The notes under the pieces were generated by a model that was not told the DNA's origin, did no database searches, and saw only the letters and a program-made list of their open reading frames with translations. Below, in pieces: positions 1 to 64,000 of a DNA stretch of 64,000 bases (the first letter of the stretch is position 1; each line of letters starts with the position of its first letter). Source of the DNA: Chryseobacterium sp. VAUSW3. Lineage in GTDB: Bacteria > Bacteroidota > Bacteroidia > Flavobacteriales > Weeksellaceae. Both the position numbers and the translations under genes were made by a program. The stretch spans positions 1 to 64,000 of the forward strand of contig NZ_NIUY01000002.1 of the NCBI RefSeq assembly GCF_002205795.1. The letters run 5' to 3'.

Positions 1-22
1 GGATGGCTTTTTCGATGCCAGT

Positions 23-301
23 CTAGATATAGTTCGGCGGCAGCTTCGTCGGCTCAAGTAGACGGAGCATTTCGATGACGCTCCCTCAGAGTTAAGGATG
101 AAAGAATCCGTTTTTCCAGAGGGCATAACAGGTCCAGTAAGCGGTTTCGAGTTCTTCCTGGTTGCCGCAGTAGATGATGAAGCAGTTCGGGCAAGGTTCA
201 CGCAAAGGTTTTCCGGCATTGTGGCCACGATTCAGAATAAAAACAGCCGTTTCCGGGGCTGGGCGGTGGACTGAGTACGTCCGTACTTTGTTGGTAAGCA
301 T
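23..301 (-). pseudogene. Decayed DUF6943-like gene with two in-frame stops
   Basis: Read from an ATG at 301, the frame gives 69 residues containing an RGHNAGKPL...EPCPNCF segment and ending ...GFFHP. I recall this pattern from small DUF6943 proteins of Bacteroidetes mobile elements. A TAA at 92-94 and a TGA at 86-88 interrupt the frame. It then continues sensibly as GSVIEMLRLLEP and ends at a TAG at 23-25. Stops falling inside an otherwise continuous family-like sequence suggest point-mutation decay. A longer start to 445 is possible but that extension is low-complexity and Phe-rich, so it was not used. The family assignment rests on memory of the motif. Confidence 0.55.
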
Positions 302-404
302 AACTTTTGTTTTAAAAAATTTGCTCTTCTGAATACTATTCAAAAGAAAAAAAGAAAAAAAAGAAAGTGCTCTACCCTTCGGGAGGAAAAATGCTATGCA
401 ATAT

Positions 405-460
405 TTTTTTGCAAAAAAGATTGCCGTATCATTTTTCACGGCCAACTTTTTTGCAAAAAA
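405..460. repeat. Pair of identical 14-bp A/T palindromes
   Basis: The perfect palindrome TTTTTTGCAAAAAA occurs at 405-418 and again at 447-460. Between them, 423-442 forms another small hairpin (GCCGT...ACGGC). The segment lies upstream of the folded-repeat region and has no supported gene. It could be a protein-binding site or a transcription end; nothing in the sequence decides this. Confidence 0.5.
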
Positions 461-626
461 CCCGGCAGGGCGAGATATTGTCAGGGCATTTTTCCGACGG
501 TATACCTTTACTTTCTTTTTTTTTATTTTTTCTTATCCGGGTTTATCGATTGGTGCAGTAGGAGTTTTGCTTATTATAAAACTCAGGGAATTCGAAGCGC
601 TATTTTACTAAATCCCTTCAGCGGAG

Positions 627-755
627 GGAAAGACAGCGGTATGCCGATGCGAGGGCTCGCAGCAGCGGCATACTGCTGTGCGCGGTAACGATAGTGAATA
701 AACTACCACTACACTTTTCCGCTGAAACAAAGCAGTTTATTGACGAACGGTACGG
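627..755 (+). repeat. Folded repeat, copy A
   Basis: The arm ACAGCGGTATGCCG (633-646) pairs with CGGCATACTGCTGT (666-679) over 14 pairs with one G-U. An inner stem GCGAG/CTCGC lies at 649-653/656-660. The 17-mer ATACTGCTGTGCGCGGT (670-686) is shared with copies B and C. A second hairpin follows: AATAAACT (697-704) with AGTTTATT (734-741), enclosing a C/T-rich loop that is nearly identical in copy C. Strand is given as read here; the true orientation is unknown. Confidence 0.65.
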
Positions 756-859
756 GACAAATTGTTGTAGCGAGTCTTCGATCTGGGAGTTTTTCGGGTC
801 TTCGGGCAAGGAATAGATTGCTTTTATAACCGACTTTCAAGGAAAGAAAAAGCGATGGA

Positions 860-1010
860 AAAGATAGCTGTATGACGGTGTGCCGGAGCTAAAATTCAAT
901 AGACAAATCCCGGTATACCGGCATACTGCTGTGCGCGGTGACGGAAGCGTATAGACGGCTGTAACGGAACGGCCGGGCACGTCCGTGAAGTGGAAGCCGG
1001 CTATGTGCTG
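860..1010 (+). repeat. Folded repeat, copy B
   Basis: This copy contains the shared 17-mer at 923-939. Its inner stem, CGGTGTGCCGG (876-886) with CCGGTATACCG (910-920), pairs at all 11 positions including two G-U pairs, although its sequence is unlike the stem of copy A. The downstream hairpin ATAGACGGCT (951-960) with AGCCGGCTAT (995-1004) has one mismatch, and its loop is not the one shared by copies A and C. It begins about 250 bases after copy A. Confidence 0.6.
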
Positions 1011-1068
1011 GAGGAACATGGGAAAGCGCTGGCAACTCCATTTCGATAAACAAATACTAAAGGGGCTG

Positions 1069-1240
1069 GAAAGACAGCGGTATGGAGGGCAATGGAAAAA
1101 ATGCGTGATGGTGCTGGAAGGGGGCAAAGGGAAAGCGACGGCCTACGCATTTTTTTGTTGCCCGGAATACTGCTGTGCGCGGTGCCGATGTGCATAGCCT
1201 GCCACTATACTTTCCGCTGAAAAAAGCAGGCTATGGACTG
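1069..1240 (+). repeat. Folded repeat, copy C
   Basis: The arm ACAGCGGTAT (1074-1083) pairs with ATACTGCTGT (1167-1176), which opens the shared 17-mer (1167-1183). Inner stems GGGCAA/TTGCCC (1087-1092/1158-1163) and ATGCGT/ACGCAT (1101-1106/1145-1150) have different sequences from copies A and B but still pair. The second hairpin, CATAGCCTGC (1193-1202) with GCAGGCTATG (1226-1235), is perfect. Its loop CACTATACTTTCCGCTGAAA matches the loop of copy A with few changes. Confidence 0.65.
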
Positions 1241-1664
1241 CAGGTACATGGGGTTTTTGGAACTGTATTTTCCGGGTAGCGCGGTGGATTGGCGAAAGAG
1301 TCTTCTAAATTATAACTATCCTGGCGGCTGGAAGGCGGTGGCTTGTGTGGGCTTCGCCCAGACAAAAGGAAAGCATTTAGCATAATTTTCAATTATAGGT
1401 GATAATGGTGCTGGTTTGCACGTAACGCAGCGCAGCGGAGTGGAGGGCAACGGTTTGCGATGGCAAATTGACTATAATTGCAATTATGTTATTTGCTGTG
1501 GCAAGGCGGGGATTCGTTTTTTCGTAGTAGAGTTCAGTTTTATTTATTACAGTTATTCAATTATTCAAATATTCTTTATTTATCATCATAATATGTTTTT
1601 ATATTACAAATTGTAGGGTGAATCAATATGAAAAATACATTTTAAAGTGCATTTAAATGCAAAA

Positions 1665-1695
1665 GTAGACTATTGTCGGTTGTACAATTGTCTAC
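1665..1695. promoter_or_regulatory. Inverted-repeat operator in front of the HTH gene (controller-box-like)
   Basis: GTAGACTATTGT (1665-1676) and ACAATTGTCTAC (1684-1695) form 12-base arms with one mismatch around a 7-base loop. They end 19 bases before the ATG of the HTH gene. The same bases can be read as two direct half-sites, GACTATTGTC and TACAATTGTC, spaced 15 bases apart. That arrangement resembles the double C-boxes bound by restriction-modification controller proteins. Autoregulation by the adjacent HTH protein is inferred from position and symmetry. Confidence 0.55.
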
Positions 1696-1714
1696 TAAGT
1701 TACAACTTCGTAAC

Positions 1715-1927
1715 ATGGATGGTATTTCAGTAAAGTTCGGACAAAGGGTTAAAGAGTTGCGATTGCTTAAAGGGTACTCGCAGGAAAAATTAGCAGAAAT
1801 TGCTGACTTAGACCGTACTTATATTCCAGGCATTGAAGCTGGAAAAAGAAATGTGTCACTATTTGTAGTGGAAAAAATATCCAAAGCTTTTGGTATCACC
1901 ATCTCTGAGCTTTTAAAAGACTTTTAA
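1715..1927 (+). CDS. Small XRE-family HTH regulator, controller (C)-protein-like
   Basis: The product is 70 residues, about the size of restriction-modification controller proteins, and is essentially one five-helix XRE domain. The pattern FGQRVKELRLLKGYSQEKLA (residues 8-27) is followed by a recognition region LDRTYIPGIEAGKRNVSL. The frame stays open upstream to a TTG at 1673, but that would place the operator inside the gene, so the ATG at 1715 is preferred. It lies 14 bases before dptF and probably shares its transcript. The likely role is to delay or balance expression of the restriction genes through the inverted repeat at 1665-1695. Direct binding is inferred. Confidence 0.75.
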   Translation: MDGISVKFGQRVKELRLLKGYSQEKLAEIADLDRTYIPGIEAGKRNVSLFVVEKISKAFGITISELLKDF

Positions 1928-1941
1928 ATAAAAAAGATTAA

Positions 1942-3684
1942 ATGACTAAGAATCCACTACTTGAAGAGTTAAGAAAGCTACGTGAATCATCTAAATATGC
2001 AATAGCACAGGGTACTTACTCAAAATTAAATGGTTTTAAAAAATATCTTCATATCGAAAGAGCTGTAGAAAAAAAATTAAAATCAATTATTACCAAAGCA
2101 AGTCAAGCAGATCATGCACAACTATTGCTTGTTTGCGGAAATGTAGGTGACGGGAAGTCGCATATTCTTTCCTATCTACATGATGAATTAAGTGATGACA
2201 TCAGCCGCTTCGCGATACATAATGATGCTACGGAATCCCATAATCCTCATGAATCTTCGAATGAAACACTTTATAAGCTTTTAGGCGGTTTTAAAGATGA
2301 TCAACTGAAGGATTCGAAAGACAGGATCATCCTGGCAATTAATTTAGGAACTCTAAGTAAGTTCATAGAGGAATTTGGAGAAGAATTTAAAATCCTGAGA
2401 GATTATATTTCATCCCATAAAATACTTGATGTAGACTTAATACATGAAGATGAATATGACAGCGAAAGTCATTTTCATCATGTAAATTTTACAGACTACC
2501 ACCTATATTCCTTAACTGAAAATGGAGCAATTTCGCCAGTAATTTCTACGCTTCTACAAAAAATAGTTGCCAATGATGAAGAAAACTCCATTTACAAAGC
2601 TTATCTGGATTATAAACTTCTTAATTCGGAGCGCTCATTTTGTCCTATTCTGTACAATTATGAATTTTTATTCAGCGAGAATAACAGAAATATTATCTCA
2701 CAGCTTATTATTAAAGCCATTATTCAGAGCAAAGAAATTGTTTCGCTTCGTACCCTGCTCAATTTCGTTTATGACATTATAGTTCCAGTTGACCTTTCTG
2801 CAGTAAATGAAACAGATTATTTTAAAACTGTGGAAAAAATGAATGTTGCGGATTATCTAGCTAACCTGATTCCTAATTATTTATTTGAGCATCCTGAGCT
2901 GTCGAGTTTATTTGAAAAAATAGAAAATTTAGACCCTAAAAACCTGCGAGACGCCAGTACTGATGACGTTTTATTGACCCTAATAAATGCTGAACGTCCG
3001 CTTGAAATTTTTTCGAAATATGTAGACCAAAACTATTTATCAGAAATTGAAAAAAAGCTTGCTCAAAAGAAAGTTGGAAGTGCAGATCTTTCTGGTTTAT
3101 TTATGCGATTAAACTATTTCAGTAATTACTACAAGAACGAATACCTTAGAGATCCTGATTTTGAACAATATTTAATATGGCTATTTTATTATCACAATCA
3201 TCATCCGAAGTACATCAAAGAAATATATCACTTGGTTGAACATGCTGCGAGAAACTGGAATGGTGATCCAAAGGCAGGTGATAAAGTCATAATAAATGTT
3301 GGAAAAAAACAAACACAATATCGGGTATTTAAAGACTTTGAAGTTTTACCAGAGTTAAGTAAAAAGGATGTGAAGCAGGATAATGTTCTTCACAAATTTA
3401 CCCAGGAATTCACATTGACTTTCAGAATCAATAATGGTACTGAACTCGTTAAAATACACGTTGATTTCAGCCTGTTTAAAATATTAAAAATGATTTTAAA
3501 AGGATATCGACCTAATAAAAGAGACCATAACAACTTTGTATATTTTGTTGATGCCGTCAATATATTAATTAAACAGAACAACAGCAAGGCTGCACTGTAT
3601 ATTGATGAAGTGAATATCGGCAAACCGGTAGATTATAAATTTTCAAGAGACGCTTTTAGCGGCTACAAATTTCAAGTGGTATGA
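1942..3684 (+). CDS. dptF: DNA phosphorothioation-dependent restriction protein DptF
   Basis: DptF is one of three proteins (DptF, G, H) that attack DNA lacking phosphorothioate marks in hosts with the Dnd modification system. The 580-residue product has an N-terminal P-loop, GNVGDGKS at residues 66-73, preceded by hydrophobic LLLVC, which is typical of the DptF NTPase. The remainder is long, helical and highly charged, with no other recognisable domain. The length fits the family. Its stop overlaps the dptG start as ATGA, indicating translational coupling. Identification rests on the P-loop placement, the gene order with dptG and dptH, and the convergent dndCDE operon. Confidence 0.88.
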   Translation: MTKNPLLEELRKLRESSKYAIAQGTYSKLNGFKKYLHIERAVEKKLKSIITKASQADHAQLLLVCGNVGDGKSHILSYLHDELSDDISRFAIHNDATESHNPHESSNETLYKLLGGFKDDQLKDSKDRIILAINLGTLSKFIEEFGEEFKILRDYISSHKILDVDLIHEDEYDSESHFHHVNFTDYHLYSLTENGAISPVISTLLQKIVANDEENSIYKAYLDYKLLNSERSFCPILYNYEFLFSENNRNIISQLIIKAIIQSKEIVSLRTLLNFVYDIIVPVDLSAVNETDYFKTVEKMNVADYLANLIPNYLFEHPELSSLFEKIENLDPKNLRDASTDDVLLTLINAERPLEIFSKYVDQNYLSEIEKKLAQKKVGSADLSGLFMRLNYFSNYYKNEYLRDPDFEQYLIWLFYYHNHHPKYIKEIYHLVEHAARNWNGDPKAGDKVIINVGKKQTQYRVFKDFEVLPELSKKDVKQDNVLHKFTQEFTLTFRINNGTELVKIHVDFSLFKILKMILKGYRPNKRDHNNFVYFVDAVNILIKQNNSKAALYIDEVNIGKPVDYKFSRDAFSGYKFQVV

Positions 3685-5153
3685 GAGATATAAAGTTAAA
3701 TATAGAAGGACCAAACAGTCTTGAAAAAAATTATATTAAAAATAATAGCTTTAGTCATGTCACCGGTAATCAGATAAGGCTGTTGCCTTTTAAAACAAAC
3801 CCAAGCGGCGATAAATTTGGAGAAGATTTTAAATCTTTCCAAGGAATTGTGGGCGAATTGTTTAGAGTTTTAAATAATAAATCGCAAGTTGAAGTAGGAA
3901 AGAACCATGAAACTTTAAAAATTGAGCTTAAAGAAACTATTATAAAAAATGCAGTTGGTAATGTTGATACTGAGCATATAGATGAATTATCGCACATGCT
4001 TTCCAAGCTTTTCTTTGATGAAGACGATGGACTTATAAAATTCAATCTTAAGACGCTATCATATATGAATTTTATCAATTCCCATAAAGCAATCAAAGAT
4101 GTGGCAAGATATATCTTCGATTTGTTTATGAAAGAAGATTTTAGTGCTGAAGACTTAAAGGCAGATGACAGTGATGAGAATTTGTTAAATCAGTTAATGC
4201 TTCAAAGTTTACCAGAGCTCTCGACAGCGCAGACAATATCGGATGGTAGATCTTATCATAATTTATTTGCGGAGATCAAGCAACAATTTGTTAATGATTT
4301 TAAATTTTTAAAGAATAATGATTCTCTGCTCTTAAAACATTCCGAAGACTTCTTTAAATATTATTACTTTCACTACCTGAGCCAAGTAATGATTATTTTT
4401 AATGATTTTGGAAGCAGTTCTCCAAAAGTAAGGCCTATTAACTTTACAATGGATTGGGAAACCCTTTCGGAATCAAGACTTTCAAGTCATACTATTGGCT
4501 GGAAACATCTTAATAAATATTCACACTCTATTTTTGCCCATGTCAATACTTTGGAATTATTGAATTATGTGCAGGTGGATGGAATACCATTAAAAGATTA
4601 TCACAATATCAAAATGATTTATGATAGTTTGGACCTGATGGAGCAGCAGGAATTCAAAAGATGTTTAGATGAAGTCAGTAATTTTTACACAAAAAATATC
4701 ACGGTTTTTGACACTGGGAAGAATTGGGAACATTGCGAGTACTTATTAAACATGGATTTATATTTTACCAAACTTGAGGATGATATACTAAAAGCCGTTT
4801 ATGCACTATGGTTCAAAATAAGATACCAGTTCGAAAACTCACCCAGAAGCAAACCTTATAGCGATTATTCAAAATGGTACTCCCATTTTGTAAAGGTAAA
4901 TTATACAAAAAACAGAGGGCGATTGGGTCATACTACGGTGCTGTCACAAGAACTTTTACTATTTCTAACCCGCTTATGCATTGGAAATGAAGATAAAATC
5001 AGATTAAAATTACTGTGGGACAGATTAAGGGAGAGAGGAGTTCTGTTTGATGAAACCAGTAAACTGGAAATCATCAAACTATTTGAAAAAATAAATTTAA
5101 TTGAGAAAAAAAGTGATAGCGGAGATGCACAATACGTCAAGTCAACTATATAG
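3681..5153 (+). CDS. dptG: DNA phosphorothioation-dependent restriction protein DptG
   Basis: This is the middle gene of the restriction cluster. Its 490-residue product has no P-loop, signal peptide or membrane segment and is mainly charged and helical. DptG proteins are poorly characterised and thought to be structural partners of DptF and DptH. The ATG overlaps the dptF stop by four bases, and the 3' end overlaps dptH by 29 bases, so all three are probably made from one message. Assignment depends strongly on position between dptF and dptH; the sequence alone shows little motif evidence. Confidence 0.82.
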   Translation: MRDIKLNIEGPNSLEKNYIKNNSFSHVTGNQIRLLPFKTNPSGDKFGEDFKSFQGIVGELFRVLNNKSQVEVGKNHETLKIELKETIIKNAVGNVDTEHIDELSHMLSKLFFDEDDGLIKFNLKTLSYMNFINSHKAIKDVARYIFDLFMKEDFSAEDLKADDSDENLLNQLMLQSLPELSTAQTISDGRSYHNLFAEIKQQFVNDFKFLKNNDSLLLKHSEDFFKYYYFHYLSQVMIIFNDFGSSSPKVRPINFTMDWETLSESRLSSHTIGWKHLNKYSHSIFAHVNTLELLNYVQVDGIPLKDYHNIKMIYDSLDLMEQQEFKRCLDEVSNFYTKNITVFDTGKNWEHCEYLLNMDLYFTKLEDDILKAVYALWFKIRYQFENSPRSKPYSDYSKWYSHFVKVNYTKNRGRLGHTTVLSQELLLFLTRLCIGNEDKIRLKLLWDRLRERGVLFDETSKLEIIKLFEKINLIEKKSDSGDAQYVKSTI

Positions 5154-8100
5154 TTATGTTTCGAATCTAATTGTCGAATATTTCTCATTACAGCAAATCC
5201 TGTATGGAGATCGATTTAATCTTTATCTTGAAGACAAAGAAAATATTGAAATGCTTTATGAAGCATTGAAAACGATTCCGGAAACATCAGCTCACTCTTT
5301 TTCTTATACCCATCCGGAAGGTGGCGAAGTATATAATACTTTCTACCTTATAATTGGTAGCACTAAGTTAATCATTGCATCAAGCACCTTAGCATCTGAG
5401 GATTACCTCACTATGTTAAGAAATAAAGTTGCTGATCAGAATGATATTTTTTATGGTACCGCAATATTAATATTGTTTAGTGGTAAATTGGATAGTTTAT
5501 TGGGAGGTAGCGGGAGTTTGATTAAAGAGGGAATGCCTTTACACTATAGTAGATTTAAAGATAGAATAGAGCAAGATATTGAGAGGAGCACTTCATTGAA
5601 ATCTTACGAAAGAAATATCCTCAAAAAGGTTTTAGAGAGAAAGACCAAAAGTGTCGTAGAAGACAATAATTCAATATTTGATTATGAACAGGTAATCAAT
5701 GCATTGCAAAAAGGCAGTATTGAACAAGCAGACTATAGATATTTAGGTCTTTTTCCTCATCAAGAATTAAGTACCAAAACCGGAGATCTTACCACTGACC
5801 TCACAGGTAATTTCAATTTGTATGATAGGTTTGAAAATATCTTTACAAATGGCAATCCAGCTACAGACCTAGAACAAGATTTACCAAGTTCGGCATTAGC
5901 AAAAATTACGAAGGAAGATTGGCATGATATCGATTATGCCCAGCTTGTAAAATGGATGGATAAGGAGAAAGAAAAGGCACCACCTGTATTCCAATCTATC
6001 GAAGGTGAGAATTTACTACAAACGCTTTGGTACAAAACGGATGGCGATTCTGTATCGAAGAAAAGAAATGTAAATCTCATCGTTTTTAATCCATCACTAG
6101 AACTTCCTTTTAAAGTAAAATTAAAATATGATCAATTCATCAGGAATGAAGGCATCAACATAAAACAAGGTTCCGACAAAATAAATGCTGTAGCCAGCGG
6201 ATACAATATCATTATTGAATTTAAAGAATTTGATTCCGACAAGCTCTTCAGTTTAATTGAATATCGCGATTCTGAAACAGATAAAAGGTATTTAATCAAA
6301 GTACTTCATCTGCCGTTCGATTCGAATGTCTTATCACAATTCGAGGGCAATTTTCATTTAAATGTCCAGAACTCTAAATCGTACCTTCAAATTAAGGAGA
6401 GTGAAGCATTAATTTTCAATCCTATTGCGGAAACCATTGTTGAAGAAATATTAGCTATTGATTCACATTTTAAATTGGGAGAGGATCAACAACTCATTGT
6501 AAACTATGATTATTCACTTGCCCAAGAGGATTTGATTCATTTTAAGATTGAGCTGTTCGATATTTTAGTACCCATCGCCATAAAAACTGATTTTGAAATG
6601 CCCAAACCAATTTCGGGGCTTGATGTGTGGAAAGAAAAAAGAATTCACCAACGTAATTTTAAATATTTAAAAGAAGGATCCATCATTAAATTATTATTTA
6701 AAAATAATGAAAAAACAGTAAGTGGAGAATTTAGAAACAATTTAATACAGGAAGATCAGATTATAAATTCTGAAGGATATTCATGGTTTTTAGGAAACGA
6801 CAATTCAATTTCTAATCGAGAGTTGAAATTGAATACTGATATAAAAAATGCATTCAATAACTTAAGGAATTATTATAAAGATAAAAAAACACAACCTAGT
6901 TTAGTATTTTTAGATACCGAATTGAAGGAACTGTCTCTTGCCTATGTGAACTGCTTTATTGATCAACTTGAAAAATTTGAAGAAAACAAACCACTCACCT
7001 ACGAACAGAAAAACCTGTTATGGTTAGGCGTTGTTAAAGAGCAAAATGGAGAAGAGAAAATTAAGTTTAGCCCTTTGCATCCGCTTAATGTAGCTTACCA
7101 ACTTGAATTGGATAATCATTTAAAAGATGAAGAACTTTATAATGCGGTATTAAAAAGATTAAGCCCCTATAATTTAATCCCTTATTTAGAAGGTAAGCCG
7201 AATGAAATATACATTCCGATTGAATCAAGTCATTCTCCAGAGTGGTTATATTATACGGTCTATTTGAATTCTAAGCAAGCGGTACCAAAAAGTTTTGTTT
7301 CAAATCTGGTAACTGATAAAATCAAGGATTTTGCAATTAATTTCGAATCTCTCTTTCATCAGTCAAAAAAAGCGCCTATCAAAATTAATGTTATTAATTT
7401 GGGAGACTGTAAGGAAGTTGTAGAAGGCATTTTTGAATTTTACCGGAAATTTCTTAACGCCAATTTAAGTAAACGTATGACTGATTTACTTCCCATTGAA
7501 GTAAATATCTACGGTTCGGAAAAATTAGTAAATAAATTTGAAGAACTTACCTTTTACGAGAAAGTTGACGACGTTGAAAAACACTTGGAACTGGATCTGA
7601 AGACAAAAAATTTTGAAAGAGAAGATTTATTAAACGCTTTTCTAGAACGTGTCAAATTTTACACTAAAAAGCATCCGGAGAAAACTGAGAGATACGAATA
7701 TGCTCATATTACGTTCTACCAGTTTGATGTTACAAAGACCGAAATATCGTATGACGATATGAGCTTAGTAAAAACCGGCCTTTCCTTTAATGGTTTGATG
7801 GCTGATGTAACTTCCACCCCCACAGTACAAAATTACAGAACTGGTTTTGGAACAAAAGATTTGCCTGAACAAAGAAATGATCTCACTACCCTATCTTGTC
7901 TATATAATTCCTTCGTGCGTGTTGCCACCAACGGAGATCCTTATGAAAGAAATAAGGCTATTTGTACTACTATTAATTATGAAATAAAGGAACAATTAGC
8001 AAAGCTATATTCAGATTCTCAATGGGTAACTTATATTGACCCTAAAGTTGACCTCGATTTTTTTAAGGAGAATAAAGATTTGGTTATTATTCATTATAGT

Positions 8101-10317
8101 GACCAATACAACAACTCTAATGGCTATGACGCAATAACTGTTAGCCGTAAAACCAGCCAGTACGAGTTTGTTGTTAAAGAGTTTCTTGAGAAACACAATG
8201 TGAAGTTTGATCCAAGTACCGACACTATTAACATTATAAATTTCTTCAATGCTATTAATGGGGACTGGTTATTAAAATTAATCCGTCAGCACAATCAATT
8301 TCCGAGAGAGAAATTAAGTCTTTTATCTGGAATCAAAACGTCATTAACCTTCCTTTATCATCCAGACATCATTTGGATCCCCATATCGTTGGAGGAAATA
8401 TTAAGGGTTTCTGGAAATGCGGGGTTGAACATGGGTGACGGTTTGTTTTCTACCAAAAATCTAGGGGCCATAGGTTCCTTCAGCGATGATTTATTATTTA
8501 TAGGGCTTGAGAATCTTGATGGAGCGTTATTGATGCATCTGTACCCGGTAGAATTAAAAATTGGTGGACTAGGTATTGTAAAAAAAGGAATCGATCAGGG
8601 AAAGCGCACCGCTGAATTACTCAGGGAACACTTACATAAGGATGGTTTTTTAAGTGACTTCTACAAAAACTTCTTTGCTAAAATTGCCCTTACTAATGCG
8701 GAAAAGATGAAACTTTTCCATGTATGGGATACCCAAAACTGGAATGTCATCACCGAGGATTACCGAAAAGATTTATTAAATAATAATTTCACTATCAGCA
8801 ACCGATTAAATAAATCACTGGGCAGCTTCGGACTCATCTATTTTGGAAGTGATGTGTATAAAAGAGAACTTCAGATCAAGGAAGGTTTTATGCGTGTTAA
8901 TTTGCAGGAAACAGATGGTTATAACTTTCTGGTGAAATCCATTGACGATCTCATACATCTATTCCATGAAACCGAGACTACTATTGAAAAAAGCAAACTA
9001 TTAATCAATACCTTTTCAACGGCCACCACAGAGTTTTTTATACCGGGTGAAAATGTTTTTCAGGAGCCTCATCAGGAGGAAAAAGAGACTGAAATTGAGG
9101 GGCTAACAAATGCGGATCAAGTTACTGCCACTACAGAGCGAGATACCACTGCTGTTCAAAATACGGGCGAAGGCATTGAAATAGAATTTGGAACTGATTT
9201 AAACAATTTTAAAACCGTTTTCTGGGAACCCAACAACACCAACAAAGTGATGCATACCAACACAGGTATTATTGGCACAATGGGCACCGGAAAAACACAA
9301 TTTACCAAATCGCTCATCACCCAACTTAATGCGCACGCCAACAAAAATATTGGAGATGAAAAACTTGGTATTTTGGTATTTGACTATAAGGGAGATTACA
9401 TTAAGGAAGACTTTGTAAATAAAACCAATGCAAAGGTTTTACACCCGTATCACTTGCCATATAATCCATTAGCTTTAGATGCCACGCAGAACTCAAAACC
9501 AATGTTGCCACTTCACACGGCTAACGATCTTAAGGAAACCATTGCAAATGCTTTCAATTTAGGAAACGTTCAAAAACAGCGGTTGAGGGATGTTATCGTT
9601 GAAGCATATGAAGACAAAGGCATCACAAAGGCAAATAAAGATTCCTGGACACGAACACCACCAACATTAGGAGATGTGTGCGATATTTATTTGAGCAGCG
9701 AAAAAAACTCACAAGACAGTTTGTACGCTGCTATTTCCAATCTTTCCGAATTCGAGATTTTCGAACCTGATGCGGCCAAAGCACAGTCATTGTATTCATT
9801 GATTGAAGGTGTTGTGGTGATTAATTTATCCGGTTATGATGAGTCGATTCAGAATCTGATTGTCGCTATTACCTTAGATGCATTCTATTCTCAAATGCAA
9901 AGACATGGTCACAGCAAGATCAATGGTAGTACGCGCGAGATTAAGAAAATGATTTTGGTAGATGAAGCCGACAACTTCCTAAGTAAAAACTTCCACTCTA
10001 TCCGCAAAATATTAAAGGAAGGAAGAGAATTTGGTGTCGGAACGATTCTTTCAACGCAATTCTTGAATCATTTTGCGACAGGTGAAAATGAGTACTCTAA
10101 TTACATTCTTACGTGGGTTATTCATCGTGTGAATGAAATTAAAATGAAGGAAGTTGAGTCCTTATTTTCACTGGATAACAAATATGAAAAAGAAAGTTTA
10201 ATAAAAACGATCAAGGGGTTAGAGAAACACCAAAGTATTGTAAACTTGGCAGGTTCTGCACCGATTTTGATAAAGGACAAGGCTTTTTGGGAGCTTCTCA
10301 ATCAAAATAGAATATAA
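5125..10317 (+). CDS. dptH: DNA phosphorothioation-dependent restriction protein DptH (HerA/FtsK-type ATPase)
   Basis: At 1730 residues this is the large motor subunit expected of DptH. A long N-terminal part without recognised domains precedes a C-terminal HerA/FtsK-like ATPase. Walker A is GTMGTGKT at residues 1384-1391. Walker B is ILVDEAD with the Asp at 1613. An acidic, Thr-rich linker lies just before the ATPase. The ATG at 5125, preceded by GGAG, is preferred to a TTG at 5101 and overlaps dptG by 29 bases. The protein is expected to translocate on DNA and, with DptF and DptG, damage unmodified DNA. No nuclease motif was recognised in it, so cleavage may need a partner. Confidence 0.88.
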   Translation: MHNTSSQLYSYVSNLIVEYFSLQQILYGDRFNLYLEDKENIEMLYEALKTIPETSAHSFSYTHPEGGEVYNTFYLIIGSTKLIIASSTLASEDYLTMLRNKVADQNDIFYGTAILILFSGKLDSLLGGSGSLIKEGMPLHYSRFKDRIEQDIERSTSLKSYERNILKKVLERKTKSVVEDNNSIFDYEQVINALQKGSIEQADYRYLGLFPHQELSTKTGDLTTDLTGNFNLYDRFENIFTNGNPATDLEQDLPSSALAKITKEDWHDIDYAQLVKWMDKEKEKAPPVFQSIEGENLLQTLWYKTDGDSVSKKRNVNLIVFNPSLELPFKVKLKYDQFIRNEGINIKQGSDKINAVASGYNIIIEFKEFDSDKLFSLIEYRDSETDKRYLIKVLHLPFDSNVLSQFEGNFHLNVQNSKSYLQIKESEALIFNPIAETIVEEILAIDSHFKLGEDQQLIVNYDYSLAQEDLIHFKIELFDILVPIAIKTDFEMPKPISGLDVWKEKRIHQRNFKYLKEGSIIKLLFKNNEKTVSGEFRNNLIQEDQIINSEGYSWFLGNDNSISNRELKLNTDIKNAFNNLRNYYKDKKTQPSLVFLDTELKELSLAYVNCFIDQLEKFEENKPLTYEQKNLLWLGVVKEQNGEEKIKFSPLHPLNVAYQLELDNHLKDEELYNAVLKRLSPYNLIPYLEGKPNEIYIPIESSHSPEWLYYTVYLNSKQAVPKSFVSNLVTDKIKDFAINFESLFHQSKKAPIKINVINLGDCKEVVEGIFEFYRKFLNANLSKRMTDLLPIEVNIYGSEKLVNKFEELTFYEKVDDVEKHLELDLKTKNFEREDLLNAFLERVKFYTKKHPEKTERYEYAHITFYQFDVTKTEISYDDMSLVKTGLSFNGLMADVTSTPTVQNYRTGFGTKDLPEQRNDLTTLSCLYNSFVRVATNGDPYERNKAICTTINYEIKEQLAKLYSDSQWVTYIDPKVDLDFFKENKDLVIIHYSDQYNNSNGYDAITVSRKTSQYEFVVKEFLEKHNVKFDPSTDTINIINFFNAINGDWLLKLIRQHNQFPREKLSLLSGIKTSLTFLYHPDIIWIPISLEEILRVSGNAGLNMGDGLFSTKNLGAIGSFSDDLLFIGLENLDGALLMHLYPVELKIGGLGIVKKGIDQGKRTAELLREHLHKDGFLSDFYKNFFAKIALTNAEKMKLFHVWDTQNWNVITEDYRKDLLNNNFTISNRLNKSLGSFGLIYFGSDVYKRELQIKEGFMRVNLQETDGYNFLVKSIDDLIHLFHETETTIEKSKLLINTFSTATTEFFIPGENVFQEPHQEEKETEIEGLTNADQVTATTERDTTAVQNTGEGIEIEFGTDLNNFKTVFWEPNNTNKVMHTNTGIIGTMGTGKTQFTKSLITQLNAHANKNIGDEKLGILVFDYKGDYIKEDFVNKTNAKVLHPYHLPYNPLALDATQNSKPMLPLHTANDLKETIANAFNLGNVQKQRLRDVIVEAYEDKGITKANKDSWTRTPPTLGDVCDIYLSSEKNSQDSLYAAISNLSEFEIFEPDAAKAQSLYSLIEGVVVINLSGYDESIQNLIVAITLDAFYSQMQRHGHSKINGSTREIKKMILVDEADNFLSKNFHSIRKILKEGREFGVGTILSTQFLNHFATGENEYSNYILTWVIHRVNEIKMKEVESLFSLDNKYEKESLIKTIKGLEKHQSIVNLAGSAPILIKDKAFWELLNQNRI

Positions 10318-10361
10318 CTGACTTAGACAGCTTGTTGTTAATATAAATTAATTACCGTGTA

Positions 10362-11309
10362 ATGACTATCAAAGAATCAATATTAAAGAGTTTGGAAGAC
10401 ATAAATAATCTTGCAAATGCTGCTGAAGTTTACAATCACATTGTAACAAAAGGGTATTATGAATTTGGCGCAAAAAGCCCTGCTGCATTAGTATCAGCAA
10501 TGTTAGGCGAGTTTATTAAGAATGGTGATTCGCGAATTAAAAGAACTAAGGTCTCCGGACAAACCTATAAGTATTATCTTACTAAAATAGAAAAGACAGT
10601 CTTAATCGATCAGTTAGATTTGGATGTTGATAAAATAAAGCCAAAAAAAAATGAATACCAAGAACGGGATTTACATAAACTGTTGAGCAGTTTTTTAAAG
10701 AACACAGATATTTATTCTAAAACTATTTTTCATGAACAATCATTAAACTCCAAAGATAATCATCAAAAGTGGATTCATCCAGACGTTGTAGGGATACAAT
10801 TTCTGAATCTTCATTCAAAAATTAATCAAACTTTTTTAAAAGCTATCAATAAACTTGACATTTTTAAAATATCCTCATACGAAATAAAAAGAGAAATAAA
10901 TTCAGATTACGAACTAAAGAAAACATTTTTTCAAGCAGTTTCAAATTCTAGTTGGGCTAATTATGGATATCTTGTAGCATTTGAAATTAGTGATAGTTTG
11001 AATGAGGAAATGGAAAGATTAAATCAATCGTTCGGAATTGGTATAATTGAATTGAAAGCCAATCCATATGAAAGTAAAATTTTGTTTCCTGCAAAATATA
11101 AAGATCTTGATTTCAAAACAATTGATAAGTTATGCAAAATCAATAAAGATTTTGAAAAATTTATAGAGCAGGTTGAAAAATTGATGACAGCAAGCGATAA
11201 ATATTACAAATCTACAGAAAAAGAGCTTGATGAATTTTGCGATAGCTATTTTTTGAATGATACTGAAATTGATGAGTATTGTAAAGAAAAGTATATTCCT
11301 GTAAACTAA
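10362..11309 (+). CDS. HARE-HTH plus PD-(D/E)xK nuclease-like protein (HrgA/COG2958 type)
   Basis: The 315-residue product starts with a winged-helix HARE-HTH-like module (about residues 2-75: TIKESILKSLEDI..AAEVYNHIVTKGY..P.ALVSAML). A probable PD-(D/E)xK core follows, with P140-D141 in HPDVVG, E174-x-K176 in YEIKREI, and a conserved-looking FFQAVSNSSWANYGYLV helix-strand. HARE-HTH domains were described from chromatin and restriction proteins and are proposed to sense modified DNA. The gene follows dptH by 44 bases on the same strand and ends at a perfect terminator. It may supply nuclease activity to the Dpt machinery or act alone on marked or unmarked DNA; both are inference. Confidence 0.7.
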   Translation: MTIKESILKSLEDINNLANAAEVYNHIVTKGYYEFGAKSPAALVSAMLGEFIKNGDSRIKRTKVSGQTYKYYLTKIEKTVLIDQLDLDVDKIKPKKNEYQERDLHKLLSSFLKNTDIYSKTIFHEQSLNSKDNHQKWIHPDVVGIQFLNLHSKINQTFLKAINKLDIFKISSYEIKREINSDYELKKTFFQAVSNSSWANYGYLVAFEISDSLNEEMERLNQSFGIGIIELKANPYESKILFPAKYKDLDFKTIDKLCKINKDFEKFIEQVEKLMTASDKYYKSTEKELDEFCDSYFLNDTEIDEYCKEKYIPVN

Positions 11310-11335
11310 AAAGCGAAGTTTTAAAACTTCGCTTT
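11310..11335. terminator. Bidirectional terminator between the converging restriction and modification genes
   Basis: The 26-base perfect palindrome AAAGCGAAGTTTT/AAAACTTCGCTTT starts directly after the nuclease-gene stop and lies 36 bases past the last gene of the opposing operon. It ends in short U-runs on both strands, so it can stop transcription from both sides. Confidence 0.85.
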
Positions 11336-11370
11336 GAAATGTATTTATAATATAAATAATTTTTTTAGTA

Positions 11371-12381
11371 TTAAATTTCAACTTCGTCAAAATCAATACA
11401 TTTTTCAACTATTTTGAATGATTCTATATCTTTAATAATATTTATTTTAGGAATCAAGACATCAAGAATCCTTTTTCTCTCAAAAAGTAATCTACCATTA
11501 GTATTATCTGATTGAAATAAGGTGTCAGAGTATCTTATTAATCCATATGGTATAAACATGGCATGAATAGGTTTTAATCTATGGAAATCTAAATATGAAT
11601 CCTCATAATCTCCAGTGTCACCTCTTTTGTTTACCCAATTTTTACCACATGCACATTGGCCTAAAATAACTAACATATTTGATATATTATCCCTAAAATT
11701 TTGCCAGCCAATTATATCTAATCCTTTTTCTTTATTTGCAATTTTTGTAATTTGTTCAATTTCAGTTATTCTACTTTTAACTTTTAGTTTTGTTGATAAT
11801 GCTTTAATTTTATTTATGGTGTTTCCTTTATATTCAGAATTTTGACCGAACTCTTCTACCGTCATTCCAGGAAAGAAACTTTCTAAAGTCAATTTGGAAA
11901 GTGTTTCAAATTCAGTGGTCAAGACATTTTCTAACTTGCTGAAATTATTCAAATTAGAAGAAATTAACAGATATAAGTAGAGTTTATTAACATCGTTTAA
12001 ACTTTCTTTTAGCTTTATTTTCAACCCATCAATCTCAAAAGGATAAGAATCTTCATAAATCAAATATCTTTCTTCAATTACTCCGAAGATTTCTTTAAAT
12101 TTAGATACCCACTTATCATTTTTTTCAGATACAGAACTTGAAGTCATATCTTCAATCGAATGTGTTTCCTCAAAATTTATACTAAATTCAAAATCTTTAT
12201 AAAATGTTATTGCATCTTGTAATGTTAAAAAAGAATTTTTGTCCCACAACAATGCTCTTAACTCTACAAAATCAGCATGCAAATGTTCCAAATGCCAAGG
12301 ATGGTCTTTTTTAGGATCTGGTGCTTTAATGGTGAAACCATCAAATTGTTCTGATATTTTATCTTCCAAACTCATCGCCAT
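11371..12381 (-). CDS. Unrecognised 336-residue protein at the end of the dnd operon
   Basis: I do not recognise the family. The N-terminus has a His-rich helix (HPWHLEHLHADFVELRALLW, residues 27-46). The middle is helical and charged. Near residues 241-245 there is a C-x-C-G segment, GQCACGKNWVNKRGD, followed by a basic/aromatic patch (LDFHRLKPIHAMFIPYGLIR). The Cys and His clusters could bind zinc; no catalytic motif is evident. It overlaps the ParB-like gene by 23 bases and is the last gene of the dndC-D-E-parB operon, so it is probably co-translated with it. The pair may form a regulator-effector unit. Start is ATG at 12381, with a second ATG six bases on. Confidence 0.75.
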   Translation of the reverse strand: MAMSLEDKISEQFDGFTIKAPDPKKDHPWHLEHLHADFVELRALLWDKNSFLTLQDAITFYKDFEFSINFEETHSIEDMTSSSVSEKNDKWVSKFKEIFGVIEERYLIYEDSYPFEIDGLKIKLKESLNDVNKLYLYLLISSNLNNFSKLENVLTTEFETLSKLTLESFFPGMTVEEFGQNSEYKGNTINKIKALSTKLKVKSRITEIEQITKIANKEKGLDIIGWQNFRDNISNMLVILGQCACGKNWVNKRGDTGDYEDSYLDFHRLKPIHAMFIPYGLIRYSDTLFQSDNTNGRLLFERKRILDVLIPKINIIKDIESFKIVEKCIDFDEVEI

Positions 12382-13501
12382 CGAATTCGTTTTTGATTAA
12401 TTCATCTTTAACTGATTTAATAGTTCTAGCTACTTTTATTATTTCTCTTAAATCATCATCAAGTGAAGGATAAAATTCATCTATTTTATAAATTAAACTA
12501 TTTGCTTTTTTTAGACTCATCAATGATTCTGCGATGGAATTGGTAAATAAATTATCTTCTTCTCCTGTATAGGTGTGTGCTTCCTCTAATGTTGCATTAT
12601 TTACTATAAACTCTTTTTTGGCTTTTTCATTACCCAAAATGGAATTTAACATATTCAAATCTTGGCTTTTACCTTTTAATCTAGTGCTTTTTAAATACTT
12701 ATCACTACCATCAATTGGTTCGAAAAGCCATGATGTCCAGTTTTTTAAAGATTCCAAATTAATTTTTTCAATTGGATCGTTTAAGTCTAAATCAACATTT
12801 AGGTAATTCGAAATATTTGACCTAGACAGACTATCAGCTATATATGAAAAATAAAGTCCTTCTTCATCAAGTCCCTTTATTTTAAAAAAAGCATTATCTC
12901 TTATTAATGTATATATTTTGTGTCCTGTCAATAATCTTTTTACATAATCTTTTTTACTACCTATTATTTTTCTTAATTCATTACTGGCTTGATCTAGAGA
13001 TAATTCAGAGTAATTTTTTTCTCTTAAATACGAAACGTATTTCGCTTTTTGTCTCAAATTCCAAGGTTGTATTCCAGTAACGTGTCTATATCCTAAATAG
13101 TCATGAATATTTTCGTCTTTTTCAAATACCATACATGGCAAAAAGGAAATTGGTAAAGTTATATTAATACTAGTTCTAATTTTATCAACTAGACTTCGCT
13201 GTACTGTTGCTAATTCTGGATTATTTAATAATTTAACAGCAGTAAGCCTACGATTTCCCTCAATTACTTTATACTTATCATCACCAATAGGAACAACTAA
13301 TAATTGTTCACCAGGGAAAAAGCCTTTTTGACCAATTGCCTGCATTAGTTCTAATGTTGACTCCTCAATTAACATATGACTTATAATCTCACTTTCATCT
13401 TTACCTTGGATGTAATCAGGTAATCGTGGATTTTCATTATCAAGAATCAGATTTTCAACAGGTATTTTACCATTGAAATATGGGTATTCTAATTGATCCA
13501 T
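12359..13501 (-). CDS. ParB/Srx-fold protein in the dnd operon
   Basis: The N-terminal third (about residues 12-110) matches a ParB/Srx nuclease-like domain: VENLILDNENPRLPDY (Asn-Pro-Arg at 24-26), then KVIEGNRRLTAVKLLNN (E81-G-N-R-R85), the equivalent of the ParB Box II ExxRR motif. A helical part follows, including LRQKAKYVSYLREKNYSE, as in the DNA-binding region of ParB-type proteins. It is encoded 11 bases after dndE and overlaps the last operon gene. Canonical Dnd operons carry DndB, a regulator with a related fold and a DGQHR motif; no such motif is seen here. Whether this protein replaces DndB, or acts as a CTPase or nuclease, is unknown. Confidence 0.75.
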   Translation of the reverse strand: MDQLEYPYFNGKIPVENLILDNENPRLPDYIQGKDESEIISHMLIEESTLELMQAIGQKGFFPGEQLLVVPIGDDKYKVIEGNRRLTAVKLLNNPELATVQRSLVDKIRTSINITLPISFLPCMVFEKDENIHDYLGYRHVTGIQPWNLRQKAKYVSYLREKNYSELSLDQASNELRKIIGSKKDYVKRLLTGHKIYTLIRDNAFFKIKGLDEEGLYFSYIADSLSRSNISNYLNVDLDLNDPIEKINLESLKNWTSWLFEPIDGSDKYLKSTRLKGKSQDLNMLNSILGNEKAKKEFIVNNATLEEAHTYTGEEDNLFTNSIAESLMSLKKANSLIYKIDEFYPSLDDDLREIIKVARTIKSVKDELIKNEFDGDEFGR

Positions 13502-13512
13502 TTAATTTGTTT

Positions 13513-13908
13513 TTAAAATATTTTGTTAAAACCAATATCTATTTTTTCAGTTAAAAAATCAAATCCATCAATATTTGAACGCTCATTAACTTCATAATTC
13601 AAAAGTTGCAAACCATCGTCAACATGCATTTTAATATATCTGCCAATATCTTTATCAGTCTTATATAGCCCATAATGTACGCAAAGCAAGCCTAAATAGA
13701 TATCGTAATAATCACCAAACAGAACAGATTTGGAATATTCTTTTCCACCTGCATCTTGGATATCGTTTAGATTTAGTTTTTTATCTTGAGATAAGGAGTA
13801 TGTAAAAGCAATTCTTGCAATGACATTCTCTGTTCCCAATCCCAGTTTACGAGTCAACAATGAAACAATTTCTTTATTTTCTTTGCTCGTTTTAATTTGC
13901 GTAAACAT
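13513..13908 (-). CDS. dndE: DNA sulfur modification protein DndE
   Basis: DndE is a small basic protein of the phosphorothioate modification complex and is reported to bind nicked DNA. The 131-residue product has the expected size and the conserved-looking segments GKEYSKSVLFGDY (residues 55-67) and YIKMHVDDGLQLL. It overlaps the end of dndD by 17 bases, as in other dnd operons, and precedes the ParB-like gene by 11 bases. No domain beyond DndE is present. Confidence 0.88.
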   Translation of the reverse strand: MFTQIKTSKENKEIVSLLTRKLGLGTENVIARIAFTYSLSQDKKLNLNDIQDAGGKEYSKSVLFGDYYDIYLGLLCVHYGLYKTDKDIGRYIKMHVDDGLQLLNYEVNERSNIDGFDFLTEKIDIGFNKIF

Positions 13909-15991
13909 CTTGCTCCTGTTTTAAGTGAGTAAATAACTGATCAACCGGGTACGGTGTAAAGCTAGAGCCACCATTATAATTTTCAATGACAAAAACCTTA
14001 TTTACATTTGGTTTTAAATATTCATATTCCAATTCAGACAGTTCTTTTTCCAAAAGAGGGAATAGAACAACCTGCTCTGAAATGGCAGGATAGAATTCTT
14101 TGATAATATTTTTAGAATGGTATTTATCAAACTTCTGTAGAGGGCTGTCTATAAAGACCGGGAATTTAATACCTGATACATCCACCAAAGCTTTCAGTAA
14201 AGCAGTAGCATACAGTTGCTGTTCCCCTTTGGATAATGAATCTTTATCAATGATCTCGTCATTTTTGCCTAAGAGATCAATATCCATCACATCATCTACA
14301 ACATTTACCCGGACATTATAAATAAAGTCGTCTTTGTGCATGATCTTTTTAAGACCCAACATAATGGATTTTTGCAAAGCAAACTTCTTATCCTCTTTAA
14401 TTTTCTGAATAATTGTATTGATTTTTACCAAAAGTTTTTCTGTTACCTCAAATTTCTTCTGATCAGTTTTAACCAGTTTGAAATTCTTTTCAAACTCAGA
14501 CAACACTTTTCTCATTGAAGATAATCGGGTACTTAATCCTTCATATTCCTCCATAAGTTTTCCTTTGCTAAGGGTTAAAGCATTAATTTTTTCGTCTGTT
14601 TCTATTTTTTCCTCCCGTAATTTTTGGGCCAAAGGATTATCTTTCCTTGCTTCAGCCTGCCTGATCTGCTGGTACACTTTCGAGGCATAAATTCTGTTGT
14701 TTTTTTCCTCCTGAACTACTGCATTAAACTGGCTGGAAAATGCACCTTTTATATTATTGTAAACAGCTTCAAAATTGCGGTATTGTTCTGCGGTATAGTC
14801 TAAGAGCACTTTCTCGGTTTTGCCCGGAATACTGCCAGATTTTTTTTCTGATATGATCTGTTCTAGTGCCTTTTCTACCTGAGATTGTGCTGTATGGTCT
14901 AAATTGAGCGATTCTAATTTCTTTAATAATAGGGAAGAAAATGAAGTTAATTCTGCAAAAAGCATCGTCTTATCTGCTGAATTATTATTGGCAGCTTGTT
15001 CAAAAACAAGCTGATTTTTTAACTGCAATAGTTTTTTACCTGCGATCACTAAAGGAGCAATGTCCATTAGTTTTTTCAGCTTGCTTTTTATTTCGGTAGA
15101 TTCATGCTTTAAATGATCTCTCTCGGACTTCATTTTTTGAAGTTCCTCCAGGGTAATTCCATTCCCTTCACGAATTAATTTTTCCTGAATGGCATCACTA
15201 TTTAATTTATGATTGGAAATTTCCCGGTCAAGATTAGCTTGTCGATCTTGATTGATTTCCAATAAACCACTTAATTCGGCTTCGGCTTCTGTGAGCTCAA
15301 ATAACTTGGTCTGTTGTACGGGAGAAGCACCACTTCTTCTCAATTTAGAAAGCAATGTTTCTAGATTCTTGCGCAAATCTTCGTATTTCTTAATTCCCAA
15401 AACCTCTGAATATGCTTTGCTTAAATTTCTTAATTCAGATTTTGATTTTGCTTCTGCAAGTGAAACAATTTTTTCAGCATCAAAAAAGAAAAATTTAGCA
15501 ATTTCACGGGGCAGTATGAAGTCATTAATGAAAACCTCAAAACCAACTTCTTTTGTTAATTCATTTTCTAAACCATCAATGGTAATTTTTAAATCTTCCG
15601 TATCTGTTCTTAAATCATACGATCTTTTGATGACCACTGACTTACAGGGAATGGATGGGATGAGTATATCTTTTAATTCAATTTCTACTGAAAAAACTGG
15701 ATTTGTTTTAACATGATTTTCATAGTCTGTTCTTACTTCTCTGTTTAGAAGTGTTTTGATAAACTTATCGTATCCACCGGCGTTCTTGATGTCTTTTTTA
15801 TATTTATCCTCAACCTCGTTCATCATTTTCCCATAAAATACCCAGATCAAAGAAGTCAAAAAAGTAGTCTTTCCAAAACCATTCTTACCAGCGATAATGC
15901 TGATGTTTTTGGAAGGATTGGGGGAAAATATGATCTCGTTTTCTCCTTTATAAATTCTGAAATTCTGAAATTTAATTTTATTTATTTTCAT
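13892..15991 (-). CDS. dndD: DNA sulfur modification protein DndD (SMC/Rad50-like ATPase)
   Basis: This 699-residue ATPase belongs to the phosphorothioate modification complex. It starts with an ABC-type head: Walker A GKNGFGKT at residues 35-42. A long coiled coil rich in Glu, Lys and Leu (about 215-530) follows, then a C-terminal half-site with the ABC signature LSKGEQQLYATALLKAL and Walker B FPVFIDSPL. This is the SMC/Rad50 layout of DndD. Its start overlaps the dndC stop by four bases and its end overlaps dndE, so dndC, D and E are translationally coupled. It probably supplies ATP-driven DNA opening or nicking for sulfur insertion. Confidence 0.92.
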   Translation of the reverse strand: MKINKIKFQNFRIYKGENEIIFSPNPSKNISIIAGKNGFGKTTFLTSLIWVFYGKMMNEVEDKYKKDIKNAGGYDKFIKTLLNREVRTDYENHVKTNPVFSVEIELKDILIPSIPCKSVVIKRSYDLRTDTEDLKITIDGLENELTKEVGFEVFINDFILPREIAKFFFFDAEKIVSLAEAKSKSELRNLSKAYSEVLGIKKYEDLRKNLETLLSKLRRSGASPVQQTKLFELTEAEAELSGLLEINQDRQANLDREISNHKLNSDAIQEKLIREGNGITLEELQKMKSERDHLKHESTEIKSKLKKLMDIAPLVIAGKKLLQLKNQLVFEQAANNNSADKTMLFAELTSFSSLLLKKLESLNLDHTAQSQVEKALEQIISEKKSGSIPGKTEKVLLDYTAEQYRNFEAVYNNIKGAFSSQFNAVVQEEKNNRIYASKVYQQIRQAEARKDNPLAQKLREEKIETDEKINALTLSKGKLMEEYEGLSTRLSSMRKVLSEFEKNFKLVKTDQKKFEVTEKLLVKINTIIQKIKEDKKFALQKSIMLGLKKIMHKDDFIYNVRVNVVDDVMDIDLLGKNDEIIDKDSLSKGEQQLYATALLKALVDVSGIKFPVFIDSPLQKFDKYHSKNIIKEFYPAISEQVVLFPLLEKELSELEYEYLKPNVNKVFVIENYNGGSSFTPYPVDQLFTHLKQEQDVYAN

Positions 15992-17349
15992 AACTCCTGT
16001 TCATTTACAAAACTTTCAATTCTTTTCTCCACATCGTTATGAAGCCCATATTTTGAGATCATCAATGTTTTGGTTTCCTGTAAAGATATCAGGTTGTCAA
16101 TGAGGTGATAATATCCTGGCTCTTCGTCGCACACATCTCTTAATATTCTTCGTTCGGTGTCATCCAGGGATTTAATGTTATTTGTGCTGATATCTTTATT
16201 ATAAATTTCTTTGTATAACTCACCAACTGTATGGTCGAAATAACCATCCCGATTCCAGGTTACCTGAATTGCAATTAATTCCTGATTGTTTATTAACGTA
16301 ATATGGGGGCGCTCTTTTTGGATCTCCTTTTGAACTAATAAAAGATCTTTTAATATTTGATAACGGTATCCAACGGTGTAGTTTCCGTTAAAAGTGCCAT
16401 CATCTCTAACGGCCTCCTGACCATTTCTTCTTGTATCTGAACGATTTTCTGAGATATTTCTACCTTCGACCAATCTGTTTCTGAAAGCAAGCAAAGGTTC
16501 CATCCAATTTTGGCCGTTGTTTACTAATGATGACATTGATTTATCATTCTTCACCACTGTACAAGTCCAACATCCAAACCGGCTCTGCCCGCATGAATTA
16601 TGTTCTTTATTCACGACTACTGTCGGACATTCATAATCGTCAGCACTAGCATCAGCATAAATTTTGAAAAGAATGGAATTATCAAATCCCCATGGAGATG
16701 GTACCGCATTAATGATGTACCAGATTTCATCAACAATCATTTCTTTTATCGGAGCATAAACATACGTATTAACTGTAGTTTGATGTTTCGATAATCTGCT
16801 ACCAGTAACTTCGTGTTTTCTGATAGAGCGTTCTCGGGTTGCACTTTCATCGTAACGGGTGCCCAATAGAACTATAGCTTCCCCTTTTTCATCAACCTGC
16901 TCCAGCAAAAAGCTTGACGTAGGCTTAATCTTCAGTTTATCAGTACACCATCTAAAAGCATTATTTGGGACTGGATATCCCTTTCCTATAACGTTTGTCC
17001 AAAAAGTTTCTTCAAGCTTAGGAGTTGTTTTTTGAACAAATATTGGCAAATCCTGCTCCCTCGCTGCTTCTGAAATTTTGGCCAAAACATCTTCTACATA
17101 ATTTGAAATAATTGGATTTTCCACCATTGTATCATTACAAACTACGTAGACCTTTCTCCTTAATTGATAAGGAAAAGGCATTTCCTCTCTAATTCTTTGT
17201 AGGGCAATCCACACGAGCATTAGCAAAACGGTAGAATCTTTTCCTCCGCTGAAACCAATAATCCAAGGTCTATCTGAGTTGTCAGCATAAGCATACTGAT
17301 CTATGATCTCAGCTATGATTCCTTCAACTTTTTTATTTTTTATAATCAT
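15988..17349 (-). CDS. dndC: DNA phosphorothioation sulfurtransferase DndC
   Basis: DndC is a PAPS-reductase-like enzyme that activates DNA with ATP and transfers sulfur to the backbone. The 453-residue product carries the PP-loop SGGKDST (residues 34-40). Cysteines suited to an iron-sulfur cluster appear in CTDKLKIKP, ECPTVV and CGQSRFGCWTC. The ATG at 17349 is chosen; a TTG at 17400 would add 17 residues before the usual family start. It is the first gene of the modification operon. No dndA cysteine desulfurase is nearby, so a chromosomal IscS-type enzyme presumably provides sulfur, as known for other Dnd systems. Confidence 0.92.
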   Translation of the reverse strand: MIIKNKKVEGIIAEIIDQYAYADNSDRPWIIGFSGGKDSTVLLMLVWIALQRIREEMPFPYQLRRKVYVVCNDTMVENPIISNYVEDVLAKISEAAREQDLPIFVQKTTPKLEETFWTNVIGKGYPVPNNAFRWCTDKLKIKPTSSFLLEQVDEKGEAIVLLGTRYDESATRERSIRKHEVTGSRLSKHQTTVNTYVYAPIKEMIVDEIWYIINAVPSPWGFDNSILFKIYADASADDYECPTVVVNKEHNSCGQSRFGCWTCTVVKNDKSMSSLVNNGQNWMEPLLAFRNRLVEGRNISENRSDTRRNGQEAVRDDGTFNGNYTVGYRYQILKDLLLVQKEIQKERPHITLINNQELIAIQVTWNRDGYFDHTVGELYKEIYNKDISTNNIKSLDDTERRILRDVCDEEPGYYHLIDNLISLQETKTLMISKYGLHNDVEKRIESFVNEQEL

Positions 17350-17427
17350 TATTTCTTTATGGGATTTAGCAAATACTAAACTTTTGTCCGCTAATTGCAA
17401 ATTTAGTATTAAAATTTATAATATTTA

Positions 17428-17443
17428 CACTGTCGCTACAGTG
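17428..17443. promoter_or_regulatory. Palindrome upstream of the dnd operon (possible operator)
   Basis: CACTGT and ACAGTG form a perfect 6-base inverted repeat around a 4-base loop. It lies about 80 bases before the dndC ATG, in the operon's promoter region. In canonical systems DndB represses here, but no DndB is seen. The ParB-like protein or the HTH regulator could bind; this is inference from position and symmetry. Confidence 0.4.
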
Positions 17444-17553
17444 ACATTTTTTACAGAATGCACAAATGTTCAGGGTTGATTTTAACTTATATAAGCAGAT
17501 TTTGATGTTATCTTCAATTATGCAAATAAGTGAAAATTTATACACATTTAAGA

Positions 17554-17757
17554 GGGTGTAAGGGTGTAAGCAAATTTTAGCAAAAGAAAATTTTTATTTT
17601 TTAGGTGAAAAATTTACCTATTAATCTTAGGAAGTGGAAGGCAGACAAAGGAAATGGATGTTTCACCTTGCCTTAAATTTCATCTTATTCATATGTTTTT
17701 TTTGAAAGAAAATAAAAAAAAGTTTTTTGCCGAAAAATGGTTACACCCCTTACACCC
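17554..17757. other. Candidate replication origin: inverted iteron pairs around AT-rich DNA
   Basis: Two tandem copies of GGGTGTAA (17554-17561, 17562-17569) face two copies of its complement TTACACCC (17741-17748, 17750-17757) across about 170 bases of largely A/T DNA. Further inverted repeats lie inside (AGGTGAAA/TTTCACCT; AAGGCA/TGCCTT). The right-hand pair ends 36 bases past the stop of the primase/VapE-helicase gene. Iterons flanking an A/T-rich core next to a Rep helicase is the layout known from SaPI-type satellite origins. Origin function is inferred. The whole gap 17350-17793 holds no gene. Confidence 0.5.
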
Positions 17758-17793
17758 GCATTTGAAAGAAACGCAGTGCTTTTAGCATCGCAT

Positions 17794-19974
17794 TCAGTTT
17801 TCGAATCTGTAAGGGATTTTTGCTGTCTGAAAATCGACCTGCGAAACCTTTTCTTTTTCTCGTGCTCTACGGTCAACTTCATCAACATCCAGTACATTAA
17901 CCGCATAAACATAAGCTTTATTTTTAGGAATTCGGATAAAGCCATGTTTCTTTAATGCTTTGCCTAATTTATTGACAGTTCCGTCTGTCACATTTATGTT
18001 AGCTACGGTTGCAAGTCTGACTGCTATTTGGGACGCATTTAGGAATGCATTTGCCGTTTCTCTCGTTGCAGGTTCAAACCAAGTAAGTAACAGTTCTTCT
18101 TCGGGACTCATTAACGGGTACTGCTCGTTGTTCGCGTTAATGTCTTTGATTTCTTCCTGGTTGAACCAATGGCGGAAGCCGTCTTTGTAAAGTTTTAATG
18201 CCTGAGCATAGCACAGGTTGATATCTACTTCATGTTGGTACTCGATGTTTTCGAGCTCGAAGCAAAGGAAGCGGCGGGAGCCGGTGGTGTCGTTCAGGAA
18301 CTGCGCAGTGTTTACGCTGCCGGCGAAGCTGGCACGGCGTGGCATGTTTTCGTTGTTGTGGCCGTAGGCTTTTCTCATACGGATATGGGTTTTGGTAATG
18401 AGTTCTTTCAGGGAACCGATTTCGGTGCGGTTCAGGTTTTCGAGTTCGTCCAGGTTGATGAGCATGCATTCTGCCAAGTGGATTAGGGTGTCTTTGTTGT
18501 TGGGGTTCACGGTTCCAGAGAAGATGTACTGTTTAAGTTCTGCAGGCATGAGCTTTTCTATCCAGGTTGTTTTTCCTAATCCCTGTTTCCCGGAAAATAC
18601 AATTACCGTCTGATTAATTTGCTTTTCATCCAGAACACAGGCGACCATGGCGACAAACCACTTTTTGAAACATTCTTTCCAGAGATCGGGTTTTGTAGTG
18701 GTAATCGTTAAGGCCAATTCTTCGATGTAATCTTTATCGCCCGTATATTCCGCCAAATTTTCGAAATAATCTTTGAACGGATCGTATCTGTCGCAGAAGT
18801 CAGAATGAAGCAGGTTCCGGAGGGAGTTGATACTGCAGCGGACCTTAGCTTTCTGGATTTCTCTCAGAATTGAATTTTCTTTAAAGTCGGTGATGTATTT
18901 CCAGACTTTGCCGTTGACTCTTTCGTATTCGAGTTTACCCAGGACTTCGTTGTGCCGGAACTTGTATCGGTTGTTGAGGAAGTTTTCGAGCTTGTCGATA
19001 AGGGCGGGTTCCTCTTCCTTGTCTAAAGTCATTGTTCCATCGTGGCTTGTCGTCACGGATGATTCACCTGAATTTTTTTTAACGCTCGCAGATGTCACGA
19101 ATTTTGGATTTTTTTTTGGTGGTTGGTATTGATCAGTGGCATGTTCAGCGGTGTTTGCGTATGCGCTTTTTACGGTTGTCATTACTTCCTGGGTATTGTA
19201 GTCGTAATCTGCGAGAATGTAGCCTAAGGCAAGGGATTCGGGAACTCCTTTTCTGTTCAGGTTATTCGCTAAGGTGAATACAAAGTAGTTTCGGCTGCCT
19301 TCGACGAACTGGTATTTCTTTTCTGTGAAGGTGATGGCGTTTTGGTACAAAGCATCGTAATTGATGGGTGCTGGATGATGGGTGCTGGGTGTCGGTGCAG
19401 GCTTTTTTATTTCAGGTTGTTTTTGTGGTTCAATCGTCGAAAATTCTTTTGAGTTTTCGTTCAGGTAGAGTTCAGGATCGTAAGAGAAGAAGCAAAGGCG
19501 GGTGATGTCTTTGCCGGATTTGTCGATTTCGAGCTGCAGCAGGTTTTCGAAATATGCCTGAAGTTTTAAAAAGGTTTCCTTGTGTTCCGTTGTGTCGGTT
19601 ATCACTTTTACAAATACTTTCAGTCCGTTTCCTGATGGACTGGTGAAGGCTGCAAATACAAACTCGTTGTTCTGGAGTTTTTCTTTGCATTCGGCTAGTT
19701 TTTCTTTGGTGATTTTGTCGATGTCCAATACCACTAAAGCGTTGTAGTTCGTGAGGAATTGCATTTTTCTGCCGCCTTTAAAGGTTGCTGATGGCGTGAA
19801 TGCCGGAAGGGATTTTTTGGCGCGTTCTGCAGCTTCTTTTTTATTCTCGGCCAGTGATTTCCGGAGGTAAGTGATGGCGTTGCGGTACGTTCCGGTTTTG
19901 ATGTCGTCGAGGATTTTCAGGATGTCTTTGTTTTCGATGACTTCATTGAAGTTTTTGAATATGGTGGATTTCAT
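17794..19974 (-). CDS. Primase-helicase: BT4734-like primase domain plus VapE helicase
   Basis: The 726-residue product joins two replication modules. The N-terminal part looks like an archaeo-eukaryotic-type primase: LVVLDIDK with D84 and D86, TSPSGNGLKVFVKV at about 111-124, and a later RLCFFSYDPELYLN segment. A Pro-rich linker near 190-205 leads to a VapE (virulence-associated E) helicase, with Walker A GKQGLGKTTW near residue 455-465 and MLINLDELENL as Walker B. VapE proteins are typical of prophage satellites and integrated elements in Bacteroidetes. With the iteron-like repeats just past its end, it is likely the element's replication initiator. No decay is visible. Confidence 0.8.
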   Translation of the reverse strand: MKSTIFKNFNEVIENKDILKILDDIKTGTYRNAITYLRKSLAENKKEAAERAKKSLPAFTPSATFKGGRKMQFLTNYNALVVLDIDKITKEKLAECKEKLQNNEFVFAAFTSPSGNGLKVFVKVITDTTEHKETFLKLQAYFENLLQLEIDKSGKDITRLCFFSYDPELYLNENSKEFSTIEPQKQPEIKKPAPTPSTHHPAPINYDALYQNAITFTEKKYQFVEGSRNYFVFTLANNLNRKGVPESLALGYILADYDYNTQEVMTTVKSAYANTAEHATDQYQPPKKNPKFVTSASVKKNSGESSVTTSHDGTMTLDKEEEPALIDKLENFLNNRYKFRHNEVLGKLEYERVNGKVWKYITDFKENSILREIQKAKVRCSINSLRNLLHSDFCDRYDPFKDYFENLAEYTGDKDYIEELALTITTTKPDLWKECFKKWFVAMVACVLDEKQINQTVIVFSGKQGLGKTTWIEKLMPAELKQYIFSGTVNPNNKDTLIHLAECMLINLDELENLNRTEIGSLKELITKTHIRMRKAYGHNNENMPRRASFAGSVNTAQFLNDTTGSRRFLCFELENIEYQHEVDINLCYAQALKLYKDGFRHWFNQEEIKDINANNEQYPLMSPEEELLLTWFEPATRETANAFLNASQIAVRLATVANINVTDGTVNKLGKALKKHGFIRIPKNKAYVYAVNVLDVDEVDRRAREKEKVSQVDFQTAKIPYRFEN

Positions 19975-19981
19975 TTGATTC

Positions 19982-20012
19982 AGATTTGAGATTTAGAGAT
20001 TTGAGATTTGAG
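19982..20012. repeat. Short tandem GAGATTT-type repeat
   Basis: Four to five imperfect copies of a 7-9 base AGATTTG/AGATTTA unit lie immediately before the ATG of the primase-helicase gene. They may affect its translation or copy number may vary between strains. The remaining bases to the HTH gene (20013-20133) hold a GCGCCGGCGC palindrome but no gene. Confidence 0.5.
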
Positions 20013-20133
20013 ACTGGGGATTGTGAAAAATTAAGCGCAAAGTCCGCAAAGGTTTTTCTTTACAGTCTTCGCGCATAACTTGTGTGTTCGCAAAGGCGCC
20101 GGCGCTTAGCATGCGGCACTGTAATCACAGCGA

Positions 20134-20415
20134 TTACTTCCTTGCAAAAGCGGCGTTGCGGTAGTCCTGGATGAATTTTTCTACGTCAGAGAGTTTGTAG
20201 TAGATTTTGTTACCGACCTGGGAAAAGCTGATTTTTCCTTCGTCGCGCCAGGATTGTGCGGTTCGCAGGGAGACATCAAGCATTTCCATGAACTGTTTGT
20301 TGTTCAGGTAGGTTTCTGTTTTGGCAGATCTGGAGGTATTCAGCTTTTGGTTGATTTCCTCGATTTTTGAAATGAGCTCGTTGAACTGGTCTTTGGTAAG
20401 GATGATTGCTTCCAT
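20134..20415 (-). CDS. Excisionase-like helix-turn-helix protein
   Basis: The 93-residue product starts with a short helix (LTKDQFNELISKIEEINQKL) and carries a MerR/Xis-type winged helix-turn-helix: LNNKQFMEMLDVSLRTAQSW, then RDEGKISFSQVGNKIYYKLSDVEKFI. Proteins of this type are common next to VapE genes in Bacteroidetes elements and act as excisionases or regulators. The ATG at 20415 is preferred. A longer frame to 20499 would translate the GGTCCCC palindrome, which is more likely an operator. It probably precedes the primase-helicase gene in one early operon. Confidence 0.75.
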   Translation of the reverse strand: MEAIILTKDQFNELISKIEEINQKLNTSRSAKTETYLNNKQFMEMLDVSLRTAQSWRDEGKISFSQVGNKIYYKLSDVEKFIQDYRNAAFARK

Positions 20416-20465
20416 AATTTTTATTGGGTTTAAGATTATGAAGCAAAATTGCAAGATAGAACGAA

Positions 20466-20499
20466 GTCCCCAGGTCCCCAGTTGGTCCCCGGGGACCAA
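20466..20499. promoter_or_regulatory. GTCCCC cluster and perfect 18-bp palindrome before the HTH gene
   Basis: GTCCCC occurs at 20466-20471, 20474-20479 and 20485-20490. The last copy is part of the perfect palindrome TTGGTCCCCGGGGACCAA (20482-20499). This sits 51 bases before the HTH gene start (minus strand), a normal operator position. Another GGGGAC occurs near 20590. Such G/C-rich symmetry in AT-rich surroundings suggests a binding site for the element's own regulator. Confidence 0.55.
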
Positions 20500-20504
20500 G
20501 TTTT

Positions 20505-20675
20505 TTACATGAGTTTATTCAAATCTATTCTTTTATCGGTATTTGGACGCTTTTCTTCTTTGGAAGGTTTCAGAATTGTCTTTACCGTCTGGGGACTTAT
20601 TGCATTTCCGTCCTTATCAACTAACTTATTGACGATAATTTCATTTAAGATTATAAACAAAACAGTCCCGTTCAT
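20505..20675 (-). pseudogene. Headless C-terminal coding fragment at the element edge
   Basis: Minus-strand translation gives a protein-like stretch, FIILNEIIVNKLVDKDGN then AISPQTVKTILKPSKEEKRP and NTDKRIDLNKLM, ending at a TAA at 20505-20507. The only ATG (20675) lies in the loop of the neighbouring gene's terminator, so the true N-terminus appears to be missing. The charged KEEKRPNTDKRIDL tail reads like a genuine protein end. This is probably the 3' remnant of an element gene cut at the chromosome junction. The family is not recognised. Confidence 0.45.
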
Positions 20676-20694
20676 TAGCGAACGGGACTGTTTT
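20659..20694. terminator. Bidirectional terminator after the TonB-receptor gene
   Basis: AAAACAGTCCCGTTC (20659-20673) and GAACGGGACTGTTTT (20680-20694) form a perfect 15-bp stem with a 6-base loop and U-runs on both strands. It lies 22 bases past the receptor gene stop. Confidence 0.85.
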
Positions 20695-20716
20695 ATAATA
20701 AAACTAACACTTTTAT

Positions 20717-23236
20717 TTACATTGGTCCTTGCGGCTCATCATCGCCGGAAGAATTACTGTTAATGTCTTTCTTACGTTTTGGCTGATCAACCTTTTCACC
20801 CTGTTTGAAACGGTAGGTGAGTGAAAGGTTGAATGTTCTTGGCATCCACCGCATAAATGATTCTTTTTCGAAATTGTTTCCGAAACTTGTCATTTCACGG
20901 CCTCTGGTTCCTAAGATATCCTGGATGTTGAAGGCGAGAGTGCCGTTTCCATTCCAGATGGTTTTATTAGCACCAAAATTAAGAACGTACATTGGCTTAC
21001 TTTCGCTGGAAGCTGTTTTCTGACCGCCTCGATAGAATCCCTGAACCTGCATTCCCAAAGTTTTATCAATTTTAAAACTGTTGGTAAGTCTAAATCTTGT
21101 TGAGAAACCTGAACCGTCGAAAGAAAGTGGTTTGGTCATGGTTGCAGCATCGAAAAATTCACCCTCGGTTTTATACCCGAACAGATCTGCGCTGGCCATA
21201 ACCTTCCACCACGAGAACAGATCTGCAGTAGCATTCAGATCAAGACCGTACTGCTGATCGCTGCCGATATTGTACGGACGGGTAATCAGTACGTTCGATC
21301 CCGGGCTCTCACTCATCACTACAAACTGGGTTTCGTCCTGTGTAGATCGGTAGTACAGGGTAGGGTTAATGGTAAGTTTTTTCTTCTGGATGGCATAACC
21401 CAATTCGAAAGAGTCGATGTATTCAGGGTTTAGGTCTTCGTTACCACGGAATAAATTTTGGCGGTTTGCCAAGGAAGTCGGGTAAGGAATCATGAACCAT
21501 GAACGCGGACGGTTGATTCTTCTTGAATAGTTCAATAAAAGCTGATTGTTGGTGCTTCCTAAATCATAGCTCAGGAATATACTTGGGAAAAATCCTGTAT
21601 AATTTTTGTCCTTACGCGAAACGTTGCCGCTTAAACTTCTGTAGTCGATCCCGATATCGGAATTTTCAGCACGCAAACCAAGTTGGTAACCAAATTTATC
21701 GATTTTGCTTTTAAACTGTGCGTAAGCCGCGTTGATGGTTTCGCTGTACACAGTGTTTCCGCTGTATGCGTCTACCGTTCCATAATTCAGGAAGGTATCG
21801 GTCTCACGGTTAAGGAAGTCGTAATCGTTTTTATTGCTGTCGATACGGTAACCGGCCTCTAGTTTTGAAGCTTCACCGATTGGTAATTCGTAATCAATTT
21901 TACCGATTACAGATGTATTTATTGTATTGTTTGAACCCAGGGATCCATACTGAAATACCGCATTGTCAAATTCGCGGGAATCTTCGCTGGATTTATTGTC
22001 GCTTTTCTGTAAACTTAAAGAGAGATAAATATTATGCCCGTTAGTATTAAATTTATGATCCAAACCTAAATCACCCTGAAGTGAAAGGTTTTTACTGTTC
22101 CCTAAAGCAAGGGTCTGGGAATAGGAATCAACAACTCTTGCAGCATTATATGCGAAATTATCTACTGTATTGTTGTTTTCACTTTCGAAAGTACGAACCA
22201 TTCCCGAAAGGTTAAATGCTGTTTTCTCTGAAAGATCTACTGTAAAACCTGCGTTGGCATTGTAATTTTTATTTTCACTGGCGTTGAGCGAGTTCTGCTC
22301 GAAGTATGATGTAGTCGCCCCAGTTGCAGGATCAAAAAATCTGGTATCGCTGTCATTTTTTCCTTCGCTCTCACGGTAGCCGCCGCCGCCGTTCAGAAAC
22401 CACGTCCAGTTGCCTTTTTTCCAGCTAAGATTGGTGTTGAGGTTGGTGCTTGGCAAATAGCCTACACTGCCTGTAACACTTCCATTGAAGCCCATTCCTT
22501 TTGTTTTCTTCAGGATAATATTCAGAATTCCTGCAGTTCCGCTGGCTTCAAATTTAGAAGAAGGATTGGTGATTACTTCAATTCTTTCAATCTGGTCTGC
22601 GGGGATGGACTGCAGAGCATTAGCGCCACTGTCGATTCCTAGTAATGCAGAAGGTTTTCCGTTGATCAGGAATCTCACATTTGAGTTTCCCCTCATCGAT
22701 ACCGTTCCATCAGTTTCTACAGAAACCGAAGGCACGTTGGTCAACACATCCTGTAGGTTACCGCCTTTACTGATGAGGTCTGTGGAAGGATCGTATACTT
22801 TTTTATCGAGTTCTACACGGTATGGTTTTGTTGCCGCAGCGGTGATGGTCACGCCCTGAATATCCTGGGTTTTTGTATTGGTTAAAGAACCTTCTGGTTC
22901 TACAGTAAAATTACCCAGACTGCCCGGTTTTGCTATTTGTTTGTTGAGTGTAGATTTCTTAAAGTCTATCGCTTCAATAGTGATGTCGTAATTTCCGGGA
23001 ACAAGTGCCACTTGGTAGGTTCCTTTTTCATCGGTGAGTGTGGCGTCGCTGAAAAGTTTGTTTGCTTTGTTGCTGAAGCTTATCGAAGCATAAGGAACCG
23101 GCTGGTTCTGTTTGTCGACGATCTGGCCGCTTACATTCATTTTTTCCTGTGCAAATGCAAACGCCGCAGCGGAGAGCATAAAGGTTAAGCCTAAAGTTTT
23201 TCTGGTTAAATTTTGAGTAATTTCAGTTCTAATCAT
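20717..23236 (-). CDS. Outer-membrane TonB-dependent receptor (OMP_b-brl_3 type)
   Basis: The 839-residue product begins with a signal peptide (about residues 1-30, LTFMLSAAAFAFAQ). A carboxypeptidase-regulatory-like domain follows (VSGQIVDKQNQPVPYASIS, about 33-110). Next is a plug domain (LQDVLTNVPSVSVETDG, MRGNSNVRFLINGKPS, IERIEVITNPSSKFEASGTA, about 140-240) and a long beta-barrel. Proteins of this type import or bind unknown ligands. The start at 23236 gives a normal signal peptide, so nine upstream residues are left out. The substrate cannot be told. It is the first chromosomal gene beyond the element and stands alone with its own terminator. Confidence 0.88.
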   Translation of the reverse strand: MIRTEITQNLTRKTLGLTFMLSAAAFAFAQEKMNVSGQIVDKQNQPVPYASISFSNKANKLFSDATLTDEKGTYQVALVPGNYDITIEAIDFKKSTLNKQIAKPGSLGNFTVEPEGSLTNTKTQDIQGVTITAAATKPYRVELDKKVYDPSTDLISKGGNLQDVLTNVPSVSVETDGTVSMRGNSNVRFLINGKPSALLGIDSGANALQSIPADQIERIEVITNPSSKFEASGTAGILNIILKKTKGMGFNGSVTGSVGYLPSTNLNTNLSWKKGNWTWFLNGGGGYRESEGKNDSDTRFFDPATGATTSYFEQNSLNASENKNYNANAGFTVDLSEKTAFNLSGMVRTFESENNNTVDNFAYNAARVVDSYSQTLALGNSKNLSLQGDLGLDHKFNTNGHNIYLSLSLQKSDNKSSEDSREFDNAVFQYGSLGSNNTINTSVIGKIDYELPIGEASKLEAGYRIDSNKNDYDFLNRETDTFLNYGTVDAYSGNTVYSETINAAYAQFKSKIDKFGYQLGLRAENSDIGIDYRSLSGNVSRKDKNYTGFFPSIFLSYDLGSTNNQLLLNYSRRINRPRSWFMIPYPTSLANRQNLFRGNEDLNPEYIDSFELGYAIQKKKLTINPTLYYRSTQDETQFVVMSESPGSNVLITRPYNIGSDQQYGLDLNATADLFSWWKVMASADLFGYKTEGEFFDAATMTKPLSFDGSGFSTRFRLTNSFKIDKTLGMQVQGFYRGGQKTASSESKPMYVLNFGANKTIWNGNGTLAFNIQDILGTRGREMTSFGNNFEKESFMRWMPRTFNLSLTYRFKQGEKVDQPKRKKDINSNSSGDDEPQGPM

Positions 23237-23379
23237 GTTAGTCGTTTTGTAATCGCTCAGCACCCTTACCGGGATGGCAGGTACAGACGATTAGATGGCA
23301 ATTTTTTTAATGTAACAGTTAATTAGACGCTGTTTTCGCGAAAATGTTAAACCAGAAGATGTTAAATAATGTTAAACAT

Positions 23380-24414
23380 TTATTTAATATTTTTGGAATT
23401 GAGCCATTCTTGGTAGTCCCGGGCATTTTTAGCATGCTCTGTATCGCTTGCAGTAAAGCGGTGAAACCCGAATTTATCCGGATCAGCAGCCATAAAGATG
23501 TAATTATGCTGCGCAGGATTCAGAACCGCATCCACGGAGTTTTTATCAGTAATACAGATAGGTCCCGGCGGAATTCCCGCGTTGGCATACGTATTATAGG
23601 GAGAAGGGTGTTTCAGGTGCTTGTAAAAAACTCTTTTGATTGGCGTTGTAAAGTTGCTGTCTTTGTTAATAGCATAGATTACCGTAGGATCACTCTGCAG
23701 TTTCATGCCCTTTCTGTAGCGGTTCAGGTAGAGCCCTGCAATGGTTTTCTGCTCATCCGGTTTACCGCCGGATTCTTTGTACACGATGGAGGCGAGGGCG
23801 TAAATCTGGTCACGGGTTAAGCCGCTTTGTTCTTCTTTGGCTTTTCTTTCCGCAGTCCAGAAGTCATTATACTGGTCTTCGAATTTCTTGAAAAACTGTT
23901 CCGGTGTTACCGTCCAGAAGAAATTATAGGTGTCAATGAAGAAGTATTTCTTCAGGTCTTCTGCATTGCTGTAGCCTTTTTTAACCGCAATGGTGTTCAG
24001 ATCTTTAACAAATCTCAGAGAATCCAGTTCGGTTTTCTTGGAGACGCGTCCCACCATTTGGTACACATCACCAAAATCACCAATCCTGTAGGTATTTTCA
24101 GTTTGGTTGCCGGCTTTAATCATGTTCACGAGATCGGTGTTGCTCGTTCCTGATTTAATGCGGTAACGACCCGCATTGAAGTGTTTGCCCAGGTTTTTGT
24201 CTTTGGCTACCGCTTCAAAACTTTCTTTGTTTTTAATATAAGGAGCAATGGAATCCAGAATAGAATTCATACTGGCCGAATGCGGAATCAGGATGTAGCC
24301 TTCTTTTTCCACATTGTTTGCGAAAAACTTCTGGTAATACCGGAACCCGAAAAATCCACCGATTAAAAGAATGGCCAGTGCGATAACGGCAACAGCCGAA
24401 TTTCCTTTTTTCAT
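23380..24414 (-). CDS. mltG: Endolytic murein transglycosylase MltG
   Basis: MltG cuts nascent peptidoglycan strands at the inner membrane and so sets glycan length. The 344-residue product has one N-terminal membrane anchor (VAVIALAILLIGGFFGF) and the YceG domain. The active-site region is IYALASIVYKESGGKPDEQK, in which the Glu of KESG is the expected catalytic residue, followed by TIAGLYLNRYRKGMKLQSDP and PYNTYANAGIPPGPI. The length fits the family. It lies 40 bases after dapF on the same strand and is probably co-transcribed with it. Confidence 0.93.
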   Translation of the reverse strand: MKKGNSAVAVIALAILLIGGFFGFRYYQKFFANNVEKEGYILIPHSASMNSILDSIAPYIKNKESFEAVAKDKNLGKHFNAGRYRIKSGTSNTDLVNMIKAGNQTENTYRIGDFGDVYQMVGRVSKKTELDSLRFVKDLNTIAVKKGYSNAEDLKKYFFIDTYNFFWTVTPEQFFKKFEDQYNDFWTAERKAKEEQSGLTRDQIYALASIVYKESGGKPDEQKTIAGLYLNRYRKGMKLQSDPTVIYAINKDSNFTTPIKRVFYKHLKHPSPYNTYANAGIPPGPICITDKNSVDAVLNPAQHNYIFMAADPDKFGFHRFTASDTEHAKNARDYQEWLNSKNIK

Positions 24415-24454
24415 ATACTTCTTACTGTTTTTTTTATTCTGATTGTTGTTCTGA

Positions 24455-25231
24455 TCAGAGATCTATTTTTCCTCTGAAAACCTGTTTTGCCGGACCTTCG
24501 AGCCATACCTCCGTAAATGAACCACCGTGCTGTTCGGCATATACTTTAAGGTTTCCGCCAAGAACTTTTACGTTCACCATGTTTTCGTCTCTGTCTTTCA
24601 GGTAAACGAGTGCCGCAGCTGTAGCGCCGGTTCCGCAGCTGAACGTTTCGTCTTCAACTCCGCGTTCGTAGGTTCTCACAAAGATTTCGTGGTCACCCAT
24701 CTCTTCCACAAAATTTACGTTAATTCCTTCATTTCTGTAAGTCGCGGAATTGCGGATTTTGTTACCCTGATCATAGACTTTAAAATTGGCCACATCTTCC
24801 ACATACTTTACGTAATGGGGCGAACCGGTATTCAGCACACTGTCTTCGCCATCTTTACTAATCCCGGCAACATCAATCATTTTCAGTTTTACGATACCGT
24901 TGTGGATTTCGGCTTCGTGTAGCCCGTCCACCGCTTCAAACGTAGCAGTGTTCTCAAATATATCCAGAAAATGAGCGAAGGCTACGATGCATCTTCCGCC
25001 GTTTCCGCACATGGTGCTTTCGTTACCGTCGGAATTATAATACACCATTCTGAAGTCTGAATTTTTATCATCTTCCAAAAGGATTAGCCCATCGCCACCA
25101 ATTCCGAACCGGCGGTCGCAAAGTCTTTCGATCAACTCTTTTTCTTTGGGAAACTGCAGGTCGCGGTTATCAATCATCACGAAATCGTTGCCTGTTCCCT
25201 GGTATTTATAAAATTCTATGGTTTTCTGCAT
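24455..25231 (-). CDS. dapF: Diaminopimelate epimerase
   Basis: DapF converts LL- to meso-diaminopimelate, for lysine and for peptidoglycan cross-links. The 258-residue product shows both halves of the fold with the two catalytic cysteines: MCGNGGRCI in the N-terminal half and ETFSCGTGATAAAL in the C-terminal half. The opening FYKYQGTGNDFVMIDNRD is typical. The neighbouring mltG also acts on the cell wall. No abnormality is seen. Confidence 0.95.
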   Translation of the reverse strand: MQKTIEFYKYQGTGNDFVMIDNRDLQFPKEKELIERLCDRRFGIGGDGLILLEDDKNSDFRMVYYNSDGNESTMCGNGGRCIVAFAHFLDIFENTATFEAVDGLHEAEIHNGIVKLKMIDVAGISKDGEDSVLNTGSPHYVKYVEDVANFKVYDQGNKIRNSATYRNEGINVNFVEEMGDHEIFVRTYERGVEDETFSCGTGATAAALVYLKDRDENMVNVKVLGGNLKVYAEQHGGSFTEVWLEGPAKQVFRGKIDL

Positions 25232-25334
25232 AATAAACCGAAATGGTTATAAAATATGGCAGCAAAGATACTTAAAACCGGTAATTTCATTTTAAGTTGC
25301 TGCGTTAAAGTTTTTACAAAATATGGGTTCGTCT

Positions 25335-26000
25335 TTAAGGGCTCGGAACCCTGCTTTTTTTCCATTCCAGATACCCGATCACCGCCATCACCGTAAAAAC
25401 CAGATACTGAACAGAGGTAATGCCGAGCCCTTTGTAAAGCATCATGGGTACACAGATGAGGTCGCCGATGATCCAGAAAATCCAGTTCTCGGTCTTTCTT
25501 TTCGCCATGAGCCACATCCCGACAAGGAAAATAGCAGTGGTGAAGATGTCGAGCCAGTTGGCCCAGTCGAGGTGATACAGTCCGAAGTTTACATTTTCAG
25601 TAGAAAACTGATTGTCGATTAATGGTTTGTAATAATATACCACCATAACAAAAACCAGACTTAGGGCAAATAAAACCGATGCTACCAGCCAGTCTTTTTT
25701 GGTGGCTGCAGAAACTTCTACATGTACATGGTCTTCAGCGTTTTTAGCCCACAAAATCCAGCCGTAAATGCTCATTACTGTGTAGTAGAAATTAATCATC
25801 ATGTCGCCAAGTAACCCGAATTTGAAGAGGATGTAAACATAAAGTGCCGTAGAAACAATCCCGGTAGGATACACCCAGATGTTCTTTTTAATCGAGAAAT
25901 ACACGCTAAGCAGGCCGAAGACCGCCGCAGTAATTTCCAGAATAATCTGATAGGTTTCGTAGGATTCGTAAGGTTTCAGGAAGAGATCGTAGAAATTCAT
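25335..26000 (-). CDS. pnuC: Nicotinamide riboside/mononucleotide transporter PnuC
   Basis: PnuC is an inner-membrane facilitator that takes up nicotinamide riboside for NAD synthesis. The 221-residue product has about seven hydrophobic segments. Characteristic pieces are VYPTGIVSTALYVYILFKFG, FYYTVMSIYGWILWAK, and ENWIFWIIGDLICVPMMLYKG near the C-terminus. The C-terminal LEWKKSR is cytoplasmic and basic. It stands between dapF and the OsmC gene. No NAD riboswitch is seen upstream. Confidence 0.9.
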   Translation of the reverse strand: MNFYDLFLKPYESYETYQIILEITAAVFGLLSVYFSIKKNIWVYPTGIVSTALYVYILFKFGLLGDMMINFYYTVMSIYGWILWAKNAEDHVHVEVSAATKKDWLVASVLFALSLVFVMVVYYYKPLIDNQFSTENVNFGLYHLDWANWLDIFTTAIFLVGMWLMAKRKTENWIFWIIGDLICVPMMLYKGLGITSVQYLVFTVMAVIGYLEWKKSRVPSP

Positions 26001-26075
26001 GACTCAAAGATAATTTTTTTGCCTGACTATCGTACGCGGTGGGACAGCATTTTCCAGATAAGACTTCAGCAAAAG

Positions 26076-26098
26076 AAAAACCCCGATAATACCGGGGT
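26076..26098 (-). terminator. Terminator after the OsmC-family gene
   Basis: On the minus strand ACCCCG and CGGGGT pair around a 9-base loop and are followed by a U-run. It lies 24 bases past the OsmC-gene stop. Confidence 0.8.
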
Positions 26099-26121
26099 CC
26101 TGTCATTTTCACTTTTCTGTT

Positions 26122-26559
26122 TTATGATCCGACTACAATCTTCGGAGTCATCGTAATTTTTGAATTTACTGAATTCGAGATTAGGCAGTTGGCTTCAGCT
26201 TTCTGAAGAACTCGTTCTGCTTTTTCACGGTCTTCTTCGTTAAGAATGACCACTGTTGGTTCCAGAATCACTTCGGTCATCAGGAATTTACCGTCGATCC
26301 GGTCGAGCTTTCCGCTGGATTTGCAGGCAAACTCTTTGAACTGGAGTTTAGAATTTTCCGCGATCGCCACAAAAGTTGTCATCAGGCAGCTTGCCACGGC
26401 GGCGGTAAAAAGATGTTCCGGCGACCAGATTCCCTCCACACCGTTCGGGAACTGAGGTGGGGTAGCCACTTCTACTGCGGTGTTAAGTTCGGGAGAAGTC
26501 ATTTCGCCGTTGCGCCCGCTTTTCCAGTTAATGTCTACATTGTAAAAATGTGCATCCAT
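26122..26559 (-). CDS. OsmC-family peroxide-reducing protein
   Basis: OsmC/Ohr proteins reduce organic peroxides through two reactive cysteines. In this 145-residue product they are the Cys in LFTAAVASCLMTTFVA and the Cys in KAEANCLISNSV. The N-terminal W-x-x-G-R-x-G strand and the SPELNTAVEVATPPQFPNG region are also family-like. It ends at its own terminator and starts four bases after the rhodanese gene, so the two probably form an operon concerned with thiol chemistry or oxidative stress. Confidence 0.88.
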   Translation of the reverse strand: MDAHFYNVDINWKSGRNGEMTSPELNTAVEVATPPQFPNGVEGIWSPEHLFTAAVASCLMTTFVAIAENSKLQFKEFACKSSGKLDRIDGKFLMTEVILEPTVVILNEEDREKAERVLQKAEANCLISNSVNSKITMTPKIVVGS

Positions 26560-26563
26560 GATA

Positions 26564-26875
26564 TTAAATTTTATTGTTTAAACTCATCCAGCCGCCACCG
26601 TTGTACACCTGGGTATAGCCGGCATTTTTCAGAATCGTCAGGGCCGAAGAACTTCTCATTCCCGACGCGCAGCAGGTAATGATCGGTTTGTTTTTATCTT
26701 TAAGTCTTGCCAGGTTTGCGGCCAGCTGGTCTACCGGGATATTAATGGAATTCTTAATATGGCCGCCGGCATATTCGCCTTTGCTTCTTACATCTACTAC
26801 GGTGGCGCCCTGTTTTACAAGTGCGGCGAAATCGGTGGTTTCCATCCCGAACAAATTTTTAATCGAATCGAACAT
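26564..26875 (-). CDS. Single-domain rhodanese-like sulfurtransferase
   Basis: The 103-residue product is one rhodanese domain: DFAALVKQGATVVDVRSKGE (strand and helix start), GGHIKNSINIPVDQL, and the active-site loop ITCCASGMRSSSAL with the catalytic Cys. It likely handles persulfide or sulfane sulfur in the cytoplasm. It is immediately followed by the OsmC-family gene. No signal peptide is present. Confidence 0.9.
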   Translation of the reverse strand: MFDSIKNLFGMETTDFAALVKQGATVVDVRSKGEYAGGHIKNSINIPVDQLAANLARLKDKNKPIITCCASGMRSSSALTILKNAGYTQVYNGGGWMSLNNKI

Positions 26876-27090
26876 AGCTCTGTATTTTTACTGTTATTTA
26901 ATGATGCAAAGGTAGGGCAAGCCTGCACGGTGTTCGGTAACAGATGTTACATTGCATAATGTGATCTGCTTCGGAATAAAAATGAAAAGGTGAATTATCT
27001 TTTTCCTTTCAAAATCAGTGAATAAGCCAATAAAAGCCATTAAAACTCAAATAAAATCACCAGAAAATAATTATATCTCAAAATATTTTA

Positions 27091-27098
27091 TATTTTTG
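27091..27098 (+). promoter_or_regulatory. Bacteroidetes -7 box before the amino-acid permease
   Basis: TATTTTTG fits the TAnnTTTG -7 consensus and lies 26 bases before the permease ATG. A matching -33 TTG is not clear. Confidence 0.4.
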
Positions 27099-27124
27099 GA
27101 AATCTTTAAAAAAATTAAAAACTT

Positions 27125-28666
27125 ATGGCAAATATTTGGATTAAGAAACCCATGGAAGCGTATGAAGCAGACATTAAAAAAAGCGAGCTGAAACGTGTAT
27201 TGGGGAAATGGAGTTTGACAGCAATTGGTATCGGTGCCATCATTGGCGGCGGTATTTTTGTTTTAACAGGTACCGGAGCGTATTATCATGCAGGACCGGC
27301 GCTTGCGCTTTCTTTTGTTATTGCAGGCATTGCGTGTGTGTTTGCTGCTTTGTGTTATGCAGAATTTGCCTCCATATTACCGGTGGAAGGATCGGCTTAT
27401 GCTTATGCTTACGGAACCGTAGGCGAGGTGTTCGCCTGGATTATCGGGTGGGGGCTCATCCTGGAATATGCCATGGGATCCATGACGGTCGCCGTATCCT
27501 GGTCGGGTTACTTTACCAAATTCCTGCACATGTTTGGGATCCATTTGCCAAACTGGCTTACGACCGATCCGCAAACCTTTGCGGCAGCGGGCGGAACAGG
27601 ATTCTCCATGAACCTGCCGGCACTACTGATCGTGCTTTTCGTTATTTCTATTCTAGTAAGAGGAACCAAAGGCGCTGCGAAAGCCAATAACTTTATTGTA
27701 ATCCTAAAAGTGTCGGCTATTATTTTCGTAATTATCGCCGGTTTGTTCTTCATCAATGTTGAAAACTGGACTCCTTTTATTCCTGAGCCTACTGTAATTA
27801 CAGAAAACGGAGTCTCACATGAGGCCTACGGATATGCAGGTATTGTAGCCGGAGCTTCTGCTATTTTCTTTGCGTATGTAGGTTTCGACGCCGTTTCTAC
27901 GCAGGCCGGTGAAGCTATTAATCCTAAGAAAGATGTACCGTTTGCGATTATTACCTCTTTGGTGATCTGTACCATTCTATATATTTTGGTATCTCTGGTA
28001 CTTACCGGGATGATGCATTACACCGATTTCAATCCGCTGGGGAAATATCCTGATGCGATTAAGGCGCCTGTAGCGTATGCTTTCGATATTGCAGGGCAGG
28101 CGTGGGCAGGGTATATTATTACCATTGCTGCGACGGTAGGATTAATTTCTGTATTAATGGTGATGATCATGGGACAGTCAAGAATTTTCCTTGGCATGTC
28201 GAAGGACGGTTTAATTCCTAAAACCTTCTCTAAAGTAAACGCTGCGAGCGGGGTACCGAGAAAAAACCTGATGATTCTGGGCGCTGTAATTTCTGTGGTT
28301 GCGGCTTTTACCCCGATCAATGACCTGGCGCACATGACCAGTTTCGGAACTTTGTTCGCGTTCACCATGGTGTGTGTAGCGGTTTGGATGTTGCGGGTGA
28401 AGCAGCCTAATCTGCCAAGAAGCTTCCGTGTGCCGTTTTTACCGGTGATCGCTACATTGGGAATCCTCATCAATGTTTACCTGATCATTAACCTGAGTAT
28501 TGAAGCCCAGACGTACTCGTTCATCTGGCTGCTTATCGGTACTGTGATTTATTTTCTTTACAGTAAAAAACATTCGAACCTTCAGAACGGCGGTTTTGGT
28601 GAGACTTTCAAAGCCGAGCAGGAGCCTCTGGAAAAAGTAGATGTCGACATCGATAACAAAGATTAA
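27125..28666 (+). CDS. APC-family amino-acid permease
   Basis: The 513-residue product is an inner-membrane amino-acid transporter with about 12 or more hydrophobic segments. The first carries the substrate-binding motif GIGAIIGGGIFVLTG typical of cationic amino-acid permeases. Later features include GFDAVSTQAGEAINPKKDVP, MVMIMGQSRIFLGMSKDGL and FRVPFLPVIATLGI. The C-terminal tail is acidic and cytoplasmic. The exact amino acid cannot be read from the sequence. It ends at a strong terminator ten bases past the stop. Confidence 0.88.
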   Translation: MANIWIKKPMEAYEADIKKSELKRVLGKWSLTAIGIGAIIGGGIFVLTGTGAYYHAGPALALSFVIAGIACVFAALCYAEFASILPVEGSAYAYAYGTVGEVFAWIIGWGLILEYAMGSMTVAVSWSGYFTKFLHMFGIHLPNWLTTDPQTFAAAGGTGFSMNLPALLIVLFVISILVRGTKGAAKANNFIVILKVSAIIFVIIAGLFFINVENWTPFIPEPTVITENGVSHEAYGYAGIVAGASAIFFAYVGFDAVSTQAGEAINPKKDVPFAIITSLVICTILYILVSLVLTGMMHYTDFNPLGKYPDAIKAPVAYAFDIAGQAWAGYIITIAATVGLISVLMVMIMGQSRIFLGMSKDGLIPKTFSKVNAASGVPRKNLMILGAVISVVAAFTPINDLAHMTSFGTLFAFTMVCVAVWMLRVKQPNLPRSFRVPFLPVIATLGILINVYLIINLSIEAQTYSFIWLLIGTVIYFLYSKKHSNLQNGGFGETFKAEQEPLEKVDVDIDNKD

Positions 28667-28675
28667 TTAATTTCC

Positions 28676-28703
28676 AAAGTCCGCATTGATGCGGACTTTT
28701 TTT
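28676..28703 (+). terminator. Terminator after the permease gene
   Basis: AAAGTCCGCAT and ATGCGGACTTT form a perfect 11-bp stem with a 2-base loop, followed by a U-run. It covers a TTG (28686) and an ATG (28689) of the next frame and so rules against those starts. Confidence 0.88.
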
Positions 28704-28712
28704 ACTATGCTT

Positions 28713-29729
28713 ATGAAAAAATCAGCTTTAATTATTCTGTGTCTGTTCAGCCAAATCATTTTTTCACAAAAGCTGGAAACAAAAATTCTTCTGAAAGATA
28801 AAATCTCCATCCGAGCCCTGCAGCTGTATGACGGTAAAGTGTGGTACTCCGGCACCGATTCCAAATTCGGATACGTGAGTCTGAGGGATACAGCGGATAA
28901 AAAGCAGCTGAAACTTTCTGAAAAGAACTTACAGTTCAGAACGCTGGGGCAGGATCAAAATGCTTTTTACGCTATTAATATTGAAAGTCCGGCTTATTTT
29001 TTTAAGATTGACAAAAAGTCTTTAAACTCAAAAATCGTTTTTACAGATACTGCGAAAACCGCTTTTTATGACGCACTGCATTTTGGCAAAGACGGATTTG
29101 GATTTGCTTTAAGTGACCCAAACGGAAAAGAAGCAGCAACTTCTTCCTTAAAAACCGGCGGTAAACTCTGGCAAAAGTGTCCTGCGAGCTGTTTGCCGGA
29201 ATTTAAAACTGGTGAAGCTGCATTTGCAGCCAGTAATACCAATATTGCTTCATCAAAAAAACAGATGTGGTTTGCAACCGGCGGGCTATCTTCGAGAATT
29301 TTCAGACAAAATATTAAATCTTGCGGCTGGGAAGTTTTCGATACCCCTTTCATCCAGGGCACTTCTTCGCAGGGCATTTATTCCATTGATTTTTATGATG
29401 ATAAATTCGGTATCGCAGTGGGTGGCGATTACACCAAACAGGCCGAAAACATCAACAACATCGCAACGACCCACGACGGCGGCGAAACTTGGCAGATTCA
29501 GGCTTCAGGGAAAAATGCCGGGTATAAAACCTGTGTAAAAATCCGCCCGAAATCCAAAGGAAAAGATATCATTGCCGTTGGGGACCAGAATATCGAATTC
29601 TCCAGTGATTATGGGAAAACCTGGACGAAGATTTCCGATGAAAAAGGATTGTATGTGTGCGAATGGCTCGACAAAAACACCTTGATTTTTGCGGGCAAAG
29701 ACAGAATTGTGAAAATGACCCTGCGCTGA
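28713..29729 (+). CDS. Secreted beta-propeller (Ycf48/BNR-like) protein
   Basis: The 338-residue product has a signal peptide (MKKSALIILCLFSQIIFSQ). A repeated beta-propeller pattern follows, with sialidase-type Asp-box elements such as TTHDGGETWQIQ and FSSDYGKTWTKIS. Proteins of this kind fold as Ycf48-like or WD/BNR propellers. Bacteroidetes members are often called oxidoreductases without proof. The ATG at 28713 (or 28707) is chosen because earlier starts lie in the upstream terminator. It is a single gene, and the function is unknown. Confidence 0.75.
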   Translation: MKKSALIILCLFSQIIFSQKLETKILLKDKISIRALQLYDGKVWYSGTDSKFGYVSLRDTADKKQLKLSEKNLQFRTLGQDQNAFYAINIESPAYFFKIDKKSLNSKIVFTDTAKTAFYDALHFGKDGFGFALSDPNGKEAATSSLKTGGKLWQKCPASCLPEFKTGEAAFAASNTNIASSKKQMWFATGGLSSRIFRQNIKSCGWEVFDTPFIQGTSSQGIYSIDFYDDKFGIAVGGDYTKQAENINNIATTHDGGETWQIQASGKNAGYKTCVKIRPKSKGKDIIAVGDQNIEFSSDYGKTWTKISDEKGLYVCEWLDKNTLIFAGKDRIVKMTLR

Positions 29730-30313
29730 CCAGACTTCTCAATCAATAAAAACTTAATCTTCAAGCGTGCTGAGCCGCGAATTCATACGCATGCAGACCG
29801 AATGTTACTCACCCTGCATGCCCGCCCACAGATACGCTGCAGATAACAATTTGGAATAATAAAGACTGCAGGTTATAACCAGACTTTTGTCCTTCTTAAA
29901 AAGCCGACAATGAATTGAAAAAATCATCGAATCAAAATAAAAATAAAAAACGCTGAAATAGATTTCTGTTGAACGAAAGATTCGAAAGATTTTTTTAGCA
30001 TTATGGGTTTATCGATAAAAAATTTAAAAATACTGAAGAGACCTCTAGAATGGTCTCTTTTTTGTAAGTCAGTTGCAACCTTTTTAAATTGATCTTAACA
30101 AAGTTGTGCAAGTAGTTAAGCTACCAAAAATTAAGTTTGTTATTTTTTCCTCTATGGGAAATCACCTGCAACGATAACAGCAGTTTTTCGATGGAAATTT
30201 ATTCTTATATCAAAGATAATTACTTCAAATTTTAATACTTCTCAAGACTTAAATCTGTCTTTTAGAATCAATAATTAGGTCATCAAACATTTTAAATTAA
30301 TCAAAAAAAAATA
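29730..30313. other. 584-base intergenic stretch without a gene
   Basis: No supported gene lies here. It holds an inverted repeat GCATGCAG/CTGCATGC (29789-29796 and 29814-29821) and a terminator-like hairpin at 30037-30063. The latter lies about 300 bases past the propeller-gene stop, so an unannotated short RNA or peptide may end there; none could be defined. The second half is A/T-rich, as expected for a promoter of the NlpE-like gene. Confidence 0.5.
30037..30063 (+). terminator. Isolated terminator-like hairpin
   Basis: AAGAGACC and GGTCTCTT pair around an 8-base loop and run into five Us. It lies far from the end of the upstream gene. Confidence 0.65.
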
Positions 30314-31090
30314 ATGAACACATTTAAATTTTTAACCGTAGCAGCACTAACCACCATTTTTGTTTCTTGCAGCGACAGTAAATCGACCGTTGAAACTGCA
30401 AATAAAGAGCAGGAAAAAACTGAGGCACAGCAGAATAATGATTTTTCTACAGGAATCTACACTGCAACGTTGCCTTGCGCTGATTGTATGGGAATCGAAA
30501 CCTATATTACCTTTCAAAAAGACAACAAAGCGGTTAAAAGTACAATGTATTTAGACAGCGACGGTACTTCTGAAAACGAGTATGGTACTTGGACAAAGAA
30601 TGATGACATTATTGAAGTATCCATCCCAAATTCGCCCACGGAATATTATATGGTAAAACCTAACAAAACCTTGGTTAGATTGGATGCTGACAAGAAAGAA
30701 GTAAGCGGAGAATTAGCCAAAAATTATATTTTTAAAGAAGTAAATGCTTATACGCCCGCTCAATTGAACGGTACCTATAACACCAACGCCAATGGAAAAG
30801 GATACAAACAAATTCTGGAATTGAAATCTGAAAATGACAGTATATACTCGGTGAGAATTTCATTTACCGGCGCTTTAAAAGGATGTACGTTTGAGGGCAA
30901 AGGAAAGTTAGTGAATAATCAGATTGATGTTGATTTAAAAACCATCAATAAAGAATTAAAAGGGACGATGACGATTTTATTTAAGGATAAAACAGCTGAA
31001 GTATTTACTTCGAGATTTGAAGATAGATTCGCATTAAATTACTTTTGTGGCGGCGGTGCAAGTTTAGCCGGAGATTATTATAAAAAATAA
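30314..31090 (+). CDS. NlpE-like lipoprotein
   Basis: The 258-residue product has a lipoprotein signal ending IFVSC with the lipid-anchored Cys at residue 19. An NlpE N-terminal-type domain follows: FSTGIYTATLPCADCMGIET with the CxxC pair, then IYLD-like strands and YGTWTKNDDIIEV. NlpE proteins sense envelope or copper stress in enterobacteria. In Bacteroidetes the role is not established. A second, similar beta domain occupies residues 150-258, with Cys in LKGCTFEGKG and NYFCGGG. It stands alone and is A/T-richer than the surrounding genes. Confidence 0.8.
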   Translation: MNTFKFLTVAALTTIFVSCSDSKSTVETANKEQEKTEAQQNNDFSTGIYTATLPCADCMGIETYITFQKDNKAVKSTMYLDSDGTSENEYGTWTKNDDIIEVSIPNSPTEYYMVKPNKTLVRLDADKKEVSGELAKNYIFKEVNAYTPAQLNGTYNTNANGKGYKQILELKSENDSIYSVRISFTGALKGCTFEGKGKLVNNQIDVDLKTINKELKGTMTILFKDKTAEVFTSRFEDRFALNYFCGGGASLAGDYYKK

Positions 31091-31286
31091 TACTAAAGCT
31101 ACCCAAGGAATCGTCTGAACTACTTTCTGCTGAACAAATTGTAGGTGGGCAGCACAAATGATGCTGATTTGCGATGATCCACATTAACGTTATTTAACAT
31201 CTTTTGTGTTTTTAGACTGGTTAGTAAAACCTATTTTTGTTATAAAGAGTTGAAGAACACTCTTAATAACATTAAAATTTTAAATT

Positions 31287-31580
31287 ATGGAAAAGTTTGC
31301 AATATTAGCTAGAGTAGAAGCAAAACCGGGTAAAGAAAATGACGTATTGGAATTCCTAAAGTCTGCCTTACCGCTTGCGGAAGGTGAGCCAGGAACCGTA
31401 AGATGGTATGCTTTACAAATTGGCCCTTCTACTTTTGGTATATTCGATACGTTCGGAACTACAGATGCAAGAGATGCTCACCTGAATGGTGAGATTGCAA
31501 AGGCTTTAATGGCCAATGCTTCTGAATTACTTGCTAAAGAACCTGTACTTGAAATGGTAGATCTACTAGCAGTAAAGTAA
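31287..31580 (+). CDS. Antibiotic biosynthesis monooxygenase (ABM)-domain protein
   Basis: The 97-residue product is a single ferredoxin-like ABM domain: KFAILARVEAKPGKENDVLE, FLKSALPLAEGEPGTVRWYA and FGIFDTFGTTDARDAHLNGE. Relatives such as YgiN are quinol monooxygenases or heme-degrading enzymes; substrate cannot be inferred. It stands between the NlpE-like lipoprotein and a strong terminator as a single-gene unit. Small ABM proteins often respond to redox stress, and the neighbouring DJ-1-family gene would fit that theme. Confidence 0.85.
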   Translation: MEKFAILARVEAKPGKENDVLEFLKSALPLAEGEPGTVRWYALQIGPSTFGIFDTFGTTDARDAHLNGEIAKALMANASELLAKEPVLEMVDLLAVK

Positions 31581-31610
31581 GCAATCGAACACAAATTTTT
31601 AATACAGTTA

Positions 31611-31647
31611 AATGGAGCCAGGTATTTCCCCGGCTCCATTTTTTTTT
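31611..31647 (+). terminator. Terminator after the ABM-domain gene
   Basis: AATGGAGCC (31611-31619) and GGCTCCATT (31632-31640) form a perfect 9-bp stem followed by a long U-run. Confidence 0.88.
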
Positions 31648-31726
31648 ATCATTTTGTGAAAGGTTGAACCTTTGCTATGTATACAAGATTTATCTTGATT
31701 ATTCAAAGAAAATTTCAATTGAGCAC

Positions 31727-31755
31727 AAAAAAAAGAGACTGAAAACGTCTCTTTT
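31727..31755 (-). terminator. Terminator after the DJ-1/PfpI gene
   Basis: On the minus strand AAAAGAGAC and GTCTCTTTT pair around a 7-base loop and continue into a U-run. It lies just past the stop of the DJ-1-family gene. Confidence 0.85.
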
Positions 31756-31765
31756 CTATTCTTGA

Positions 31766-32548
31766 TTATTGAAGTTTTTTAAGTTCTTCTAAAACAGCTT
31801 CGCCAACTGCATGAGCAGATTGAGGATTTTGTCCTGTTACCACTCTTTCGTCTACGGTAACGTGAGTTTGCCATAAACCAGATTTTTCAAATTTGGCTCC
31901 GCGTTCTATTAATTTAGATTCTAATCTAAATGGAACCACTTCATCTAATTTCACAGCAGCTTCTTCTTCGTTGGTGAAAGCATTGATTTTTTTGCCATCT
32001 ACTAAAAAATTTCCATTGCTGAGTTTAATGTTCACCAATCCGGCAGGACCGTGACAAACAGCACTTACGACTCCATTTTTTTCGTAGATTTTTTGTGCGA
32101 TTACTGCCAATTCTTCATTATCTGCAAAATCCCACATCGTACCGTGACCTCCAGCATAAAGAATCCCTACATATTCATCAGGATTTACTTCTGAAGGCGT
32201 CATGGTGTTCTGAATTTTATTTTGATAATATTCATCTGCCAAAAATCTTTCATTGACCTTATCATCTGGAGTATTTCCATAATACGGCGGGTTTCCACCT
32301 TTTGGACTCACGAAATCTATTTCGTAACCAGCATCTACTAATACAGCCCAAGGATGTGTTACTTCACCTAAATAATAACCGGTAGATTCACCAGTGTTTC
32401 CTAATTTGTCGTGGCTCGTAACCACGAATAATACTTTTTTGCTCATTTTGTTAGATTTTATTGTTTGTGCATTTATCATACTAATCCCTAAAAAAAGAAT
32501 ACAAACCGTTAAGAAAATAATCTTGGATAAAAACTTGTTGTGATTCAT
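31766..32548 (-). CDS. DJ-1/PfpI-family (Hsp31-like) protein with signal peptide
   Basis: The 260-residue product belongs to the DJ-1/PfpI superfamily. The nucleophile elbow is VSAVCHGPAGLVN, and the upstream Glu is in STGYYLGEVTHPWAVL. Relatives are glyoxalases, chaperones or amidases. Unusually it starts with a hydrophobic leader (IIFLTVCILFLGISMINAQ) that looks like a signal peptide, so it may be exported; an internal ATG (MSKKVLFVV) would give a cytoplasmic form. It lies about 100 bases after a Crp-family regulator gene on the same strand, which may control it. Confidence 0.85.
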   Translation of the reverse strand: MNHNKFLSKIIFLTVCILFLGISMINAQTIKSNKMSKKVLFVVTSHDKLGNTGESTGYYLGEVTHPWAVLVDAGYEIDFVSPKGGNPPYYGNTPDDKVNERFLADEYYQNKIQNTMTPSEVNPDEYVGILYAGGHGTMWDFADNEELAVIAQKIYEKNGVVSAVCHGPAGLVNIKLSNGNFLVDGKKINAFTNEEEAAVKLDEVVPFRLESKLIERGAKFEKSGLWQTHVTVDERVVTGQNPQSAHAVGEAVLEELKKLQ

Positions 32549-32647
32549 TTTACTATTGATTTTTAATGATTTGATAGTGCAAAGGTAAATGCAGCTCCCC
32601 ACAAACAACAGGACTTACCTCACAACTTTTTTGTGACCTACATCACA

Positions 32648-33211
32648 TTACACCGAAAGCCGACTTAAGGTTTCTCTGGAAACACCTAAATATGAAGCGA
32701 TTAATGTTTTGGGCAATCGTTGTAAAAGTGTGGGATATTGAGAAATAAATTGTTCATAGCGTTCTTTGGCATTGCTATTCAGCAGAGATAAAATCCTTCT
32801 TTGGAGCGCTATATAACCATTATTAGACTTTTTCCTGAAAAAATGTTCTATTTTATGCATATCTGCACATAGTTTCTCTCGGTTATAGAGAGACAAAGTA
32901 AGTACTTCGGTAGATTCTAATGCATCAATGGAAAAAGTAGCTTCCGTTTGATTAAAATACGCTTGATAATCGGTAATCCACCAATCTTCCATTGCAAATT
33001 GCATGATGTGCTCTTTCCCTTCTTTATTCAGGTAAGAAGCTTTTAACAAACCATTCATCACAAAATAATCATTTTGTACGGTTTCTCCTTCTTGAATTAA
33101 AATCTGATGCTTTTTAAATTTTTTCAAGGTAAAATGAGACAGGATGTACTCGAACTCTTGGTCAGTTAATGGCGTAATTTTCTCAATTTGACGTCTTAAA
33201 ATCTCACTCAT
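32648..33211 (-). CDS. Crp/Fnr-family transcriptional regulator
   Basis: The 187-residue product has a cyclic-nucleotide-binding-type beta-barrel (ILIQEGETVQNDYFVMNGLL...LNKEGKEHIMQFAMEDWWI), a long helix, and a short C-terminal HTH (LPKTLIASYLGVSRETLSRL). The missing Cys pattern argues against an Fnr-type cluster, and the phosphate-binding Arg of true cAMP receptors is not evident, so ligand binding is doubtful. It precedes the DJ-1-family gene and may regulate it. The length is normal for the Bacteroidetes branch. Confidence 0.88.
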   Translation of the reverse strand: MSEILRRQIEKITPLTDQEFEYILSHFTLKKFKKHQILIQEGETVQNDYFVMNGLLKASYLNKEGKEHIMQFAMEDWWITDYQAYFNQTEATFSIDALESTEVLTLSLYNREKLCADMHKIEHFFRKKSNNGYIALQRRILSLLNSNAKERYEQFISQYPTLLQRLPKTLIASYLGVSRETLSRLSV

Positions 33212-33274
33212 ATTTTTATCATTCTAAATTGCAAACAAAAGAATTGTTGACTCCAAATGTAAACTATTGAAACC

Positions 33275-33305
33275 AAAAAAATCCATCGCTCTTGATGGAT
33301 TTTTT
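33275..33305. terminator. Terminator-like hairpin between crp-like gene and hemN
   Basis: A-run plus ATCCATC (to 33287) pairs with GATGGAT plus U-run (33294-33305), so it can act on either strand. It is out of place between two divergent genes. Confidence 0.7.
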
Positions 33306-33523
33306 AAATAGGGTAGATGGAATTCTTACGGATTGGTAGAGAAATTAGAATAGATAAAATCATATCAATTCCGGTAACAAAAGAATTACCAACCATCGGT
33401 TGCATCAAAATAATAATACGATGAGGTAAAACCCATCGAATTGAAAATCCTAAGGTTCTTTGTTATCATGATAGGCAATTTTTCAGTTGACATTAATCAG
33501 TGAAACAAAGGAAATAAATTTCC

Positions 33524-33531
33524 TACTTTTG
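33524..33531 (+). promoter_or_regulatory. Bacteroidetes -7 box before hemN
   Basis: TACTTTTG fits TAnnTTTG and ends five bases before the hemN ATG, implying a very short leader. A -33 TTG at standard spacing was not found. Confidence 0.5.
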
Positions 33532-33535
33532 CACC

Positions 33536-34897
33536 ATGAATACTTCACTCATCAATAAATATAATATTCCCGGACCGCGTTACACTTCTTATCCTACTGT
33601 TCCTTTTTGGGACGAAGCGGCTTTTACCGCGGATTTGTGGCAGCAATCCGTCATCCGATCTTTCAATGAAAGCAACGATGCTGAGGGAATTTCCATCTAT
33701 ATTCACTTGCCGTTTTGCGAGCAACTTTGTACGTTTTGCGCTTGTCATAAACGCATTACCAAACAACATTCTGTGGAAACACCTTATTTGGAAAGTGTGC
33801 TGATGGAATGGAAATTATACCTGCAATTATTTGGTAAAAAACCGAAAATCAAAGAACTTCATTTGGGTGGTGGCACGCCAACATTTTTCTCGCCTGAAAA
33901 CCTTAGAATCTTATTGGAAGGGATTTTCGCTCACGCTGAAATTGCCGAAAATCCGGAGTTTTCTTTTGAAGGACATCCGAATAATACCACGAAAGCGCAT
34001 TTGCAAACTTTATACGATTTAGGCTTTAGAAGATGCAGTTTCGGGGTACAGGATTATGATCCGCAAGTTCAGAAAGCGATCAACCGAATTCAGCCTTTCG
34101 AAAATGTAGAAAGAGTGACCAATTGGGCTAGAGAAATCGGTTATAAAAGCGTTTCTCACGATTTGGTTTTCGGACTTCCTTTTCATAATTGGGAAAAAAT
34201 GGAATATACCATCCGCAAGACTTTGCAACTGAAACCCGACCGTTTGGCTTTCTATTCTTATGCACACGTTCCGTGGATCAAAGGGGTTGGACAGAGAGGT
34301 TTTGATGAAAACGATTTGCCAAGTGGAGAGGAGAAAAGAAAACTTTACGAAAACGGAAAAAAACTCTTGGAAGATTTGGGCTATATCGAAGTGGGGATGG
34401 ATCATTTCGCATTGGAGCATGACGACCTATATCAATCGATGGTTTCGGGAGAGATTCATCGAAATTTCATGGGCTATTCATCCAGCAAAACCCAATTGAT
34501 GGTTGGTTTGGGAATGAGCGCTATTTCGGATTCGTGGTACGCCTTTGGCCAGAATGAAAAAACAGTGGAAGGTTATCAGAAATTGGTGAAAGAGGGAATA
34601 CTTCCTGTGGTTAAAGGCCATATCCTGAACGAAGAAGACCTGAATATCCGCAGACACATCCTGAATTTAATGTGCCGTCTGGAAACTTCATGGGATCTTC
34701 AGAATTCTTTCCCTGAGCTTGAAAACGCGCTGGAAGCTTTAAAGGAAATGGAAGCCGACGGTTTGGTGGAACTGCACGATAATTCCATAAAGATCACCGA
34801 GAAAGGACGGGCCTTTACCAGAAACGTTGCCATGACGTTCGATCTCAGAATGATGCGCAACAAGCCCGAAACCAGAATTTTCTCCATGACGATATAA
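33536..34897 (+). CDS. hemN: Oxygen-independent coproporphyrinogen III oxidase
   Basis: HemN is a radical-SAM enzyme that converts coproporphyrinogen III to protoporphyrinogen IX in heme synthesis. The 453-residue product opens with the family signature YNIPGPRYTSYPTVPFW. The cluster-binding motif is in YIHLPFCEQLCTFCACHKRI (C-x3-C-x2-C). Further typical segments are LHLGGGTPTF and FEGHPNNTT. The C-terminal HemN domain (RRHILNLMCRLETSWD) is present. Length is normal for true HemN rather than the shorter HemW. Confidence 0.94.
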   Translation: MNTSLINKYNIPGPRYTSYPTVPFWDEAAFTADLWQQSVIRSFNESNDAEGISIYIHLPFCEQLCTFCACHKRITKQHSVETPYLESVLMEWKLYLQLFGKKPKIKELHLGGGTPTFFSPENLRILLEGIFAHAEIAENPEFSFEGHPNNTTKAHLQTLYDLGFRRCSFGVQDYDPQVQKAINRIQPFENVERVTNWAREIGYKSVSHDLVFGLPFHNWEKMEYTIRKTLQLKPDRLAFYSYAHVPWIKGVGQRGFDENDLPSGEEKRKLYENGKKLLEDLGYIEVGMDHFALEHDDLYQSMVSGEIHRNFMGYSSSKTQLMVGLGMSAISDSWYAFGQNEKTVEGYQKLVKEGILPVVKGHILNEEDLNIRRHILNLMCRLETSWDLQNSFPELENALEALKEMEADGLVELHDNSIKITEKGRAFTRNVAMTFDLRMMRNKPETRIFSMTI

Positions 34898-35045
34898 TAG
34901 GGAGGCGGCCATTGAGCCGCTTTTTATATTTCAGTCGGGAAACCCGCAAAACGCCGTTGGTTTAGCAATGTTTTGAGAGTTTTTATCCATTTATAATTCA
35001 ATCTAAATTATTTTGTTAAAAATTCTTAATTCTATTGAAAATCAT

Positions 35046-35053
35046 TATATTTG
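35046..35053 (+). promoter_or_regulatory. Bacteroidetes -7 box before secDF
   Basis: TATATTTG matches TAnnTTTG and lies 34 bases before the secDF ATG. Confidence 0.5.
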
Positions 35054-35087
35054 CCGACTATAATTTTAATGTTGTAAACTATTAACA

Positions 35088-37997
35088 ATGCAAGGAAAAG
35101 GACTTATTACGCTGGTTGCGATAATTCTGGGACTTATTTGTCTTAATGAATTGTTACCAACCTGGTATGCAGGCAAAATTGAAAAACAGGCCACTGAACT
35201 CGCCGGTAACAACCCGGAAAAGTATCAGAAAGAGATGGCCAGACTTTCTAAAGACACCCTGAATCTCGGTTTTACAAAACTTTATTACTCCCAGGCGAAA
35301 GAAAAGGAAATGAAGCTTGGTCTGGATCTGAAAGGCGGGATTAACGTACTCTTGGAGATCAACCAAAGAGATTTGGTAAATAACCTAACCAATTATTCTA
35401 CCAATCCGGTACTTCTGGAGGCGCTGGACCGTACCGACCAGATGCAGAAAAACTCTACCAATCCTTATATCAAGGATTTCTTTACCCAATTCGATCTGGT
35501 AAATAAAGAAAAAGGGACCAACCTGAAACTTGCAGACGCTGAAATCTTTGGGAACACTAATCTTTCTGAGATTAAATTCAATACGCCCGATGAGCAGGTT
35601 AAAAAAATTATAGAGAACAGAATTGAGCTTTCTACAGGGACTGCCTACGAAGTAATCAGAACCCGTATCGATAAAATGGGGGTTACGCAGCCGAATGTGC
35701 AGCGTGTACCAAGAACAGGAAGAATTTCTGTGGAAATGCCTGGCGTGAAAGACATCGACCGGGTGAAAAAAATGCTTCAGACTTCTGCGAAACTACAGTT
35801 TTGGGAGGTTCAGCAGCTTCAGGAAGTGTATCCTTACCTGGAACAGCTTAATGCTGTAATCGCTACCAAAGGTGATTCTATGGGTGTTGCCAAAAATACC
35901 AACCTCATAAACCTTTTACAGTTAAATTCGTTAAGATCTAACGGTGTTGCGAATGTAAAACTTTCCGATACTGCTGCGATTAATAAAATCATCAACAGCA
36001 AAATTGCTCACGATTTAAGACCGCAGAACATTAAATATACCCAGTTTATGTGGGGATATAAGCCGGAAGCAGGTGACGCAAACAATCTTGTACTTTACGC
36101 CATCCGTGGAAACATCAACCAAAAAGCTCCCGTAGACGGTGCGGTGGAATCTGCAAGGGTAAACTATGATGACCTTGGAAGAATCGTGGTCGACATGCAG
36201 ATGGACTCTAAAGGTTCTAAAGACTGGAAAACACTGACCGGTAAAAACGTAAACAAACCCGTTGCCGTAACATTGGATAACGTGGTTTATACCGCACCGA
36301 ACGTTGTAAACGAAATCCCTAACGGTAGAACACAGATTTCCGGAAGTTTCTCTCAGGAAGAGGCTCAGGACCTGGTAAACGTTCTTGGAGCAGGTAAACT
36401 GCCTGCAGGTGCAAAAATTGTACAGGCAGAAGTGGTAGGGCCATCACTGGGAGCAGAATCGGTAAATGCCGGGATGTATTCCTTCATCATCGCCTTTGTA
36501 ATCATTATTCTTTATATGCTGTTCTATTACGGTGGGGCAGGGATTTATGCGGTAATCGCGATTTCTTTCAACTTGTTTTACCTGATGGGAATCATGGATT
36601 CTGTAGATGCTACGCTTACGCTTCCTGGTATCGCGGGTATCGTACTCTCCATGGCAATGTCGATTGATGCGAACGTAATTGTATATGAAAGAACCAAAGA
36701 AGAACTCTTTGCCGGTAAAAATATCCGTGAAGCATACAACGAAGGTTTCAACTTCTCGCTTTCGGCGATTATCGACGGTAACATAACTTCACTTCTTACA
36801 GCGGTGGTGCTTTATATCTTCGGTACAGGTCCGATTCAGGGTTTTGCGGTAACATTGGGTATCGGTATTATCCTTTCGATGTTTACCTGTGTACTTTTAA
36901 CGAGAGTACTTATTTTCAGCAGACTTGAAAAAGGAAAAGGTCTTTCTGTATGGACTAAATTCAGTAAAAACATCTTCAGAAATACCTGGGTTGATTTCAT
37001 TGGAAAAAGAAAATATGCTTATATCATTTCCGGAATTATTACCATCATCTGTCTTGCTTCCATCTTAACTTCAGGATTTAAATTCGGGGTCGACTTTAAA
37101 GGAGGCAGAAGTTATGTGGTACGTTTTGAGAAACCTGTAGTGGCAAATGACGCTGCCGATAATCTTGAAAAACAGTTCGTTAACAAAGAAGGCCAGAAAA
37201 ACGCAGTGGATGTGAAGACCTTCGGAAGCGATAACCAGCTTAAAATAACAACAGATTACCGAATTGATGAAGAAAGTGTAGAAGCCGATCAGGATGTTGA
37301 AAGCAAATTGTTTAACGGACTGAAGCCTTATCTTCCTGCAGATGCACAGCTTTCAGGGTTTAAAGATTCAGGAAGCAGTTACGGAATTGTAAGTTCTGTA
37401 AAAGTAGGACCTACGGTAGCGGATGATATTAAATCAGGCGGTGTTATTGCATTGCTTATTGCACTGGCCGGGATTTTCCTTTACATTTTGGTACGCTTCA
37501 AGAAATGGCAGTTTTCAACAGGCGCAGTGGCTTCGCTAGTGCATGACGCGATTGTAATTCTGGGTGCTTACTCGATCCTGAAGAATGTAATGCCTTTCAA
37601 TATGGAGATCAATCAGGATTTCATCGCGGCAATTCTTACGGTACTGGGTTACTCCATCAACGATACGGTAATCATCTTCGACAGAATCCGTGAATATCTA
37701 AACGAGAAAAAAGCCATAACTCTGGAAGGATTATTCAATGACTCCATTTCAAGTACCTTGGGAAGAACGTTTAATACCGCATTCATGACCTTCCTTGTAA
37801 TTCTTGCCATCTTTATATTCGGTGGTGAAAACTTAAGAGGATTTATGTTTGCCCTGCTTATCGGGGTTGGTTTTGGTACGTATTCTACCTGGTTTATCGC
37901 ATCAGCAGTATCTTATGATTTGCTGAAGAAGAAAGGGGTGGAAGGAACCAAGAAGAGTTTAGCTGCTAAGAAAGAAGCTACGCCTGAAGAAGCTTAA
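35088..37997 (+). CDS. secDF: Protein translocase subunit SecDF (fused)
   Basis: This 969-residue inner-membrane protein pulls exported proteins through SecYEG using the proton gradient. It is a natural SecD-SecF fusion as is usual in Bacteroidetes. SecD occupies about residues 1-620, with KLGLDLKGGINVLLEI near residue 75, a large periplasmic domain, and MYSFIIAFVIIILYMLFYYG opening its membrane bundle. SecF follows, with FKFGVDFKGGRSYVV and ILTVLGYSINDTVIIFDRIR. Twelve membrane segments are expected. It is monocistronic and ends at a terminator. Confidence 0.95.
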   Translation: MQGKGLITLVAIILGLICLNELLPTWYAGKIEKQATELAGNNPEKYQKEMARLSKDTLNLGFTKLYYSQAKEKEMKLGLDLKGGINVLLEINQRDLVNNLTNYSTNPVLLEALDRTDQMQKNSTNPYIKDFFTQFDLVNKEKGTNLKLADAEIFGNTNLSEIKFNTPDEQVKKIIENRIELSTGTAYEVIRTRIDKMGVTQPNVQRVPRTGRISVEMPGVKDIDRVKKMLQTSAKLQFWEVQQLQEVYPYLEQLNAVIATKGDSMGVAKNTNLINLLQLNSLRSNGVANVKLSDTAAINKIINSKIAHDLRPQNIKYTQFMWGYKPEAGDANNLVLYAIRGNINQKAPVDGAVESARVNYDDLGRIVVDMQMDSKGSKDWKTLTGKNVNKPVAVTLDNVVYTAPNVVNEIPNGRTQISGSFSQEEAQDLVNVLGAGKLPAGAKIVQAEVVGPSLGAESVNAGMYSFIIAFVIIILYMLFYYGGAGIYAVIAISFNLFYLMGIMDSVDATLTLPGIAGIVLSMAMSIDANVIVYERTKEELFAGKNIREAYNEGFNFSLSAIIDGNITSLLTAVVLYIFGTGPIQGFAVTLGIGIILSMFTCVLLTRVLIFSRLEKGKGLSVWTKFSKNIFRNTWVDFIGKRKYAYIISGIITIICLASILTSGFKFGVDFKGGRSYVVRFEKPVVANDAADNLEKQFVNKEGQKNAVDVKTFGSDNQLKITTDYRIDEESVEADQDVESKLFNGLKPYLPADAQLSGFKDSGSSYGIVSSVKVGPTVADDIKSGGVIALLIALAGIFLYILVRFKKWQFSTGAVASLVHDAIVILGAYSILKNVMPFNMEINQDFIAAILTVLGYSINDTVIIFDRIREYLNEKKAITLEGLFNDSISSTLGRTFNTAFMTFLVILAIFIFGGENLRGFMFALLIGVGFGTYSTWFIASAVSYDLLKKKGVEGTKKSLAAKKEATPEEA

Positions 37998-38016
37998 TCT
38001 TATTTTATATAAAGAG

Positions 38017-38046
38017 AATGTCCTTTTAAAAAAGGGCATTTTTTTT
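38017..38046 (+). terminator. Terminator after secDF
   Basis: AATGTCCTTT (38017-38026) pairs with AAAGGGCATT (38031-38040) with one G-U, followed by a U-run. Confidence 0.8.
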
Positions 38047-38078
38047 GGCTTTGTAATAAAACTTGCTTTTACAAAAAC

Positions 38079-38086
38079 TATCTTTG
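38079..38086 (+). promoter_or_regulatory. Bacteroidetes -7 box before the MFS exporter
   Basis: TATCTTTG matches TAnnTTTG and ends ten bases before the ATG at 38096, so it supports that start over the TTG at 38063. Confidence 0.5.
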
Positions 38087-38095
38087 CATTCTGTC

Positions 38096-39319
38096 ATGAA
38101 AAAGAATCAGAAATCCGCAGCCATCGGTTTTATATTTATCACATTGCTCATCGATATTACAGGATGGGGAATTGTAATTCCTGTGGTACCCAAGCTTATT
38201 CAGGAGTTAATTCATAATCCGGATCTCAGTGTGGCTTCTCAATACGGAGGCTGGCTGAGTTTTGTGTACGCCGCAATGCAGTTTGTCTTTGCATCGGTTC
38301 TGGGAGGATTAAGCGACCGGTTTGGGCGGAGACCGATTATTCTTTTTTCACTGCTTGGGTTTTCGATCAACTTTATGATTCAGGCTTTAGCACCGACTAT
38401 TTTCTGGCTTTTTGTAGGCCGGATGTTCTCCGGAGTTACGGGAGCCAGTATTACAACGGCCAGTGCCTATATTGCCGATATTTCTACCGATGAAGACCGC
38501 GCTAAAAACTTTGGAATGATTGGAGCGGCTTTCGGATTGGGCTTCATCATCGGACCGGTGATCGGTGGTGTTTTGGGGCAGTATGGCGCAAGGGTTCCGT
38601 TTTACGCAGCATCGATTCTATGTCTTGTCAATTTTCTCTATGGCTGGTTTATTCTCCCTGAAAGTCTCGATAAAGAACACCGCCGTCCCTTTAACTGGAG
38701 GCGTGCAAATCCTATAGGTTCGCTTTTGCAGTTGAAAAAATACCCCAAAATCCTTGGACTTATCGCAGCTTTAATTTTCGTATATATTGCAGGACATGCG
38801 GTACAGACCAACTGGACATTCTTCACGATGTATAAATTCAAATGGACTGAAACTTTAGTCGGAATTTCTTTAGGAGTTTCAGGTTTTATGGCGGCTTTGG
38901 TTCAGGGCTACTTAATCCGCTTCATTCAACCTAAGATCGGAAACGAAAAAAGTATTTTCTACGGTCTTTCGCTGTACGCCGTCGGGATGATTTTATTTGC
39001 ATTTGCAAGCCAAAGCTGGATGATGTTCGCGTTTCTGGTGCCTTACGGTCTGGGCGGAATTGCAGGTCCGGCGCTGCAGTCGGTCATTTCTTCGGAAGTG
39101 CCGAAAAGTGAACAGGGCGAACTTCAGGGCGCGCTGGCAAGTCTGGTTAGTCTTACCGCCATTGTAGGTCCACCGCTCATGACCAATACTTTTTATTATT
39201 TTACACACGATTCAGCACCGTTTATATTTCCGGGAGCACCGTTTTTCCTTGGATTTTTGCTGATGGCCATCAGTGCGGTAATCGTATATTATGTTTTCCG
39301 GGAGAAAAGGAGTCATTAA
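38096..39319 (+). CDS. MFS transporter of the TetA-like drug-exporter type
   Basis: The 407-residue product is a 12-segment major-facilitator protein. Motif A between segments 2 and 3 reads [15 protein letters not shown], and the first segment [20 protein letters not shown] resembles TetA-class proton/drug antiporters. [20 protein letters not shown] is the antiporter motif C region. Substrate is unknown: tetracycline-type resistance is only a family possibility. The start at 38096 follows a -7 box closely. It stands as its own unit after secDF. Confidence 0.87.
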
Positions 39320-39387
39320 CTTTTCCCTCGAAGATTTAAATTTTTAAAAATGAAAATTGATTTCATAAACTTTCGTAATTTTACGCC

Positions 39388-39714
39388 ATGGAATTAAGTA
39401 TAGGAGAGATGCTTTTGATTGCTGTTGCAATCGTCGTTTTATTCGGTCCAGATAAATTACCTCAGATTGCACGAGATTTGGGAGAGGGTGTGCGTAAGAT
39501 GCGCGGTGCTATGGAGGATGTGAAAACTGAGATTTTAAAAGAAACCGATAATCCTGTATCTGAAATAAAGCGTGAAATCGACAAAGTAAAGCAGGCCGCC
39601 AAAGATTATAATCCACTTGCTGAGGCACAGCATAAGGAAGCACTCGCTGAAAAAGTACAACCTAAAGTTAATCTTGCTGACGACGACCAGCACGAAGGAC
39701 CTGTAAGCCGTTAA
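39388..39714 (+). CDS. tatA: Sec-independent translocase protein TatA/E
   Basis: TatA forms the pore for folded proteins with twin-Arg signals. The 108-residue product has the standard layout: one N-terminal membrane helix (MLLIAVAIVVLF), the hinge FGPDKLPQIARDLG, and an amphipathic helix (EGVRKMRGAMEDVKTEI). A charged, disordered tail rich in Lys, Glu and Ala follows. The stop is directly followed by the PAP2 gene ATG with only one base between, so the two are probably co-translated. TatB is not separately encoded here. Confidence 0.92.
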   Translation: MELSIGEMLLIAVAIVVLFGPDKLPQIARDLGEGVRKMRGAMEDVKTEILKETDNPVSEIKREIDKVKQAAKDYNPLAEAQHKEALAEKVQPKVNLADDDQHEGPVSR

Positions 39715-39715
39715 T

Positions 39716-40285
39716 ATGCACGAAATCATTCAGGAAGACCAACAAGCCTTTCTCTACCTCAATAATCTGGGGAGCCAGCCGTTCGACCAGTTTTGGATTA
39801 TGGTTTCTGCAACCTGGATCTGGGTTCCGCTTTATGTTATTTTTCTTTATTTACTGTACAAAGAATACAAAGTCCGGAATTTAATTTTCATTTTGATCTT
39901 CATTGCGCTGGGAGTTACGGTTTCAGATCAGCTTGCCGGGATTTTCAAAACCGGGATTGCAAGGCTCAGACCGTGTCATGACCCAACTTTGGAAGGTTTA
40001 GTAAGAGAGGTGAAATGTGGCGGGCAATTCGGTTTTTATTCCAGCCATGCTTCAAATACTTTCTTTATTGCCACGTTAATGAGCATCCTGCTTCGGAAAA
40101 CCCACAAATATTTGCCCTATTTATTATTCTTCTGGGCCGCAATGGTTTCCTACAGCCGCATTTATTTGGGGGTACATTTCCCGATGGATCTTATCATGGG
40201 CGCTTTAATGGGCTTTTTCCTGGGCGGTTTTTTTGCGACACTTTCATTAAAAGTGATTTACAAAAGACAGAAAACAAATTCCTGA
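39716..40285 (+). CDS. PAP2-family membrane phosphatase
   Basis: The 189-residue membrane protein has the three PAP2 motifs: KTGIARLRPCHDP (K-x6-RP), YSSHASNTF (variant of the PSGH motif) and SRIYLGVHFPMDLIMG (SR-x5-H-x3-D). About five or six hydrophobic segments are present. Members dephosphorylate undecaprenyl-pyrophosphate or other lipid phosphates at the outer face of the inner membrane. A role in recycling the cell-wall lipid carrier is plausible but not proven by sequence. It follows tatA almost without a gap. Confidence 0.9.
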   Translation: MHEIIQEDQQAFLYLNNLGSQPFDQFWIMVSATWIWVPLYVIFLYLLYKEYKVRNLIFILIFIALGVTVSDQLAGIFKTGIARLRPCHDPTLEGLVREVKCGGQFGFYSSHASNTFFIATLMSILLRKTHKYLPYLLFFWAAMVSYSRIYLGVHFPMDLIMGALMGFFLGGFFATLSLKVIYKRQKTNS

Positions 40286-40320
40286 CAGCGCCTATTTTTC
40301 ACTGATTTTATTATTATAGT

Positions 40321-40349
40321 TTTTGGCGCTCGCTTCGCGAGCGCCAAAA
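40321..40349. repeat. Perfect 13-bp stem hairpin without a U-run
   Basis: TTTTGGCGCTCGC (40321-40333) pairs perfectly with GCGAGCGCCAAAA (40337-40349) around TTC. It has no U-run on its 3' side on either strand, so it is not a classical terminator. It lies between the PAP2 gene and polA and resembles a REP-type palindrome. Confidence 0.6.
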
Positions 40350-40385
40350 CTTCTGTTTTCGTCCCCGGCTTACAGCCAAAAATAT

Positions 40386-40393
40386 TATCTTTG
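40386..40393 (+). promoter_or_regulatory. Bacteroidetes -7 box before polA
   Basis: TATCTTTG matches TAnnTTTG and ends six bases before the polA ATG. Confidence 0.5.
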
Positions 40394-40398
40394 CTTTT

Positions 40399-43248
40399 AT
40401 GTCACACAACAACGATAAACGGCTTTTCCTCATCGATGCGTATGCGATGATTTTTCGTGGATATTACGCCCTAATCCGCAGTCCGCGGATTACGAGCGAC
40501 GGAAAAGACACGTCTGCCATTTTTGGGTTTACCAATTCTTTAATCGAGCTCATCCGTAGGGAAAAACCTACGCATCTGGCCGTAGTTTTCGACGTTGGGG
40601 AAGCCAGCGTGAGGACTGCTGATTTTTCAGATTATAAAGCCAACAGAAGCGAAACCCCGGAAGCCATTAAGATAGCAATTCCTTACATTCACAGGATTCT
40701 GGAGGCGATGCATGTTCCCATTCTTGGAGTTGAAGGTTATGAAGCCGATGATGTTATCGGAACCATTGCCTGCAAAGCAGAAAAAGAAGGGTACACGACC
40801 TATATGGTAACGCCGGACAAAGATTTTGCGCAGTTGGTGACCGATAAAATTAAAATTTACAAACCCGGATTAAAGGGAGCGGAATTTGAAATTTTAGGCG
40901 TTGAAGAAGTAAAAGCCAAATACGAAATTGATGATCCGAAACAGGTGATCGATTTCCTTGCCATGATGGGAGATTCAGTAGATAATATTCCGGGACTGGA
41001 CGGTGTAGGCGAAAAAACTGCAAAAAAATTCCTTAAAGAATACGGAAGCATCGAAAACCTTCTGGCAAACACGCACGAAATTAAAGGGAAATTGCGTGAA
41101 AAGGTAGAAGCCAGTGCCGAACGCGGTATTTTATCAAAAAAACTGGCCACGATTATTTGTGATTCACCAATAGAATTTCATCAGGAACAGTACGATCTGG
41201 AAACTCCCGATTTCGAAAAAGTGAAAACAGTTTTCGACGAGATCGAATTCCGCAGACTGTATGAAAACCTTTACCGGGCTTTTGCGCCGTCCCAGGTAGA
41301 ACCACAGAATGGCGATCCCAATAAAATTTCGCGGTATGACAAAGTTGAAAATCCTGCTCCGCAAGGAAATCTGGGAGCTGCGGCGGTTCAGCTCGACCTT
41401 TTTGCCAGCTACGAAGAACTCGATCACGCGACCAATACCAAGTCCAATATTACCGAGAACGATCATCTTTACCAATACATCGATTCTCCGAAAGCACAGA
41501 AGATTCTCGTTAAAAACCTGCTGCAGCAGAACGCCGTGTGTTTTGATACCGAAACCACTTCTTTAAATGAGCTGGAAGCGGAACTAATCGGGATGAGTTT
41601 TTCTTATAAAAAAGGGTTGGCTTATTACATTCCGCTTTCTGAAAACAGGGAGGAAGTTTTGGAAACGCTCGAAATTTTCAGGCCCTTATTTGAAAAAGAA
41701 GAAATCCTGAAGGTAGCGCATAACCTTAAATTTGATTATAAAATCCTGAAGCGGTATGGAATCGAGGTTCAGGGAGCAATTTTCGATACGATGATTGCCC
41801 ATTATCTGCTGAATCCCGATGGTAGACACGGTATGGATTACCTTTCTGAAATTTATCTGAATTACAAACCGGTATCCATTGAAACGCTGATTGGCAAAGG
41901 AAAAAACCAGGTCACTTTGCGGGCAGTTTCCGTTGAAGAGCAAACGGATTATGCTGCTGAAGATGCAGATATTACGTGGCAACTTTACAAGCTTTTTGCG
42001 CCACAGCTTCACAAAGAAAATCTTCAGGATTTATTTTATAAAGTTGAAATGCCGTTAATGAAAGTTCTGGCCAAGATGGAACTTGAGGGTGTTTCACTGG
42101 ATAAAAACTGGCTTGAACAGGAAAGTAAAGACCTCGAAAATGATCTGCGAGAGCTTGAAAAGAATATTTTTGAACTCTCCGGTGAAGAATTCAATATGAA
42201 TTCCCCAAGACAGCTTGGCGAAATTCTTTTCGAAAAAATGCAGCTCGACCCGAAAGCGAAAAAGACTAAAACCGGTCAGTACGCCACTTCCGAAGATATA
42301 TTGCAGAAGCTTTCCGGCAAGCATGAAATCATTAAATATATCCTAGAATACAGAACCTATCAGAAACTGAAATCAACATATGTTGATGCGTTACCTCTGC
42401 AGATCGACAAAAATGATCAGCGGGTTCATACCAATTTTTCGCAGACAACTGCAGCTACAGGCCGTCTGGCTTCGGTAAATCCGAATCTTCAGAATATCCC
42501 AATCCGTACTTTAAGAGGTCAGCAGATTCGCGGGGCTTTCGTTGCAGGTGAAGGGAAAAAAATTATTTCTGCAGATTATTCACAAATCGAATTGCGTTTG
42601 ATTGCAGAAATTTCCAATGAGGAGAATATGATTCTGGCATTCCAGAATGGAGAAGATATTCACGCTTCCACAGCTTCGAAATTATTTAATATTCCACTCG
42701 AAGAAGTTAGCAAAACCCAGCGTTCTCAGGCGAAAACGGTGAACTTCGGCATTATTTATGGCCAGGGCGCTTTTGCTTTGGCTGAACAGACCGGACTTTC
42801 ACGAACCGAAGCCAAACAGATGATTGAAGCGTATTTTGAAACCTATCCAAGACTTAAAAGGTATATGGCAGAGCAGGTGCAAAAAGCGCAGGAACTGGGT
42901 TATGTGGAAACAATTCTTCACCGGAAGCGCCACTTAAAAGACATCAATTCCGCTAATTTTGTGGTGAAAGCGCATGCAGAAAGAAATGCAGTGAATGCAC
43001 CAATCCAGGGAAGTGCTGCCGATGTGATTAAACTGGCGATGATCAGAATAGATGAGAAGTTGACGGAACAGAATTTAAAAACCAAAATGCTGCTTCAGGT
43101 TCATGACGAACTTTTATTTGAAGCTCCGATAGAGGAAATTGAGGTCGCCAAAAATTTAATAAAAACCGAAATGGAATCGGCATTTGAAACCAAAGTACCT
43201 TTGCTGGTGGAAGTTGGAGTAGGTGATAACTGGCTGGAAGCCCATTAG
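40399..43248 (+). CDS. polA: DNA polymerase I
   Basis: The 949-residue product has all three Pol I domains. The 5' nuclease (about 1-300) shows RLFLIDAYAMIFRGYYAL, VFDVGEASVRTADF and EGYEADDVIGT. The 3'-5' proofreading domain (about 350-540) keeps the acidic motif AVCFDTETTSLNELEAELIG. The polymerase (about 560-949) has ATGRLASVNPNLQNIPIR, ISADYSQIELRLIAEISNE (motif A), the O-helix RSQAKTVNFGIIYGQG, and LLQVHDELLFE (motif C). It fills gaps and removes primers. It stands as its own transcription unit. Confidence 0.96.
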   Translation: MSHNNDKRLFLIDAYAMIFRGYYALIRSPRITSDGKDTSAIFGFTNSLIELIRREKPTHLAVVFDVGEASVRTADFSDYKANRSETPEAIKIAIPYIHRILEAMHVPILGVEGYEADDVIGTIACKAEKEGYTTYMVTPDKDFAQLVTDKIKIYKPGLKGAEFEILGVEEVKAKYEIDDPKQVIDFLAMMGDSVDNIPGLDGVGEKTAKKFLKEYGSIENLLANTHEIKGKLREKVEASAERGILSKKLATIICDSPIEFHQEQYDLETPDFEKVKTVFDEIEFRRLYENLYRAFAPSQVEPQNGDPNKISRYDKVENPAPQGNLGAAAVQLDLFASYEELDHATNTKSNITENDHLYQYIDSPKAQKILVKNLLQQNAVCFDTETTSLNELEAELIGMSFSYKKGLAYYIPLSENREEVLETLEIFRPLFEKEEILKVAHNLKFDYKILKRYGIEVQGAIFDTMIAHYLLNPDGRHGMDYLSEIYLNYKPVSIETLIGKGKNQVTLRAVSVEEQTDYAAEDADITWQLYKLFAPQLHKENLQDLFYKVEMPLMKVLAKMELEGVSLDKNWLEQESKDLENDLRELEKNIFELSGEEFNMNSPRQLGEILFEKMQLDPKAKKTKTGQYATSEDILQKLSGKHEIIKYILEYRTYQKLKSTYVDALPLQIDKNDQRVHTNFSQTTAATGRLASVNPNLQNIPIRTLRGQQIRGAFVAGEGKKIISADYSQIELRLIAEISNEENMILAFQNGEDIHASTASKLFNIPLEEVSKTQRSQAKTVNFGIIYGQGAFALAEQTGLSRTEAKQMIEAYFETYPRLKRYMAEQVQKAQELGYVETILHRKRHLKDINSANFVVKAHAERNAVNAPIQGSAADVIKLAMIRIDEKLTEQNLKTKMLLQVHDELLFEAPIEEIEVAKNLIKTEMESAFETKVPLLVEVGVGDNWLEAH

Positions 43249-43274
43249 CAAACGGAAATAAACGGTTTTAAACT

Positions 43275-44153
43275 ATGAAATTCCTCATCATTATTCCTAC
43301 GCACAACGAAGAAAAGAACATTCTTTTCTGTCTGGAATCCTTGAAAAATCAAACTTTCAAAGACTATAAAATTGTAGTTGTAAATGATGGCTCGAGTGAC
43401 AATACTCAGAAGATTGTGGAGGAATTTGTCGCAAATCATCGAGATTTTGAACTAAAGAATTTAGAAAAATCGGAACATCAGCCTGGCGCAAAAGTGGTCC
43501 GCACTTTTAATAAAGGTTTGGAAACGGTGAACCTGAAAAGCTTTGATATCATCTGTAAATTCGATGCAGATGTTATTTTTCCGCCCGATTATCTCAAAAT
43601 AGTAAATGAAGTTTTCGAGAATAATCCAAAAGCAGGAATGGTTTCCGGAATCGTAAAAATTAAAAAATCCGTTTTCGAAAAGAAACTGGCTTCCGATTTC
43701 AGAGACGAAAAAAAGCAGTGGATTTTCGAGAATATTTCCTCAAAAAATCATGTTCGCGGACCTATAAAATCTTACCGTAAAAAATGTTTCCAGGACATGA
43801 ACGGTTTGCGGCCTGTTCTCGGTTGGGATAATATCGACGTGATGCTGGCAAAAAAACACGGTTGGGAAGTGGTGACGATTAAAGATTTGTGGGTGAAGCA
43901 CCTAAGGCCAACCGCCTACAAATACAAAAATCAAAAAGCCGTAAAACTTGGTGAATATTTTTACAACATTGGTTTGAGTTTACCTTTGGCTGTAATTTCC
44001 TCAGCAAAATCTTCTTTAAAAAACAGATCATTTTCTGAATTTATTCTCACAATGAAATCGTTCCTTAAGCAGAAAGGTGAAAGGTCATTGACGAAAGAAG
44101 AACTTCAGTTCATCCGCAATTTGCGCTGGCGTGAAATGCTTAAAAAAAAATAA
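43275..44153 (+). CDS. Family 2 glycosyltransferase
   Basis: The 292-residue product has a GT-A fold: FLIIIPTHNEEKNILFCLES at the N-terminus, VVVNDGSSDNTQKI, and the metal-binding ICKFDADVIFPPDY. A GWDNIDVMLAKKHGWEVVTI segment after the acceptor site is typical of rhamnosyl- or galactosyl-type transferases, but the sugar cannot be named. No membrane helix is obvious, so it acts at the cytoplasmic face. With the genes up to 49.1 kb it forms a loose surface-polysaccharide group. It overlaps none of its neighbours and precedes the amidohydrolase gene by four bases. Confidence 0.88.
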   Translation: MKFLIIIPTHNEEKNILFCLESLKNQTFKDYKIVVVNDGSSDNTQKIVEEFVANHRDFELKNLEKSEHQPGAKVVRTFNKGLETVNLKSFDIICKFDADVIFPPDYLKIVNEVFENNPKAGMVSGIVKIKKSVFEKKLASDFRDEKKQWIFENISSKNHVRGPIKSYRKKCFQDMNGLRPVLGWDNIDVMLAKKHGWEVVTIKDLWVKHLRPTAYKYKNQKAVKLGEYFYNIGLSLPLAVISSAKSSLKNRSFSEFILTMKSFLKQKGERSLTKEELQFIRNLRWREMLKKK

Positions 44154-44157
44154 AATC

Positions 44158-45780
44158 ATGAAATACATTTTTGGAATTTTTTCTGTCCTGCTTTCTTTAG
44201 GATTATCTGCACAAAAATCTGCGGATCTCATCATTACGAATGCAAAAATTTATACTGTTAACCAGAAATTCGATGTAGCAGAATCGATGGCGGTTACCAA
44301 CGGAAAAATTCTTGCGGTTGGGAAAAGCAAGGATATTCTGAAAAAATATAAATCCCAAAACATTCAGAATCTCGACGGTAAAGCGGTTTTTCCGGGATTT
44401 ATCGATGCACACTGCCATTTTACAGGCTACGCAACCGATAAGTGGAAATGTGAACTGTGGGGAACAAAATCCTGGGACGAAATTATCTCGCGGCTTACAG
44501 CATACTCCAAAAACGCTCCCATGCTATGGCTTTACGGCAGAAGTTGGGATCAAAACGACTGGCCGGTAAAGGAATTTCCGACGAAGGAAAAACTTGATCA
44601 ACTGTTTCCGGACCGTCCGGTATATTTAAAAAGAATCGACGGACACGCCGCAGTGGCGAACCAGAAAGCTTTGGATATTGCAGGAATTACGGTGAATACA
44701 AAATTAACCGGTGGAGAAATCGAACAGAAAAATGGTAAACTCACCGGAATTCTAATTGACAATGCCATGCTTTTAGTAGAAAAACACATTCCTGAAATCA
44801 GCAGCGAAATGGCGATCAACTACTTTGCAGATCTTCAAAAAGAGTGTTTTTCTTACGGACTCACTTCACTTCACGACTGTGGAATTTCAACGCATACTTT
44901 TTCGCTTCTGGAAGAAATGCAGAAGCAGAATAAACTTCAGATGAAGATTTTTGCCTTGCTTGAGGACAATCCTACAAGTTACAACGAATGGATTAAAAAG
45001 GGCAGATTTACCAATGGTAACATCACTTTTGGTGGTTATAAAGTCTATTCAGACGGTGCTTTGGGAAGTCGTGGTGCGTGTTTGCTACACGATTATTCAG
45101 ATAAAAAAGATTGGAAAGGTTTTCTTTTAAGTGATCAGAAACATTTTGAGAATTTGGCGAAAAAACTCAAAAACAGCGATCTTCAAATGTGTACGCATGC
45201 GATTGGCGATTCTGCCAACCGTACCATTCTGAAAATTTACGGTGATGTTTTAGGCATAAAAAATGACAGAAGATGGCGGATTGAGCACGCACAGATTGTG
45301 GAAAAAACCGATTTCGATCTGTTCGGTAAATATTCTGTTATTCCATCGGTTCAGCCTACACACGCGACTTCGGATATGTATTGGGCAGAAGAGCGGTTAG
45401 GAAAAGAGCGGCTGAAATATTCTTATGCTTACGAAGACTTATTGAAACAGAACGGCTGGCTTCCTTTGGGAACCGATTTTCCTGTGGAAGAAATCAATCC
45501 GATAAAAACTTTCTATGCTGCGGTGGCAAGAAAAGACGCGAAGAATTTCCCGGCAAACGGTTTCCAGAAAGAAAACGCGCTGACAAGAGAACAGGCGCTG
45601 CGCGGAATGACGATCTGGGCTGCAAAAGCTGCTTTTCAGGAAAAAGAAATAGGAAGTCTTGAAGTAGGAAAATCTGCGGATTTCGTGGTGCTGAATCAGG
45701 ATTTAATGACTGTTGAAGAAGGAAAAATTCTTGATACAAAAGTGAATACAACGTATTCCAACGGAAAAAAAGTACATTAA
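44158..45780 (+). CDS. Exported YtcJ-like amidohydrolase
   Basis: The 540-residue product has a signal peptide (MKYIFGIFSVLLSLGLSAQ). An Amidohydro_3-type metal hydrolase follows: PGFIDAHCHFTGY (HxH), TSLHDCGISTHTF, ALGSRGACLL, MCTHAIGDSANR, RRWRIEHAQIV and LGTDFPVEEINP with the metal-binding Asp. The C-terminal small beta domain reads GKSADFVVLNQDLM. Substrates of this family are mostly unknown amides. The ATG at 44158 is preferred because it directly opens the signal peptide; the frame extends 27 bases upstream into the preceding gene. Confidence 0.88.
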   Translation: MKYIFGIFSVLLSLGLSAQKSADLIITNAKIYTVNQKFDVAESMAVTNGKILAVGKSKDILKKYKSQNIQNLDGKAVFPGFIDAHCHFTGYATDKWKCELWGTKSWDEIISRLTAYSKNAPMLWLYGRSWDQNDWPVKEFPTKEKLDQLFPDRPVYLKRIDGHAAVANQKALDIAGITVNTKLTGGEIEQKNGKLTGILIDNAMLLVEKHIPEISSEMAINYFADLQKECFSYGLTSLHDCGISTHTFSLLEEMQKQNKLQMKIFALLEDNPTSYNEWIKKGRFTNGNITFGGYKVYSDGALGSRGACLLHDYSDKKDWKGFLLSDQKHFENLAKKLKNSDLQMCTHAIGDSANRTILKIYGDVLGIKNDRRWRIEHAQIVEKTDFDLFGKYSVIPSVQPTHATSDMYWAEERLGKERLKYSYAYEDLLKQNGWLPLGTDFPVEEINPIKTFYAAVARKDAKNFPANGFQKENALTREQALRGMTIWAAKAAFQEKEIGSLEVGKSADFVVLNQDLMTVEEGKILDTKVNTTYSNGKKVH

Positions 45781-45783
45781 CCG

Positions 45784-46839
45784 TTGAAGACAGTCGCCTA
45801 CATTGAGCTCGATACGCACGCTGAAATTGCAAGAAATTTTATGGATCTCATGCAGGATTCCAACGATTTTTCTGTGGATTATTATTTTAGTAAAAAGATT
45901 TCAAAGCATTTCGGGCAAACTGCTGACAAAATATTTGTGGCGGAGAGTTCTGATATTTTCAATATTCTGAAAGAAAAGAATTATGATTTGGTTATTATCG
46001 GGACTGTTCACCGGTATTTTGATGCGTTTTTAAAAATTTCAAATAAGTTCAATACCTCTGTAATCGTTCATAATCTTAATTTTACGAAGATTTCCAGGTT
46101 TCAACTTCTTAAAAATATCTTTAAAAAAGATTTTAAATACCGTTTAAAACTTCTGTTGAAAGAAGATTTGCTTTCTGCTCCAAAAGTTTTCGAAAAAGCA
46201 AGCAATCTTTTGGTTTTAGATGAAAGTTTAATTAAGAAAAATCCGGATTTAAGCCTCAAATTCCTGCCGGTTTTTTATTTGCTTAAGTACGAAAAATCAC
46301 GAAAATCAATTATTACGATCGTGATTCCTGGCGCGGTTTCTCAGCAAAGACGGGATTACCTGCATGTTTTAAACTCCTTAAAAAATTTTCAGCGAAAAAG
46401 TCATTATCAGTTTGTTTTTCTGGGAAAAGCTTCGGGGCAGGAGCTATCGTGGTTAAAAGATTTTGAGAAACACAAACCTCATAATATTTCAGTTAAATAT
46501 TTTACCGAGAAAGTTCCGCAATTGGTTTTCGACGAATGGATGCAGAAAGCCGATCTTTTATGGTGTCCGCTTAAGAAAGAAACTGAATTTTTCAGCCAAA
46601 AGGAATCATACGGAATCACCAAAATGAGCGGAAATATTGGTGATGCGATTAAGTACGGAAAACTTGCGATATTTCCGGAGAATTATCCGAATTCACAACC
46701 CTTCATCATTCCCGAAAATGAAAATATCGAAGAACAGATTTACACCTATCAAAAGTGGATGGATTATGATTTTCGGGAACATTTCGCGAAGGGCACCGTG
46801 TTAAAATCTTTAGAAAAAATGCTGGCCAAATTTCTTTAA
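45784..46839 (+). CDS. Glycosyltransferase-like protein, apparent TTG start
   Basis: The 351-residue product looks like a GT-B-type glycosyltransferase: KTVAYIELDTHAEIARNFMD at the N-terminus, VIVHNLNFTKISRFQLLKNI, then VTIVIPGAVSQQRRDYLHVL and LKNFQRKSHYQFVFLGKAS opening the second half. The donor and acceptor are unknown. The first in-frame start consistent with this conserved-looking N-terminus is a TTG three bases after the preceding stop; an ATG 57 bases on (MDLMQDS) would cut off the first strand and helix. It converges with the flippase gene, overlapping it by four bases. Confidence 0.7.
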   Translation: MKTVAYIELDTHAEIARNFMDLMQDSNDFSVDYYFSKKISKHFGQTADKIFVAESSDIFNILKEKNYDLVIIGTVHRYFDAFLKISNKFNTSVIVHNLNFTKISRFQLLKNIFKKDFKYRLKLLLKEDLLSAPKVFEKASNLLVLDESLIKKNPDLSLKFLPVFYLLKYEKSRKSIITIVIPGAVSQQRRDYLHVLNSLKNFQRKSHYQFVFLGKASGQELSWLKDFEKHKPHNISVKYFTEKVPQLVFDEWMQKADLLWCPLKKETEFFSQKESYGITKMSGNIGDAIKYGKLAIFPENYPNSQPFIIPENENIEEQIYTYQKWMDYDFREHFAKGTVLKSLEKMLAKFL

Positions 46840-48314
46840 AACTTAAAAAGACTTTTCAGAAAATTTCGGTTGATGTATTCTTCCAGCGGGAAGATTTTCA
46901 GGAAATAATTGCCGACGAAAAACATGAGTAATACGATTCCGGGTTTATAAAACAGATTTAGAAAACTGCTTTTAAATTCCGGAAGAATTACCGCTACTGT
47001 AATTCCTAAAGTCCCGATGATCAGGGCATAAATCATTTCAATCGTCAGTGGGAAAACTCCAAATTTAATGTAGTTGAAAACGATCTTCGCAATATTGAAA
47101 AGGGTAAGTGAAATTGCGGTCGCAATCGCCACGCCGAGCAGTTCAAGGTTGGTGTTGTTGAGGAAGTAAAGATTTAGTGTTACCGTGGTTACCGCTAAAA
47201 ACAGCATCACTACAATATTAAAACGGTAATACTTCGAGAGCGAAATAATATGCCCGTTGAAACCGGTTGCCAGATCGAAAAGCATGGCAAATCCCAATAC
47301 CCAGATCACAGGTTCCGACTGCCGTAAAAGTTCGCCGTTTTTAATGAAATGAGTGAGATAAGGGAAACCAACCAAAACGCAGGAAAGCAGTACAAACCCT
47401 AAAAAAAACAGCACAAGGGAAGATTTCTTGTGCAGTTTGTCGAGTTCTTCGAACTCATTTCCGGCGAGGTGTTTATTGATAATCGGCGCCGAAATGCTGT
47501 ACAATCCCATGGCCGGAACCGTAATGAGCGAAATGATAGAGTAGAGCGTGTTGTAAACGCCGTTCGGCTCGAAACCAAGAAATTCACCGATCATCACACT
47601 GTCGATTCTTACAGCGACGAAGTTCCCGATATTTCCGAGGAAACCGTAGAAACTGTAATTCAGCACTTCTTTCCATAGATTGTCTTTTTTAATATAATCT
47701 GTGGAAAAATCGGGCTTTAATTTTTCGAGGCGGTTCGTGTAATACACATAGCCGAAAAGCCCTAAAACAAACATCAATATAAAAAACAGGTACGCTGCTT
47801 TTTCGGGAAATCCCAGGAAAAAGAAAATACAGAAGGCACCCAGATTGGCAAGCTTTGGCAGAAGGTTTTCAAAAACATTCGGAATGGCAATCCTCTTAAA
47901 GTTTGATAAATATTTATTAAAAACGGCACTGAATGCCAGCACGAGAATCAGCGGCAAAATCAGGCGCTTCATTTGCCACATTTCAGTTTCCTGAAGTTTT
48001 GGAAAAATTAGGTTTACCGCAAAATAACCGATGAGGAAGATGATGAAATTCAGCAGAATTCCCACTAAAGACAACGACAGAAAATTCTGGTGTTTACCGT
48101 CTTCGCGGCTTTGGGTGTAGAATTTTACATTTGAAAAAGATAGTCCGAAAACCACAACCGGAAGAAGCATTTCTGCTGTAGGAAGCACGTAGCGGAGCTT
48201 TCCGTAAAATTCCATATCGTGCGGAAATACGAAAATTGCCGAAAACGTTCCGAGTAAAAAACCCAGATACCCAATAATCGAATATTTAAAACCCTGTCTT
48301 GCTACAACACTCAT
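46836..48314 (-). CDS. Wzx-like polysaccharide flippase
   Basis: The 492-residue product is a MATE/MVF-type membrane protein with about 14 hydrophobic segments. N-terminal GFKYSIIGYLGFLLGTFSAI and the mid-region SFYGFLGNIGNFVAVRIDSV then MIGEFLGFEPNGVYNTLYS are characteristic of oligosaccharide flippases. It likely moves lipid-linked glycan repeat units to the periplasm. Its start overlaps the stop of the FkbM gene by four bases, so the two are co-translated, and it ends against the converging glycosyltransferase-like gene. Confidence 0.88.
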   Translation of the reverse strand: MSVVARQGFKYSIIGYLGFLLGTFSAIFVFPHDMEFYGKLRYVLPTAEMLLPVVVFGLSFSNVKFYTQSREDGKHQNFLSLSLVGILLNFIIFLIGYFAVNLIFPKLQETEMWQMKRLILPLILVLAFSAVFNKYLSNFKRIAIPNVFENLLPKLANLGAFCIFFFLGFPEKAAYLFFILMFVLGLFGYVYYTNRLEKLKPDFSTDYIKKDNLWKEVLNYSFYGFLGNIGNFVAVRIDSVMIGEFLGFEPNGVYNTLYSIISLITVPAMGLYSISAPIINKHLAGNEFEELDKLHKKSSLVLFFLGFVLLSCVLVGFPYLTHFIKNGELLRQSEPVIWVLGFAMLFDLATGFNGHIISLSKYYRFNIVVMLFLAVTTVTLNLYFLNNTNLELLGVAIATAISLTLFNIAKIVFNYIKFGVFPLTIEMIYALIIGTLGITVAVILPEFKSSFLNLFYKPGIVLLMFFVGNYFLKIFPLEEYINRNFLKSLFKF

Positions 48315-49123
48315 CCGTGGGTGTTTTTTAGAGGTTTCGGAATAAATATGAGGTTGTTGATATACGTCTCTTTGCTGCCTACACTGTTTCCGGAAAGTCC
48401 GGCAACAATATTTTCAGTAAGTTTTTCGAGTTCGAATGTGGTGCGGTTCAGGAAAAAAGCCCCGTAACCCCAATGCTCAATTTCACTGATCAATTTTTGA
48501 AGCGGTTCCGCATGATGGCGCTGTTCCATTTCTACCATTAAAGTTGGGCGGAAATCCTCAATCACTTTTTTTGCGCCGCGCAGGGTGTTCATTTCGTTCC
48601 CTTCCACATCAATTTTAATAAAATCGATTTTTTTAAGATTTTCAAGGCCTGCCCAATCGTCCAGTTTTATTACTTTCACCTGCTGAAGAAAATGTTTCGA
48701 TTCTTCATTTTCGCGGTAATCGAGTTTCAGTGTTCCCCGTGAAGTGTAGGTTTTTCCCTTGATGACCGGAATTTTAAACTCTGCAGTTTCATTTCGGTCG
48801 GAAAGCGCCAGTGGATAAACATGAACCTGAGGGAAAATTCTTTTAAGACGCATGTAAAGTTTTTTGTTCGGTTCGAAGGCGTAAATATTCTGTGGCGAAA
48901 GTTTGTGCTCAAGCTGATAAATGAAACTTCCTACGTTAGCACCAATGTCGATCATTACCGCATTTTTTGGTAAAAAATCTTTAATCCAGATCAGTTCCGG
49001 TTCGATATTGCGTGCAGAATAATTTACTTTAGAAATATTTTTTAAGTGTTTAAAATATCTTTCCTTGTAAAAAGCCGGCGCAAAAAACTGTAATTTTTCA
49101 GTAATTCGGTGGTATAAAGACAT
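48311..49123 (-). CDS. FkbM-family methyltransferase
   Basis: The 270-residue product is an SAM-dependent O-methyltransferase of the FkbM type. The SAM-binding strand-loop is AVMIDIGANVGSFIYQLEHK, then IYAFEPNKKLYMRLKR and IDFIKIDVEGNEMNTLRGAK. Such enzymes often methylate sugars of surface glycans, which fits the adjoining flippase. The ATG at 49123 is preferred over a start seven residues upstream. It is the first gene of a two-gene unit, divergent from the amylase gene. Confidence 0.88.
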   Translation of the reverse strand: MSLYHRITEKLQFFAPAFYKERYFKHLKNISKVNYSARNIEPELIWIKDFLPKNAVMIDIGANVGSFIYQLEHKLSPQNIYAFEPNKKLYMRLKRIFPQVHVYPLALSDRNETAEFKIPVIKGKTYTSRGTLKLDYRENEESKHFLQQVKVIKLDDWAGLENLKKIDFIKIDVEGNEMNTLRGAKKVIEDFRPTLMVEMEQRHHAEPLQKLISEIEHWGYGAFFLNRTTFELEKLTENIVAGLSGNSVGSKETYINNLIFIPKPLKNTHG

Positions 49124-49252
49124 ACGTTTTTTCGATTGCAGCAAACAAAGATAGTAAATTATGTTAAATAAATGTTAAAACAACGTTTGAAGATGAAATT
49201 ATTTCCTCTAAAAACAGCTTTTCATTACCTTTAGCCTTCGAACAGTTTTTTT

Positions 49253-50878
49253 ATGAAAAAGATATTTCTCCTCGCCGGATTTGCGCTTCTTACATCGTGT
49301 GCAACAGTGCAAAACTCCAATAAACAGCCGTTCTCCTGGGAGGGCGCCAATATGTATTTTCTGTTGACCGACCGCTTCAAGAATGGTGACCAAACCAATG
49401 ATTTAAACTTCGGAAGAACTGAAAAAGCAGCAGTTTTAAGGGGTTTTGAAGGAGGCGATCTCCGCGGAATCATTCAGAAAATAGATGACAATTATTTTTC
49501 AGATTTGGGAATCAATGCGATTTGGATGACGCCGATTGTGGAACAAATCCACGGAGCCACTGACGAGGGAACTGGTAAAACATACGGATTCCACGGCTAC
49601 TGGACGAAAGACTGGACGGCGCTGGATCCCAATTTCGGTACGAAACAAGATCTAAAGGAACTTGTAGAAAAAGCTCACGCCAAAGGAATCCGAGTTGTTT
49701 TGGATGCAGTGATTAATCACACCGGTCCGGTAACGCCAATTGATTCGGTTTACCCGAATTCCTGGGTCCGCACTTCCCCGCAATGTACTTATAACAGCTA
49801 CCAAAATACCACGGCATGTACTTTGGTTGCCAATCTTCCGGACGTTCTTACGGAATCGGATGCTGAAGCACAGCTGCCGCAAATGTTGGTGGAAAAATGG
49901 AAAAAAGAGGGCAGATACGATGCGGAGATGAAATCGCTCAACAATTTTTTTGCGAGAACTGGTTATCCGAAAGCTCCCAAATATTACATTATGAAATGGC
50001 TCGCAGATTATGTGGAAACTTTCGGAATAGACGGGTATCGCGTGGATACAGTAAAACATACGAATGAGGATGTTTGGAAAGACTTCCAGAAAGTTTGTCA
50101 GGAAGCTTTCGATATTTATAAGCGGGATAATCCTACAAAAGTTCTGGATAATAATCTGTTTTTCACCGTGGGCGAGGTTTACGGTTACGGGATTTCCCAA
50201 AAACAGGATTACAATTTTAGTGACCGAAAAGTAAATTATTACCAAAACGGTTTCAAATCTTTAATTAATTTCGATTTTAAAGGTGACGCAAATAAATCGT
50301 ATGAAGAACTGTTTTCAAATTATTCAAAACTTCTGCACGGCGACCTGAACGGTAAAACCGTGATGAATTATCTGACTTCCCACGACGATGGTTCACCTTT
50401 CGACAAAGACAGAACAAGAACTTTCGAAGCCGCGACCAAACTCCTTCTTACACCGGGGATTTCGCAGGTTTACTATGGTGACGAAACCGCCAGAGATTTA
50501 ACGATTGAAGGTGCTTCCGGTGACGCCACACTTCGAAGCAACATGAACTGGAACGATGTTCAGAATAATGCTGAGACGAAAAAACTGTTAGTACATTACC
50601 AAAAATTAGGAAAATTCCGTGCAGATCATCCTGCTGTTGGAGCAGGAGTTCATCAGATGGTTTCTTCTTCACCTTATTGGTTTATAAGAACTTTCAATAC
50701 CGACAAAGTTTTGATTGGTTTGGATTTAAATACAGGAACCAAAGAAGTTTCTGTAACAGGTATTTTCGAAAACGGCACAAAACTCCGCGATGCGTATTCC
50801 GGCAAAACGATAAAAGTTGAAAACGGAAAAGCAATAATCAATACTGAATTTTCGTTGGTTTTGTTTGAACAGATTTAA
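49253..50878 (+). CDS. Alpha-amylase family (GH13) lipoprotein
   Basis: The 541-residue product has a lipoprotein signal (FALLTSC, Cys near residue 16) followed by a GH13 barrel. Conserved regions are VVLDAVINHTGP (region I), DGYRVDTVKHTN (nucleophile Asp), FTVGEVYGYG (acid/base Glu) and LTSHDDGSPF (third Asp). A short beta domain ends the protein. It probably degrades alpha-glucans at the cell surface. No SusC/SusD pair lies alongside. The next gene starts two bases after its stop, suggesting coupling with the thioredoxin-like protein. Confidence 0.92.
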   Translation: MKKIFLLAGFALLTSCATVQNSNKQPFSWEGANMYFLLTDRFKNGDQTNDLNFGRTEKAAVLRGFEGGDLRGIIQKIDDNYFSDLGINAIWMTPIVEQIHGATDEGTGKTYGFHGYWTKDWTALDPNFGTKQDLKELVEKAHAKGIRVVLDAVINHTGPVTPIDSVYPNSWVRTSPQCTYNSYQNTTACTLVANLPDVLTESDAEAQLPQMLVEKWKKEGRYDAEMKSLNNFFARTGYPKAPKYYIMKWLADYVETFGIDGYRVDTVKHTNEDVWKDFQKVCQEAFDIYKRDNPTKVLDNNLFFTVGEVYGYGISQKQDYNFSDRKVNYYQNGFKSLINFDFKGDANKSYEELFSNYSKLLHGDLNGKTVMNYLTSHDDGSPFDKDRTRTFEAATKLLLTPGISQVYYGDETARDLTIEGASGDATLRSNMNWNDVQNNAETKKLLVHYQKLGKFRADHPAVGAGVHQMVSSSPYWFIRTFNTDKVLIGLDLNTGTKEVSVTGIFENGTKLRDAYSGKTIKVENGKAIINTEFSLVLFEQI

Positions 50879-50880
50879 AT

Positions 50881-51405
50881 ATGAAAAAAATATTCAGTTT
50901 AGTCATTATATTCATTTCGTGTACGATTTTTTCACAGAAAGTTCCCCAAGTCAATAAAACGGAATTTTCAAAAGAAGCCCTGGCTCAGAAAATTACTTCG
51001 CAAAACGGCAAAAAACTTTCGGTATCGGAAGTTTTAAAAATGCATGAAGGCAAAATTTTAATCATCGATTTCTGGGCAAGCTGGTGCCGAGACTGTATTC
51101 TCGCGCTGCCTTCCACAAAAGAACTTAAGGAGAAAAACCCTGAAATTGAATTTGTTTATTTTTCACTCGACCGCTCGCACGAGCAATGGAAAAAAGGTTT
51201 GGAAAAATACCAGATTGCTGAAAGTGAAAATTACTGGTTTGATGAAGGCTGGAAAAATAATTTCAATAATTATATCGATCTGAACTGGGTGCCAAGGTTT
51301 ATTATTGTAGACCAGAAAGGCGGAATCGCAAAATATTATGCAATCAGTCCAACCGATCCCGAAATGCAGAAAACGATTGATCAGCTGAAAAACAAAAGTC
51401 TTTAG
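50881..51405 (+). CDS. TlpA-like thioredoxin-fold protein, exported
   Basis: The 174-residue product has a signal peptide (MKKIFSLVIIFISCTIFSQ) and a TlpA/ResA-type thioredoxin domain with the redox motif in IIDFWASWCRDCILALPSTK. The cis-Pro lies in LNWVPRFIIVDQKGG. It would act as a periplasmic disulfide reductase. The Cys in the signal region (SCTIF) could also be read as a weak lipobox. It follows the amylase gene by two bases and faces the DUF2461 gene, with only nine bases between the stops. Confidence 0.88.
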   Translation: MKKIFSLVIIFISCTIFSQKVPQVNKTEFSKEALAQKITSQNGKKLSVSEVLKMHEGKILIIDFWASWCRDCILALPSTKELKEKNPEIEFVYFSLDRSHEQWKKGLEKYQIAESENYWFDEGWKNNFNNYIDLNWVPRFIIVDQKGGIAKYYAISPTDPEMQKTIDQLKNKSL

Positions 51406-51414
51406 AAAAAATAT

Positions 51415-52080
51415 TTAAAGGAAAGGTGCCCTCAGAAAGTCATTGAGTGGTTTAATGCTTTTATAGATTTTGGCAAAACTTTCTGCGGCATTTTCTTTCA
51501 TCAGCGCTTCGTTGGAAACCGGATGAACCACAATAAAACTTTTCAGTTTTAAAAATTCCGCCATGGGATCATCTTTTTCGAAACCGACCGGAACCCGCTG
51601 CAGTTTATTTTCTACACTTAATCCCCGAAAATTATTGCGGAATTCATCCTGCTGTAAAATACTCAGGAATTCTTTGCCGTTCATGGAGATTTCTTTGCGT
51701 ATTTCCTTTAAAACTGTAGGTTCGGGCTGGTAAACACCGCCTGCTAAAAAAGATTTTCCGGGCTCGATATGAAGATAGTAGCCTGAAATTCTGTTTCCTT
51801 TTCCCATTCCCAAACCCGCACCGAAATTGGTTTTGTAAGGTGATTTGTCTTTGGAAAATCTTACATCGCGGTAAATGCGGAACAGTGCTTTTTTAGCATC
51901 TGTCTTTAAGATTTCTTCATCAAATTCTCCAATTTCTTCAATCAGCGTTTCGACAAAATCTGACACATTGGTATTTGCGGCGGTATAACGGCCTTTGTTT
52001 TCATTAAACCATTCGCGGTTATTGTTTTTATGAAGATCTTTAAGAAAGAGTAAAGTAGAATTTTTGATGACAGCAGACAT
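51415..52080 (-). CDS. DUF2461 domain-containing protein
   Basis: The 221-residue product matches the DUF2461 family: LLFLKDLHKNNNREWFNENK at the N-terminus, LFRIYRDVRFSKDKSPYKTN, then FGAGLGMGKGNRISGYYLHI and EPGKSFLAGGVYQPEP. Function is unknown. Family members are cytoplasmic and occur widely in Bacteroidetes. The ATG at 52080 gives the family start; the frame remains open for 23 more residues that look unrelated. Confidence 0.88.
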   Translation of the reverse strand: MSAVIKNSTLLFLKDLHKNNNREWFNENKGRYTAANTNVSDFVETLIEEIGEFDEEILKTDAKKALFRIYRDVRFSKDKSPYKTNFGAGLGMGKGNRISGYYLHIEPGKSFLAGGVYQPEPTVLKEIRKEISMNGKEFLSILQQDEFRNNFRGLSVENKLQRVPVGFEKDDPMAEFLKLKSFIVVHPVSNEALMKENAAESFAKIYKSIKPLNDFLRAPFL

Positions 52081-52192
52081 GTTTCTGGTATTTTTATTCA
52101 AATTTAGAGAAAATTTATAAAGCTGCAGAACGGAAGACTGCTTTAACAAAAGTTTAATAAAACAATGTAATTTTTATCAATTCAAAAAAGTG

Positions 52193-52200
52193 TATCTTTG
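52193..52200 (+). promoter_or_regulatory. Bacteroidetes -7 box before the DeaD-like helicase
   Basis: TATCTTTG matches TAnnTTTG and lies 21 bases before the ATG at 52222. It overlaps a TTG at 52198 and so argues against that start. Confidence 0.5.
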
Positions 52201-52221
52201 CAGAATATTTTAAAATACTTA

Positions 52222-53931
52222 ATGAATTTATTTACGGAAACCAATCTAAGTCCTGAAATTTTGAAGGCAATTGGCGAAATGGGCTTCGAAAGCCCCACAG
52301 AAATCCAAAAACAGACCATTCCTTTTATCTCTACAGATATACGCGACATGATCGCACTAGCGCAGACGGGGACGGGCAAAACAGCAGCATTTTCGCTTCC
52401 GATTTTGGATATGATTGACGAGGGTAGTCGCAAAATCCAATTTTTGGTGCTTTGTCCGACAAGAGAACTGTGTCTTCAGATTACGAAAGACATTAAAAAT
52501 TATTCGAAATACATGCCGAGCGTTAAAACCACCGCGGTTTACGGAGGCAGCAGTATTATGGATCAAATCCGGTCACTCCGCGAAAAACCACAGATTATTG
52601 TGGGTACGCCAGGTCGTGTGATCGATTTAATTAACAGAAAAGCACTTGATTTCTCCGAAATCCAGTGGTTGGTTTTAGATGAAGCCGACGAAATGTTATC
52701 AATGGGTTTCAAAGATGATCTGGAAACAATTTTAAGAGAAACTCCCGAGACCAAACAAACTTACCTGTTCTCTGCAACGATGAACAAAGAGGTTGAAAGA
52801 ATTTCTAAAAACTATTTAACTTCACCACACCGTATTTCCGTAGGATCGATTAATGAGGTGAAGAAAAACATCAAGCACGAATTTTATGTGGTAGGTTACC
52901 GTCATAAGAAAGAAGCTTTGAAAAGACTGATCGACGCAAATCCTAATCAGTACTCGATTATTTTCTGCCGTACCCGTATGGAAACGCAGGAAGTTGCAGA
53001 TTTTCTGATGCAGAATGGTTATGCTGCCGATGCACTTCACGGAGATTTGTCTCAGGCTCAGCGTGATACGGTTATGAAAAAATTCCGTCTTAAAAATATT
53101 GATATTTTGGTGGCGACAGATGTTGCTGCACGTGGATTGGATGTAAATTCATTGACGCACGTTATTCATTATTCTTTGCCGGATGATCCTGAAGTATTTG
53201 TTCACCGAAGCGGTAGAACGGGTAGAGCGGGAAAAGACGGAGTATCAATGGCTTTAATAAAGCCAGAGGAATCAAGAAAATTGAAGCAGATTAAATCGTC
53301 AACTAAAATTGACATTGTTGAAAAGAAAATCCCCACCGGTGAGGCGATTATCAAAGCTCAGGTTGGCGGTGTTTTCGAGAAATTATTTACCGAACACGAA
53401 GAGTTTTTTACTTTTGATGATTCTTTGATCCCGGATTTATCTGAATTTTCGAAAGAAGAATTGGTTCACAAATTACTGCAGCTTCAGTTGAGAGATTTGG
53501 CCCTGTTCTATAAAGACAAAAATGATCTTGCTGACCAGAAATTTAATGCTGATGACCGTGGCGACAGTCGAAGAGACCGTGACAGAGGAAGAGATCGTGA
53601 CCGTGGCAGAGATCGCGACAGAGGCGACAGAAGAGACAGCTTCAGAGATGGTGGACGCGACCGCGACAGAAAGCCTAGAAAAAGCAACAGTGATATGGTG
53701 CGTTTCTTCTTTAACTTAGGAAAAAAAGACCAGCTGAAGAAAATGGATATGCTAGAGATTATTAACAAATCTACCGCAAAATCCAAGAAGAGACCTGATA
53801 TCGGTGAAATCGAGATTCTGGAAAAATTCTCGTTCTTTGAAGTTGAAAAATCATTTAAAGATGAAGTGATAAAAGGTTTACAAACCCAGAAATTTAAAGG
53901 AAAAGAAATGAGAGCCGAAGTGGCAAACTAA
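52222..53931 (+). CDS. DEAD-box RNA helicase, DeaD/DbpA type, with RD-rich repeat
   Basis: The 569-residue product has both RecA domains of a DEAD helicase: Q-motif GFESPTEIQKQTIP, Walker A AQTGTGKTAA, VLDEADEM, FSATM, and HRSGRTGRAGK. A charged linker leads to an Arg-Asp repeat (about residues 445-485: RRDRDRGRDRDRGRDRDRGD). A C-terminal DbpA-type RNA-binding domain follows (MVRFFFNLGKKDQLKKMDML). Such enzymes unwind rRNA during ribosome assembly or at low temperature. The repeat is encoded by near-repetitive GACCGTGACAGAGG-like units, so its length may vary between strains. Confidence 0.92.
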   Translation: MNLFTETNLSPEILKAIGEMGFESPTEIQKQTIPFISTDIRDMIALAQTGTGKTAAFSLPILDMIDEGSRKIQFLVLCPTRELCLQITKDIKNYSKYMPSVKTTAVYGGSSIMDQIRSLREKPQIIVGTPGRVIDLINRKALDFSEIQWLVLDEADEMLSMGFKDDLETILRETPETKQTYLFSATMNKEVERISKNYLTSPHRISVGSINEVKKNIKHEFYVVGYRHKKEALKRLIDANPNQYSIIFCRTRMETQEVADFLMQNGYAADALHGDLSQAQRDTVMKKFRLKNIDILVATDVAARGLDVNSLTHVIHYSLPDDPEVFVHRSGRTGRAGKDGVSMALIKPEESRKLKQIKSSTKIDIVEKKIPTGEAIIKAQVGGVFEKLFTEHEEFFTFDDSLIPDLSEFSKEELVHKLLQLQLRDLALFYKDKNDLADQKFNADDRGDSRRDRDRGRDRDRGRDRDRGDRRDSFRDGGRDRDRKPRKSNSDMVRFFFNLGKKDQLKKMDMLEIINKSTAKSKKRPDIGEIEILEKFSFFEVEKSFKDEVIKGLQTQKFKGKEMRAEVAN

Positions 53932-53950
53932 TTTCCTTTCTCAATTAATT

Positions 53951-53985
53951 AATAAGTCCCGATATTATTTCGGGACTTATTTTTT
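53951..53985 (+). terminator. Terminator after the DeaD-like helicase
   Basis: AATAAGTCCCGA (53951-53962) and TCGGGACTTATT (53970-53981) form a perfect 12-bp stem followed by Us. Confidence 0.88.
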
Positions 53986-54093
53986 GTAATTTTGTGGATA
54001 GATATTTCTCAATGTTACGAAAAATTAATATTAAAATGGCTAAGTTAAAACGGTTTTTCGGAAATTTGCACCACTAATTTTAAATCAAAAAAA

Positions 54094-54732
54094 ATGGGAA
54101 TCGGCAATATTTTTAAAGCGTTCCAACCAAAAGACAAAGTGTTTTTTGTACTGTTTGAAAAAGTAGCAGCAACTTTGACTGAGATGTCTAAAGAATTTCA
54201 TGAAGGGCTTCTGGATTTCGATATCAATGATGATACGATGCTTACCAATATGAGCGATTATGAGCACAAACTCGATGATCTTACCCATGAGATTTTTGTA
54301 CAGTTAGGCGAAAACTTCATTACGCCTTTCGACAGAGAAGACATCAGCCATTTAGCGAGCGGGCTGGATGATATTGCAGATTATATGTATGCTTCTGCAA
54401 AGTACATTTACCTTTATAAAACACCGCTTGATCCTGCTTATACCGAATTCAGCTTATTGATATACAAATCTTGTATTGAAATCCAAACTGCAATGGAAAA
54501 CCTGAAGGATTTCAAAAACGGAAAAGCCGTGAAAGAATCGTGTATTAAAATTAACTCCTACGAGAATATTGCTGATGATGTCTTAAGTCAGGCTACCGTA
54601 AAACTTTTCGAGACTAATGATGCGATTAACATCATCAAAATTAAATCTGTTCTGGAATATCTTGAAATCGTAACCGATAAGGCTGAAGATGTAGCAAACA
54701 CAATGGACAGTATTGTTATTAAATATGCTTAA
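54094..54732 (+). CDS. DUF47/PhoU-like phosphate transport accessory protein
   Basis: The 212-residue all-helical protein belongs to the DUF47 group related to PhoU: FFVLFEKVAATLTEMSKEFH, DLTHEIFVQLGENFITPFDR, then EDISHLASGLDDIADYMYAS and EVVTDKAEDVANTMDSIV-like C-terminal helices. Acidic E-x-x-x-D positions in the last helices are the metal sites of PhoU. It lies 28 bases before the Pit transporter gene, the usual arrangement, and probably modulates that transporter. Confidence 0.9.
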   Translation: MGIGNIFKAFQPKDKVFFVLFEKVAATLTEMSKEFHEGLLDFDINDDTMLTNMSDYEHKLDDLTHEIFVQLGENFITPFDREDISHLASGLDDIADYMYASAKYIYLYKTPLDPAYTEFSLLIYKSCIEIQTAMENLKDFKNGKAVKESCIKINSYENIADDVLSQATVKLFETNDAINIIKIKSVLEYLEIVTDKAEDVANTMDSIVIKYA

Positions 54733-54760
54733 TCCAGGGAAGTAACCTTAAAAGTTAAGA

Positions 54761-55906
54761 ATGGAATTACCAATATTATTAATAATCATTATTGTCCTCG
54801 CACTTATATTTGATTATATCAACGGGTTTCACGATGCGGCCAACTCCATTGCTACCATTGTTTCAACAAAAGTTCTTACGCCTTTTCAGGCAGTTCTTTG
54901 GGCAGCTGTATGGAATTTCGCAGCGTTTTTTGTGGCAATGTACATCATTGGTGAGTTTAAAATCGGTAACACGATTGCCAAAACCGTAAACGAAGATTAT
55001 ATTAACCTTGAAGTTATATTTTCTGGGCTTATCGCAGCAATAGCATGGAATCTCCTTACCTGGTGGTTCGGGATACCTTCCTCATCATCGCACACCTTGA
55101 TCGGCGGTTTCCTTGGCGCGGCCTTAATGCACGCTTTGGTGACGGATTATCATCACGTAGCATTAGCGAGTCCGGATTTGGGTATTTTTGAGAAACTGAA
55201 ACTGGCCTTCCAGCAGCTGTTTACCCAAAACGTGGTAAAATATGAAAAGGTGATTCCTATCTTCCTCTTCATCTTTATGGCGCCGTTTATCGGTATGTTG
55301 GTTTCTGTAATCATTACTTTGATTATCGTAAATTTTGCCAAAAACAGCAATCCGCGAAAAGCTGACGCGCATTTTAAGAAATGGCAGCTGGTTTCATCTG
55401 CACTTTTCAGTTTAGGTCATGGCCTTAATGACGCGCAGAAAGTAATGGGAATTATTGGTGCTGCAGTAATCTACTATCACGTAACGCTGATTGGCGGAAA
55501 TGATCCTTATGCATTGATGGATTCAGCAGACCGGTTTAAGCATTTCACTACCGATTACATTTGGGTGCCTTTTGTATCTTTCCTCGCGATCGGTTTGGGT
55601 ACAATGAGCGGCGGATGGAAGATTGTAAAAACAATGGGGACCAAGATTACTAAAGTTACTCCTTTGGAAGGGGTAAGTGCGGAGTCTGCCGGAGCGATCA
55701 CTCTGTTCATTACCGATCACCTTGGGATCCCTGTTTCTACTACCCACACCATTACCGGTGCAATCATCGGGGTAGGGTTAACAAAAAGAGTTTCCGCAGT
55801 ACGCTGGGGAATCACCGTAAGTCTTCTTTGGGCGTGGGTTTTAACCATCCCAATTTCGGCGATCGTAGCAGGAGTTACTTACCTGCTTGTTATTGCAGTA
55901 AGATAA
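54761..55906 (+). CDS. pit: Low-affinity inorganic phosphate transporter Pit
   Basis: The 381-residue membrane protein has the inverted repeat of PiT transporters: FDYINGFHDAANSIATIVST near the N-terminus and SLGHGLNDAQKVMG in the second half (both GxxDAxN/LNDA signatures). GIPSSSSHTLIGGFLGAAL and GIPVSTTHTITGAIIGVGL are the paired P-S-S-S-H/V-S-T-T-H loops. About ten membrane segments are expected. It imports metal-phosphate using protons. It forms an operon with the DUF47 gene and ends at a terminator. Confidence 0.93.
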   Translation: MELPILLIIIIVLALIFDYINGFHDAANSIATIVSTKVLTPFQAVLWAAVWNFAAFFVAMYIIGEFKIGNTIAKTVNEDYINLEVIFSGLIAAIAWNLLTWWFGIPSSSSHTLIGGFLGAALMHALVTDYHHVALASPDLGIFEKLKLAFQQLFTQNVVKYEKVIPIFLFIFMAPFIGMLVSVIITLIIVNFAKNSNPRKADAHFKKWQLVSSALFSLGHGLNDAQKVMGIIGAAVIYYHVTLIGGNDPYALMDSADRFKHFTTDYIWVPFVSFLAIGLGTMSGGWKIVKTMGTKITKVTPLEGVSAESAGAITLFITDHLGIPVSTTHTITGAIIGVGLTKRVSAVRWGITVSLLWAWVLTIPISAIVAGVTYLLVIAVR

Positions 55907-55927
55907 AAATTATTCAGAAAAAACCTG

Positions 55928-55955
55928 AAACCACTTGTAACAAAGTGGTTTTTTT
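55928..55955 (+). terminator. Terminator after pit
   Basis: AAACCACTT (55928-55936) and AAGTGGTTT (55943-55951) pair around a 6-base loop and run into Us. Confidence 0.85.
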
Positions 55956-55991
55956 ATGCCCAACTGTGAGGGAGAAAAGTTTTTAAAATCG

Positions 55992-55999
55992 TAATTTTG
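55992..55999 (+). promoter_or_regulatory. Bacteroidetes -7 box before the polyprenyl synthase gene
   Basis: TAATTTTG matches TAnnTTTG and ends 16 bases before the ATG. Confidence 0.5.
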
Positions 56000-56015
56000 T
56001 ACAAACAAGAAATTT

Positions 56016-56987
56016 ATGCAGTTTTTAGAAGAATATCAGGAAATAGTTTCCAAAGCGATCGACAAATATAGATTCAAAGATAAACCCGTGGAGCTTTATG
56101 ATCCGATGAATTACATCATTTCCCATGGTGGCAAAAGACTTCGTCCGATTATGGTTTTAATGGCGAACGATATGTTTGGCGGTGATCTTCAAAAAGCGAT
56201 AAAACCGGCTTTGGCTATTGAGTTTTTCCACAATTTTACGCTGATTCATGATGATATTATGGATGAGGCACCCTTGCGGAGAAACAAACCTACCATTCAT
56301 ACTTTACATGGAATTAATGCCGGGATTCTGTCGGGAGACGGACTGCTGCTGAAAGCCTATAAATTTTTCGATGACCTAGAGCCGGAACTGTTCAAAGCCT
56401 GCATCAGAGTATTTACCCATACCGGACTTTTACTTTGCGAAGGACAACAGTACGACATTAATTTTGAAACCCAGGAAGATGTAACTTTCAATGATTATAT
56501 TCGGATGATTACTTATAAAACCGGGGTTTTAAGTGCTTCTTCTTTTGAAATTGGTGCGCTGATTGCCGGTGCGGATTTTAAAGACGCTAAAGCGATTTTT
56601 AATTTCGGGAAAAATGTAGGAATTGCCTTCCAGATTATGGATGATTATCTGGATGTGTTCGGTAACCAGGAACAGTTCGGTAAAAAACACGCCGGTGATA
56701 TTTACGAAAACAAGAAAACCGTTCTATATCTTTTAGCCAAAGAACACGGAACCGAAGAAGAAAAGAAAGAACTTGATTACTGGTACGCGAAAAAAACCGA
56801 TAATGTAGACAAAGTGTACAGTGTTGAGAAGATCTTCCGCCGTACAAAAGTTGATGAAAAAACCCTTCATCTTATTCAAAAGTATAACGAAATCGCCCAG
56901 GAATACCTTAACCAGATTAATGTTCCGGATGAGAAAAAGAAGCCGTTTATCGAACTTGCAAATTATCTTCTTCGACGCGAAAGTTAA
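56016..56987 (+). CDS. Trans-polyprenyl diphosphate synthase
   Basis: The 323-residue product makes linear isoprenoid diphosphates. The first Asp-rich motif is FTLIHDDIMDEAPLRRNKPT and the second is IAFQIMDDYLDVFGNQEQFG; GGKRLRPIMVLMAND precedes them. Chain length (geranylgeranyl versus longer) is set by residues before the first motif and cannot be fixed here, though quinone side-chain or carotenoid supply is likely. It is the first of a tight plus-strand run with GSCFA, a small membrane protein and tatD. Confidence 0.93.
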   Translation: MQFLEEYQEIVSKAIDKYRFKDKPVELYDPMNYIISHGGKRLRPIMVLMANDMFGGDLQKAIKPALAIEFFHNFTLIHDDIMDEAPLRRNKPTIHTLHGINAGILSGDGLLLKAYKFFDDLEPELFKACIRVFTHTGLLLCEGQQYDINFETQEDVTFNDYIRMITYKTGVLSASSFEIGALIAGADFKDAKAIFNFGKNVGIAFQIMDDYLDVFGNQEQFGKKHAGDIYENKKTVLYLLAKEHGTEEEKKELDYWYAKKTDNVDKVYSVEKIFRRTKVDEKTLHLIQKYNEIAQEYLNQINVPDEKKKPFIELANYLLRRES

Positions 56988-57004
56988 CAGCCACACTGCA
57001 ACCA

Positions 57005-57955
57005 ATGAAATTCCGTACCGAAGTACAAATACCAGTTTCAGATACAGCGCTGGAAATTGATGACCGCGTGTTTTCAATCGGCTCATGTTTTGCGTCTGAA
57101 ATATCAGATTTGCTGAAAACTGGGCAAATTCAGACATTAAATAATCCGTTCGGAACAATATTTAACCCCTTTTCAATCAATCAGGCGGTTAAAAGGCTGT
57201 ACCATTCCGAATTTTATGCTGAAGACGATTTAATAAAGTTCAATGAAGAAGTAATTTCCCTGGATCATCACAGCAAATTCAATTCCCGGTTTGTTCATCA
57301 GACTTTGGAGAAAATAAATGCTGAAATTGAGTTTGGAAACCGTTTTCTGCAGGAAACCAATTGGGTGATTATCACGTACGGAACTTCATTTGTTTATGAA
57401 TTTCTGCCCAAGAAAAAACTGGTGGCAAACTGTCATAAAATCCCCGGAAAATATTTTGAAAAAAGGCTTTTAACACATCTGGAAATCACAGATGCTGTTT
57501 ACGAAACAGTAACCTTGCTGAAAGATATCTGCAAAGAAAATGTTCAGATTCTGTTCACGGTTTCTCCAGTGCGTCATACCAAAGACGGAATGGTTGAAAA
57601 TAATCTGAGTAAAGCCAAATTAATTGCAGCAATTCATGAAATCCTGCCACAGTTCGAAAACTGCCATTATCTGCCGGTTTACGAGATTCTGATGGATGAT
57701 TTACGGGATTACCGTTTTTATAAAGAAGATTTAATTCATCCCAACCGGCAGGCCATTCAGTATATCTGGGAAAAATTCGGGAATGCTTATTTTTCCGATG
57801 AAACCATGGATTTTGTGGAAGAAAACTTCAAAATAGCCAAGGCTTTGGAACATAAACCCGGTGATGAGAAAAGCCCGAAACATCTGGAATTTCTTGAAAA
57901 TATTGAAAAAAGAATAGCAAATCAGCAGGCCAAAGTGAAGCATAAAATATTTTAA
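57005..57955 (+). CDS. GSCFA domain-containing protein
   Basis: The 316-residue product has the name-giving motif FSIGSCFASEISDLLKTGQI near the N-terminus. It continues with TLNNPFGTIFNPFSINQAV and a second conserved block, ILFTVSPVRHTKDGMVENN, then YLPVYEILMDDLRDYRFYKE and DLIHPNRQAIQYIWEKF. The fold is SGNH-hydrolase-like, with the Ser of GSCF and the D-x-x-H near the end as candidate catalytic residues. Substrate is unknown. It starts 17 bases after the polyprenyl synthase gene. Confidence 0.9.
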   Translation: MKFRTEVQIPVSDTALEIDDRVFSIGSCFASEISDLLKTGQIQTLNNPFGTIFNPFSINQAVKRLYHSEFYAEDDLIKFNEEVISLDHHSKFNSRFVHQTLEKINAEIEFGNRFLQETNWVIITYGTSFVYEFLPKKKLVANCHKIPGKYFEKRLLTHLEITDAVYETVTLLKDICKENVQILFTVSPVRHTKDGMVENNLSKAKLIAAIHEILPQFENCHYLPVYEILMDDLRDYRFYKEDLIHPNRQAIQYIWEKFGNAYFSDETMDFVEENFKIAKALEHKPGDEKSPKHLEFLENIEKRIANQQAKVKHKIF

Positions 57956-57956
57956 G

Positions 57957-58310
57957 ATGGAAAATGTACTCTCCAAAGAATGTAGATTGGCTGCGAAATT
58001 AATATTTGTTTCTGCGTTTATTACATTTATTTCTTTTTTATTAGATGATCAAATTCCAAAATCGGACGTTACTTTCTCAGTACTATTGTTTGCTTTAGCA
58101 TTAAATGTTGGAACTGGTTTATTAGTGTTGAAAAATGTAAGTTGGATTAAGTACGTGCTTTTAATTATAACGCTTTTATGTTTTGTTGGTATCATTCTTA
58201 GTCCCGCCACTCTTTTTAGAGGCGCAAGTCCTATCCTCCTAATAATTGATTTATTTTCGATTGTTCTGCAGATTTACATTTTAATCTTGCTATTTAAAAC
58301 ATCGAAGTAA
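57957..58310 (+). CDS. Small four-helix membrane protein of unknown function
   Basis: The 117-residue product is almost entirely hydrophobic, with about four membrane segments (LIFVSAFITFISFLL, FSVLLFALALNVGTGLLVL, YVLLIITLLCFVGIIL, ILLIIDLFSIVLQIYILILL). No family was recognised. It starts one base after the GSCFA stop and 20 bases before tatD, so it lies in that operon, but it is A/T-richer than both neighbours and may be a later insertion. Confidence 0.72.
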   Translation: MENVLSKECRLAAKLIFVSAFITFISFLLDDQIPKSDVTFSVLLFALALNVGTGLLVLKNVSWIKYVLLIITLLCFVGIILSPATLFRGASPILLIIDLFSIVLQIYILILLFKTSK

Positions 58311-58330
58311 CTAAATCTTAATCTATAAAA

Positions 58331-59098
58331 ATGATCGACACCCATACCCATTTATATTCCGAAGAATTCGATATTGACCGGAAAGAAATGATCGAAAGAG
58401 CTTTGAATAAAGGAGTTTCCAAATTTTACCTTCCGGCGATCGACTCTGAAACTCACGGAAAAATGCTTACCCTGGAAAGTGAATATCCACGACAGATTTT
58501 TGCGATGATGGGACTTCATCCGTGCTACGTAAAACCTGAATCGTGGGAAAAAGAACTGAAAATTGTAGAGGATTACCTAAATCAAAGAAGTTTTCCTGCA
58601 ATCGGGGAGATTGGGATCGATCTTTACTGGGATAAATCTACCCTTGATATTCAGGTGAAAGCTTTTGAAAAGCAAATCGATTGGGCTGTTGAAAGGGATT
58701 TACCGATCGTAATCCATACGCGTGAAAGTTTCGATGAAGTCTTCGAGGTTTTAGAAAGGAAGAAACATCCAAAACTCCGTGGAATTTTCCATTGTTTTTC
58801 CGGAAATCTTGAGCAGGCAAAACATGCAGTGGATTTGAATTTTCTGTTAGGAATTGGTGGAGTAGTAACATTCAAAAACGGTAAGATCGACCAGTTTCTC
58901 CATGAAATTCCATTAGATAAAATTGTGCTCGAAACCGATTCACCATACCTGGCTCCGGTTCCGCACCGTGGCAAAAGAAATGAAAGTTCTTACCTTGATC
59001 TCGTTGCCGGAAAGCTCGTGAATATTTATGGGAAAGATTTTTCAGAAATCGACCGCATCACGACCGAAAATGCTGAACGGATTTTTTCTAAGAATTAA
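58331..59098 (+). CDS. TatD-family metal-dependent DNase/hydrolase
   Basis: The 255-residue TIM-barrel hydrolase shows the metal ligands of TatD: IDTHTHLYSEEFD (HxH), AIGEIGIDLYWDKST (Glu), LPIVIHTRESFDEV (His), GIFHCFSGNLEQA (His) and VLETDSPYLAPVPHRGKRNE (Asp). Members are 3'-5' exonucleases or deacylases acting in DNA repair or tRNA quality control. It ends the plus-strand run and meets a bidirectional terminator shared with rhlE. Confidence 0.93.
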   Translation: MIDTHTHLYSEEFDIDRKEMIERALNKGVSKFYLPAIDSETHGKMLTLESEYPRQIFAMMGLHPCYVKPESWEKELKIVEDYLNQRSFPAIGEIGIDLYWDKSTLDIQVKAFEKQIDWAVERDLPIVIHTRESFDEVFEVLERKKHPKLRGIFHCFSGNLEQAKHAVDLNFLLGIGGVVTFKNGKIDQFLHEIPLDKIVLETDSPYLAPVPHRGKRNESSYLDLVAGKLVNIYGKDFSEIDRITTENAERIFSKN

Positions 59099-59102
59099 AA
59101 TT

Positions 59103-59135
59103 AAAAAACCGCGAAATGTGCTTCGCGGTTTTTTT
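59103..59135. terminator. Bidirectional terminator between tatD and rhlE
   Basis: AAAAAACCGCGAA (59103-59115) and TTCGCGGTTTTTT (59122-59134) form a perfect 13-bp stem between two converging genes. Confidence 0.9.
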
Positions 59136-59141
59136 ATATAT

Positions 59142-60395
59142 TTATTTTTTCCTTGAAAAATTGCTTTTATTCTTCGGTTTTTTGTAACCGATATTTTCTT
59201 TGCTCTGTGGCTTCGGCCTTGGGGTGAAAGGTTTGTTGTTCGAATCTCTTTTTTGCGGCACCAAACCGTCTGTATGATACGGATGATCGGTTTCCACAGG
59301 GATCTTCTTTCCGATGAGTTTTTCTGTGTTTTTTAAATTCAGCAAGTCGAGGCCGTCAACAAACGAAATCGAACTTCCATCAGCGCCGGCTCTTCCTGTT
59401 CTGCCAATACGGTGAACATAAGTTTCCGAAACATCAGATAGTTCAAAATTCACCACATATTTCAGTTCATCAATGTCGATTCCGCGCGCTGCAATATCGG
59501 TGGCGACAAGGATTCTTGTCTTGCCGGATTTAAAGTTATTTAAAGCGTTCTGTCTTTGGTTTTGAGATTTGTTTCCGTGAATTGCTTCCGCCGAAATTTT
59601 TTGTGACTGCAGTTTTCTTGCAATCTTGTCAGCGCCGTGCTTCGTTCTCGAGAACACCAAAACAGAATCTGAAATATCGTTTTTCAGAATATGAGTAAGC
59701 AAATCGAGTTTATCTTCTTTTTCAACAAAATATACTTTTTGCTGAATGGTATCTGCAGTTGCGGAAACAGGAGCTACTTCTACTTTTACAGGATTGGTGA
59801 GCATCGAGTTGGCCAGTTTGCTGATTTCTTCCGGAAATGTTGCCGAGAAAAAAAGCGTCTGTCTCTTTTGTGGAAGCAGTTTTATAATCCGTTTCACATC
59901 GTGTACGAAACCCATATCGAGCATTCTGTCGGCTTCATCCAGAACGAAGATTTCAAGATTTTTCAGTGAAATAATTCCCTGTGAAATAAAATCGAGAAGT
60001 CTTCCGGGTGTTGCAACCAGAATATCTACGCCTTTTTTTAGAGCAGCTTCCTGCGCGCCCTGCTTTACTCCGCCAAATACGACAAGATTTCTGAGTTTTA
60101 AATGTCGTCCGTAGGCATTAAAGCTTTCTTCAATCTGTATGGCCAACTCTCTTGTAGGCGTTAAAATCAAAGCTTTGATCTGATTGTTACGGATATTTTT
60201 TTCTGTTAAATTCTGAAGAATCGGGATGGCAAATGCTGCGGTTTTTCCGGTTCCGGTCTGTGCGGTTCCCAAAAGGTCTCTGCCCTGTAAAATGCTGGGG
60301 ATTGCTTTTGCCTGAATAGGTGTTGGTTGGGTGTAACCTTCTTCCTGTAACGCTTTTGCGATAGGATCTATTAATTGTAAGTCGGTAAAATTCAA
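59142..60395 (-). CDS. rhlE: DEAD-box RNA helicase, RhlE type
   Basis: The 417-residue product has the helicase core in the expected order: Q-motif YTQPTPIQAKAIP, TAQTGTGKTAAFAIP, LTPTRELAIQ, VLDEADRMLDMGF, FFSATF, ARGIDIDELKYVVNF and HRIGRTGRAG. A short basic tail (PRPKPQSKENIGYKKPKNKS) replaces any extra domain, as in RhlE. It probably acts in ribosome or RNA processing. It is separate from the DeaD-like helicase at 52.2-53.9 kb, which has a longer, repeat-bearing C-terminus. Confidence 0.9.
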   Translation of the reverse strand: MNFTDLQLIDPIAKALQEEGYTQPTPIQAKAIPSILQGRDLLGTAQTGTGKTAAFAIPILQNLTEKNIRNNQIKALILTPTRELAIQIEESFNAYGRHLKLRNLVVFGGVKQGAQEAALKKGVDILVATPGRLLDFISQGIISLKNLEIFVLDEADRMLDMGFVHDVKRIIKLLPQKRQTLFFSATFPEEISKLANSMLTNPVKVEVAPVSATADTIQQKVYFVEKEDKLDLLTHILKNDISDSVLVFSRTKHGADKIARKLQSQKISAEAIHGNKSQNQRQNALNNFKSGKTRILVATDIAARGIDIDELKYVVNFELSDVSETYVHRIGRTGRAGADGSSISFVDGLDLLNLKNTEKLIGKKIPVETDHPYHTDGLVPQKRDSNNKPFTPRPKPQSKENIGYKKPKNKSNFSRKK

Positions 60396-60529
60396 ATGAA
60401 ATGTTTTTAATTAAAATAAAATGAGCTGGCGTCATTCTTTCTATAATGTAACGAAGAAATGAATTAGAAAATCCGTGAAATTTTCAGGGTTCCGCAGGTT
60501 GCGGATTCATCAAGAATGACATCGTTCAT

Positions 60530-60559
60530 AAAAAATCCTTCCGGCGAGGAAGGAATTTT
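60530..60559 (-). terminator. Terminator after the DUF6438 gene
   Basis: On the minus strand TCCTTCC and GGAAGGA pair around a 5-base loop and are followed by six Us. Confidence 0.8.
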
Positions 60560-60602
60560 GTGCTGCAAAGATAGTGTAAAATTATTTAACGTGTATTAAT
60601 GC

Positions 60603-61088
60603 TTATTTCGCAACCCTTGTCCACGTTTGGGTTTTACGTAGCTCTTCGATGAAAGTATAAACTTCATCCAGTTTTTCGGTGCCGCCTTTTCCGTAATCTT
60701 CAATATGTTTTGTACTTCCGTCAGTAAAAGTGATTCTTAAATGCGCAGTGGGTAAATCGGAGATATTTTTGTTTCCGTAATAGCTGTTTAGATTTTTAAG
60801 ATTTAACTCATCCAGAAGTGAAATCAATTTGTTGTAGTCTGCCTGTTTAATTGTGGTTTTAAAAATACCTTCTCTTGGGCCACTGAAATCGTCTTTCGAC
60901 CCATCAGTAAAAGTGAATCTTTCTGCATCAATAACCGCGGTTCTGTCGGGATTAATGGTTATTTTGAAAATCGGGCAGAACCCAAAACAGGCTTCAGCGT
61001 TGTATTCAATTTTGGAATAGTTGGAAGTTGCAGGCGTTGCACATGAAGCGAGAAAAACGAGTGACAGGAGAAAAACGATATATTTCAT
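60603..61088 (-). CDS. DUF6438 lipoprotein
   Basis: The 161-residue product has a lipoprotein signal (IVFLLSLVFLASC, Cys16). A DUF6438-like domain follows: KIEYNAEACFGFCPIFKITI with the C-x3-C pair, TFTDGSKDDFSGPREGIFKT, and LPTAHLRITFTDGSTKHIED. Function is unknown; it is presumed anchored in the envelope. It is a single gene between rhlE and obg, with its own terminator. Confidence 0.83.
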   Translation of the reverse strand: MKYIVFLLSLVFLASCATPATSNYSKIEYNAEACFGFCPIFKITINPDRTAVIDAERFTFTDGSKDDFSGPREGIFKTTIKQADYNKLISLLDELNLKNLNSYYGNKNISDLPTAHLRITFTDGSTKHIEDYGKGGTEKLDEVYTFIEELRKTQTWTRVAK

Positions 61089-61127
61089 AATTTAATTTTA
61101 AACATTTGCGGCAACTTTTATTCCAAA

Positions 61128-61159
61128 AAAAATAGATTTGAATGTTCAAATCTATTTTT
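61128..61159 (-). terminator. Terminator after obg
   Basis: AAAAATAGATTTGAA and TTCAAATCTATTTTT form a perfect 15-bp stem with a 2-base loop, 15 bases past the obg stop. Confidence 0.85.
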
Positions 61160-61174
61160 AAATTTTTAGAATTA

Positions 61175-62158
61175 TTATCCGTGAAGTTTCTTCCAGATCG
61201 CGTCTTTCAGTTCCATTAAACCTTCCTGCGTTACCGACGAAAAGAAAATGGGTTTTCTGTTTTCAGGGAATTTGTTTGAAATTTCTTCTTTCAGTTCTTC
61301 ATCCAGCATATCAGATTTGGAAATGGAAATGATATAATCCTTATCCAAAAGTTCTGGATTAAATTTTTTCAGCTCATTCTCCAAGATTTCAAATTCGTTA
61401 TAGTAATCTTCAGCGTCTGCCGGAATTAAGAATAGGAGAATTGAATTTCGCTCGATATGTCTTAAAAACCGGTGCCCTAAACCTTTTCCTTCTGCTGCAC
61501 CTTCAATAATTCCGGGAATATCGGCCATTACAAAAGATTTGTAATTCCGGTAATCTACAATTCCTAAATTGGGAGTAAGCGTGGTAAACGCATAATCTGC
61601 AATTTTTGGTTTCGCTGCGGAAACTGCGGCTAAAAGGGTAGATTTTCCCGCATTTGGAAAACCTACAAGACCCACATCGGCCAAAAGTTTCAGCTCGAAA
61701 GTTACAAAACCTTCTTCACCAGGAAGTCCAGGCTGCGCGTAGCGGGGTGTTTGGTTGGTCGCAGATTTAAAATGCTCGTTTCCGAGACCTCCTTTTCCGC
61801 CATGCATAATGATGATTTCCTGGCCGTCTTCCATAATTTCGCCAATAATTTCGCCTTCTTCATTTCTCGCAATGGTGCCGATAGGAACTTCAATGTAAAC
61901 ATCGGCTCCATAAGCACCTGTGAGCTGGTTTTTGCCGCCGTTTTCGCCACGTTCCGCTTTGATGTGTCTGGTGAAACGTAAAGGTAGAAGCGTCCATTCA
62001 TGAGCGTTTCCTTTCATGATTACGTGGCCGCCTCTTCCGCCATCACCACCATCGGGACCGCCTTTGGGTATATATTTTTCACGTCGGAGATGTGCAGAGC
62101 CTGCGCCGCCATGACCACTTTTACAATGGATTTTTACGTAATCTACGAAATTTGACAT
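61175..62158 (-). CDS. obg: GTPase Obg
   Basis: Obg is an essential GTPase linked to 50S ribosome assembly. The 327-residue product has the Gly-rich Obg domain ([20 protein letters not shown] and [19 protein letters not shown], to about residue 158). The G domain follows, with G1 GFPNAGKST, switch region [12 protein letters not shown]3 [20 protein letters not shown] and SKSD as the guanine motif. The optional C-terminal OCT domain is absent, as is common in Bacteroidetes. It lies 114 bases after adk. Confidence 0.94.
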
Positions 62159-62272
62159 ATTTTTTAAATTCTGATTTCAGTTAAAAACTTTTGAAGTTCT
62201 TCCTGAATCGGTTGATCTGCCTTACTGAAGTTAAGTTTTAGCGGAAATTCCGCGTCTTACTTTACCGGCTTT

Positions 62273-62851
62273 TTATTTAATCTTCTCTACTTCTGCAAAG
62301 AGTTTTTCGGAAATTTCATCAATTCCGCCTACGCCGTTTACTTCAACGTATTTGCCCTGCTGCTTGTAAAGTTCTGCAACTTCTGCAGTTTTTGTATAAT
62401 ATTCTTTAATTCTTGCCCGGATGATTTCTTCATTCGAATCATCTGTTCTTCCGCTGGTTTCGCCTCTTTTCAAAAGTCTTTCCACCAAAATTTCATCGTT
62501 TACGATCAAAGAAAGGCAAACGGAGATTTCACCATTCAGAATTTCTTTCACGATCTTTTCCAACGCTTCCGTTTGATTTGCAGTTCTTGGATAGCCGTCG
62601 AAAATAAAACCGCTAGTATCAGTCGGTTTTTTTACTTCATCAATCAGCATATCGGTGGTTACCTGATCGGGTACAAGTTCGCCTTTATCGATATAGGATT
62701 TAGCGAGTTTGCCCAGTTCTGTGCCGTTTTTCATGTTGTAACGGAACAGATCACCGGTAGAGATTTGTTTCAGATTGAATTTTTCAATCAGATTTTGTGC
62801 TTGCGTACCTTTTCCACTTCCCGGAGGACCGAAGAGAACGATGTTTATCAT
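62273..62851 (-). CDS. adk: Adenylate kinase
   Basis: This enzyme equilibrates ATP, ADP and AMP. The 192-residue product has the P-loop GPPGSGKGTQA (residues 7-17), the NMP-binding ISTGDLFRYNMKNGTELGK, GFIFDGYPRTANQTEAL, and a short lid around LKRGETSGRTDDSNEEII. The long zinc-bearing lid is missing, so it is the short type. It lies 48 bases after hpt on the same strand, so the purine-related pair may be one operon. Confidence 0.95.
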   Translation of the reverse strand: MINIVLFGPPGSGKGTQAQNLIEKFNLKQISTGDLFRYNMKNGTELGKLAKSYIDKGELVPDQVTTDMLIDEVKKPTDTSGFIFDGYPRTANQTEALEKIVKEILNGEISVCLSLIVNDEILVERLLKRGETSGRTDDSNEEIIRARIKEYYTKTAEVAELYKQQGKYVEVNGVGGIDEISEKLFAEVEKIK

Positions 62852-62899
62852 TTTATTAGATTTATATTTTGAATTTGAGTGTTGATACTCAATTTTTAC

Positions 62900-63454
62900 T
62901 TATTCGTTTATCCTGCCTTCTTCAAGTTGGTACAAATCTCTGAGGTTTCTGCCCAGTTCATCATAATCCAAACCGTAACCTAAAACAAATTTGTTCGGTA
63001 TTTCTTTGCCGATGTAATCAAGTTTAAATTCTTTCTGGTAAACATCAGGTTTCAGAAGGAAAGAGGCTAATTTTACCGATTTGGGACGCTGGGTTTCTGT
63101 GAAATACTGAAATAGGCTTTCTACTGTGTTTCCGGTGTCTACAATGTCTTCAACTAAAATAATATGGCGGTCTTTGATGTCTTTTGTAAGTTCCATTTTC
63201 TGGTATACGATTCCCGTAGATTGGGTTCCGGCGTAAGAACTCATCTGGATGAAAGCGATTTCGCATTTCCCGGGATAGTGTTTCAGCAGGTCAGAAAAAA
63301 ACATGATCACTCCGTTTAAAACACCAATAAATACTGGGGTTTCATCTTTGTAATCTTCATAGATTTTTAGCGCGGTTGCTTTTACGATTTCCTGGATTTC
63401 AGCATCTTTAAGATACGGAACAAAAGTTTTGTCGTGAATTTGAATGGACTCCAT
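62900..63454 (-). CDS. hpt: Hypoxanthine phosphoribosyltransferase
   Basis: The 184-residue enzyme salvages hypoxanthine (and guanine) with PRPP. The PRPP loop is HIILVEDIVDTGNTVESLF. Also visible are FIGVLNGVIMFFSDLLKHYP, the flexible-loop start IQMSSYAGTQSTG, and KFVLGYGLDYDELGRNLRDL near the end. It is divergent from purA (174 bases between the starts), so salvage and de novo purine genes share an intergenic region. It is followed by adk. Confidence 0.93.
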   Translation of the reverse strand: MESIQIHDKTFVPYLKDAEIQEIVKATALKIYEDYKDETPVFIGVLNGVIMFFSDLLKHYPGKCEIAFIQMSSYAGTQSTGIVYQKMELTKDIKDRHIILVEDIVDTGNTVESLFQYFTETQRPKSVKLASFLLKPDVYQKEFKLDYIGKEIPNKFVLGYGLDYDELGRNLRDLYQLEEGRINE

Positions 63455-63572
63455 ATATATTTACAAAATGCAAATTTAAGGTTTTTTAAGGAATTTTTTT
63501 GAATTATAAATTACAGACCATTCAAATTGATCCATTTACAGAGGTTGATGGTATTATTTAGAGTTAAAACTT

Positions 63573-63603
63573 TTGCGCAAAACCTTAATTAAATCTATTT
63601 TTG
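63573..63603 (+). promoter_or_regulatory. Probable promoter of purA
   Basis: TTG at 63573-63575 and TATTTTTG at 63596-63603 are separated by 20 bases and match the Bacteroidetes -33/-7 pattern. The -7 box ends 24 bases before the purA ATG. Confidence 0.6.
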
Positions 63604-63627
63604 TAGAAATCTAAAAAAAAGTAAAAT

Positions 63628-64000
63628 ATGTCAACTTATGTAGTTGTAGGTCTTCAGTATGGGGACGAAGGTAAAGGTAAAATAACAGACGTTTTATCGG
63701 CAAAATCCGATTACGTGGTACGCTTTCAGGGCGGTGATAATGCAGGACATACAGTGTATGCGGGCGAAGAAAAATTTGTATTGCATCTTCTTCCATCCGG
63801 CGTTCTACAGTGTAAAGGGAAATGTATCATTGCCAACGGAGTTGTAGTAAATCCTAAAGCATTTCTTAAAGAAATCGGGCAAATTGAAGAAAAAGGGATG
63901 AGAACAGATCATGTTTTTATCAGCCGCAGAGCCCACGTGATTATGCCTTATCATATTTTACTCGACACCTACCGTGAAGAAGAAGCCGGCGGAACGCACA
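63628..64000 (+). CDS. purA: Adenylosuccinate synthetase, 5' part
   Basis: PurA joins aspartate to IMP in AMP synthesis. Only the first 124 codons lie in the window. The start MSTYVVVGLQYGDEGKGKIT carries the GTP/IMP-binding GDEGKGK motif. VVRFQGGDNAGHTVY and GKCIIANGVVVNPKAFLKEI follow, with ISRRAHVIMPYH further on. The reading frame runs off the right end without a stop. Confidence 0.96.
   Translation, partial: MSTYVVVGLQYGDEGKGKITDVLSAKSDYVVRFQGGDNAGHTVYAGEEKFVLHLLPSGVLQCKGKCIIANGVVVNPKAFLKEIGQIEEKGMRTDHVFISRRAHVIMPYHILLDTYREEEAGGTH

What the first reader, a model, noticed from the sequence alone, without database searches (positions are those of the whole stretch)
11371..13501. ParB-fold protein and an unknown Cys/His protein in the dnd operon, with no DndB
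The minus-strand operon reads dndC, dndD, dndE, then a ParB/Srx-like gene (GNRRL motif) and an unrecognised 336-residue gene, joined by an 11-base gap and a 23-base overlap. Canonical systems carry dndB first; it is not seen anywhere in the window. DndB, DUF262 and ParB-type domains share related folds, so the ParB-like protein might take over regulation, or sense marked DNA. The unknown partner with a His-rich helix and a C-x-C-G segment could be an effector or a zinc-dependent adaptor. The coupling suggests an additional module built into phosphorothioation.
Basis: partly seen in the sequence, partly recalled or inferred. Interest (0 to 1): 0.7.

Follow-up and report, generated by a model that had tools for sequence, protein, structure and literature searches.

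The report
ParB-nuclease restriction pair in dnd operon
Two genes at the end of a bacterial DNA-sulfur-tagging operon most likely encode a two-part DNA-cutting defence (a ParB-type switch protein plus a nuclease) whose relatives usually sit beside DNA-methylating enzymes, so it looks like a portable restriction module that has been re-coupled to a different chemical self-mark.

Summary
In detail: dndC-dndD-dndE-ParB-P336, 11-base gap, 23-base overlap, and no DndB in the whole 2.63-Mb genome. P336 has no Pfam or NCBIfam family, but its AlphaFold2 model (pLDDT 92) has the PD-(D/E)XK restriction-endonuclease fold, best match MspJI, with D222 and Q242 in 56 of 56 relatives; the CxC is not conserved, which speaks against a zinc adaptor. 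The ParB protein matches KorB/Noc/ParB CTPase domains. The genes travel together. Outside dnd they usually sit beside a DNA methyltransferase: 54 of 56 viral pairs have a C5 enzyme within 1.4 kb, and 14 of 18 other loci a C5 or N6 enzyme within 2.1 kb. The four dnd-linked pairs form one clade (support 100) nested among C5-linked ones. The window's nearest sampled dnd relative lacks the pair; DNA homology stops near the dndE end. All four dnd-linked genomes lack any DndB, against 3 of 9 other DndC genomes, a weak exclusion. Best reading: the restriction half of a modular system, re-coupled from methylation to phosphorothioation. Cutting and mark-reading are inferred, not shown.

The parts
11371..12381 (-). 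P336: predicted PD-(D/E)XK nuclease subunit; core fold about residues 134-322, motif residues E159, D222, Q242, K252, R302 (336-aa numbering); true start may be 12375
   Evidence: ORF; AlphaFold2 model (pLDDT 92.2, pTM 0.91); Foldseek/VIA; conservation; PHROG 3984 'unknown function' E 2.5e-33
12359..13501 (-). ParB-like subunit: ParB/Srx NTP-binding fold (about 5-140, EGNRR at 81-85) plus KorB/Noc-like middle domain (about 140-292) plus helical C-terminus
13513..13908 (-). dndE (stand-alone, 131 aa)
   Evidence: PF08870 E 3.3e-27, over cut-off
13892..15991 (-). dndD
   Evidence: TIGR03185 264.8 bits, over cut-off
15988..17400 (-). dndC (TTG-started ORF; likely start is the ATG near 17349, since DNA homology to L062 ends at 17344)
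   Evidence: TIGR03183 420 bits, over cut-off; blastn
1942..3684 (+). dptF/dndF, first gene of the convergent PT-dependent restriction module
   Evidence: TIGR03238 225 bits, over cut-off
3681..5153 (+). dptG/dndG
   Evidence: TIGR03236 143 bits, over cut-off
5101..10317 (+). dptH/dndH (HerA-type ATPase)
   Evidence: TIGR03237 685 bits, over cut-off; DUF87
10362..11309 (+). HARE-HTH-like protein of unknown role; its stop lies 61 bases from the stop of P336
   Evidence: weak HARE-HTH E 0.13; N-terminal similarity to L001:6368-7177 (E 3.1e-5)

Best explanation
The pair is a two-subunit restriction module. P336 is a nuclease of the PD-(D/E)XK fold; the ParB-like protein is its DNA-binding, NTP-binding partner that finds sites and decides, from the modification state, whether cutting is allowed. 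Relatives are paired with C5-cytosine or N6-adenine methyltransferases, which would protect self DNA; in this lineage the protecting enzyme is DndCDE and the protecting mark a phosphorothioate, so the pair cuts DNA lacking the mark, in parallel with DptFGH. Shown: the gene pairing, the folds (by prediction), the conserved motif, the methyltransferase linkage, the single dnd-linked clade and the exchange at the dndE end. Inferred: catalysis, NTP use, complex formation, PT reading and the direction of discrimination.
Confidence: 0.66

Rival explanations
1. Back-up suicide effector: the pair is triggered by phage infection or by failure of DptFGH and destroys DNA indiscriminately, whatever the modification state.
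For: The operon already has DptFGH as restriction arm; Rakesh et al. 2024 propose such back-up roles for some dnd-linked nucleases (PMC10853773 section 17); L020 and L075 show the pair without a methyltransferase in the fetched DNA.
Against: 54 of 56 viral pairs sit on or close to a C5 methyltransferase gene, the layout of a restriction-modification pair rather than of a suicide unit; the ParB subunit has a KorB/Noc-like middle domain.
Confidence: 0.14
2. Modification-dependent (type IV-like) nuclease: it attacks invader DNA that carries a foreign mark, as MspJI and AspBHI attack modified DNA.
For: MspJI is the best fold match and AspBHI, titled modification-dependent, is among the first ten (that MspJI is methylation-dependent is recalled). 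GmrSD is a modification-dependent enzyme with a ParB-like part (PMC4619093, search listing with start of abstract; ParB part's passages of PMC12839542).
Against: The shared part is only the catalytic fold; no Pfam SRA/SAD match in either protein or in 32 P336 relatives; a methyltransferase next door would make a type IV enzyme self-destructive unless the specificities differ.
Confidence: 0.1
3. Regulator: the ParB protein replaces DndB as controller of dnd transcription or of modification level, with P336 as adaptor.
For: It is a ParB-fold protein, as DndB is said to be. All 4 genomes with a dnd-linked pair lack a PF14072 DndB, while 6 of 9 other DndC genomes have one (Fisher p 0.07).
Against: Three other DndC genomes lack both DndB and a dnd-linked pair (G355, G219, G215); non-dnd relatives sit with methyltransferases; P336 has a nuclease fold and no conserved CxC. 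The DndB-like genes of the other loci may themselves belong to other effector sets, so the exclusion need not mean replacement.
Confidence: 0.1

Closest known systems
DndI of Salmonella (IscS-DndBCDE-DndI; PMC11662687, abstract and passages read)
   Same: A ParB-superfamily NTPase coupled to a nuclease beside a PT modification operon; restricts PT-lacking DNA.
   Different: DndI is one protein, DUF262 plus HNH; here two proteins, a KorB/Noc-like ParB plus a PD-(D/E)XK nuclease; no GmrSD_N or GmrSD_C match at E <= 1. DndI is co-transcribed with dndFGH, this pair lies in the dndCDE operon.
SspE / GmrSD-type DUF262-HNH enzymes
   Same: NTP-binding ParB-like sensor plus DNA nuclease, gated by a DNA mark.
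Type II restriction-modification with C5 methyltransferase
   Same: Methyltransferase and putative restriction genes side by side, often on phage DNA, as in the pair's relatives.
   Different: Restriction half is a ParB plus nuclease pair without a family name; in the window the mark is phosphorothioate.
Dnd-linked downstream nucleases (HARE-REase, SF2-HKD, SRA-HNH) of Rakesh, Aravind and Krishnan 2024 (PMC10853773, section 17 and passages read)
   Same: Nuclease genes placed directly after the dnd modification genes and proposed as alternative restriction arms.
   Different: The text read names 'multiple REase families' but no ParB plus nuclease gene pair; its supplements could not be read here.
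PD-lambda-5 and PDC-M38 (PADLOC)
   Same: The ParB protein matches PD-Lambda-5_A (profile 6-169 of 466) and PDC-M38A (62-356 of 715).
   Different: Matches cover only part of those models; P336 and six relatives match no PADLOC model at E <= 0.001.

Membership tests
PD-(D/E)XK nuclease superfamily (P336) | Core restriction-endonuclease fold | tested here: met
   [not shown]
PD-(D/E)XK nuclease superfamily (P336) | Active site D...(E/Q)xK | tested here: inconclusive
   D222 and Q242 in 56 of 56, but position Q+2 is A/G/T in 54 and K in 2; K252, 10 residues after Q, is K in 54.
PD-(D/E)XK nuclease superfamily (P336) | Metal-dependent DNA cleavage | not testable with these tools
   Needs purified protein.
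ParB/sulfiredoxin NTP-binding fold (ParB-like protein) | ParB-CTPase fold with G-x-R-R phosphate box | tested here: met
   [not shown]
ParB/sulfiredoxin NTP-binding fold (ParB-like protein) | NTP binding or hydrolysis | not testable with these tools
   Which NTP (C, A, G) cannot be read reliably from sequence (PMC12704722 section 9, passage).
Chromosome/plasmid partition ParB | parA partner and parS sites | not tested
   No ParA or parS search was run.
DndB | Match to TIGR03233 / PF14072 and DGQxR motif | tested here: not met
   No hit at E <= 1; GNRR instead; 0 hits genome-wide.
DndI / SspE / GmrSD | DUF262 (GmrSD_N) plus HNH (GmrSD_C) | tested here: not met
   No PF03235 or PF07510 match at E <= 1 in either protein; such a protein does occur in another dnd locus, L059.
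PD-Lambda-5 | Both components A and B | tested here: not met
   Only the N-terminal part of A is matched; no B match at E <= 1 (25 of 26 matched families shown for the ParB protein).
Restriction-modification system | Nuclease genes linked to a modification enzyme | tested here: met
   Relatives: 54 of 56 viral pairs within 1.4 kb of C5, 14 of 18 other loci within 2.1 kb of C5 or D12. Window: DndCDE in the same operon.
Restriction-modification system | Protection of self DNA by that mark | not testable with these tools
   Needs bench work.

The most novel reading that the evidence does not exclude
A ParB-type NTP switch (perhaps a sliding clamp) is the licensing subunit of a two-protein restriction enzyme that can be re-tuned to read whichever self-mark the neighbouring genes write: C5-methylcytosine in phages and many bacteria, N6-methyladenine in another clade, and a backbone sulfur in this one.
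Probability: 0.4. Interest if true: 0.8.

Novelty: new variant of a known kind. Interest (0 to 1): 0.62.

Why it matters
It proposes a function for two phage and bacterial families filed as 'unknown function' (PHROG 3694 and 3984) or 'hypothetical protein' (the named entries among the 120 listed), adds a ParB-dependent class of restriction module, and shows one cutting module attached to three different self-marks. That makes a direct test possible of how a restriction enzyme changes the mark it respects, and of how phosphorothioation systems pick up new cutting arms at the dndE end.

Tried and rejected
DndB hidden elsewhere in the genome: none by two models. Zinc adaptor: disfavoured, C245 is kept in 25 of 56. 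'Absence of DndB is the norm': true only for the strict model (TIGR03233 over cut-off in 1 of 10 DndC genomes); with Pfam's PF14072, 6 of 10 have a DndB-type gene, so I dropped that argument on checking and moved the regulator rival from 0.07 to 0.10, the suicide rival from 0.15 to 0.14 and the main reading from 0.68 to 0.66. Sequence-only search of solved structures with the P336 profile gave only two designed repeat proteins, taken as chance; with the ParB profile only a ParB (E 0.0016). The 319-aa gene after a DndB-like gene in L058, in the same slot, is not a P336 relative (no hit). A ParB-P336 fusion was looked for only indirectly (ORF lengths): none seen; the 962-aa frame of G080 is a marginal match taken as chance. 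The idea that the ParB middle domain changed faster than the rest on moving to dnd gave nothing clear: identity to the window is lower to C5-linked than to dnd-linked rows in all three parts. Viral-contig scans with the P336 profile and with L021's P336 found nothing; the ParB profile did.

Literature: searches listed no paper whose title, start of abstract or passages seen describe a ParB plus PD-(D/E)XK gene pair as a restriction unit. They cover open PubMed Central papers only, no preprints and no supplements; I opened five papers, none whole (PMC10853773 section 17 and passages; passages of PMC12704722, PMC9519451, PMC12839542; abstract and passages of PMC11662687). 'PDC-M38' had 0 hits. 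REBASE was not checkable.

Rows dropped: L004 (same region as L005), L031 and L079 (contig edge, no ParB), L109 (contig ends after ParB), G258, G207 contig 15 and G080 (fragment, stops or marginal), L032 left out of the tree (P336 in two ORFs), 56 viral pairs reduced to 34 at 80% ParB identity for the tree. The chance estimate uses the 7 non-dnd genomes of the phylum sample with a readable pair; of the class sample's further genomes G501, G530 and G719 have a methyltransferase alongside, G592 at 4.8 kb, and G492 has its nearest C5 gene on that contig about 12 kb away. C5 and D12 labels of viral loci come from profiles built in the script from 6 and 5 Pfam-confirmed genes and iterated, not from Pfam itself.

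Full report
What is there. The minus strand carries dndC, dndD, dndE, a 380-aa ParB-like gene and a 336-aa gene (P336), with an 11-base gap and a 23-base overlap, the first three confirmed by curated models. Convergent on the plus strand are dptF, dptG, dptH and a HARE-HTH-like gene. The whole genome has no DndB by two models, nine Aminotran_5 matches, among which a cysteine desulfurase may be found, and no C5 or D12 DNA methyltransferase (other methyltransferase classes were not sought).

Is the missing DndB remarkable? In 395 genomes drawn evenly from the phylum, 10 have DndC over the curated cut-off (13 at E <= 1e-40). By the strict model TIGR03233 one of the 10 has DndB over cut-off and one more at E <= 1e-5; by the broader PF14072, 6 of the 10 have a DndB-type gene and 4 do not, the window's genome among them. 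The three other genomes with a dnd-linked pair (L001-L003) have none either. So 0 of 4 genomes with the pair in the dnd operon have a DndB, against 6 of 9 other DndC genomes (Fisher two-sided p 0.07).

The two genes are one unit, and not only a dnd unit. Fetching viral contigs by the ParB profile alone gave 57 loci; 56 have P336 directly downstream and the 57th ends after ParB; 54 of the 56 pairs have a C5 methyltransferase within 1.4 kb, the two others stop at the contig end, and 34 of 34 ParB clusters have one. Elsewhere in the same loci there is no C5 gene in 287,554 bases. Of 18 further non-dnd loci with both genes (genomes, plasmids, named phages), 14 have a C5 or D12 methyltransferase within 2.1 kb; Pfam confirms 13 of the 14, the enzyme of L077 resting on the script's profile. 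The other four are L076 (4.8 kb), L022 (about 5.9 kb, annotated), L020 and L075 (none in the fetched DNA). In the seven usable genomes of the phylum sample the number of methyltransferase matches predicts 0.085 neighbours by chance and 7 were seen; in the class sample G492 and G592 do not fit. An example is the P2-like phage vB_EcoM-12474III, with the pair and a convergent C5 methyltransferase between the portal gene and replication gene A; 36 of 5,426 complete E. coli genomes carry the pair, in the one looked at annotated 'ParB N-terminal domain-containing protein', 'hypothetical protein', 'DNA cytosine methyltransferase'.

How it came to dnd. In a tree of 56 ParB proteins the four dnd-linked ones (window; Prevotellaceae L001; Dysgonomonas L002; Gillisia L003) form one clade with support 100, inside a 40-row set (support 99) otherwise made of 33 C5-linked and 3 unassigned pairs; the six D12-linked ones form one clade (support 93); three rows have long branches (L005, L021, L023); the method was 'quick' and the root is a midpoint, so the direction is inference. 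In a FastTree of P336 the 110 close relatives without genomic context form one clade with the four dnd-linked rows and no other row (support 100; 104 of them inside the smallest set that holds all four, support 87), so most are predicted, not shown, to be dnd-linked. The window's dndCDE is nearest, among loci read, to L062 (84-88% protein identity), which has no pair: the 78% DNA identity runs from 17344 to 13536 and stops about seven codons before the dndE stop, after which L062 has a gene with an HSDR_N-type domain. L061 has a GHKL-ATPase gene and a weak GIY-YIG match there, L058 a DndB-like gene and an unknown, L057 an SF2 helicase gene with a PLD-like match. The place after dndE thus looks like a slot for exchangeable accessory sets, in line with the nuclease diversity described by Rakesh et al. 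2024 (PMC10853773, section 17).

Mechanism. By analogy with R-M layout and with DndI, in which a ParB-superfamily domain senses PT and keeps the nuclease off self DNA (PMC11662687, abstract and passages), I propose that the ParB protein loads on DNA, uses NTP as a switch and lets P336 cut where the mark is missing, DndCDE supplying the mark. The pair and DptFGH would be two cutting arms sharing one mark. Steps after the fold are inference.

Membership. P336 is filed in the PD-(D/E)XK superfamily by predicted fold, with the active-site test inconclusive. The pair is not DndB, DndI/SspE/GmrSD or PD-lambda-5 by the tests made. As a system it works like restriction-modification with a two-protein cutter; for the window, self-protection by PT is untested. 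Nine full-text searches of open papers listed no description of such a pair; subscription papers, preprints, supplements and REBASE were not covered.

Noticed in passing
window 10362-11309 (+): HARE-HTH-like protein after dptH, with a C-terminal 'HPDVVGI...SYEIKREI' stretch that by eye resembles a PD-ExK site; possibly a further restriction nuclease in the same island.
   Followed up: partly
L001:2638-4254, L002:7308-8900, L003:7316-8896: In the other three dnd-linked pair loci DndE is fused to a DptH/HerA-type ATPase (L003 by PADLOC models), whereas the window has a short DndE and a separate DptFGH.
   Followed up: partly
L001:6368-7177 and L002:11018-11836: A HARE-HTH-like gene directly after P336; in L002 it is HARE-HTH plus Mrr_cat nuclease.
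   Followed up: no
L058:14475-16494: After a dndE-HerA gene, a DndB-like DGQxR gene overlaps an unknown 319-aa gene, a parallel two-gene arrangement in the same slot.
   Followed up: partly
[not shown]
   Followed up: no
L028:11654-12322: A NotI-type restriction enzyme gene lies between the pair and a D12 methyltransferase, so the methyltransferase may serve NotI there.
   Followed up: no
L027:10420-11907: A second, longer ParB-family gene (495 aa) convergent to the pair, without a P336 partner.
   Followed up: no
[not shown]
   Followed up: no
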